Shown here: one piece after another, positions 1-33,596 of the stretch
Numbering within the stretch: position 1 is the first letter of the stretch
How the letters are laid out: every line of letters begins with the position of its first letter
Assembly (NCBI GenBank): GCA_902795735.1
Contig: CADBMD010000099.1
Span: 1 to 33,596, forward strand
DNA length: 33,596 nt
Direction: 5' to 3'
Origin: an uncultured Bacteroidia bacterium
GTDB lineage: Bacteria > Bacteroidota > Bacteroidia > Bacteroidales > UBA932
The notes under the pieces: generated by a model
Told to the model about the DNA's origin: nothing
Seen by the model: only the letters and a program-made list of their open reading frames with translations
Databases searched by the model: none
Position numbers and translations under genes: made by a program

Positions 1-526
1 CGGTCACAAGCATGAAGCCCAGCAGGATGTTTTCACTCTTCTTCCCGAAGGGGGTGAGTAGGACTCGCGCAAGGTGGACATCCAGGCCGGTCTTGGTCGT
101 GGCAATCGCCAGGACGAATCCGCCGATGAAGAGCATCACAACCGGGTCTGCGAAACTCGCCATGACTTGCTTGTAGCTGAGGAGCTGGCCGGCCGTGTGG
201 GGGTTGCATATCCATTTTATCCCTGAGTCTGAGGTGCATAGCAGCAGGAAGACCATGATGGAGACCGAAGTGGCCCAGGCTGGGACCAGTTCCAGCACCC
301 ACATCAGGGTGGCATAGACGAATATGGCGATAATCCTTTGCTGGACCGGAGTGAGGCCGTCGATCCCGAATGATTCGGTGGGAAGGAGCCAAAGGACCAG
401 GACGATGATTGCAACGAAGATGAGGCCTAAGCTTTTCTTCTTTAATATGGCGGGGTTGAACCTGTTGTGCTGACCCAGCTTGTGCATCTGTTCAACCAGA
501 TGGAAACCAGTGAAATTCTTGAACAT
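1..526 (-). CDS. SLC13/DASS-family sodium:anion symporter, N-terminal part (runs off window)
   Basis: The reading frame opens with ATG at 526 and stays open for 175 codons to the window edge, so only the N-terminal part is visible. After a basic cytosolic N-terminus there is a transmembrane segment at about residues 31-46. Further hydrophobic segments follow, with the stretch FADPVVMLFIGGFVLAIA near residues 128-145. That segment is typical of the divalent anion:Na+ symporter family (SLC13/DASS; dicarboxylates, citrate or sulfate). The exact substrate cannot be read from this fragment. The start lies 28 nt after the stop of the M49-like lipoprotein gene on the same strand, so the two are probably cotranscribed. 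No frameshift is seen in the visible part. Confidence 0.8.
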   Translation of the reverse strand, partial: MFKNFTGFHLVEQMHKLGQHNRFNPAILKKKSLGLIFVAIIVLVLWLLPTESFGIDGLTPVQQRIIAIFVYATLMWVLELVPAWATSVSIMVFLLLCTSDSGIKWICNPHTAGQLLSYKQVMASFADPVVMLFIGGFVLAIATTKTGLDVHLARVLLTPFGKKSENILLGFMLVT

Positions 527-554
527 GGTGTTTGATTACGATCGCATTGATGGT

Positions 555-2156
555 TTATTCATAGGAGAAGCGGATGTCAACGGGGATCCCAGCGCTTTCG
601 AGGGCTCGTTTGTCGGACAGGCTCTCGGGACCTGCGACGCCGTATTTGGTGATCCATGAGTTGGCGGCATCTATGTCGCCATGGGCCTGGATGCGCAGGA
701 TTTCCGCTCCGAGGGTTTCAAGGGCTTTCCAAGTCTTTTCGTAGTCTATGCTGTAGCGTCCGGAAGGATTCCAGGTGATGGCTTTGCTTTCAAGCAAGTA
801 ATTGTAGACCAGGATGTTGGCTATGCCCGTAGGGTCGGAGGCACCGAAACGTGTGGAGCGGATTGTGTTTGTGACGAAGGTTGTCAGAACGTCTTCTTTC
901 TGGAAGAGGGCCGAGATGTTGTAGGCCTCTGCCTCCTGGGCGCATAGCCAGGTGCCAAGGATGTTGGATTTGGCTTTTTCCAGCACCAGGGCTTCATTGC
1001 CGAGAGCCTCGGCGACGGTGCCCTTGCCATTGACGGTCTCTTTCACTCCAAGGCCCTTGGCAATCTCACGGAACACGATGATCCAATAGAAGGCACTGGC
1101 ATCCACGTGAGGCTGATAGACATCCTCCAGGAGCACGTTGCCGACGGGATGGACAGTCCGGTTGAACTTTTCGCGGATGATGTTGTCGAATATGATGGTA
1201 CGTGTTCCTAATTCTTCCTGGACCTTAGTGTCGTAAGGGAAGTTGATTCCGATGACTTTGAATCCGGCATTGGTGTAGCCGCTGCAGTAAAGTACGTTGC
1301 AGGAGAATATGTCAGACTCACGGCCAGGCACGAAATCGTGGTCGGCGGGGTCCCCTGGAAGCATTTTCTGAAGTTCGGGCATGCGTGCGGAGATGGCATT
1401 GAGTTCTTCAGTGCGCTGGAGGTTCTTGAGCAGCACATAGGCTCCGTAAGAGGCCTTGGTTCCATAGATTGCATCGTCCACGGCTTCGATGGGACCGATC
1501 ACAAGGTCCATCTTGCTGTCGTTCATTTCCAGCCATGCCTTGTAGCTGTTGAAATAATCATCGGTTTTCAGGCCGTCGATCATGTGGAGGAGGTAGTTGC
1601 GGACGCTCTCCTTGATCGTGACATCGGCTGCATGGTTCAGGTACTCTTCAATCTTGCTGATATTCCCGGAATATTCATTATGGTACCAGACGGTCTTGAG
1701 GCTTCCATCCTGATTCCGTTTGACAAGGGTGTAGGGGCTCTTCTTGTCTGGATCGCTCCAAGAAGCGAATTCCTCGTCGGTCATGTCCGCAGGGTAGAAG
1801 CAGGCTCCTTCGGGCTTGGTTCCAAATCCCTGGAGGAAGGGCTTTCCGTCTATGCGGTCCCAGGGACCATAGTTGATCTCTGCATACAGCTTTTCAGAAG
1901 GATCCTTCAGGGAACCGAGAAAGGATTCCTTGTCTCCGAAATACTGCTGCCAGTAGATTTTGTCTACCTCGTCAGCAGCCATCCGGTACAGTTTGAGGAC
2001 TTCTTTACCATTGTCAGTTATGCCGGAAAGATCCGGAGCGGGAATGGTAACTTGTGCATAATTGTCAACGAGCTTGCTTACGTCAGGCCGGTTCCTGTCG
2101 CTGCAGGAATACGCAACCAAAGTAAGGGTCAGCAAAAGGATTGAAGTGTTCTTCAT
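555..2156 (-). CDS. M49 (dipeptidyl peptidase III)-like lipoprotein with degenerate zinc site
   Basis: This is a 533-residue protein with a lipoprotein signal (MKNTSILLLTLTLVAYSC; Cys about residue 18), so it should be anchored in an envelope membrane facing the periplasm or cell surface. The long second half resembles the Bacteroidetes M49/DPP III-like zinc hydrolases: a conserved stretch ends in a helix that normally carries HExxH, followed about 30 residues later by an EExKAD-like motif. Here the first motif reads REIAKGLG (residues 363-370) and the second EKAKSN (393-398), so both zinc histidines are replaced by Arg and Lys. I therefore infer a non-hydrolytic pseudoenzyme, perhaps a binding protein. 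The TTG nine codons upstream is rejected as the start because it overlaps a good -7 promoter element (TACCTTTG at 2188-2181). A DASS transporter follows in the same direction, which suggests the pair handles one ligand. Confidence 0.7.
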   Translation of the reverse strand: MKNTSILLLTLTLVAYSCSDRNRPDVSKLVDNYAQVTIPAPDLSGITDNGKEVLKLYRMAADEVDKIYWQQYFGDKESFLGSLKDPSEKLYAEINYGPWDRIDGKPFLQGFGTKPEGACFYPADMTDEEFASWSDPDKKSPYTLVKRNQDGSLKTVWYHNEYSGNISKIEEYLNHAADVTIKESVRNYLLHMIDGLKTDDYFNSYKAWLEMNDSKMDLVIGPIEAVDDAIYGTKASYGAYVLLKNLQRTEELNAISARMPELQKMLPGDPADHDFVPGRESDIFSCNVLYCSGYTNAGFKVIGINFPYDTKVQEELGTRTIIFDNIIREKFNRTVHPVGNVLLEDVYQPHVDASAFYWIIVFREIAKGLGVKETVNGKGTVAEALGNEALVLEKAKSNILGTWLCAQEAEAYNISALFQKEDVLTTFVTNTIRSTRFGASDPTGIANILVYNYLLESKAITWNPSGRYSIDYEKTWKALETLGAEILRIQAHGDIDAANSWITKYGVAGPESLSDKRALESAGIPVDIRFSYE

Positions 2157-2180
2157 TGTGAATGATTTATAAAGAGTCTG

Positions 2181-2188
2181 CAAAGGTA
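2181..2188 (-). promoter_or_regulatory. Bacteroidetes-type -7 promoter element for the M49-like gene
   Basis: The reverse strand reads TACCTTTG here, an exact match to the TAnnTTTG consensus. It would give a leader of about 18 nt before the ATG at 2156. A convincing -33 TTTG at the usual spacing is not visible, so this rests on the -7 match and its position. Confidence 0.45.
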
Positions 2189-2202
2189 GCTTTAAAATTT
2201 GT

Positions 2203-2275
2203 TACTTTTGGCTAGAATTGCTAAATTATCACAATATTTAGTAGGTGCTTCTTTTATTGGAAATGCGTATCTTCG
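2203..2275 (+). promoter_or_regulatory. candidate promoter elements for the UbiA-CPBP operon
   Basis: Two forward-strand -7-like elements lie before the ATG at 2303. TACTTTTG at 2203-2210 is an exact TAnnTTTG match but leaves a leader of about 85 nt. TATCTTCG at 2268-2275 has one mismatch and leaves about 20 nt. Neither has a clear TTTG 19 nt upstream, so which is used cannot be decided. Confidence 0.3.
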
Positions 2276-2302
2276 TGCTGCAAAACATTCGAAGAATCTG
2301 AT

Positions 2303-3205
2303 ATGGGAAAGCATTCGCTCAAGGATTGGTTCACCGTGACTCGTTACTGGTCCTTTCCTGTTTCCACTATGCCGGTACTGGCATCTTTCGCTTACTTGTT
2401 CAGCAAGGGGCTGATTCCATCAGGTCCCAAGCCCTATTTCGTTTTTATTCTCTGCCTGCTGGGAGTAGTGGTGCTCCATTCCGCAGGCAATGTGCTGAGT
2501 GACTGGTTCGATTACAAGAGCGGTGTTGACAATGAGAACGCTTTCGCAGTCCCCAACCTAGTGTTCCATCACTACGAACCATCTGAGTACTTGAGGTTCA
2601 GTTTCATACTTCTTGATATAGGAATATTGATCGGAATCTGCATAGCCGTTCTCAGTGGCCCTGTCCTCTTTGCCATAGGAGGTGTGGGAGTGTTGCTGAC
2701 ACTCTTGTATTCTTTCCTCAAGTATCATGCTCTGGGCGACTTGGATGTGTTCATCATATTCGGGATACTCCCAGTCCTTGGAACAGTGTATGCCGTCACG
2801 GGGGAGATGCATTGGGACGCCCTTGTGCTCTCGCTCCCCATAGGGCTGATCACCGTATCTGTTCTTCACGCGAACAATACCTTTGACATAGAATCAGACG
2901 GCGCCGCCGGCATCAAGACTTTCGCGATGCTGATAGGGGGAAAGGCTTCAAGCGTGCTATATGCCGCCTACATGGTCATTCCTTTCCTTTGCGTGATCGT
3001 TGCCGTGGGGGTAGGAAGGCTCCATCCGATGTCGCTTATCTGCCTTGTGGCCGGGATCCAGGCCTGGAAGAACTTAAAGCAGGCATGCGGTTATGACAGG
3101 TTGGGGTTGGAAGCCATGAAGGGACTGGACCAGGCATCGGCAAAACTGCAGATGACCTTCTCAGTCTTGCTTTCGGCAGGATTGTTCATTTCCGTGATGC
3201 TATGA
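2303..3205 (+). CDS. UbiA-superfamily prenyltransferase, MenA-like
   Basis: This 300-residue polytopic membrane protein carries the two aspartate motifs of UbiA prenyltransferases. The first is N63-VLS-D67-WF-D70 followed by a GVDN segment. The second is NNTFDIESD at 191-199, with the following AGIKTFAMLIGG stretch typical of MenA-like members. These motifs bind the Mg-diphosphate of a polyprenyl donor. MenA (1,4-dihydroxy-2-naphthoate polyprenyltransferase of menaquinone synthesis) is the best guess from motif 2, but MenA usually has Arg where this protein has Phe194, and no other men genes are nearby, so another aromatic or lipid acceptor remains possible. The gene overlaps the following CPBP gene by ATGA, implying translational coupling. 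Confidence 0.7.
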   Translation: MGKHSLKDWFTVTRYWSFPVSTMPVLASFAYLFSKGLIPSGPKPYFVFILCLLGVVVLHSAGNVLSDWFDYKSGVDNENAFAVPNLVFHHYEPSEYLRFSFILLDIGILIGICIAVLSGPVLFAIGGVGVLLTLLYSFLKYHALGDLDVFIIFGILPVLGTVYAVTGEMHWDALVLSLPIGLITVSVLHANNTFDIESDGAAGIKTFAMLIGGKASSVLYAAYMVIPFLCVIVAVGVGRLHPMSLICLVAGIQAWKNLKQACGYDRLGLEAMKGLDQASAKLQMTFSVLLSAGLFISVML

Positions 3206-3849
3206 TAAAGGAATTGCGGAGCCTGACCTTCTCAATTGCCATGGCTGCCCTGCTGTGGTTCTACATGTTCAGTCCATGGACCGGAGGTGCTCCAAATTTC
3301 TGGATCGTGATGTCCGTTTCGGCAGTCATCCTGACTTCGTGCGCCCTCCTCTTCTCACCCGATACGAAGGAATTGCTATCGGTCGATAAGCCTTTGCTCC
3401 AGTTGTGCTGCGGAATCGCTATCGCCTTCTTCCTGTGGGGAATATTCTGGATAGGTGACAGGCTCTCGTCATTGATGTTTGATTTCGCTCGCCCGCAGGT
3501 CGATGCCGTTTATTCAATGAAAACAGGACTTCCTGCTCCGGTCATAGCATTGCTTCTCCTGTTCTTGATAGGACCGGCGGAAGAGCTTTTCTGGCGGGGT
3601 TATGTGCAACGGACGATGTGCAGGTTGTTCTCAGACAGGAAGTCGGGTTCTTGCCTGGCGTTCATCCTGACCAGCGTGATCTATGCCCTCGTCCACATCT
3701 GGTCATTCAATTTCATGTTGGTCATGGCCGCCCTTGTCGCCGGTCTTGTCTGGGGTTTCATCTACATGATGTGTCCCAAGGCACTTCCGGCCCTGATCGT
3801 TAGCCATGCTTTATGGGATGCCCTGGTGTTTGTGATACTCCCTATCTGA
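3202..3849 (+). CDS. CPBP-family (Abi/Rce1-like) intramembrane glutamic protease
   Basis: This 215-residue membrane protein shows the three conserved CPBP motifs: E127-E128-xxx-R132 (EELFWRG), the YALVHI segment with H165, and SHALWD with H202 and D206 near the C-terminus. In this family these residues form the active site of a glutamate-type intramembrane protease related to eukaryotic CAAX protease Rce1. Family members act in CAAX-like processing, bacteriocin self-immunity or envelope protein maturation; the substrate here is unknown. Its start codon overlaps the stop of the prenyltransferase gene by 4 nt. The pairing recalls prenylation plus processing but may be coincidental. Confidence 0.8.
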   Translation: MIKELRSLTFSIAMAALLWFYMFSPWTGGAPNFWIVMSVSAVILTSCALLFSPDTKELLSVDKPLLQLCCGIAIAFFLWGIFWIGDRLSSLMFDFARPQVDAVYSMKTGLPAPVIALLLLFLIGPAEELFWRGYVQRTMCRLFSDRKSGSCLAFILTSVIYALVHIWSFNFMLVMAALVAGLVWGFIYMMCPKALPALIVSHALWDALVFVILPI

Positions 3850-3858
3850 GGGCTTCGC

Positions 3859-4002
3859 TCACGTTTCGGAATGCAGCCGGTTCCTGCCGGGACGCACCCG
3901 GACATCGACTCCTTCAAAGCCTATTTCCTTTATCTTCGTTGCCGCTTCTGCGAATGAGATGTTTTCCTGCCTTGCGATTGAAAGGATGTGGTCGCAGAAC
4001 AT
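3859..4002 (-). pseudogene. remnant of a sugar phosphate isomerase/epimerase (TIM-barrel) gene, N-terminal fragment
   Basis: On the reverse strand an ATG at 4002 opens a 47-codon frame. Its product begins MFCDHILSIARQENISF and continues with EAATKIKEIGFEGVDVR. This is the look of the first beta-strand/helix of xylose-isomerase-like TIM-barrel proteins (sugar phosphate isomerase/epimerase family), which normally run to about 270-300 residues. After about 38 residues the similarity stops and the frame ends in an unrelated tail (RNRLHSET, stop). A -7-like TATATTCG lies just upstream on the same strand (about 4028-4021). I infer that a deletion removed the rest of the gene. The whole 3850-4118 gap holds only this remnant and the promoter of the next operon. 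Confidence 0.55.
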
Positions 4003-4062
4003 ATTATCAGATTGTCTTCGCGAATATAATAATTATAGTTTAGACTTGAACTCCCGAACCGG

Positions 4063-4093
4063 TTTGCTTACCATCGGTTTTTTCGTTAAATTG
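4063..4093 (+). promoter_or_regulatory. candidate promoter of the glycan operon
   Basis: TTTG at 4063-4066 is followed after exactly 19 nt by TTAAATTG at 4086-4093, a partial match to TAnnTTTG. Predicted transcription would start about 4100, leaving a leader of about 20 nt before the ATG at 4119. The -33 and the spacing are good; the -7 has two mismatches. Confidence 0.4.
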
Positions 4094-4118
4094 CATGACT
4101 ATTCAGTGACGCACTATC

Positions 4119-6017
4119 ATGAGGTTCAGGTTTTTCTTGTTCTCTTTGTTTTACTTGACAGTTTCTGCCATCGTTTCAGCAGGCAACACCGGCATCAGCG
4201 GGACTCATGCCATCGGTAACGGCCGTGTCTGCGTCTATGCCAAGGATGCCGACATCACGGCTGTGTTCGGCCCGACATATTCATCGCCGACATTGCTGTC
4301 ATTGTCTCTTGTTGAGAAATCAGGCATCAAATCCTTCCCTGTCAGGATGAGCGGAGTGTGGAAAGTCGTCCTGGATGGAGGAAAGTCGGAAATCAAGGAT
4401 GTGGTATCTCCCAAGCATGACATATTCATAAGGGATTTCAAGACAGGAAGCCCCATTTCTTTCAAGGTGGACCTTTTACCGGAGTCCAGGTCGTACCTGG
4501 ACCATTTGAAAGTTGCAAGGGCTGAGGTAAAGGGCAGTTCCTCTGCATGGACGATAAGCCTTTCTTCTGGTGTGCCTTTCTATTCGGCATATTCATCACC
4601 ATCCTCTTACCATGCCATGGTCTTCACTACCGGACAGGCCGAGCTCGAGCAGTCTGGGGAAGCGGAAATGTCGCTGTCCGTGAATGGTAAGGGAGCCCTT
4701 TTCGTGGTGATTTCAGACTCTCCGGAAGGACTCTCCGCCCAGATGAAGCACGTCCGCACCAGGAGAACCGGACATATATTCAGGAAGAGCGTAAGGTATT
4801 GGAAGCGTACCCAGAGGGTTCTGCCGAAAGTTGGAAGCGAACTGGACTCTACCGTCAGGATGGTGAGCAACTACGTCATTTCGCAGCAGGACCTGGGCGG
4901 GGGAGTGCTCGCCGGGAAGAATTACCACATGGCCTATGTCAGGGACCAGTATGGGGTTTCCCGCGGCCTCTTGGCCATGGGACATCTCGACAGGGCCAAG
5001 GCAATCCTGGATTACTATTTCAGGATTTGGCAGGAATACGGACTTATCCACAATGCACAGCCGATGGGTTTTACGGGTCAGTTCCATTGTCACGAGGATG
5101 ATAATTCCGAAATCACCGGCTACCTCGTCGTCCAGGCCATGGACTACTACTACAAGAGCAATGACCTGAAGTTCCTCCAGAAGATCCAGCCCATGCTCAA
5201 ATGGGCCGTCAACGCGCAGCAGTCTGACATAATCGACGGAATGCTCCCTTTCAACGGGGATGAGACCTACATCGCTGGAGGAATCATCCCTCGGCATGTC
5301 ATGTGCCATGGTTCGGCTGAAGCTACCTTGCTGTTCATAGAAGGGAGCAGGAGGCTTCTCGAATTCCTGGAAGATCATCCATCGGAGTCATGGAGCAAAG
5401 AAGATATCGAGGCCCTGCGAAAAGACATCGATGTCTGCTCCTCTTCTTACAGAAGTAATTTCTTCGAGGACGGGAAGTTCTGCATCAACAACCCCAGACG
5501 CGAAGAAAAAGTCTCCTATCCTGCGACACGTCCGGGAGTCTGCCTCTATCCGGGTGCTCCCACGATGCATTATCCGGTCACCTATCATTTCAAGAAAGGC
5601 CTTTATTTCTGTGAAGACTGCATGAAGAAGGACACTTCAGGCATCGAGCCACCCTCTCCGGAGAGGTACAGCATCCCTTCAGCCTTCCTCTTCCCGGTCT
5701 ACATCGATTCCAGATTGTTCTCGGATGAAGAAAAACGGTCATTGCTGGACCAGGTTGTCGATCTTTACAGGAGGACCGGGAGGATCGATGAAAGGAACAT
5801 AGTCCTTGGCTATGATTATGGGCTTTTCCTCTATGCCCTTTCCGAATATGACCATCCTCTTTCGGAGGAAATCTACCGGAAGATGATGGACCTCAGGGAC
5901 AGTTCGCTTTCCTGGGTCGAATACTATGTCGATGGAATTCCCTACAATACGCCCTGCCGGCCCTGGGAGAGTTCAGTCAACATAGCTGCCGCTTTGAAAT
6001 ATTGTTTAAATAAATGA
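4119..6017 (+). CDS. secreted six-hairpin (alpha/alpha-toroid) glycosidase-like protein
   Basis: This 632-residue protein has a Sec signal peptide (about residues 1-21, ending VSAG). Residues 25-215 look like a beta-rich N-terminal domain. Residues 240-630 have the repeating helical pattern of (alpha/alpha)6-barrel glycosidases. Landmarks are YVRDQYGVSRGLLAMGH (273-289) and MLPFNGDETYI (375-385), which resemble the substrate-cleft segments of GH15/GH65/debranching-type enzymes. Several acidic residues (D275, E331, D381, E382) could be catalytic, but I cannot assign a GH family. It is the first gene of an operon with a lipoprotein (ATGA overlap) and a GH78 rhamnosidase, so a role in degrading a rhamnose-containing glycan is likely. 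Confidence 0.65.
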   Translation: MRFRFFLFSLFYLTVSAIVSAGNTGISGTHAIGNGRVCVYAKDADITAVFGPTYSSPTLLSLSLVEKSGIKSFPVRMSGVWKVVLDGGKSEIKDVVSPKHDIFIRDFKTGSPISFKVDLLPESRSYLDHLKVARAEVKGSSSAWTISLSSGVPFYSAYSSPSSYHAMVFTTGQAELEQSGEAEMSLSVNGKGALFVVISDSPEGLSAQMKHVRTRRTGHIFRKSVRYWKRTQRVLPKVGSELDSTVRMVSNYVISQQDLGGGVLAGKNYHMAYVRDQYGVSRGLLAMGHLDRAKAILDYYFRIWQEYGLIHNAQPMGFTGQFHCHEDDNSEITGYLVVQAMDYYYKSNDLKFLQKIQPMLKWAVNAQQSDIIDGMLPFNGDETYIAGGIIPRHVMCHGSAEATLLFIEGSRRLLEFLEDHPSESWSKEDIEALRKDIDVCSSSYRSNFFEDGKFCINNPRREEKVSYPATRPGVCLYPGAPTMHYPVTYHFKKGLYFCEDCMKKDTSGIEPPSPERYSIPSAFLFPVYIDSRLFSDEEKRSLLDQVVDLYRRTGRIDERNIVLGYDYGLFLYALSEYDHPLSEEIYRKMMDLRDSSLSWVEYYVDGIPYNTPCRPWESSVNIAAALKYCLNK

Positions 6018-7666
6018 ATATGAGATATCTACTTCCTGCGTTTGCATTTGCTTCTCTTCTTTGCCTGCTTCCTTCATGTGATGGCGGCAGAAAAGAGGAG
6101 GCTTCACCGCGCATCGTGAACATCATCAATTTCGTGCGGTATACTGAGCCACGCGTCGATGAATACACCGAAGAAGTCCTTTTCGAGACGGTCCGTTCCC
6201 AGGCCGAGGATCTTCGCTCCAAGGGTCTGGTCGGGACTTACCTTCTCCAATATGATGCCCTGATCGATCCTTCCTACCAGAAACTGATGAAAGAAGAGAT
6301 GGAGAGGGGATGCGAGGTTGGTGCATGGTGGGAGATAACCCAGCCCCATGTTGAGGCGGCAGGACTTGAATGGAGAGGACGCTACCCTTGGGACTGGCAT
6401 GCAAACGTTGATTTCTCATTGGGCTATACTCCAGAAGAAAGACCGGTCCTGGTCGATGTCTATATGGAGAAGTTCAAGGAAATATTCGGTGAATATCCCA
6501 AGTCAGTGGGATCATGGTTCATAGATGCCGCCACCCTTGCCTATTTCTCAGACAAGTACTCGATCGATGCTTCGTGCATATGCCGCGACCAGGTAGGTAC
6601 TGACGGTTACACCCTTTGGGGCGGGTACTGGAACGGAGGCTACTATCCCAGCCGCCAGAATTGCTACATGCCTGCCCAGACTGAAGCCGGCGGAATACCT
6701 TTGCCTGTGTTCAGGATGCTTGGAAGCGATCCGATCTACCAGTACGAGGCCGGTTTGGGAGGAGCGGTGCAGAGTGTCGCAACCCTTGAACCTGTCTACA
6801 TCGAAGGCGGAGGCAACCCAGAGTGGATAGACTGGTTCTTCAGGATGTTCACCGAGGAACCTCATCTTGGCTTTAATTATGTCCAGGTGGGTCAAGAGAA
6901 CTCGTTCACCTGGGGGCCGATGGAAAAAGGCTTCGTGACCCAGACGGAGAGGCTTGTCGAACTTTCCCGGGAGGGCAAGGTCCGGATCGAGACCCTCGGC
7001 GAAACCGGCCGTTGGTTCAAGGAGAAGTATTCCATTACTCCTCCGACTTCCGTCATCACGACCGAAGACAACCGCTCGCAGGGACGTAAAACCCTCTGGT
7101 TCAACAGCCGGAATTACCGTGCCAACCTTCTTTGGGAAGAGGGGTGCCTTAAGTTCCGTGACATCCATCTCTTCGATGAGAACCTTCGTTCCGAATACAT
7201 GGATCATCCGGACACTTTGCCGGTCTTCCATTATGAGACTTTACCCATCGTCGATGGTTGCCTTTGGAGCGCAGTCGGGAATATGGCAGGGCTCCGTTTC
7301 ATCGCACCTTCATTCTCAGGAGGTGATCCTGTGTTCAAGTCTCTGGAAAACGATAGCATCCAGGAGATTACCTGGCCATCCGGATCAGGTGACGGCAGTT
7401 TCACCATCAAGTTTACCGAGGACGGAATCATTATCGTATCCAAGGGCAAGACTGGTCCATGGAACCTTGAGCTCACTACCGTGCCGGGTGTAAAACTGCC
7501 ATTCGGACAGATCGGTCCTAAGGAAATCCAAGCATCCGCCCAGGGGCGGGACTATGGGTTGTCAGTGACGGAAGGGACCGTCGAGGACCTTCGCGGAGAA
7601 GGCGATGGTAAAGTGTTCCGCATCGTCCCTGAAGGCAAGTCTATTACATTAAAGGTTAAAAAATAA
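6014..7666 (+). CDS. lipoprotein of unknown family, possible deacetylase/GH57-like barrel
   Basis: This 550-residue protein has a lipoprotein signal (LPSC lipobox, Cys22). I do not recognise the family. The first about 330 residues alternate strands and helices as in a beta/alpha barrel. They include EEMERGCEVGAWWEITQPH, YPKSVGSWFIDAATLAYF and an aromatic-rich block around residues 195-240. The layout (search-the-past strand, His/Asp-rich turns, GSWFID) is faintly like polysaccharide deacetylase or GH57/GH38 barrels, but metal ligands cannot be assigned. The last about 200 residues are beta-rich. The start at 6014 overlaps the previous stop by ATGA, and the rhamnosidase begins 11 nt after its stop. 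The context makes it a surface or periplasmic glycan-active protein. Confidence 0.6.
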   Translation: MNMRYLLPAFAFASLLCLLPSCDGGRKEEASPRIVNIINFVRYTEPRVDEYTEEVLFETVRSQAEDLRSKGLVGTYLLQYDALIDPSYQKLMKEEMERGCEVGAWWEITQPHVEAAGLEWRGRYPWDWHANVDFSLGYTPEERPVLVDVYMEKFKEIFGEYPKSVGSWFIDAATLAYFSDKYSIDASCICRDQVGTDGYTLWGGYWNGGYYPSRQNCYMPAQTEAGGIPLPVFRMLGSDPIYQYEAGLGGAVQSVATLEPVYIEGGGNPEWIDWFFRMFTEEPHLGFNYVQVGQENSFTWGPMEKGFVTQTERLVELSREGKVRIETLGETGRWFKEKYSITPPTSVITTEDNRSQGRKTLWFNSRNYRANLLWEEGCLKFRDIHLFDENLRSEYMDHPDTLPVFHYETLPIVDGCLWSAVGNMAGLRFIAPSFSGGDPVFKSLENDSIQEITWPSGSGDGSFTIKFTEDGIIIVSKGKTGPWNLELTTVPGVKLPFGQIGPKEIQASAQGRDYGLSVTEGTVEDLRGEGDGKVFRIVPEGKSITLKVKK

Positions 7667-7677
7667 TATTCAGACAT

Positions 7678-10344
7678 ATGCGACGTTTATTCCTTACTTT
7701 ATCTTTGCTTTTCATCGGCCTTTATGCAGCTTTTGCTTCTGCAGTCAGGCCAGTCCAGCCTCAGTGCTGTTTCTTGGACAACCCTCTTGGAATCGAGAAG
7801 CCGATGCTCGGATGGAAATTTGAAGGGACAGGACAGGGGGCATCCCAGAAAGCTTATGAGATCCAGATCGCCTCTTCCCTTCAGAAGCTTCGCTCCGGAA
7901 AGGCTGACATCTGGGCCTCCGGGAAAGTGGATTCGGACACCCAGTTCGGAATCCGTCCGGAAGTGAAGGATTATGCTTCCGCTACCACATATTGGTGGAG
8001 AGTCAGGATCTGGGACGGTAACGGCAAGAGATCCGAGTGGACTTCACCTGCTAGTTTCTCCACCGGACTGTCTGATTCCGACTGGAAGGGAACTTGGATT
8101 TCTCCGGAATGGAAGGAAGGCATGAGGATGCCTTACATGAGGAGGGAAGTTACCCTTGGAAAGAGTATCGAGCGTGCCACGGCGTTCGTCTGTGGAGTCG
8201 GAGCTGCTGACCTCTTCATCAACGGTGAATATGCCGACCCCACCAGGATCCTGGATCCTGCTCAGACGAATTATGAGCAGTATGCCCTGTACAGCGCCAT
8301 TGATGTGACTAAACTGTTGAAACCGGGAGCCAACTGCCTTGGAATTATGCTCTATGATGGCTGGTATGGCCAGAGCACTGTGTTTGCCGATTTCAGTTAT
8401 GGGAAACCGATGCTCAGGTTCCAGCTGGTAGTTGACTACAAAGGAGGACGCAGGGAGGTCGTTTCCTCAAACAGCCTGTGGCAGTGGAAAGAAGGCCCTG
8501 TCGTGAAAGCCAACATCTACAGCGGAGAGGTCTATGATGCCCGTCAGGCTTTGTCGGACTGGGCTTGTGTCGGTGGCGGCAATGACGGATGGCGTCCATG
8601 CATCACTCCTGCGGATGGCGTCCCGCCCCAGCTGCGTTCCCAGATCATGCCAGCCATAAGGCTTCATGAGGCTTTGCCTGCCGTCGCCATGTGGAAGACG
8701 GAAGAGGGAACATGGGTCTATGATTTCGGGACCAACAACACTGCCGACATCCGCTTGACCGTCAACCTGCCCGCTGGAACCAAAGTGACCGTCAGGACAG
8801 GTGAAGAAATAAACGGCCCTGGCAAGGGTGTCGATTTCCGTTCGACTGGAATCGCAGTAGTGCCGGTCCAGACCGATGAATACATCAGCGCTGGCACCGG
8901 AAAGGAAATCTGGATGCCACGTGGCACTTACCACGGCTTCCGGTATGCTGAACTTTCTTGTGACAATCCCTCTGTCGTTCCAGCCAAGGATTGGCTTGAG
9001 GCTGTGCTTGTCCACACCGACCTTGTAAAGACCGCTACATTCACATCTTCTTCAGCCCAGCTCAACAGGCTTCATGAGATGGCACTCAGGACCGTCCAGG
9101 GCAACATCGTCGGTGTCCCGATGGATTGCCCGACCCGTGAGAAATGCGGCTGGCTCGGAGATGCCCATGCCTACATAAAGATGGCAATGGTAGGCTACGA
9201 CATGGACAATTTCCTGTTCAAGTACATGGACGATATCCGTTCCACATCTTCGGTGGAAGAGAAGAATACCCTGCATCACCTACTTAAGAACAGTATTTTC
9301 TATTATACCGACAAGGCATCCGGCATCCCCTACATGATCGCTCCTGGAAAGCGCCTTTGCGGTGTGGCTTCTCCGGACTGGGGAACGGCAGTGGTCCAGT
9401 TGCCATGGCACCTGTATCTCTATGGCGGCAACAAGGCTGCCTTGGAGGAATATTATCCCATGATGGCCCAGTGGACCGACTACATCACATCCATTACCGT
9501 AGGCCACATTGTGATGACCGGACTTGGAGACTGGTGCACTCCTAACGGAAAAGCAACCACTCCGGTGGAACTGACATCTACAGCATTCCATTACTATGAC
9601 CTTACCATAATGGAGCAGGTGGCCGCCATTCTTGGCCACAGTGACGACAGTGCCCGTTACGCTGCTGAAAAGGAAGCCGTCAAGGAAGCTTTCATAGCGA
9701 GGTTCTACAATCCTCTTTCCAAGTCTTTCGGCTCGCAGACAGCAGATGCCATGGCTTTGGATTTAGGACTCTGCCCTGTCGGATCAGAGGAAGATGTGGC
9801 TAAAGGTATTGCCATGCACATGAGGTTGTGGGGCAATTTCTTCGACACTGGAATCTTCGGACTGTGCAGGATCGGTTCCGCCCTGGCAAGGAACGGGCAG
9901 GCAGAACTTGCCTATAAGACGTTCACAAAGACAGGGCACAGGAGTTTCGAATGGATGTGGTCCAAGTATGACGCGACGACCCTTTGGGAGACATTGCCTG
10001 TTTATGACGGTGACCAGGTGAGTCTCTTCTCAAGCTCGCACTGCCACCCCATGCAGGCAGGCTTCGACATCTATTTCTATGAAGACCTGGCGGGAATCCG
10101 TCCGGTTCCGGAGGCTCCCGGTTACAAGAAGATACTCTTCGTGCCCGGATGGAAAGGCATCGGCCTTGAAAGTGCTTCAGCCACCGTTCAGAGCCGCTAT
10201 GGTGAGATCGTCAGCTCCTGGTCCCGCAAGGATGGTGAAGTCACATGGAACATCACCATCCCTGCCGGTTGTACAGGCATGGTTTCACTTCCTGAAGCGG
10301 AGGAACTCCCTTCCGGAAGCTACACATTCACAGTCAAGGATTGA
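7678..10344 (+). CDS. GH78 alpha-L-rhamnosidase
   Basis: This 888-residue secreted enzyme (signal peptide about 1-22) has the GH78 domain series. An Ig-like N-terminal domain lies at about 25-130, the rhamnosidase N-terminal beta domain at about 140-300, a concanavalin-like domain at about 330-445, the (alpha/alpha)6 catalytic barrel at about 450-800 and a C-terminal beta domain. The catalytic stretch DCPTREKCGWLGD gives D483, E488 and D495, with the same 5 and 7 residue spacings as Asp567/Glu572/Asp579 of Bacillus RhaB. E771 in TTLWE fits the fourth acidic residue. It should release alpha-L-rhamnose from plant or bacterial glycans in the periplasm. It is the last gene of the three-gene operon and converges with the nitrilase-GDPD gene without a gap. 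Confidence 0.92.
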   Translation: MRRLFLTLSLLFIGLYAAFASAVRPVQPQCCFLDNPLGIEKPMLGWKFEGTGQGASQKAYEIQIASSLQKLRSGKADIWASGKVDSDTQFGIRPEVKDYASATTYWWRVRIWDGNGKRSEWTSPASFSTGLSDSDWKGTWISPEWKEGMRMPYMRREVTLGKSIERATAFVCGVGAADLFINGEYADPTRILDPAQTNYEQYALYSAIDVTKLLKPGANCLGIMLYDGWYGQSTVFADFSYGKPMLRFQLVVDYKGGRREVVSSNSLWQWKEGPVVKANIYSGEVYDARQALSDWACVGGGNDGWRPCITPADGVPPQLRSQIMPAIRLHEALPAVAMWKTEEGTWVYDFGTNNTADIRLTVNLPAGTKVTVRTGEEINGPGKGVDFRSTGIAVVPVQTDEYISAGTGKEIWMPRGTYHGFRYAELSCDNPSVVPAKDWLEAVLVHTDLVKTATFTSSSAQLNRLHEMALRTVQGNIVGVPMDCPTREKCGWLGDAHAYIKMAMVGYDMDNFLFKYMDDIRSTSSVEEKNTLHHLLKNSIFYYTDKASGIPYMIAPGKRLCGVASPDWGTAVVQLPWHLYLYGGNKAALEEYYPMMAQWTDYITSITVGHIVMTGLGDWCTPNGKATTPVELTSTAFHYYDLTIMEQVAAILGHSDDSARYAAEKEAVKEAFIARFYNPLSKSFGSQTADAMALDLGLCPVGSEEDVAKGIAMHMRLWGNFFDTGIFGLCRIGSALARNGQAELAYKTFTKTGHRSFEWMWSKYDATTLWETLPVYDGDQVSLFSSSHCHPMQAGFDIYFYEDLAGIRPVPEAPGYKKILFVPGWKGIGLESASATVQSRYGEIVSSWSRKDGEVTWNITIPAGCTGMVSLPEAEELPSGSYTFTVKD

Positions 10345-12036
10345 TCATCGGCAGCCCGTGGCGTCTGAGATGACCTGGTAGTCATTCGTCAGGATGGTGT
10401 CGATTCCCATGGCGAAGTACTTGGCCGCCTCTTCAGGGTCGTCGGCATAGAAGATATTGCAGCGCAGCCCGTTAGCCTTTGCCTTGTCCACCAGGGATTG
10501 GCTGAAGTCAGGGTCTCTCTTTGAGAACTGGACCATGCTGCACTTGTGTTTCAGGGCTTCATCCACGATGTCGCCTTCTTTACCTTTTCGGCCCATGCAG
10601 CGGGGGATGTCCGGTGCCACGCGGGCCAGCTGGTCCTGGAGAGCTCCGTTCTCCGACATGAAGTACACATGGTCCTGAGCGTCGTAGGCATAGATGAGAT
10701 CGATTAGTTTCTTGATCACTGTCTCGTCCCAAGGTTCATCGACTATTGACTTCAAGTGTATGTTCATGATCGTGTGGCAGGAGAGTTTCTTCAGGATTTC
10801 TTCGAACTTCAAGATCTTTAGCCCCTTGAAATGCTCGCCGGCCTTTATGCCGAAATCGTAGTCCAGGAGTTCGGCATATGTCTTTTCATACACGTGGCCG
10901 GTTCCTGTGGACACCCTGTCCAAGGTCGCATCATGGATGGATACTATCTCTCCGTCACGAGTCCACCAGAGATCGAATTCAACCTCCGATGCGCCCAGGG
11001 CCACTGCTGCTCCAAGTGCGGCCAATGAGTTCTCTGGCGCTACTGCTGAGAAACCCCTGTGGGCGCAGAGCCTCTTTTCAGGAGCCTCCGGGAACGGGGT
11101 GACTATGGCGCTGCCTCCCGGGCGGTATTTCCAAGGGCGTCTTCCGATCTCTATGTATTCAGAATGAAGGGATGGAGGATTACCATAGCCGGCAGGTTTG
11201 AGGTATTTCTTCTTGGGGTCGAAGGTGGAGTCGAGTGTCGTGATTTCCGACCTGAGCGTTCCCAGGATTTCTCCCGTTGGGGCTACGATGCTTGAGCATC
11301 CGCCAAGTTCGGAATCCAACCCCATAGACACGGAAGCACGGACGAGGTAGGCTCCTGTGTTGTAGGCGCAGAATGTGTTGATGATGTCCAAGGCCCTGAA
11401 AGTGTCGCTCCTCTGGTGGGATGCTCCGATGATGATGTCTGGCTTCCAGCGGGCAATGTTGGCGAAATTCTCGTAGAAATAGAAATCGTAGCAGGTCAGG
11501 AATGCGTACCTGACACCCTCTATGTCAAGGATGTATGGCTGGGTCCACTCTTCAGTGTAAGACTTGTCGAGTTTGCTCCATTCTCCGCGGGTCAAGTGCT
11601 CCTTGTAGTATTTCCCGATGAGTTCCCCTTGCCTGTCATATATGAATATGGTGTTGCGAGGTACTTCGATGCTATGGTCGACAGCACCGACGAAAACCAG
11701 GGAACTGCACCTTTTCGCTGTCCTGGCGCAGACATCCAGGAGCACAGCTCCGTTCTGGCGGGAAGTGGTCAGGAACTCTTCCTTTCCGGAGGTCTTTCCG
11801 GGAACTTCGCTGAACTCCGGCAGCACGATGATGTCAAGGCTTTCATCGCATTTGTTGAGTTCGTTGATCGTCCACTCGAAACTCTTGTCGAGACCGGCCT
11901 TATCCTGGGCGAAGAACTGCTGTATGACCCTGGCCTTCATCGGAGATGCGTCCATGGGGGAGGGGAAGAGGAGAAGGACTGCCGAAAGGGTTGCAATCAC
12001 CTTTCCAAGCATTCTGGATTCATTGCACGCTTTCAT
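10345..12036 (-). CDS. secreted fusion protein: carbon-nitrogen hydrolase + glycerophosphodiester phosphodiesterase
   Basis: This 563-residue protein has a hydrophobic signal segment (residues 9-30). Residues about 34-300 are a nitrilase-superfamily C-N hydrolase with the full triad: E74 (VLPEFSE), K145 (KYYKEH) and C182 (LTCYDFYFYE). Residues about 323-560 are a GDPD domain: H326-R327, E336-N337, E353/D355 (EVEFDL) and H368-D369 (IHDATLDR). The usual NIEIK strand reads NIHLK. Such a fusion should cleave both an amide and a glycerophosphodiester, presumably in one periplasmic substrate. The start at 12036 overlaps the symporter gene by 17 nt; an alternative ATG at 12012 (MLGKVIATL) is equally good as a signal-peptide start. 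Divergent glpK-glpF nearby fits use of the released glycerol moiety. Confidence 0.85.
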   Translation of the reverse strand: MKACNESRMLGKVIATLSAVLLLFPSPMDASPMKARVIQQFFAQDKAGLDKSFEWTINELNKCDESLDIIVLPEFSEVPGKTSGKEEFLTTSRQNGAVLLDVCARTAKRCSSLVFVGAVDHSIEVPRNTIFIYDRQGELIGKYYKEHLTRGEWSKLDKSYTEEWTQPYILDIEGVRYAFLTCYDFYFYENFANIARWKPDIIIGASHQRSDTFRALDIINTFCAYNTGAYLVRASVSMGLDSELGGCSSIVAPTGEILGTLRSEITTLDSTFDPKKKYLKPAGYGNPPSLHSEYIEIGRRPWKYRPGGSAIVTPFPEAPEKRLCAHRGFSAVAPENSLAALGAAVALGASEVEFDLWWTRDGEIVSIHDATLDRVSTGTGHVYEKTYAELLDYDFGIKAGEHFKGLKILKFEEILKKLSCHTIMNIHLKSIVDEPWDETVIKKLIDLIYAYDAQDHVYFMSENGALQDQLARVAPDIPRCMGRKGKEGDIVDEALKHKCSMVQFSKRDPDFSQSLVDKAKANGLRCNIFYADDPEEAAKYFAMGIDTILTNDYQVISDATGCR

Positions 12037-13207
12037 TTTCGTTGGAGATTTTATTTCTGAATAATTTGTTTACTATCAAGGCTATGGCTCCGTCTCCCGT
12101 GACGTTGCAAGCCGGACCGTAGCCATCCAGGGCAAGGTAGAGGGTCATGACCAAGGCGGTCTGGTCGGGGCTGAATCCCATTATGGATTCAAGGAGCCCT
12201 ATCGATGCCATCAGGACCCCACCCATGACTCCAGGTGCAGCTACTGCTGCGATCCCTTGCATGAGGACGAAATTGGCGTAGACCGCGAAGGGGAGAGACG
12301 TCCCCGTCAGGTAGGCCACGGCTATGGATGAAACCGCAAGTTTTATCGTTGATCCGCACATGTGGACAGTCGAGCTTAGCGGAATGGTGAAATCCACTAT
12401 GTCGTCGTCGATGCCATTCTTCCTGGTGCAAGCAGAGGTTACCGGAATCACGGCGGAGGATGAGCAGATGGAGAAGGCTGTAAGGTAGGCCGGCAGCATG
12501 TTCCACAGGCATTTGAAAGGATTCTTTCCGGCTATGGCTCCAGCAATCGAGTACTGGATGATAAGATAGGCGATCGTAAGGACGATGCCGGTGAGGATGA
12601 TCTTGAATCCTGACCCGAGTACGACGGTAATGACCCCCTTTGCCCCCATCTCGCAGATCATCGTGAATATGTACCAGGGCAGCATGGGGATGATGACCTT
12701 TTCAATCGTCAGCCTTACTATTGCTCCGAAGTCGTCGAATGCCTTTTTCAATGGCATCGATCCTGTGACCATTATTCCGATTCCCAGCATGAAAGAAAGT
12801 ACGAGTGCCGTCAGTATGTCGCAGACCGGAGGTATCTTGATGTCGAAATAGGGGAGGATCTCTTTGGCTTTGAGTGCTTCATTCGAGAGTTCTCCTGCTT
12901 TAAGGTACAGCGGGAAAGTGTGAGATGAGCACAGGTGAGCAAAAAAACCTGAGCATATCGTGGAAAGGTAGGCTATCCCTATCACGAGGACGAGCATCTT
13001 TCCGGCCTGTTTGCCGACATTGGCGATAGCAGGTGTCACCAGCCCGAGGATAAGGAGCGGGATGATGAATTTGAGCAATTGTGAAAACAGGACGTTGAAT
13101 GTCTTGAATATCCTCACTATCCATTCCGGAGCGATGAGCCCCAGTAGTGCTCCGCATGCTATAGCAACAAGCACTTTTACGAACAAGCCTGGCCTTGGTT
13201 TTTTCAT
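12020..13207 (-). CDS. SLC1/DAACS-type cation symporter (neutral-type binding site), paralogue 1
   Basis: This 395-residue protein has the SLC1 fold: basic N-terminus, hydrophobic segments throughout, the serine-rich hairpin [15 protein letters not shown], and the last-helix motif [14 protein letters not shown]. The family couples uptake of amino acids or dicarboxylates to Na+ or H+. Two usual features differ. The TM7 NMDGT-type motif reads HMCGST. The Arg that holds the side-chain carboxylate in Glu/Asp transporters (R397 of GltPh) aligns to Gly in DGYGPACN. I therefore doubt an acidic amino acid substrate. The gene precedes and overlaps the nitrilase-GDPD gene and diverges from glpK, so the substrate may be a product of that hydrolase. 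A paralogue lies at 32091-33272. Confidence 0.85.
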
Positions 13208-13243
13208 GGAGGAAAGATTCTGTCTGTATGTGGTAGGATGGTA

Positions 13244-13257
13244 TGTACAAATGTACA
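13244..13257. promoter_or_regulatory. TGTACA-AA-TGTACA palindrome, candidate operator
   Basis: Two copies of the self-complementary hexamer TGTACA flank AA, making a 14-bp near-perfect palindrome in the divergent symporter/glpK intergenic region. It covers the -7 element of the leftward promoter and lies about 60 nt upstream of glpK. A bound dimeric repressor would block the leftward promoter. The regulator is not identified in the window. Confidence 0.4.
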
Positions 13258-13278
13258 GAAAAAATTAGTAACTTTAAA
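13248..13278 (-). promoter_or_regulatory. promoter of the symporter / nitrilase-GDPD operon
   Basis: On the reverse strand TTTA (13278-13275) is followed after 19 nt by TACATTTG (13255-13248), a full TAnnTTTG match. Transcription would start near 13241, giving a leader of about 34 nt. The -7 element is embedded in the 13244-13257 palindrome. Confidence 0.6.
13269..13276 (+). promoter_or_regulatory. weak -7 candidate for glpK-glpF
   Basis: TAACTTTA differs from TAnnTTTG only at the last base and sits 40 nt before the glpK ATG. No TTTG is present 19 nt upstream. It overlaps the -33 region of the opposing promoter, so the two promoters may interfere with each other. Confidence 0.25.
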
Positions 13279-13315
13279 GAGCGTTTTATCGCATGAGAGA
13301 TTAACCACATTGAAT

Positions 13316-14800
13316 ATGAGAGAATACATCTTGGCCCTCGACCAGGGCACCAGTTCTTCCCGTGCCATCGTTTTCAACAAGGCGGGAGACATCATGAGCG
13401 TCGCTCAGAAAGAATTCACGCAGTATTTCCCCAGTCCCGGCCTTGTAGAGCATGATCCGATGGAGATCTGGTCATCCGAGTACGAGGTCATCCTCGAATC
13501 CATGCAGAAAATGGGAATCGGGGGAATGGACCTGGCGGCGATCGGTATAACAAACCAGAGGGAGACTACAATTGTCTGGGACGCAGAGACAGGTGAACCT
13601 ATCCATAACGCCATTGTCTGGCAGGACCGCCGTACAGCTGCTTATTGCGATTCGCTCAAGGAGAAAGGACTCACGGACGTGATCCGTTCCAAGACCGGAC
13701 TCATAATCGATGCTTATTTCAGCGCTACCAAGATTCGCTGGATCCTTGAAAATGTTCCTGGGGCCAAGGAACGGGCAGAGAGGGGAGAGCTCCGTTTCGG
13801 GACCGTGGATTCCTGGCTTGTATGGAACCTCACTGAGGGGAAGACCCATGTGACTGACGTTACAAATGCTGCCAGGACGATGCTTTTCAACATCCACACT
13901 CTCAAGTGGGATGAAGACCTCCTCCAGCTTTTCGGCATCCCTGCTTCCATGCTGCCGGAAGTGAGATCCTGCAGCGAGGTCTATGCTGATGCCGACATTT
14001 TAGGAGTAAATGTTCCTATCGGCGGCATGGCAGGTGACCAGCAGTCTGCACTTTTCGGCCAGATGTGCACCGATCCCGGGGCAGTCAAGAACACCTACGG
14101 AACAGGTTGCTTCCTGTTGATGAACACCGGAGACAAACCTGTGGAATCGAAGAATAACCTCCTGACTACGATTGCCTGGAAAATAGGTGACAAGGTCAAT
14201 TATGCTCTTGAAGGCAGCATATTCGTAGGCGGATCTGCAGTCCAGTGGCTGCGTGACGGCCTGGGAATCATAAAGTCTTCCTCTGAGATAGAGGCCCTGG
14301 CTTCCACTGTTCCGGATAGCGGCGGGGTCTATTTCGTCCCTGCCCTTACCGGCCTGGGAGCACCATATTGGGATCCGAACGCCAAGGGAGGAATCATCGG
14401 GATAACCAGGGGGACCAAGGCCGCCCACATTGCCAGGGCGACCCTTGAGGGTATAGCTTTCCAGACCATGGACATCGTAAAGGCCATGGAGAACGACGTC
14501 GGAGTTCCCATCGCCGAACTGAAGGTTGACGGCGGGGCTTCTGCAGACAACCTGATGATGCAGTTCCAGTCCGACATCCTTGACACGGCTGTCATCAGGC
14601 CGGTTGTTACCGAGACCACGGCACTCGGGGCCTGTTATCTGGCCGGTCTTGCGGTGGGGTTCTGGAGCGGACTTGATGAGATAAAGCGCCAGTGGCAGGT
14701 TGACCGTACCTTTACTCCCCAAGCGTCGCTTGAGGAAGTTGCAGAGAAGAAGACCGGCTGGAAGGATGCCGTCTCAAGATGTTTGTCATCCAATAAATAA
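13316..14800 (+). CDS. glpK: glycerol kinase
   Basis: This 494-residue cytoplasmic FGGY-family kinase makes sn-glycerol 3-phosphate from glycerol and ATP. The N-terminal phosphate-binding motif is [14 protein letters not shown], followed by TNQRETT and the AIVWQDRR segment. Then come [22 protein letters not shown] and, near the C-terminus, [19 protein letters not shown], all characteristic of GlpK, and the length is normal. The start is placed at the ATG at 13316 (MREYILAL). The frame is open 26 codons further upstream, but that extension falls in the promoter region and has no family likeness. The glycerol facilitator gene begins 9 nt after the stop, forming a glpK-glpF operon. No glycerol-3-phosphate dehydrogenase lies in the window. 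Confidence 0.96.
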
Positions 14801-14809
14801 CAACGTCAT

Positions 14810-15547
14810 ATGGAAATTACCTTGTTTCAGAAATGCGTTTTCGAGTTCCTCGGAACGCTTGTGCTCATCCTGATGGGTGATGGAGTCTGCGCCAACGTGA
14901 GCCTTGAAAAGTCAAAGGCGAAGGGCGCCGGCTGGGTTGTGGTTGCAATAGCTTGGGGTCTTGCCGTCATGATGGGCGTGTTCATCAGCGGTCCTTATTC
15001 AGGAGCCCATCTGAATCCTGCCGTCAGCGTAGGGCTTGCCCTGGCCGGAAAATTCTCCTGGGCCTATGTCCTGCCGTATTGCATCGCCCAGTTCGCAGGT
15101 GGTTTATGCGGAGCGATCCTGGTCTATCTGTTCTTCAAGGATCATTACGATGCCACCTCTGATTCTCCGGAGGTGATCCTTTCCACATTCTGCACCATCC
15201 CCGCCATCCCCAACAAGTGGAGGAATTTCTTAAGCGAAATGGTCGGAACCTTCGTGCTGGTCTTCATCATCCTCTGCTTCGCCACGAGCGGAAACACTCC
15301 TGAGGTCGGGATGGGAAGCCTGGGAGCGATCCCTGTGACATGCCTTATCATTTCCATCGGCATGTCCCTCGGTGGAACTACTGGTTATGCGATTAATCCT
15401 GCCAGGGATTTCTCACCTCGCCTCGCCCACGCCGTCCTTCCTATAAAAGGAAAGGGAAGCAGCTGCTGGAATTACAGCTGGATCCCTTTTATCGGCCCGA
15501 TTGCAGGCGGAGCCATTGCTGCAGGGCTTTTCCTGCTGGTTTTCTAG
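14810..15547 (+). CDS. glpF: glycerol facilitator (aquaglyceroporin, MIP family)
   Basis: This 245-residue integral membrane channel has two NPA boxes, HLNPAVSVG (N69) and INPARDFSPRL (N196). The Asp directly after NPAR (D200) is the signature of glycerol-conducting MIP proteins; water-selective aquaporins differ there. Conserved family segments include EFLGTLVLILMGDGV near the N-terminus and SEMVGTFVLVFIILCF in the second half. It lets glycerol diffuse in, where the upstream-encoded GlpK traps it as glycerol 3-phosphate. The two genes are 9 nt apart and surely cotranscribed. The stop codon TAG shares the tetramer CTAG (15544-15547) with the stop of the convergent sulfatase gene, so no room remains for a terminator between them. 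Confidence 0.93.
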   Translation: MEITLFQKCVFEFLGTLVLILMGDGVCANVSLEKSKAKGAGWVVVAIAWGLAVMMGVFISGPYSGAHLNPAVSVGLALAGKFSWAYVLPYCIAQFAGGLCGAILVYLFFKDHYDATSDSPEVILSTFCTIPAIPNKWRNFLSEMVGTFVLVFIILCFATSGNTPEVGMGSLGAIPVTCLIISIGMSLGGTTGYAINPARDFSPRLAHAVLPIKGKGSSCWNYSWIPFIGPIAGGAIAAGLFLLVF

Positions 15548-17085
15548 GATGGGAAATTGATTTTCAGCTTGAACTTTGGAACGTCGATGACTGAGTCCTC
15601 GTGACTCTCCCTGACGATACTCCACATCTTTTCTACGATCTCCGGGTGCTCGGCAGACAAGTCGGTAGTCTCCCGGGGATCGTTTATTATGTCGTAGAGT
15701 TCCATGTCGTTGTTGCCTTGGTTGACCTTCTTCAGCAGGCCTTTCCACTGCCCCATGCGGACGGCTACCCAACCATTTGACTGAGGATATTCCCAGTAAA
15801 GGAAGTCATGTTCCTGCTGTTTGGACGGCTTGCCTGAAAGAATCGGAGCGAGGGAGATGCCATCGTTCTCGGGAGCCTGGACCCCGGCTAGGTCTGCCAG
15901 AGTCGGCATCAAGTCGGCGAAGTATGAAACATGGTCTGTATTGGTGGGCTTGCAGCGGTCTCCCCAGGCGACTATGAACGGCATCCTTATGCCACCCTCA
16001 TGAAGTGAACTCTTGCCCCAGCCGGCGGCGCAGCTGAAAGGACCGCCGCTGTTGAAATATTCCATTGGCGAGTTGCCGTTGTGGGCGGGACCGTTGTCGG
16101 ATGTCACTATGAATATGGTGTTGTCCCAGACGCCGAGTTCCTTTAGTTTGGCGACAAGCTTGCCTACCTGGGTGTCGATGTGGGTGACCATGGCTGCGTA
16201 AGTTGCAAGCGGGTACCTGTTCGGCAGATACATGCCGGGATGGGTGCAGGGCTTTTCATCCCCAAGCTTGTCGACATAGTGCATCACTTCGTCAAGCGGA
16301 GCCTGCACGGCGCTGTGGGGCACGGTAGTCGTCCACATGGCAAAGAAGGGCCCTGAAGCGTTTTCGGTGATGAACTTTTCGAGTTTGTCGTACATCAGGT
16401 CAGGGCTGTAGTACTTGCCACCGTACCTGGAGTAGCTCTCCACGTCAAGCGAGTCAAGTCCTTCTGGCAGAGGCTCTCCCTGCATCACTGGCAAGTTGCC
16501 TGTCGGGATCTCCTTGTCGTTTTCCCAAAGGGCTGTGGGGTAGTAGGTGTGTGCGAGGGCCTGGCAGTTGAAACCGTAGAAATAGTCGAATCCCATCTTA
16601 TTGGGAGTCGAATCGCTTTCAGGGAATCCCAGTCCCCATTTGCCTACCATTGCAGTCTTGTAACCGGCGTCCTGCATCATTTTCCCGATGGTCATGGTGC
16701 CGGCCAGCATGGGCTCCTGGCCCTGCATGGTAGAGTCTTCGAAGAGGCCGTTCCAGCCACGGTCATCAGTCGGGGTGTAGTGCTCCTGGTTGCCCCTTAT
16801 CTGGCTGTGTCCCATGTGCTGGCCGGTGAGGATGCAGCACCTTGAAGGAGCGGAGAGCGGAGCAGAAGAGTACATGTCTGTGAACAGGATGCCTTGAGCG
16901 GCGAGGGCGTCGATGTTGGGAGTTTCAATCTTTTCCTGGCCGTAACATCCAAGGTCTCCGTAGCCGAGGTCATCGAACAAGAGGAAGACAACGTTTGGCT
17001 TTGCCGGGACGGCCTTGTCGCCGCTGCAACCGCATGCGGTTGCAGCTCCCAGAGCCAACATGAGGTTGCGAGACTTGATTTTCAT
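15544..17085 (-). CDS. serine-type (anSME-dependent) arylsulfatase lipoprotein
   Basis: This 513-residue sulfatase of the alkaline phosphatase superfamily has a lipoprotein-like signal (Cys18 or Cys20). The metal-binding FDDLGYGD lies at about 37-44. The maturation motif is S78-A-P-S-R82, in which the residue converted to formylglycine is serine, so activation needs a radical-SAM anaerobic sulfatase-maturing enzyme encoded elsewhere. TSDNGPAHNG further on supplies further metal ligands. In gut Bacteroidales these enzymes remove sulfate from host or algal glycans; the substrate class is not readable here. The gene lies 4 nt behind DUF4491 on the same strand and meets glpF tail to tail. Confidence 0.9.
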   Translation of the reverse strand: MKIKSRNLMLALGAATACGCSGDKAVPAKPNVVFLLFDDLGYGDLGCYGQEKIETPNIDALAAQGILFTDMYSSAPLSAPSRCCILTGQHMGHSQIRGNQEHYTPTDDRGWNGLFEDSTMQGQEPMLAGTMTIGKMMQDAGYKTAMVGKWGLGFPESDSTPNKMGFDYFYGFNCQALAHTYYPTALWENDKEIPTGNLPVMQGEPLPEGLDSLDVESYSRYGGKYYSPDLMYDKLEKFITENASGPFFAMWTTTVPHSAVQAPLDEVMHYVDKLGDEKPCTHPGMYLPNRYPLATYAAMVTHIDTQVGKLVAKLKELGVWDNTIFIVTSDNGPAHNGNSPMEYFNSGGPFSCAAGWGKSSLHEGGIRMPFIVAWGDRCKPTNTDHVSYFADLMPTLADLAGVQAPENDGISLAPILSGKPSKQQEHDFLYWEYPQSNGWVAVRMGQWKGLLKKVNQGNNDMELYDIINDPRETTDLSAEHPEIVEKMWSIVRESHEDSVIDVPKFKLKINFPS

Positions 17086-17089
17086 CGTA

Positions 17090-17461
17090 TTACTTTATTC
17101 CGATTTTCTTTTTGAGTTCCTTGTGCGACATGTACGGATCGATCATGCCCAGTTCCTTTCGCCTCTTCTCATAGTAGGAATGTCTTGAGGGATTTTCAGG
17201 GAACCAGCCTCTGATTACGCGCATTTCCTGAGAGAGTATTTCATGGATTCCCCAGAAACAGGAGAAGGCAGCGGCACCAAGGATGGTCGAGAGAATGGGT
17301 GACCTGAGGAACAGAGAGACCGCTGCGAAGACCATACCAGCCAGGAAGAGTACCCACCAGCTTTTCTTGCCCCAGTGGTATTCCATCTTGATGACGATAG
17401 GGTGGCATATTCCGATTATGAGGAAGACGGCTGCGCCGACCAGGATTCCGTTGAAGTTCAT
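17090..17461 (-). CDS. DUF4491-family small membrane protein
   Basis: This 123-residue protein is predicted to have three hydrophobic segments: about 5-26, 34-53 and 56-75. A charged C-terminal tail carries the recognisable stretch HEILSQEMRVIRGWFPENP. This matches the DUF4491 family, common in Bacteroidales and of unknown function. It is the first gene of a two-gene unit with the sulfatase, 4 nt apart. The family is not specifically tied to sulfatases as far as I know, so a functional link is only suggested by position. No clear TAnnTTTG promoter was found in the 17462-17530 region on this strand. Confidence 0.8.
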   Translation of the reverse strand: MNFNGILVGAAVFLIIGICHPIVIKMEYHWGKKSWWVLFLAGMVFAAVSLFLRSPILSTILGAAAFSCFWGIHEILSQEMRVIRGWFPENPSRHSYYEKRRKELGMIDPYMSHKELKKKIGIK

Positions 17462-17549
17462 ATCCGTATCATCTTTTTTACGGCCGCTAATTTAAGCATA
17501 TTTTAACAATTGATTTGCTTTGAAACGATATTATCACAATTTATTGGGA

Positions 17550-17580
17550 TTGTCAGGGCACTTTGGGGAAAGTAATTTTG
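17550..17580 (+). promoter_or_regulatory. promoter of the broken porin gene
   Basis: TTGT at 17550-17553 is followed after 19 nt by TAATTTTG at 17573-17580, an exact TAnnTTTG. It gives a leader of about 15 nt before the ATG at 17603. The promoter looks intact although the gene behind it is broken. Confidence 0.55.
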
Positions 17581-17602
17581 CAGACGTAATTACGGTATTA
17601 TC

Positions 17603-17860
17603 ATGTCAAAGCGTTTTGTACTCACATTGACAATCTTGTCTTTTATTCCGTCCATGCTGTGCGGCCAGACTTCCGGAAGGCTTTCGGTCGGCGGTTATGG
17701 AGAAGTGGCCATGAGCAGGAATTTCTACAGCGACAATGTCTATCGTTATTCCCATCCATCAGAGTACAAGGATGATCCCAGCCATGGTAGGTTCGACATT
17801 CCTCATTCTGTTGTTTATCTTGGCTATGATTTCGGCAAAGGCTGGAAGATGGCGTTATGA
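17603..17860 (+). pseudogene. N-terminal fragment of an outer-membrane porin-like protein
   Basis: The frame encodes 85 residues: a signal peptide ending at about LCGQ, then GRLSVGGYGEVAMSRNFY, HGRFDIPHSVVYLGYDFG and GKGWKMAL before a stop. This looks like the first beta-strands of a Bacteroidetes porin-type barrel that should continue for several hundred residues. After GWKM the sequence changes abruptly. The stop overlaps (ATGA) the start of a frame encoding the C-terminal half of a di-haem oxidoreductase in a different reading phase. I infer a deletion that joined two formerly separate genes. An expressed 85-residue product could not form a barrel. Confidence 0.65.
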
Positions 17861-18564
17861 GGCGCCGCCATTTCCTATACACAACCAAGGCTTGGGCAAA
17901 GGCCATGTCTGAAAATCCCAATGTCATAGCTGCGATCCAGGCTGACCCTTCTTCTCCTTATTATGCCGATGGTACTCCTGAAGGCATTTCGGAGGCTGTC
18001 CTGAATCTCCTTGATCCTGCTACTGACCAGTTTGACAACAAATGGCACAATTTCTCTCCGGAGATGAATGACGACCAGTACTACAATTTCCTGGTATGGC
18101 ACAGGGGACTTTCAATCCCAAGGGCCAGGAACCTCAACAGGGAAGAGGTACAAAGGGGCAAGAAAGTCTTCAATGAGATCGGCTGCGCTACATGCCACAG
18201 GGCCAAGTGGGAGACGAAAGAGGACAATTACTGGGCTCCTGCCATCACGAAAGGAAAACCATTGCCCCGCTACCAGAACCAGACTATCTATCCTTACACG
18301 GACATGCTCCAGCATCGTCTTTACATGAAGAACGGAATACATGGAAGCTGGTGCAGGACTACTCCGCTTTGGGGAAGGGGACTGTCAAGGGCAAATACTG
18401 GAGCTGAAGACAGGATCCATGACTGCAGGGCCCGCAATGTCGTTGAAGCCATCATGTGGCATGGCTACAGCCGCAAGAGCGATGCCTATGAAACTACGGA
18501 GAAGTTTTTCAACCTATCAAAGGAAGACAGGGACGCCGTAGTGGAATTCATCAACTCAATTTAA
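17857..18564 (+). pseudogene. C-terminal fragment of a di-haem oxidoreductase (DHOR / COG3488 type)
   Basis: The 235-codon frame encodes a clear C-terminal half of the di-haem 'thiol oxidoreductase' family. It carries one haem c motif C110-ATC-H114 in the segment FNEIGCATCHRAKW. It also has IYPYTDMLQHRL, WCRTTPLWGRGLS, GAEDRIHDCRARN and VEAIMWHG. Intact members have a second CxxCH haem site in an N-terminal half and an export signal, and total about 450-500 residues. Both are missing here. The first residues (MRRRHFLYTT) are not family-like and mark the deletion junction with the porin fragment upstream. Without a signal peptide the haem could not be attached in the periplasm, so the product is probably non-functional. 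Confidence 0.7.
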
Positions 18565-18611
18565 TCAGCGGCGGTGCAACCACCTACAGACTCAACAACA
18601 TAACATAAATT

Positions 18612-18649
18612 GTGTCTTTTTTCCTAAATTTGGAGAAAAGACACTTTTT
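18612..18649 (+). terminator. stem-loop with T-tract after the di-haem fragment
   Basis: GTGTCTTTTTTCC (18612-18624) and GGAGAAAAGACAC (18632-18644) pair as a 13-bp stem with one mismatch and a 7-nt loop, followed by TTTTT (18645-18649). This is the form of an intrinsic terminator. It ends only 3 nt before the ATG of the GH2 gene and contains TAAATTTG (18625-18632), an exact -7 element for that gene. Confidence 0.5.
18625..18632 (+). promoter_or_regulatory. -7 promoter element of the GH2 gene, in the hairpin loop
   Basis: TAAATTTG matches TAnnTTTG exactly and would start transcription near 18639, about 14 nt before the ATG at 18653. No TTTG is seen 19 nt upstream. The element sits in the loop of the 18612-18644 inverted repeat. 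Confidence 0.4.
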
Positions 18650-18652
18650 ATT

Positions 18653-21600
18653 ATGAGACAGCAGATCCTCCTGGCAGCAATCACCATACTTGCACTATCC
18701 TCCTGCACCGACAGAAAATCCTCTGAATCAGTCAATCTCGCATTCAGACACGCCGCCACGGCATCTTCATCCTACGACTACAACCTGACGGCACAACTGG
18801 TCACCGACGGCATGGACTGCAAAGGAGAACCTGCTTGGATGAAAGTCAGCACTGCCGCAGGCGAATTGCCACGGCGCGAGAAAGAATGGACTGTTGACGC
18901 AGGACCTTATTCCGGGAATGTGCTTCAGGGACCGGACAATTTCATTGAATATGAATGGAGCCGCCAGTCTTTCACTGCGGGATGCATCCGGATCGTGGGT
19001 ACCCTGGTCTGCCAGGAAGATGCTGACGGCTGGTCCATCGAATGCTCTGCAGGAAGAGATACCTTAGTCAAAGTTGGCGGATTGTCAGGACAAGGCCTTC
19101 CCGGCACACCAAGGAAACCAGTCACGATCACTGATCCCAACAAACAGTCAGAGGGTACACTTTGCCTGTCCCGTGCACTGAGGCTGGAAATCCCGCTCGA
19201 GGGAGCCGAGGATTTCAATAGATTCAGGATTGAATTCAAACAGCAAGGCGGTATTTCCTGGGAAATCAAATCTGTGGATTTCACTCTAGGAAAGTCCTTC
19301 GGGACAAGTAAGGACACCGGCCCTTATGAATCGGAAGAGTCGAGAGGCTTCAATGTCCTGCCTGCAGAAGTGTTCACCAGCGCCTGGATGAGTGCCAATG
19401 ATTCTTCCCAGTGGGTTTGCGTTGATCTCGGGGATTCAAAGAGATTCTCGAGGGTAGAGATAGACTGGCTGCATGGGGCAGACAGATCCTGGATCGAGAC
19501 TTCTGACGACGGTACCGCTTGGAAAAAGGTTTCCGGCAGAGGAAAGGGACGATATGTCAGGGTCTGCATGGAAGGGGCTGATACGTCGGGACATTTTGCC
19601 ATAAGCGAAATGAGGATTGTAGGACGTGGCGATGCTTCGCCCGCTTCCCCTCACGGACTCACATGGAAGCTTGCCCGTGCTTCCGAAGTCAATTTACAAG
19701 GAGAAGACATTTCCTCCGGAAGCTATGATGGTTCTGGCTGGATGCCTGCCGAAGTCCCCGGAACCGTTCTCTACAGCTACATTTCCGCTGGGGCCGTTCC
19801 GGACCCTGCTATAGCAGACAACAACAACCAGATCTCCGAGTCGTACTTCAACAGCGATTTCTGGTACCGTTGGGAAACATCCCTGAAAGCATCAGGGACT
19901 GTTGGAAAGAGGACTCTCCTGACTTTTGACGGAATAAACTGGAAGGCCGAAGTCTTCATGAACGGGAAACGCCTGGGCCAGATCGACGGAGCTTTCAAGA
20001 GGGGAGTGTTCGATGTGACTGACATAGCTGGAGAAGACAACGTGGTTGCCGTACATGTCATCAAGCCAGCCCATTATGGCGCTGTCAAGGAGAAGAATGC
20101 CGAGAGCCCTGATTTCAATGGAGGACAGCTGGGAGCAGACAATCCGACCTTCCATGCCTCAGTCGGTTGGGACTGGATACCCACTGTGAGAGGCCGGGAA
20201 ACCGGCATCTGGAACGATGTCCATTTCGATTTCGTGGATGATGTCATCATCTCGAACCCTTATGTGAAGACAACCCTGGAAGAGAAGGATACCCTTGCTT
20301 CGGTTACGCTTGCTGTTGACCTGCAGAACCTTTCCTCTGAAACGGTCGGAGGAGTGCTTGAGGGTACCTTGGACACTATCCGCTTCTCCAGGAGGATTAC
20401 GCTCGGCCCTTCACAAAAGGAAACCATAGCGTTTCGTCCAGAAGAATATCCCCAGCTGAAAGATCTGAGTATCCCTCTCTGGTGGCCTGTGGGCTATGGG
20501 AACCCTACACTCCATCCTGCCACTTACAAGTTCGTACAGGACGGCGTCGTCAGGGATTCCTCTGAAAGCAGGCACGATCTGTTCTACCTGGCCGGTATCA
20601 GGGAGTTTACCTACAAGGATGTCAAGACTGATCTCAAGATGTACATCAATGGTCACAGGTTCTTCCCCAAGGGAGGCAACTGGGGGTTCAGCGAGTTCAA
20701 CCTGCGTTACGGGAAGGACGAGTATGACACTGCTGTAAGGCTTCACAAGGAGATGAACCTGAACATGATCCGTAACTGGGTCGGCCAGACCGGAGATGAT
20801 GAGTTCTATGAAGCCTGTGACAAGTACGGGGTCGTCGTCTGGCAGGATTTCTGGCTGGCCAATCCTGCAGACGGTCCGGATCCGGATGACGAGGACATGT
20901 TCATGGACAATGCCGAAGACCTTGTCGGAAGGATCCGTCACCATCCTTCGATCGGCCTTTATTGTGGCAGGAATGAAGGCTATCCTCCGGCGTCCCTGAA
21001 TGCCAGGCTGGTCAATGCGGTGGCACATCTCCATGGGGACATTGCCTACATTCCGAGTTCAGCAGATGACGGAGTCTCTGGCCATGGACCCTACAGGGCA
21101 GTCGAACCGGATTCCTATTTCAGCATGCCGGCCCTGAAGTTCCATTCGGAACGTGGAATGCCGGCGATCATGAATTACGGGAGCCTCATGAAGACTATGA
21201 CGGCCCGATACATCTGGCCGTCCGATGATGTGTGGGGGCAGCATGACTTTACCCGTACCGGAGCCCAGGGTGACACGGCTTTCGTGGGAATGGTGAGAAG
21301 ACGCTATGGCGAGAAGGCATTGGATTCGGCTGAGACCTTCGCCAAGTACGCCCAACTGGTCAACTATGATGGATACCGTGCGATGTATGAAGCCAACAAT
21401 GTCGAGCGGAAGGGCTTGCTGATCTGGATGTCTCATAGCTGCTGGCCGAGCCTTGCTTGGCAGACCTATGATTACTGGTTTGACAAGACCGCTGCCTTCA
21501 AAGGGGTCCAGAAAGCCTGTGAACCAGTCCACGTGCAGTTGAATCCCGTCAGGAAGACAGTTGCAGTGGTGAACAGCCTGCGGCGTCATTGGAAGGGCCT

Positions 21601-21886
21601 GGAGGTCTCTGTGAGACTCTCTGGAGTTGACGGCACCCAGAAATATTTAAAGACGGCTTCCCTGGACATAGGGGAAGACATGACAGTCGATGCGATCGAC
21701 ATTTCCGATGTACCTGACGGACCTGTACTTGTCGAACTGACGCTGAAGGATGCCGATGGGAATGTCTTATCCGAGAATCATTACCTGCGTAATTTCAGTC
21801 GAGGCAAAGACTCCGGAGACTATAGGTCTATGATTGAATCGAAGGGACTAGCGGATACGGCCGCCTGGTATGAGATAACCCTTTGA
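18653..21886 (+). CDS. GH2 glycosidase lipoprotein (beta-mannosidase / exo-glucosaminidase-like) with discoidin-like domain
   Basis: This 1077-residue protein has a lipoprotein signal (LSSC, Cys18). Residues about 25-215 form a beta-rich region of unknown type. Residues about 238-325 resemble an F5/8 type C (discoidin) carbohydrate-binding domain (SSQWVCVDLGDSKRFSRVEIDW). The GH2 core follows: a sugar-binding jelly roll (about 335-525, with VGWDWIPTVRGRETGIW), an Ig-like domain, and a TIM barrel from about 645. Acid/base E775 lies in CGRNEG and the likely nucleophile E833 in KFHSERG. The arrangement is closest to beta-mannosidase and exo-beta-D-glucosaminidase (CsxA-type) members. Exact specificity is not decided. 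Its 3' end overlaps a truncated esterase gene on the opposite strand by 39 nt. Confidence 0.88.
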   Translation: MRQQILLAAITILALSSCTDRKSSESVNLAFRHAATASSSYDYNLTAQLVTDGMDCKGEPAWMKVSTAAGELPRREKEWTVDAGPYSGNVLQGPDNFIEYEWSRQSFTAGCIRIVGTLVCQEDADGWSIECSAGRDTLVKVGGLSGQGLPGTPRKPVTITDPNKQSEGTLCLSRALRLEIPLEGAEDFNRFRIEFKQQGGISWEIKSVDFTLGKSFGTSKDTGPYESEESRGFNVLPAEVFTSAWMSANDSSQWVCVDLGDSKRFSRVEIDWLHGADRSWIETSDDGTAWKKVSGRGKGRYVRVCMEGADTSGHFAISEMRIVGRGDASPASPHGLTWKLARASEVNLQGEDISSGSYDGSGWMPAEVPGTVLYSYISAGAVPDPAIADNNNQISESYFNSDFWYRWETSLKASGTVGKRTLLTFDGINWKAEVFMNGKRLGQIDGAFKRGVFDVTDIAGEDNVVAVHVIKPAHYGAVKEKNAESPDFNGGQLGADNPTFHASVGWDWIPTVRGRETGIWNDVHFDFVDDVIISNPYVKTTLEEKDTLASVTLAVDLQNLSSETVGGVLEGTLDTIRFSRRITLGPSQKETIAFRPEEYPQLKDLSIPLWWPVGYGNPTLHPATYKFVQDGVVRDSSESRHDLFYLAGIREFTYKDVKTDLKMYINGHRFFPKGGNWGFSEFNLRYGKDEYDTAVRLHKEMNLNMIRNWVGQTGDDEFYEACDKYGVVVWQDFWLANPADGPDPDDEDMFMDNAEDLVGRIRHHPSIGLYCGRNEGYPPASLNARLVNAVAHLHGDIAYIPSSADDGVSGHGPYRAVEPDSYFSMPALKFHSERGMPAIMNYGSLMKTMTARYIWPSDDVWGQHDFTRTGAQGDTAFVGMVRRRYGEKALDSAETFAKYAQLVNYDGYRAMYEANNVERKGLLIWMSHSCWPSLAWQTYDYWFDKTAAFKGVQKACEPVHVQLNPVRKTVAVVNSLRRHWKGLEVSVRLSGVDGTQKYLKTASLDIGEDMTVDAIDISDVPDGPVLVELTLKDADGNVLSENHYLRNFSRGKDSGDYRSMIESKGLADTAAWYEITL

Positions 21887-22321
21887 TGCCTTGACTGGTT
21901 TTCTCCAAGCCTTGACTGTCTGACCGTCAGTCGTCTTGATAGCTCCGGTCTGACGGATCGAGATGGCCGGTGCTTCATTCAAGGCTGTGATGTCGGCTTT
22001 CTTCTGGCTGTCATTGTCTTTCAGCAGGGCTACGACATAGCTCCCTACTGACTCGGAGGCGGCGGTATTGTCTCCAGGCTCGCTGAAAGGGTTGACATCA
22101 GACACGAATACCTTTGCGATGGTTTCTCCCTCCACTGAATATTTGTCAGCGGAGACAGAGGCCTTGTCGATGGAGGGAACGTATTCGATGATAAGTCCGG
22201 CAGTTTCTCCGTTGTCGATTACAAGAGCGGAGACCTGTCCCAGTCCGGCGGGACTGCAGGAAACAAAAATCGCTGACATGATTCCCAATCCTGCCAGCCA
22301 TAATGTCGAAAACCTCTTCAT
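21848..22321 (-). pseudogene. truncated esterase: lipoprotein signal plus EstA-type Ig-like N-terminal domain only
   Basis: The frame starts at ATG 22321 with a lipoprotein signal (MKRFSTLWLAGLGIMSAIFVSC). Residues about 28-130 resemble the Ig-like N-terminal domain found before alpha/beta-hydrolase esterases of the EstA/feruloyl-esterase type: LVIDNGETAG, SADKYSVEGETIAKVFVSD, GSYVVALLKD and ISIRQTGAIKTTDG. The catalytic alpha/beta hydrolase domain, with its GxSxG serine, is absent. The frame instead runs through a junction near 21890 into the antisense of the GH2 gene end and stops at 21848. This indicates a deletion. The start lies 16 nt beyond the tRNA-Ala 3' end on the same strand. A longer open frame running back through the tRNA is spurious. 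Confidence 0.6.
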
Positions 22322-22337
22322 GAGTTGAGAATATTTG

Positions 22338-22410
22338 TGGAGCATAGGAGGATCGAACTCCTGACCTCCAGATTGCGAACCTGGCGCTCTACCAGCTGAG
22401 CTAATACCCC
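22338..22410 (-). tRNA. tRNA-Ala (anticodon CGC)
   Basis: The reverse strand folds as a standard 73-nt tRNA. The acceptor arms GGGGTAT/ATGCTCC include a G3-U70 pair, the alanine identity element. The D arm is GCTC...GAGC. The anticodon stem CCAGG/TCTGG holds the loop TTCGCAA, with CGC at positions 34-36 (22377-22375). The T arm AGGAG/CTCCT holds the loop TTCGATC, and the discriminator is A73. CCA is not encoded. The variable loop is short (class I). Confidence 0.95.
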
Positions 22411-22421
22411 GTTGAGTCCTG

Positions 22422-22451
22422 CAAATATAACACTTTTCCCTGAAGAAGCAA
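22422..22451 (-). promoter_or_regulatory. promoter of tRNA-Ala
   Basis: On the reverse strand TTG (22451-22449) is followed after 19 nt by TATATTTG (22429-22422), an exact TAnnTTTG. It ends 11 nt before the tRNA 5' end. This is the best-formed promoter in the window. Confidence 0.7.
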
Positions 22452-22464
22452 CAAAAAAACTGTT

Positions 22465-23322
22465 TCAGCCTTGGGTGAGGTCTTTGTAGGAAGTGTATTC
22501 CTTGGGGAATGTCATTCCATAGACCTTGTCCCTCAGCCATTTCCCGAATTCTTTGGTTTCCTTGTGCCTGGCTTGCTCTTCGACAGGGATGGTTTCTCCG
22601 ATTCCGACCCTTATCATCCTCAGTTTCTTGTTCACTATCTCGTGTGGGAGCTGAAGCGTCCTGACTCTCCAGTCTATCAGTCCGAGATAGTAGAACCACA
22701 TTGAGTTGTGGTCGAAGAAACGGACCGGGACGATCGGTACCCTGGCTTTCTGGATCAGCCTCAGCAGGGGAACCTGCCACTCCCTGTCGCGGATCTTGAA
22801 TTCCTTGAGAGACAGGTCTGAGACGGCGCCTGAAGGGAAGAATCCGACAGGGTGGCCGTCCCTTAGATGAGTCAGGACTTCCTTGACTCCCTGGATATTC
22901 TTGGATGTGACTTCTTTCTGGAGGTCATTCTTCGGATTCACTACGATCCATGAGGGACTGAGTGGCTTAATCAGGTTGAGGAACTCGTTGACCATGACCT
23001 TGAAGTCCGGCCTGGCATGCCCCAGCAGATCCACCAGGATGATTCCGTCCATGCCCCCGTAGGGGTGGTTGCTTACTGTTATGAACGGACCCTCGGGAAG
23101 GGATTCCAGGCGCTCGCTCCATGCGATCTTGAAATCCAGGTTCAATTCTTTCAGGAGAGCACCCGCGAAGTCGGCGCCCTGGTATATTTCCAACTTGTCG
23201 TTGAGGTCAGACAGGGTCTTTACGGACAGTATCCTGCGTAGGAATCCGGCGAACATGTTCCCCGCTTTTCCCCGGAAGAGCGGAGAAAACTTCTCAAGCT
23301 CGCTGACGGGGAGAAGGGGCAT
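22465..23322 (-). CDS. PlsC/LPLAT-superfamily acyltransferase (GlsA/OlsA-like)
   Basis: This 285-residue acyltransferase has the catalytic His-Asp motif in the form NHPYGGMDG (H86...D92, five residues between rather than the usual four) and the acceptor-binding block VGFFPSGA. The NHPxGGxDG form is the one I associate with hemolysin-like O-acyltransferases of amino-acid lipid synthesis (OlsA; GlsA for glycine lipids in Bacteroides) more than with PlsC. It transfers an acyl chain to a hydroxyl of a lipid precursor at the inner membrane. It is the last gene of a three-gene unit, 2 nt behind the CDP-alcohol phosphotransferase. Precise acceptor unknown. Confidence 0.75.
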   Translation of the reverse strand: MPLLPVSELEKFSPLFRGKAGNMFAGFLRRILSVKTLSDLNDKLEIYQGADFAGALLKELNLDFKIAWSERLESLPEGPFITVSNHPYGGMDGIILVDLLGHARPDFKVMVNEFLNLIKPLSPSWIVVNPKNDLQKEVTSKNIQGVKEVLTHLRDGHPVGFFPSGAVSDLSLKEFKIRDREWQVPLLRLIQKARVPIVPVRFFDHNSMWFYYLGLIDWRVRTLQLPHEIVNKKLRMIRVGIGETIPVEEQARHKETKEFGKWLRDKVYGMTFPKEYTSYKDLTQG

Positions 23323-23324
23323 CG

Positions 23325-24029
23325 TCAGTCTTTCTTTTGAGGAAGGGGGTCGGACTTGGCATAACCCTTTGCATCGGTTATGACAGTGTTGATGTAGATT
23401 ATGGCGAGAACGGCCAAAATCACCAGTCCGGCTATGTCAAGTGCACCAAGCTTGATGTGCTTGTTGAAGAAGTCAATCGAAGTGTGGAATTCCCTCAGCG
23501 GCTTGACGAATATCAGGATGATTATCAGGATGCAGGCTATGACACGGAATTCAGTGGGGCCGAGCTTCCCGTAAGTCAGCTTGAATTCGCTCTTCAGGTG
23601 TGCGTTGATGCTTACATTGAGGGTAAGGCACAGGTAGAGGATGAACAGCATCAGGGACAGGTCCATCCGCATCAGGCTGGAGAGACCGATGCCTATGAAC
23701 ATGAGGGCCTCGTTGATTACGTCGACAGTGTGGTCGAGATAGTAGCCATAGACAGGTCTCTGGGTCCCTCTTACCCTGGCGAGAGTCCCGTCAAGGGAAT
23801 CTCCGTACCAGTTGACTATGAACCCGGCAACGCTGAGCCACAGCCAGTTGATGTTGTACCCGCAGAAGATGAATCCGACAGCTATCATTATCGAACCGAA
23901 TATGCCGACCAGGGTGAGGGTGTCTGACACGACCCATGACGGCTGCCTTTCGGCAAGCCAGACGAGGGCTTTCTTTTCTGCTCCGTTCAGGATGGATGTC
24001 TGGATCCTTACAGCTTTCTTGTTTTCCAT
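23325..24029 (-). CDS. CDP-alcohol phosphatidyltransferase family membrane enzyme
   Basis: This 234-residue integral membrane protein carries the family signature D77-SL-D80-G81-TL-A84-R85, then G95-YYL-D99-HTV-D103; the run between AR and G is 9 residues, one more than the textbook 8. The four Asp bind two metal ions and catalyse attack of an alcohol on a CDP-linked lipid or head group. About five further hydrophobic segments follow. In Bacteroidales such enzymes make phosphatidyl-inositol-phosphate, phosphatidylserine or sphingolipid head groups; this one cannot be assigned. It sits between two acyltransferase-like genes with gaps of 2 and 8 nt, a tight lipid-synthesis operon. Confidence 0.85.
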   Translation of the reverse strand: MENKKAVRIQTSILNGAEKKALVWLAERQPSWVVSDTLTLVGIFGSIMIAVGFIFCGYNINWLWLSVAGFIVNWYGDSLDGTLARVRGTQRPVYGYYLDHTVDVINEALMFIGIGLSSLMRMDLSLMLFILYLCLTLNVSINAHLKSEFKLTYGKLGPTEFRVIACILIIILIFVKPLREFHTSIDFFNKHIKLGALDIAGLVILAVLAIIYINTVITDAKGYAKSDPLPQKKD

Positions 24030-24037
24030 GATTATGT

Positions 24038-25162
24038 TCAGATGATTTTGGTATAAATTCTGGCTCTCTTGTGGAGATGATGTTCAAACCGGCCCCAGAG
24101 GTTCTGGACGCCATGGTTCTCTTCAAGTTCGCGGGTGCTTTCGACGTATCTGATGCCGTTCTTGTGCATCCCCTTGCCGATCTTCGAGATGATCATGGCG
24201 TTCACTCCCTTGTCCTGATACTCCTCGAGGATTGCTATGAGCAGTGCATCGATGGTGTCATTTTTCTTCAGGGCCCGGAGGATGTGTATGAAGCCGAATG
24301 GGAACAAGTGTCCTTTGGCTTTCTGGAGGGCTAAGGAAAGAGAAGGCAGCGTGATGCCGAATCCGACCACCTTGTCATCCTTGTCGACGATGACGGAGAC
24401 ATAGTCGAGGCTCAGGTTGGGGAAGAACTGGTTCTTCAGGTCTTCGCATTGAGCCGGAGACAACTCGGAGAAACCATGCAGTTTCGAATAGCAGGCATTC
24501 ATTACTCCGAATATCCCGTCAGCATATTTCTTAAGCAACTGTTTCTTGGTCTTGTAGTCGCCTTCACGGAGGTTGTACCTCTGTCCGACCATATCGGCAA
24601 ACCTGGTGTAGCGGTCGATGTTGTCCGGAACGGTGATCCGGTATTCTACGAAATCTGTTTCCTTCTGGTAACCCTCCTTGAGGATCATCGGCTCGTAGTA
24701 GGGGTAGTTGTACTTGCCGTAGGCTGTAGGAATCTGGTCGAATCCTTCTACCAGGACACCGGAGACGTCGAATTCCAGGAATCCTACCGGCCCTTCGACC
24801 ACTTCCATGCCCATGTCCCGGCCATATTCCTCGACCTTTCCCAGAAGGGCACTGACAACTTCCTGGGACTCAATGAAATCAATCCAGCCGAAACGGCAGA
24901 TCTTCTTTCCTACCTTCTTGTTGTACTTATGGTTGATTATGCCCGCGATCCTTCCGACTACCTTGCCTTTCTCGTCGATGGCGAGCCAGTACTTGCCGTC
25001 GCAAACTTCGAAAGCCCTGTTCTTGCTGGGCGTGAGAGTGTCCATGTCCATAGACTCTATCTGTGGGACATAGTATTCATTGCCCGCATAGAGTTCATTG
25101 GGGAAACGGACGAAACGTCTGAGGTCTTGCCTTAACGTTACTTCCTTGATGGTAATTGCCAT
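24038..25162 (-). CDS. GNAT-like acyltransferase, candidate N-acyltransferase of membrane lipid synthesis
   Basis: This 374-residue soluble protein contains GNAT-like halves: YWLAIDEKGKVVGRIAGI near residues 58-75 and VSVIVDKDDKVVGFGITL near 255-272, the typical beta4 strand before the acyl-CoA/ACP-binding loop. Such long GNAT proteins beside CDP-alcohol phosphotransferases include bacterial ceramide synthases (bCerS type) and other N-acyltransferases. This assignment is by context and general form only. It is the first gene of the operon with the two lipid enzymes that follow. The promoter is not obvious: TATATTAG on this strand near 25187 is a one-mismatch -7. Confidence 0.6.
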   Translation of the reverse strand: MAITIKEVTLRQDLRRFVRFPNELYAGNEYYVPQIESMDMDTLTPSKNRAFEVCDGKYWLAIDEKGKVVGRIAGIINHKYNKKVGKKICRFGWIDFIESQEVVSALLGKVEEYGRDMGMEVVEGPVGFLEFDVSGVLVEGFDQIPTAYGKYNYPYYEPMILKEGYQKETDFVEYRITVPDNIDRYTRFADMVGQRYNLREGDYKTKKQLLKKYADGIFGVMNACYSKLHGFSELSPAQCEDLKNQFFPNLSLDYVSVIVDKDDKVVGFGITLPSLSLALQKAKGHLFPFGFIHILRALKKNDTIDALLIAILEEYQDKGVNAMIISKIGKGMHKNGIRYVESTRELEENHGVQNLWGRFEHHLHKRARIYTKII

Positions 25163-25275
25163 TTTCCTTCAGTTAACAGGATGCTAATATACAAAAAAAT
25201 CCTTAAATGCCTCCACGGTTGATAACTCTGTTGGAAAAGTGTCTTGAAAAGATGAGAAAAGGGCGAAAAAAATTT

Positions 25276-25283
25276 TATATTTG
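25276..25283 (+). promoter_or_regulatory. -7 promoter element of the PRTase-codB operon
   Basis: TATATTTG is an exact TAnnTTTG match, about 29 nt before the ATG at 25313. The -33 region 19 nt upstream (TGAG) is a poor match, so activation by another factor is possible. Confidence 0.5.
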
Positions 25284-25312
25284 TAACCCGGTTAGGACTA
25301 ATCGGATTTACC

Positions 25313-26386
25313 ATGAAACATAATCTTGACGATGCTGTCCTATTGAAGACAGGGCATCAAAGTGTCTACAAGCTGCAGGCCTGCGGACTGGTCAACGAAT
25401 ATCTGATAGTGAGCGGGGATGGTACCAGGAGGCTGATGGCTTCACCCGAAGTCGTCGGATTCGGATCTTACCAGAGCATGGTGCCTGCGACCATGAGGGG
25501 CATGCAGTATCTGGTCGACAACGGTATTGTCGGCGATGTGAATATCCTTACTATCCTGCGGGGCGGGCTGAACTATCCCATCGAGGAATGCGCTTTCAGG
25601 GCAGGGCTTCGCGTTACGAACATGGATTTCCTTTCCTGCGAGAGGATCATTGAGGATGACGTGATCAAGGGACTGGATGTCCGCTATCAGAAGGTCCGCA
25701 CCTGTAAGGACTGCGTCCTGATGGTCGGTGACATAATCGCATCCGGGGCTACCCTCAGGATGTGCATGGACCATGTCATCGAATGGTTCCGGGACCATGG
25801 CGGCAGTTTCAAGCGGATCGTCTTCTTCACTATCGGCGGCTCCAATGCCATCGACCTCATGGAGGACCTGTATTCCAAGATAAAGAGTTTCTCTCCGGGG
25901 TTCGAAGGCTTCACTTGTTTCTTTTACGAAGGAATATTCAATGTCTATCAGGACCGTGGAGTCCTCGGTTTCCAGGTACCTGACATCGATTTCTACTGGG
26001 GGGACGGAATCGTGAGTCCTGAATTCCGTGAATATGTCATAGCGCACGGTTATTCTTTGTACGAGAAGTGCATCATTTACGATGGTGGCGCGCGCAGGTA
26101 TGAGATTCCCGACCACTACCACGAAGTGGTCGAGTATTGGAACGAGGTGCTTGCCGTGGCTGATGAGAAGGACATCATGGACCTGACCCAGGAAAGGCTT
26201 GGCTACAAGGCTCCGATAAGCTACGAAGACTGGCTCAGAGTGACACATTTCACCTGCCTTGGCGACCAGAGCGTGCTTTACAGCGACGAGAGGGTCTTCC
26301 TTGCCAAGGCCAAGACCCTCACCTTGAGGGAAGTGGCAACCACGAGGCTTCAACAGATCAAACAAACTCTAAAGGGATATGAGTAA
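25313..26386 (+). CDS. phosphoribosyltransferase-like protein of unknown substrate
   Basis: This is a 357-residue cytoplasmic protein. The segment VLMVGDIIASGATL (135-148) is a type I phosphoribosyltransferase PRPP-binding signature with D140 and the Gly-Ala-Thr loop. ILTILRGGLNYPIEE (78-92) fits the beta-strand/PPi-loop that precedes it in such enzymes. The C-terminal about 150 residues (YDGGARRYEIPDHYHE onwards) are not recognised and make the protein longer than ordinary uracil or hypoxanthine PRTases (about 180-210). It overlaps codB by 8 nt, so it is probably coupled to uptake of a nucleobase. A direct base-to-nucleotide reaction or an orphan PRTase-fold regulatory role are both possible. 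No cytosine deaminase gene is present. Confidence 0.65.
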   Translation: MKHNLDDAVLLKTGHQSVYKLQACGLVNEYLIVSGDGTRRLMASPEVVGFGSYQSMVPATMRGMQYLVDNGIVGDVNILTILRGGLNYPIEECAFRAGLRVTNMDFLSCERIIEDDVIKGLDVRYQKVRTCKDCVLMVGDIIASGATLRMCMDHVIEWFRDHGGSFKRIVFFTIGGSNAIDLMEDLYSKIKSFSPGFEGFTCFFYEGIFNVYQDRGVLGFQVPDIDFYWGDGIVSPEFREYVIAHGYSLYEKCIIYDGGARRYEIPDHYHEVVEYWNEVLAVADEKDIMDLTQERLGYKAPISYEDWLRVTHFTCLGDQSVLYSDERVFLAKAKTLTLREVATTRLQQIKQTLKGYE

Positions 26387-27638
26387 ACAAAACCAAAAGA
26401 TCGATGTCGACTACACTAACAGTCGTGTCGACGCATCGGGTCGCAAGAGCACCCTCAGCATGTTCATGGTGATGCTTGGCTTCACCTTCTTCTCAGCATC
26501 CATGTGGGCTGGCCAGAACCTGGCCGCCGGCCTGGATTTCTCAGGCTTCATCTGGGCTCTTCTCCTGGGTGGCCTCATCCTCGGTGCCTACACTGGAACC
26601 TTGGGCTGGATCGGAGCCGAAAGCGGACTTACTCTCGATATGCTTGCCCGCCGCAGTTTCGGTGAGAAGGGAAGCTACCTTCCCAGCGCGATGATCAGCT
26701 TCACCCAGATCGGCTGGTTCGGTGTCGGTCTTGCCATGTTTGCCATTCCTGTCGCCAAGGAGATCATGGGCCTTGAGGTGACTCCGGACAGCATGCCTTG
26801 GCAGGGCTACATGCTCGTCCTGATCGCCGGTGTCCTCATGACTGCCAGCGCCTATTTCGGCATCAAGAGCCTTACGATCATCAGCTACATCGCCGTACCG
26901 GCCGTCGCTATCCTGGGTACCGTCGCCATGATCATGGCCATACAGCGTGGTGACGCTACCTTGGTCGAACAGTTCGCAAAGGGCGCCAAGGACATGAGCG
27001 TCATTGCAGGAGCAGGACTCGTGATCGGAAGCTTCGTCTCGGGAGGAACTGCGACGCCGAACTTCGCAAGGTTCGCGAAGACTCCGAAGATCGGCCTTAT
27101 AGTCACTGTCGTGGCCTTCTTCATAGGCAACTCCCTGATGTTCTTCTTCGGTGCAGTCTCCAGCATCTATGTCGGCGGAAACGACATCTTCGAGGTCATG
27201 CTCAACCTCAACCTCTTCTACATCGCCATCCTGGTCCTCGGACTGAACATCTGGACCACCAATGACAATGCCCTTTACACTTCCGGACTCGGACTGTCCA
27301 ACATTTTCGGCCTGTCCAAGAAGACCATGGTCCTTATCGGAGGTGTAATCGGTACCATTGCAGCCGTGTGGCTCTACTGGAACTTCTGCAACTGGCTCAA
27401 CATCCTTAACTGCACCCTTCCTCCTGTCGGTATCATACTGATTTGCAGCTATTTCGCTCACAGGAAGGAATATCAGGAAGACAATGTCCCCAAGCGTCAG
27501 GTCAACTGGGCCGCCGTCATCGGTGTCATACTTGGGGCAGTGGTGGCTAACCTTGTCAAGTGGGGAATCCCTTCAATCAACGGAATGGCAGTTGCTGCCA
27601 TCTGCTATTTCATCGGTCAGACCATAGACAGGAAGTAA
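26379..27638 (+). CDS. codB: cytosine permease, NCS1 family (CodB-like)
   Basis: This 419-residue membrane transporter has the same length as E. coli CodB. It has about 12 hydrophobic segments and NCS1 features: FFSASMWAGQNLAAGLDF in the first helix, TQIGWFGVGLAMFAIPV, SGGTATPNFARFAKTPK in the middle and LNIWTTNDNALYTSGLGLSN in helix 8. NCS1 members import nucleobases by proton or Na+ symport; cytosine is the expected substrate, though related purine or pyridine substrates are possible. The start overlaps the PRTase gene by 8 nt. Its codon use is noticeably restricted (many ATC, CTC, ACC), suggesting strong expression. Confidence 0.88.
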   Translation: MSKQNQKIDVDYTNSRVDASGRKSTLSMFMVMLGFTFFSASMWAGQNLAAGLDFSGFIWALLLGGLILGAYTGTLGWIGAESGLTLDMLARRSFGEKGSYLPSAMISFTQIGWFGVGLAMFAIPVAKEIMGLEVTPDSMPWQGYMLVLIAGVLMTASAYFGIKSLTIISYIAVPAVAILGTVAMIMAIQRGDATLVEQFAKGAKDMSVIAGAGLVIGSFVSGGTATPNFARFAKTPKIGLIVTVVAFFIGNSLMFFFGAVSSIYVGGNDIFEVMLNLNLFYIAILVLGLNIWTTNDNALYTSGLGLSNIFGLSKKTMVLIGGVIGTIAAVWLYWNFCNWLNILNCTLPPVGIILICSYFAHRKEYQEDNVPKRQVNWAAVIGVILGAVVANLVKWGIPSINGMAVAAICYFIGQTIDRK

Positions 27639-27652
27639 CATCTAATCATATC

Positions 27653-28078
27653 ATGTCCGGTTCTGAGATAGAAGAACTCCTTGAGAGACATGGAATCAAG
27701 GTGACCGCCAACAGGCTTCTGGTGGCCGGGGCCCTCAGTGACGAGGACCGGCCACTGAGCCTGATGGAACTTGAAGGGAAGATCGGCAGCATCGACAAGT
27801 CCGGAATATTCCGCTGCCTTGCTCTTTTCAAGGAGAATCACCTTGTCCATTCTATCGAGGATGCAGAAGGAACCAGGTACGAGCTTTGCCGGAGCCACGA
27901 TGCCGATCATGATGAGGACACCCATGTTCATTTCTATTGTGAGAAATGCCACAGGACTTTCTGCCTTGACGACATCCACATCCCTCCGGTAGCCCTTCCG
28001 AAAGGATATGATGTCAGGACTGCCAATTACCTCCTTAAGGGAATATGCCCGGAATGCTCCGGCCATCGTTTCGCTTGA
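27653..28078 (+). CDS. Fur-family metalloregulator (Fur/Zur/PerR type)
   Basis: This 141-residue protein has a winged-helix N-terminal half (IKVTANRLLVAGAL, then SIDKSGIFRCLALFKENHLV as recognition helix region). The C-terminal half carries H91-V-H93-F, C96-EK-C99 and C132-PE-C135. The two CxxC pairs are the structural zinc site of the family and the His-rich turn is part of the sensing site. The sensed metal cannot be told; a Zur-like role is attractive because a Zn/Cd-type ATPase lies nearby. The gene follows codB by 14 nt and precedes the SagB-like gene by 24 nt. The ATG at 27653 is preferred over an upstream in-frame start inside codB. Confidence 0.85.
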   Translation: MSGSEIEELLERHGIKVTANRLLVAGALSDEDRPLSLMELEGKIGSIDKSGIFRCLALFKENHLVHSIEDAEGTRYELCRSHDADHDEDTHVHFYCEKCHRTFCLDDIHIPPVALPKGYDVRTANYLLKGICPECSGHRFA

Positions 28079-28102
28079 TGGCCATATCGAAATAGATTGG
28101 AA

Positions 28103-28729
28103 ATGAAAAAGATTTACGTGCTCCTTCTCGCCGCCGTCATGTGTTCATGTGTGTCGGCACAGACGTCTATAAAACTTCCTGCTCCCGCTAAGGATGCAGA
28201 CATGACCTTGTTCAAGGCTCTCCAGCAGAGGGCGTCGGTCAGGGAGTTCAAAACTGATGAGGTCCCTATGCAGGCGCTTTCAGACCTTCTCTGGGCTGCA
28301 GTCGGAATCAACCGCGAGGATGGCCGCCTTACTGCTCCTACCGCCATGAACACCCAGGAGATCAGGCTCTTCGTCTGCCTCGGGAACGGCACCTATGAAT
28401 ATGTCGCCAAGGACAATGTGCTGAATCTTGCAAGCAGTAAGGACCTTCGTCAGGATGTCGCCGCCGGACAGGGAAACATTGGCGATGCCCCTGTCTTCCT
28501 CCTGATTGTCGCTGACCTTGACCGCTATCAGCGCAAAGGCCCCAGGACGGCTACGTTCGGAGCGATAGACTGTGGCTATGTGTCCCAGAATATCTGTCTT
28601 GCCTGTGAAGCCCTCGGTCTTTCCACTGTTCCAAGGGCGATGATGGACCAGGAAACATTGAAAAAGGAACTCAGCCTCGGTGAGGGGCAGGAGCTCCTTA
28701 TCAATCATCCCGTTGGTTACAGGAAATAG
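28103..28729 (+). CDS. exported SagB/ThcOx-like nitroreductase-family flavoprotein
   Basis: This 208-residue protein has a signal sequence (MKKIYVLLLAAVMCSCVSAQ) that could be cleaved at VSA-Q or lipidated at Cys. The body shows the nitroreductase fold markers QQRASVREFK (FMN phosphate-binding Arg/Ser), LLWAAVGINREDGRLTAPTAMNTQEI and the C-terminal HPVGY. The AMNTQEI segment is typical of the SagB/ThcOx-like branch common in Bacteroidales. Substrate is unknown; the family carries out FMN-dependent oxidation or reduction. An upstream TTG would add two residues, but the ATG at 28103 gives the better signal peptide. The gene converges with the P-type ATPase gene, 14 nt apart. Confidence 0.82.
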   Translation: MKKIYVLLLAAVMCSCVSAQTSIKLPAPAKDADMTLFKALQQRASVREFKTDEVPMQALSDLLWAAVGINREDGRLTAPTAMNTQEIRLFVCLGNGTYEYVAKDNVLNLASSKDLRQDVAAGQGNIGDAPVFLLIVADLDRYQRKGPRTATFGAIDCGYVSQNICLACEALGLSTVPRAMMDQETLKKELSLGEGQELLINHPVGYRK

Positions 28730-28743
28730 GGAAGACCTTGCGG

Positions 28744-30633
28744 CTATGCCTTGAGGGCCCTGGCCGAATTCAGTACTGCAAGGACCAGGACACCCACATC
28801 GGCTACTACTGCCATCCACATGGTCGATAGGCCTGGAATAGTCAGCAAGAGGACAAGTACTTTCACAGCGATGGAGAATACCGTATTCTCCTTCGCTATT
28901 TTTATGGTCTTGCGTGCAATCTTTATTCCTTCAGGGAGCTTGGAAAGCTTGTCGTCCATTATAACGACATCCGCTGCTTCGATGGCAGCATCAGCCCCGA
29001 GGGCTCCCATCGCGATACCGACATCAGCTCTGGCGAGGACAGGCGCATCGTTGATTCCGTCTCCTACGAATGCTATTTTCCGTCCGGCGGGGACTCCTTC
29101 TGAAAGCCTTTCAATCTCGGCGACCTTCCCGTCCGGCAGTAGTCCTGCCATGAATCTGTCGACTCCTGTCGCCGCTGCTACTTCTCCGGCGACATCCTCA
29201 TTGTCGCCTGTAAGCATGACTGTATTCCTGACTCCATGTTCCTTCAATGCATTGACAGCCTTGGCAGCATCATCCTTGATCCTGTCAGAGACCACGATGT
29301 GTCCGGCATATTCATGGTCGATGCAGACATGAACTATGGTTCCGTTTTTTTCGCATTTCCTCCAGGCTGCACCGAAAGATTCCATCATACGGGTGTTGCC
29401 TACGCACACTTCATGGCCGTTTACCTTGGCTTTTACTCCCTGCCCGGCGATTTCTTCTACATCTTCGATGCTGCAGTCGTCCGCTTCTTCGGGGTATGCG
29501 TTCTTCAGTGAGAGTCCGACGGGGTGTGTTGAATACCTCTCTACATGGGCGGCCAGGTGGAGAAGTTTCTTGCCGTCGATTATTTCAGGATGTACTGCGG
29601 TGACCTCGAAAACTCCTTCGGTAAGGGTTCCGGTCTTGTCGAATACCACTGTGTCGAGATTTCCCAGGGATTCAAGGAAATTCGACCCCTTGACGAGTAT
29701 TCCTTTCTTCGATGCGCCGCCTATGCCTCCGAAGAAGGCGAGGGGGATGGAAACCACCAAGGCGCATGGGCATGAAACGATCAGGAAAGTCAGTGCCCTG
29801 TACAACCATTTGCCGAAAGTCATCCCGAAGTTCCCTGAAATCATCGGCGGGATGAATGCCAGCACCATGGCTGCCGCAACTACGAGAGGTGTATAAACCC
29901 TGGCGAACCTGGTAATGAAATTCTCGCTTCTGGATTTGTTCGAGGAGGCATTCTCGACAAGGTTCAGGATCCTTGAAGCTGTAGATTCCCCGAATTCCTT
30001 CGTGACCTTTGCCCTGACCAGTCCGTTCAGGTTTACGCAGCCTGAGAGGATCTCATCGCCTTCAGCGATGCTGCGCGGTACACTTTCACCGGTCAAGGCG
30101 ACAGTGTCAAGGCTTGAGGAGCCCTCTGTGACGATGCCATCCAGTGGTACCCTTTCGCCAGGTTTCACCACTATCGTTTCACCGATATTGACTTCTGAAG
30201 GTGAGACTGTAACTATGATCCCGTCCCGCTCTACGTTGGCTTCATCCGGTCTCAAGTCCATGAGTGATGAGATGGAATCCCGGCTTCTGCCTTCTGCCAG
30301 TTCCTCGAAGAATTCACCTACCTGGAAGAACAGCATCACGAAGACGGCTTCCGGAAACTGGCTTTCCGCGCCGGGCAGGAACCCTATGGCCAATGCGCCC
30401 AAAGTGGCGATGCTCATCAGGAAGTCTTCGTCCAGGAACTCGCCATTTAACAGTTTTTCTGCAGCTTCCTTCAGTGTCTCACCTCCTGCAATCAGGTAGG
30501 GGACCATGAAGATCAGAAGCTCCTGCCACATCTTGAGGTTTATGGTCTTGCTGACTGCGATTGCAATGGCCAGCAGCACGGCGCTGGCGACTATCTTCAG
30601 CAATCTCTCTTTGTTTTCTTTTTCCATTGTCAT
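28744..30633 (-). CDS. P1B-type heavy-metal ATPase, Zn/Cd/Pb (ZntA) type without N-terminal HMA domain
   Basis: This is a 629-residue cation-exporting ATPase. The ordered motifs are TGES (181-184), SCPCAL with the metal-binding CPC (288-290), DKTGT (332-336, phosphorylated D332), the STHP nucleotide site (H370), TGDN (475-478) and GDGIND (524-529). K591 in the seventh helix and D612 in the eighth (MAVVADVG) correspond to the Lys and Asp of ZntA-type pumps and point to Zn2+/Cd2+/Pb2+ export. No CxxC metal-binding domain precedes the first helix. The start is at 30633 or two codons later (30627); the further upstream 19 codons lie in the regulatory region. A 15-bp palindrome precedes it. Confidence 0.9.
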   Translation of the reverse strand: MTMEKENKERLLKIVASAVLLAIAIAVSKTINLKMWQELLIFMVPYLIAGGETLKEAAEKLLNGEFLDEDFLMSIATLGALAIGFLPGAESQFPEAVFVMLFFQVGEFFEELAEGRSRDSISSLMDLRPDEANVERDGIIVTVSPSEVNIGETIVVKPGERVPLDGIVTEGSSSLDTVALTGESVPRSIAEGDEILSGCVNLNGLVRAKVTKEFGESTASRILNLVENASSNKSRSENFITRFARVYTPLVVAAAMVLAFIPPMISGNFGMTFGKWLYRALTFLIVSCPCALVVSIPLAFFGGIGGASKKGILVKGSNFLESLGNLDTVVFDKTGTLTEGVFEVTAVHPEIIDGKKLLHLAAHVERYSTHPVGLSLKNAYPEEADDCSIEDVEEIAGQGVKAKVNGHEVCVGNTRMMESFGAAWRKCEKNGTIVHVCIDHEYAGHIVVSDRIKDDAAKAVNALKEHGVRNTVMLTGDNEDVAGEVAAATGVDRFMAGLLPDGKVAEIERLSEGVPAGRKIAFVGDGINDAPVLARADVGIAMGALGADAAIEAADVVIMDDKLSKLPEGIKIARKTIKIAKENTVFSIAVKVLVLLLTIPGLSTMWMAVVADVGVLVLAVLNSARALKA

Positions 30634-30674
30634 ACTTTTTATCCTGGTCAAGAGCAAAGGTCTGAAGAAAAGTC

Positions 30675-30689
30675 TGCAACCTGGTTGCA
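30675..30689. promoter_or_regulatory. perfect TGCAACC-T-GGTTGCA palindrome between ATPase and SDR genes
   Basis: Seven-base arms around one T form a perfect 15-bp palindrome between the divergent ATPase (ATG 30633) and SDR (ATG 30717) genes. The size and symmetry suit a dimeric regulator site. A metal-responsive regulator such as the Fur-family protein at 27653-28078 is a plausible binder, which is inference. No copy of the site was noticed before other genes in the window. Confidence 0.45.
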
Positions 30690-30704
30690 AAGTGAAAAAA
30701 TTGC

Positions 30705-30712
30705 TATATTTA
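30705..30712 (+). promoter_or_regulatory. -7-like element of the SDR gene
   Basis: TATATTTA differs from TAnnTTTG at the last base. It lies only 4 nt before the ATG at 30717, which would make the transcript practically leaderless; alternatively the true promoter is elsewhere. Confidence 0.25.
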
Positions 30713-30716
30713 GACT

Positions 30717-31541
30717 ATGAAAGAAGAAGTGAAAGTTGTTCTCTTGACCGGCGGCAGCAGCGGCATCGGAGCCGCCACAGCAAGTCTCCTAAGCGAGGCC
30801 GGAATGACGGTTTTCGCAGCCTCCAGAAGCGGTAAGGCCCCCTCGGGATTCCCCGGTGGAGGAGAGATCGTTCCGATAGTGATGGATGTCAATGATGAAG
30901 ATGCCATAAAGAAAGCCATTGATGGAATACTCGCCCGCTGCGGTAGTCTTGATGCTGTTGTCTGCAATGCAGGGAACGGCATCGCCGGCCCGATAGAAGA
31001 GACTTCGGTCAGTGAAGTTGAAGAACAATTCCGCACTACATTCTATGGAGTCGTGAAGACCATCCAGGCTTGCCTCCCAGTTTTCAGGGAGCAGGGCCAT
31101 GGCAGGGTAGTGACGGTGTCTTCCGTCGCTGCCGTCGCCCCTCTCCCTTACCAAGGCTTCTATTCGGCAGTGAAGGCTGCCATATTGAATCTGACGAAGG
31201 CCCTGGCAATTGAGACCAAGTGCTTTGGCATCCAGTGCTGCACGATAATGCCCGGAGATGTAAAGACAGGGTTTACCGCAGCCCGGCGCATCGCTGCCAA
31301 GGCCTCTTCGCCTGAATCAGCATATTACCAGGCAACTCGCAAGGGCGTGGAGGCCATGGCAAAGGATGAAACCGGCGGAATGGCTCCCGAAGTGATCGGC
31401 CGTGCCGTACGAAGGCAGCTTCAGAAGAGGAAGATGGACCCCGAGAAGACCCCAACCTTGCTTTACAGCCTTCTTGTCTGGGCAATACGCCGTTTCCCCC
31501 AGGGCCTTGTCCTCAAAGTACTTGGCCGGATGTATTCCTGA
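30717..31541 (+). CDS. short-chain dehydrogenase/reductase (SDR)
   Basis: This is a 274-residue classical SDR. It has the cofactor motif TGGSSGIG (11-18), the NAG strand (VVCNAGNG) and the catalytic Ser in VTVSSVAAV. The Tyr-Lys pair is in YSAVKAA, and PGDVKTGF follows the active site. The basic residues after the second strand (AASRSGK) suggest NADPH preference. The C-terminal tail (about residues 235-274, hydrophobic, LLYSLLVWAIRRFPQGLVLKVLG) resembles membrane-associated SDRs acting on lipid or steroid-like substrates. The substrate is unknown. It diverges from the metal ATPase gene across the 30675-30689 palindrome. Confidence 0.88.
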   Translation: MKEEVKVVLLTGGSSGIGAATASLLSEAGMTVFAASRSGKAPSGFPGGGEIVPIVMDVNDEDAIKKAIDGILARCGSLDAVVCNAGNGIAGPIEETSVSEVEEQFRTTFYGVVKTIQACLPVFREQGHGRVVTVSSVAAVAPLPYQGFYSAVKAAILNLTKALAIETKCFGIQCCTIMPGDVKTGFTAARRIAAKASSPESAYYQATRKGVEAMAKDETGGMAPEVIGRAVRRQLQKRKMDPEKTPTLLYSLLVWAIRRFPQGLVLKVLGRMYS

Positions 31542-31569
31542 TCAATCACCTCCCTAAATTAAACCTGGG

Positions 31570-31614
31570 TCCTTTTGATCTGTCAAATAGACTGAAAACA
31601 TCAAATCAAAAGGA
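31570..31614 (+). promoter_or_regulatory. inverted repeat covering the leader of the DUF4890 gene
   Basis: TCCTTTTGAT (31570-31579) and ATCAAAAGGA (31605-31614) are perfect 10-bp inverted arms separated by 25 nt, with the right arm ending 4 nt before the ATG at 31619. The right arm contains AAAGGA, the only Shine-Dalgarno-like stretch here, so pairing would hide it. It could also serve as a weak terminator for the SDR transcript, but no T-tract follows. Confidence 0.4.
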
Positions 31615-31618
31615 ATTT

Positions 31619-32086
31619 ATGAAAAGGTTTTTGTTAATCGCAGTTGCGGCTATGCTGGTTACTACCAGTGTGGTTGCCCAGGAAAACAGGCGTCGTCAGA
31701 ACTTTGAAAGACCCGACGAAGCTACCATGTTGAAGATGCGCACCGAGCGCATGGCTAAGGAATATGGCCTCGATGAGGCCCAGACTGAAAAGCTTCTCGA
31801 ACTTAACAAGAAGTATCCCAATGTCATGAGAGGCCCTGGAATGGGTGGCCCTGGAATGGGACGCCCAGATGGTAATGGTAACGGAAGGCCCCAGGGAGAA
31901 AGGCCTCAGCTTAGCGAGGAGCAGATCAAAGAGATGCAAGCCGCCCGTGAAGCCTATGAGAAAGAACTCAAGGCCATCTTTACCGAGGAGCAGCTGAAGG
32001 CTTATGAAGCCAACAAGGAGCGTCGTCCCGGTGACAGGGGAAACGATAACAACGGTCGTCGCAGAAGAGGCGGACGCAACGGTTGA
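31619..32086 (+). CDS. DUF4890-type periplasmic protein (CpxP/Spy-like organisation)
   Basis: This 155-residue secreted protein has a signal peptide about 1-20 (TTSVVAQ). Two helical segments follow, ERPDEATMLKMRTERMAKEYGL-type and LSEEQIKEMQAAREAYEKEL-type (about residues 30-65 and 97-135). A Gly/Met/Pro-rich linker (RGPGMGGPGMGRPDGNG) separates them and the tail is strongly basic (RRRRGGRNG). This matches the DUF4890 pattern of Bacteroidetes, which resembles LTxxQ-type CpxP/Spy chaperones. A periplasmic stress or metal-related role is plausible but not shown. Its leader carries a perfect inverted repeat. Confidence 0.78.
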   Translation: MKRFLLIAVAAMLVTTSVVAQENRRRQNFERPDEATMLKMRTERMAKEYGLDEAQTEKLLELNKKYPNVMRGPGMGGPGMGRPDGNGNGRPQGERPQLSEEQIKEMQAAREAYEKELKAIFTEEQLKAYEANKERRPGDRGNDNNGRRRRGGRNG

Positions 32087-32090
32087 TCGT

Positions 32091-33272
32091 CTATACGGAA
32101 GTCTGCCTTTTGTGGAAGACCTTGTCTATGACCAAAGCTATGGCACCGTCTCCCGTGACATTGCAGGCAGTTCCGAAATTATCCATGGTGATGTAGAGGG
32201 CAATCATCAGAGCCTGTTCTTGCTCACCGAATCCAAGCATGGTCGCCAGGACTCCCAAGGCGGCCATTATTGCACCTCCAGGTACCCCAGGGGCAGCCAC
32301 CATCATGACTCCAAGCATCATGATGAATCCCAGGAACATCCAGAAATCGAAGGGCATCCCCTGCATGAGCATCAAGGCTACGGCACAGGCAGTGATCTTG
32401 AGGCAGCTCCCGGACAGATGGATGGTAGCGCAAAGAGGAATGGTAAAACCGGCAATCTCGTCGGAAACGCCATTCTTCTTTGTGCATTCCAGGGTGACCG
32501 GAATGGTCGCTGCTGAAGAAGAAGTCCCCAATGCGGTGAAATATGCCGGCATCATCTTGCCCAGGAGCTTGAAGGGGTTCCTTTTGACGATCCCTCCCGC
32601 AATGCAATACTGGAAAACAAGCAGGAAGATGTGAAGTAGGAAGATTACTCCAATGATCGAAATGAACACCTTGATGACTTGCAGTGCCTGGCCGGTGTGG
32701 GTCATGCCAAGGAATATGCCGAAGATGTAGATTGGAAGCAGGGGGATGATGACAACTTCGATAGTCTTGACTATGATATCCTTGAATTCTTCTGCTACCT
32801 TCTTGAGCTGCGGAGAGCCGAAGAAAGCCATGCCAAGGCCCAGGGTGAATGCCAGTACCAGAGCGGACATGACATCCACCATGGCTGGTATCTGGATGGT
32901 GAAATAGGGTTCGATCGACTCGAATTCCGCTACGGCCTCGGCACTGGAGTTCCCGATGAGCTTTGGAAAGACGGTTACGCTTGTCCCGTAGGACAGTAGG
33001 CCGGAAAACACAGTGTCGCAGTAGGCGATTGCAACGGTGATTAGCAGCAGTTTCCCGGCTCCTTTCCCGATGTCGGAGATGGCTGGTGTCACCAGGCCGA
33101 TGATTATCAGCGGAATCAGGAACTGGAGGAAATTGCTGAATATGCCGTTGAATGTGACGAACAGGCGAACGACTGACCTCGGCAGGAAGAGACCGAAAAC
33201 GATGCCGAGTACGATGGCAATCAAGATTCGCGGAAGGAGCGACAGGTGGAAATTCTTTTTCAAGGCTGGCAA
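32091..33272 (-). CDS. SLC1/DAACS-type cation symporter, paralogue 2
   Basis: This 393-residue protein is a close relative of the 12020-13207 symporter by its matching motifs. It has the serine-rich hairpin GTSSSAATIPVTLEC followed by TKKNGV, a TM7 motif HLSGSCLK in place of NMDGT, and the last-helix [14 protein letters not shown]. In the last helix the residue matching GltPh R397 is again Gly (MDNFGTACN). The same departure in both paralogues suggests a Bacteroidetes subfamily with a non-acidic or unusual substrate. The gene follows the NhaC-type antiporter gene by 10 nt on the same strand, so Na+ circulation may be coordinated. It converges with the DUF4890 gene with 4 nt between stops. Confidence 0.85.
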   Translation of the reverse strand: MPALKKNFHLSLLPRILIAIVLGIVFGLFLPRSVVRLFVTFNGIFSNFLQFLIPLIIIGLVTPAISDIGKGAGKLLLITVAIAYCDTVFSGLLSYGTSVTVFPKLIGNSSAEAVAEFESIEPYFTIQIPAMVDVMSALVLAFTLGLGMAFFGSPQLKKVAEEFKDIIVKTIEVVIIPLLPIYIFGIFLGMTHTGQALQVIKVFISIIGVIFLLHIFLLVFQYCIAGGIVKRNPFKLLGKMMPAYFTALGTSSSAATIPVTLECTKKNGVSDEIAGFTIPLCATIHLSGSCLKITACAVALMLMQGMPFDFWMFLGFIMMLGVMMVAAPGVPGGAIMAALGVLATMLGFGEQEQALMIALYITMDNFGTACNVTGDGAIALVIDKVFHKRQTSV

Positions 33273-33282
33273 GTGTTATTGG

Positions 33283-33596
33283 TTAATGTGATAGATGTTT
33301 CGGGAACCTGAAAATGATGGAAAGGCATGCTACCCCCAGGAGTACGAGAGGGTAGTAGAGGAAAGGGATGATCCTGGTTGCTGGAAGGCCGGTGAATCCG
33401 GACGCCATGAGCAGCTGGGCTCCATAGGGGATAAGTCCCTGGACGACACATGAGAAGGTGTCAAGGATGGAAGCCGTTTTCCGAGGATCCAGTCCGTAGC
33501 GGGACGTTATGTCCTTAGCTATCTGGCCGGTAGAAAGTATGGCGATGGTGTTGTTGGCGGTGCACAGGTTGGACAGCCCTACAAGGCCGGCGATGC
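33283..33596 (-). CDS. NhaC-family Na+/H+ antiporter, C-terminal part (start outside window)
   Basis: The frame is open from the right window edge to a TAA at 33285-33283 and gives 104 C-terminal residues. Recognisable segments are LSNLCTANNTIAILSTGQIA, YGLDPRKTASILDTFSC and VQGLIPYGAQLLMASG, then a final hydrophobic helix. These are typical of NhaC-type antiporters, which exchange Na+ for H+ (sometimes malate/lactate-linked). The N-terminal two thirds lie beyond the window. It is upstream of, and 10 nt from, the SLC1-type symporter, implying one transcript. Confidence 0.8.
   Translation of the reverse strand, partial: IAGLVGLSNLCTANNTIAILSTGQIAKDITSRYGLDPRKTASILDTFSCVVQGLIPYGAQLLMASGFTGLPATRIIPFLYYPLVLLGVACLSIIFRFPKHLSH

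Follow-up and report, generated by a model that had tools for sequence, protein, structure and literature searches.

We describe a bacterial protein in which a predicted amidase domain of the nitrilase superfamily and a domain of the glycerophosphodiesterase (GDPD) family are joined in one reading frame, and we show that this fusion is a real two-domain protein and not an assembly artifact. Among its relatives, the amidase part is the constant half and the phosphodiesterase part the dispensable half, and the exported form of the enzyme is linked to a gene for an SDF-family sodium symporter. The explanation that we favor, tentatively and at somewhat less than an even chance, is an exported scavenging amidase with an accessory glycerophosphodiesterase, which would free a neutral amino acid from a putative substrate for import.

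Anatomy and distribution of the fusion

The window analyzed here is a 33,596-nucleotide stretch of DNA from an uncultured Bacteroidia bacterium (contig CADBMD010000099.1). The fusion gene occupies positions 10345 to 12036 of the minus strand as a frame of 563 codons that starts with ATG and has no internal stops; codon 9 is also ATG and offers an alternative start. Pfam places the CN_hydrolase domain at residues 51 to 264 (E value, 3.3e-14) and the GDPD domain at residues 326 to 552 (E value, 8.2e-30), both above their gathering scores. A hydrophobic segment lies N-terminal to the nitrilase domain, in a predicted export signal comprising residues 1 to 31 (positions 11944 to 12036, minus strand; hydrophobic 10-mer with a mean of 2.64, following a Lys). 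The single frame, the Pfam matches, and the predicted signal bear out an initial annotation, made from the sequence alone, that had described one exported polypeptide with both domains. That annotation had also allowed for two genes fused by a sequencing error. Frameshifts in this gene do occur in draft genomes, as one inside the GDPD part of L132 proves (this row was set aside from the loss counts), but in a scan of species genomes, the frame crosses the domain junction in 29 of 29 homologous loci, two of which (L036 and L047) are truncated where their contigs end, and the junction and a related linker motif are common to many separate assemblies. One frame also spans both domains in 38 further loci from a single clostridial order and in 4 from the class of G376; the GDPD match of L147 is weak. 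We put the chance of a sequencing or assembly error having joined two genes at practically nil.

The nitrilase domain (residues 33 to 318; positions 11083 to 11940, minus strand) carries the tail motif GRRPWKYRP. The superfamily is defined by an E-K-C-E set in the available text of PMC4700190; the available part of PMC5500890 names a triad and states that conservation across the superfamily does not extend to the fourth acidic residue of Lnt. The proposed triad of E74, K145, and C182 was verified in the window sequence, and E152 is a second invariant Glu, so that the Glu-Lys-Cys set with a further Glu is shared by 29 of 29 rows of the alignment of scan relatives. None of these four residues is substituted in the 74 fused rows of the wider alignment, although a contig edge removes position 74 from L047. 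The NCBIfam function models matching this half all score far below cutoff, and profile matches to solved structures are mixed: the nearest is 3p8k, a carbon-nitrogen hydrolase (E value, 9.1e-11), and N-carbamoyl-D-amino-acid hydrolases also match (6lcg, 9.7e-10; 1erz, 1.3e-7), with weak sequence similarity only. The domain differs from its nearest solved relatives in carrying a GDPD partner, and its usual CYDFYFYE active-site stretch and GRRPWKYRP tail were not seen in two aligned solved nitrilase chains. An Lnt-like role, in which the nitrilase domain would transfer acyl groups from lipid to amine or the reverse while GDPD acted on the lipid head group, would be suggested by a weak NCBIfam lnt match (25.5 bits) and by the export signal in some lineages. 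However, the lnt score is far under the cutoff of 132.9, no export segment was found in the clostridial rows, and the nearest solved chains are named hydrolases, and we regard acyl transfer as highly improbable.

The initial annotation did not know this fusion as a described enzyme, and no description of a nitrilase-GDPD architecture was found in open PMC papers under exact spellings of the domain names; the word nitrilase was not found in the available part of PMC6299612. Both domains are old families, and the combination is the new part. In the animal protein NitFhit, the partner is Fhit, which acts on a phosphate bond, whereas here the partner is GDPD and the carriers are bacteria. The likeness lies in the joining of a nitrilase-superfamily domain to another enzyme, as presented for flies and worms in the available portions of PMC9913352 and PMC5500890.

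The 29 relatives from the species-genome scan lie in Bacteroidales, Kiritimatiellae/Verrucomicrobia/Lentisphaerae, and Clostridia assemblies. A ruminant is named in the assembly titles of 16, and 7 more have RUG isolate names, which we take to denote rumen genomes. In the order of G375, 38 of 245 genomes gave a match, 34 of them with a fusion-type nitrilase domain and 4 with a standalone nitrilase only. In the class of G376, fusion-type domains were present in 9 of 240 genomes (one of them divergent), and weak matches came from 5 more; the window's genus has the fusion in 2 of 37 genomes, the second copy being eroded. Even draws, with at most four candidates scored per genome, gave a both-domain match in 1 of 296 genomes of the window's phylum and 1 of 299 of the phylum of G375, each time the starting genome only. 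The fusion is therefore common in a small number of lineages but scarce or missing across the wider draws. Matches outside the locus set were also seen in G824, G771:C21, and G862:C405, with fragments in G784:C8 and G725:C106. The alignment used below has 78 rows, comprising 74 fused proteins and 4 standalone nitrilases. One locus (L044, positions 7432 to 11662) has two tandem fusion genes separated by a calcineurin-like phosphoesterase, and its second copy is not among these rows. In relatives from the genus or order (L010, L011, L012, L013, L016, and L018), GDPD matches lie in open frames of 651 to 1256 amino acids, which makes further large GDPD fusions likely.

Erosion and metal site of the GDPD half

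The GDPD domain (residues 326 to 552; positions 10381 to 11061, minus strand) resembles its family in the motif HR(X)nEN(X)nExD(X)nHD, as given in the available part of PMC4926365. The window has H326, R327, E335, E353, D355, H368, and D369, and the motif is found there and in 64 of the 74 fused rows, with N336 near-invariant. The nearest solved GDPDs are 2pz0 (from Thermoanaerobacter tengcongensis according to the text available from PMC4926365) and 2otd, with a profile E value of 1.7e-37. The same source, as far as available, gives the metal ligands of the Pyrococcus furiosus enzyme as Glu44, Asp46, and a Glu numbered either 109 or 111. At this third position, solved relatives have the Glu of NIEIK, whereas the window has His427 in NIHLK, and His replaces Glu in all 64 intact rows as well. 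The initial annotation had held that both active sites look intact; this stands for the nitrilase residues and for the GDPD motif but not for the third GDPD metal ligand. Among other GDPD rows, the same column holds 56 Glu, 13 His, 6 Asp, and 2 Gln (n = 77; 4 more are gapped); His accounts for 1 of 32 (4 more gapped) in one set and 12 of 45 in the other, both sets having been selected for similarity to this GDPD family. The His-type GDPD is therefore a subclass that did not arise with the fusion. Seven related standalone GDPDs (six with His and one with Asp) had no adjoining nitrilase of this family, three of them on contigs of approximately 3.4 kb. The fusion's GDPD differs from the nearest solved GDPDs in the His ligand, in its nitrilase partner, and in its erosion.

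The complete set HR/E/E/D/HD/H/K is present in 64 of the 74 fused rows; nine are eroded (L023, L031, L037, L045, L046, L047, L147, L154, and L167), and the last is the frameshifted L132. All nine lack GDPD catalytic residues, together with most of the segment that runs from the ExD strand to the strand of the third ligand, and C-terminal GDPD parts are also missing in L045, L046, L047, L147, and L167. On the nitrilase-part tree, there are seven changes between the intact and eroded states (77 rows, with L047 left out and L132 set aside). Rough dN/dS values for the GDPD part were 0.03 to 0.16 in nine intact pairs and 0.12 to 0.32 in five pairs with an eroded member (two more were saturated), ranges that overlap; for the nitrilase part, dN/dS was at most 0.14 in 15 of 16 pairs, the remaining pair being saturated.

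Since the GDPD center was lost in nine rows in which the nitrilase site was kept, the nitrilase can be retained without a working GDPD. One reading of this is that GDPD serves mainly as a structural or assembly module, with activity that is weak or gone and decay that costs little. The repeated erosion agrees with it, as does the His at a ligand position, given that Ala at any of the three metal ligands inactivates the T. tengcongensis enzyme (available part of PMC4926365). A dead scaffold would not be expected, however, to keep the whole HR/E/ExD/HD/HxK set in 64 of 74 rows with low GDPD dN/dS, and 13 of 77 other GDPD rows also have this His; we think a mainly structural GDPD rather unlikely. 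The one-sided erosion also weakens the single substrate for both sites that the initial annotation had predicted, in which both domains would work on one molecule with an amide and a glycerophosphodiester, for example a glycerophospho-N-acylethanolamine. Such a molecule is favored by the low dN/dS that intact members show in both domains and by retention of the fusion in three bacterial groups, but the loss of the GDPD center in 9 of 74 rows with nitrilase residues kept speaks against it, as does the symporter considered below.

In the nitrilase-part tree, the Bacteroidales rows form one clade (SH-aLRT, 99), which lies inside a set with 16 of the 17 Kiritimatiellae-group rows (SH-aLRT, 100), among clostridial rows. 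This topology points to transfer between phyla, in a tree with many deep forks open and L166 on a long branch.

The linked sodium symporter and other neighbors

Directly upstream of the fusion, at positions 12020 to 13207 of the minus strand, is a gene for an SDF-family sodium symporter (Pfam SDF E value, 3.7e-76), which runs in the same direction as the fusion and whose stop overlaps the fusion's ATG by 17 bases. By tblastn, a symporter gene also directly precedes the fusion gene in 13 of 77 other loci (73 fused and 4 standalone); the copy in L167 has one internal stop. A hydrophobic export segment is restricted to certain lineages and is present in 24 of the 78 rows, and the window and all 13 loci with an adjoining symporter fall among these 24. 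In the other 10 (L026 to L030 and L032 to L036), the locus DNA has no adjoining symporter, some of these lying near a contig end. A search for the symporter across whole genomes covered 45 of the 68 known fusion genomes, the other 23 all belonging to the order of G375. A homologue (E ≤ 1e-20) was found in 25 of 25 genomes with an exported enzyme and 0 of 20 with a cytoplasmic one, a contrast that is inflated by relatedness, because the symporter partly follows taxonomy and the genomes are not independent events; Fisher values, which count each genome as independent, are therefore given no weight here. Exported status was assigned by the hydrophobic segment in 24 of the 25 genomes and by kinship in G384, where one contig carries the symporter with a piece of the nitrilase N terminus and the remainder lies elsewhere; 4 of the 20 cytoplasmic cases are from the class of G376.

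A close symporter type with the motif DGYGP is present in 19 of the 25 exported-enzyme genomes; the others (G365, G366, G367, G370, G372, and G373) have only a distant homologue without DGYGP (397 to 451 bits). The window contains a second SDF symporter (positions 32091 to 33272, minus strand), which shares 46% identity with the one beside the fusion, has DNFGT in place of DGYGP in TM8, and scores 413 bits, within the range of those six; several genomes of the genus have paralogues similar to it. Among 230 genomes drawn from the class of G376, 6 have the symporter at E ≤ 1e-60, and 3 of these carry an exported fusion. The window's genus has the close symporter in 8 of 37 genomes but the fusion in only 2, and no fusion was found in the other six. 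Thirteen fetched loci have a symporter that does not adjoin a fusion, from these six genus members, G578, and six genomes of the exported Kiritimatiellae group. Another GDPD gene lies near the symporter in 3 of these 13 loci (L283, L294, and L287). In L283 (positions 2452 to 5533), the symporter is divergent from a standalone GDPD, which is followed by a gene of the D-cysteine desulfhydrase family; in L294 (positions 3494 to 5704, plus strand), a beta-lactamase-family domain and GDPD share one frame divergent from the SDF symporter; and in L287, the other GDPD gene is approximately 3 kb from the symporter.

We aligned the symporter with the solved aspartate transporter 9bgz, transferring the GltPh numbering ourselves. 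The positions of GltPh Asp394, Asn401, and Asp405, the last of which has a sodium-related role, are kept, and Gly364 stands at that of Arg397. The corresponding residues (D361, N368, D372, and G364) are invariant in 12 of 12 linked symporters, which thus combine the SDF family match and the three kept positions with replacement of Arg397, as in a neutral-type transporter. According to the available part of PMC4596572, the ligand is contacted by Asp394, Thr398, and Asn401 and its side-chain carboxylate by Arg397; that of PMC5750217 reports that, with Arg397Cys as the only change, GltPh transports serine and alanine instead of aspartate. Since the Arg for acidic side chains is missing, the linked symporter probably carries neutral amino acids; a Pro at the Thr398 position in the window leaves room for another amino-acid-like substrate. 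SstT-like SDF sodium symporters are its best NCBIfam match, at 88.2 bits, below the SstT equivalog cutoff of 308. A site that looks suited to amino acids rather than ethanolamine argues against the ethanolamine-type substrate of the initial annotation, and, with the erosion described above, it leads us to consider one substrate for both domains quite unlikely.

Other neighbors are less consistent. Divergent from the symporter on the plus strand are glycerol kinase GlpK (positions 13316 to 14800; NCBIfam PRK00047 and TIGR01311 above cutoff), whose frame opens at 13238 with the family match from codon 27, and an MIP channel, probably a glycerol facilitator (positions 14810 to 15547; Pfam MIP, with TIGR00861 above cutoff). 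This pair would suit glycerol use in the window only; as conserved partners they were rejected, being found in 0 of 77 other loci (E ≤ 1e-20, locus DNA). A protein related to GH78 alpha-L-rhamnosidases (positions 7678 to 10344, plus strand) converges on the fusion gene. GH78-type relatives were detected by tblastn in 4 of 77 other loci (L031, L037, L135, and L139), with L154 added by clustering, and GH78 was rejected as a partner because the cases are too few and lie in carbohydrate-rich neighborhoods. The clostridial loci have no clear shared partner; pyridoxal phosphate (PLP) enzymes, M55 peptidases, glycosidases, and AraC regulators are scattered among them, with M55 peptidases that score below the DppA cutoff adjoining L042 and L162. 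These neighbors may point to chemistry involving D-amino acids or serine/cysteine.

Proposed function and significance

We favor the scavenging amidase with an accessory glycerophosphodiesterase as the best explanation of these features. The amidase domain would cleave an amide bond in a compound that contains an amino acid, by way of a Cys-acyl intermediate, and would thereby release the amino acid beyond the inner membrane; the GDPD domain would take off glycerophosphate as glycerol-3-phosphate where the compound carries one; and the freed neutral amino acid would enter through the sodium symporter encoded upstream. In the genomes searched, the presence of the importer with the exported enzyme and its absence with the cytoplasmic one fit an amidase step on the outer side of that membrane. 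Serine would be the simplest candidate, because it can bear both an N-linked group and a phosphodiester. We infer both catalytic activities, the order of the reactions, the transport of neutral amino acids, and the identity of the amino acid, and the departure of the GDPD metal site from characterized enzymes counts against this explanation.

A more specific extension, which is speculative and which we think improbable on balance, is a previously undescribed pathway in which gut bacteria dismantle an N-modified glycerophospho-amino acid on one polypeptide with a His-ligand GDPD and import the amino acid. A compound such as glycerophospho-N-acyl-serine from membrane lipids would be an example, and the lineages that lost GDPD would have turned to a non-phosphorylated form. 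The Glu-to-His ligand marks a subclass of GDPDs. More broadly, two common hydrolase families are joined here in a domain order that recurs across several gut lineages, and retention of the pairing, decay of one half only, and linkage to an importer provide three separate handles on a putative nutrient of these bacteria.
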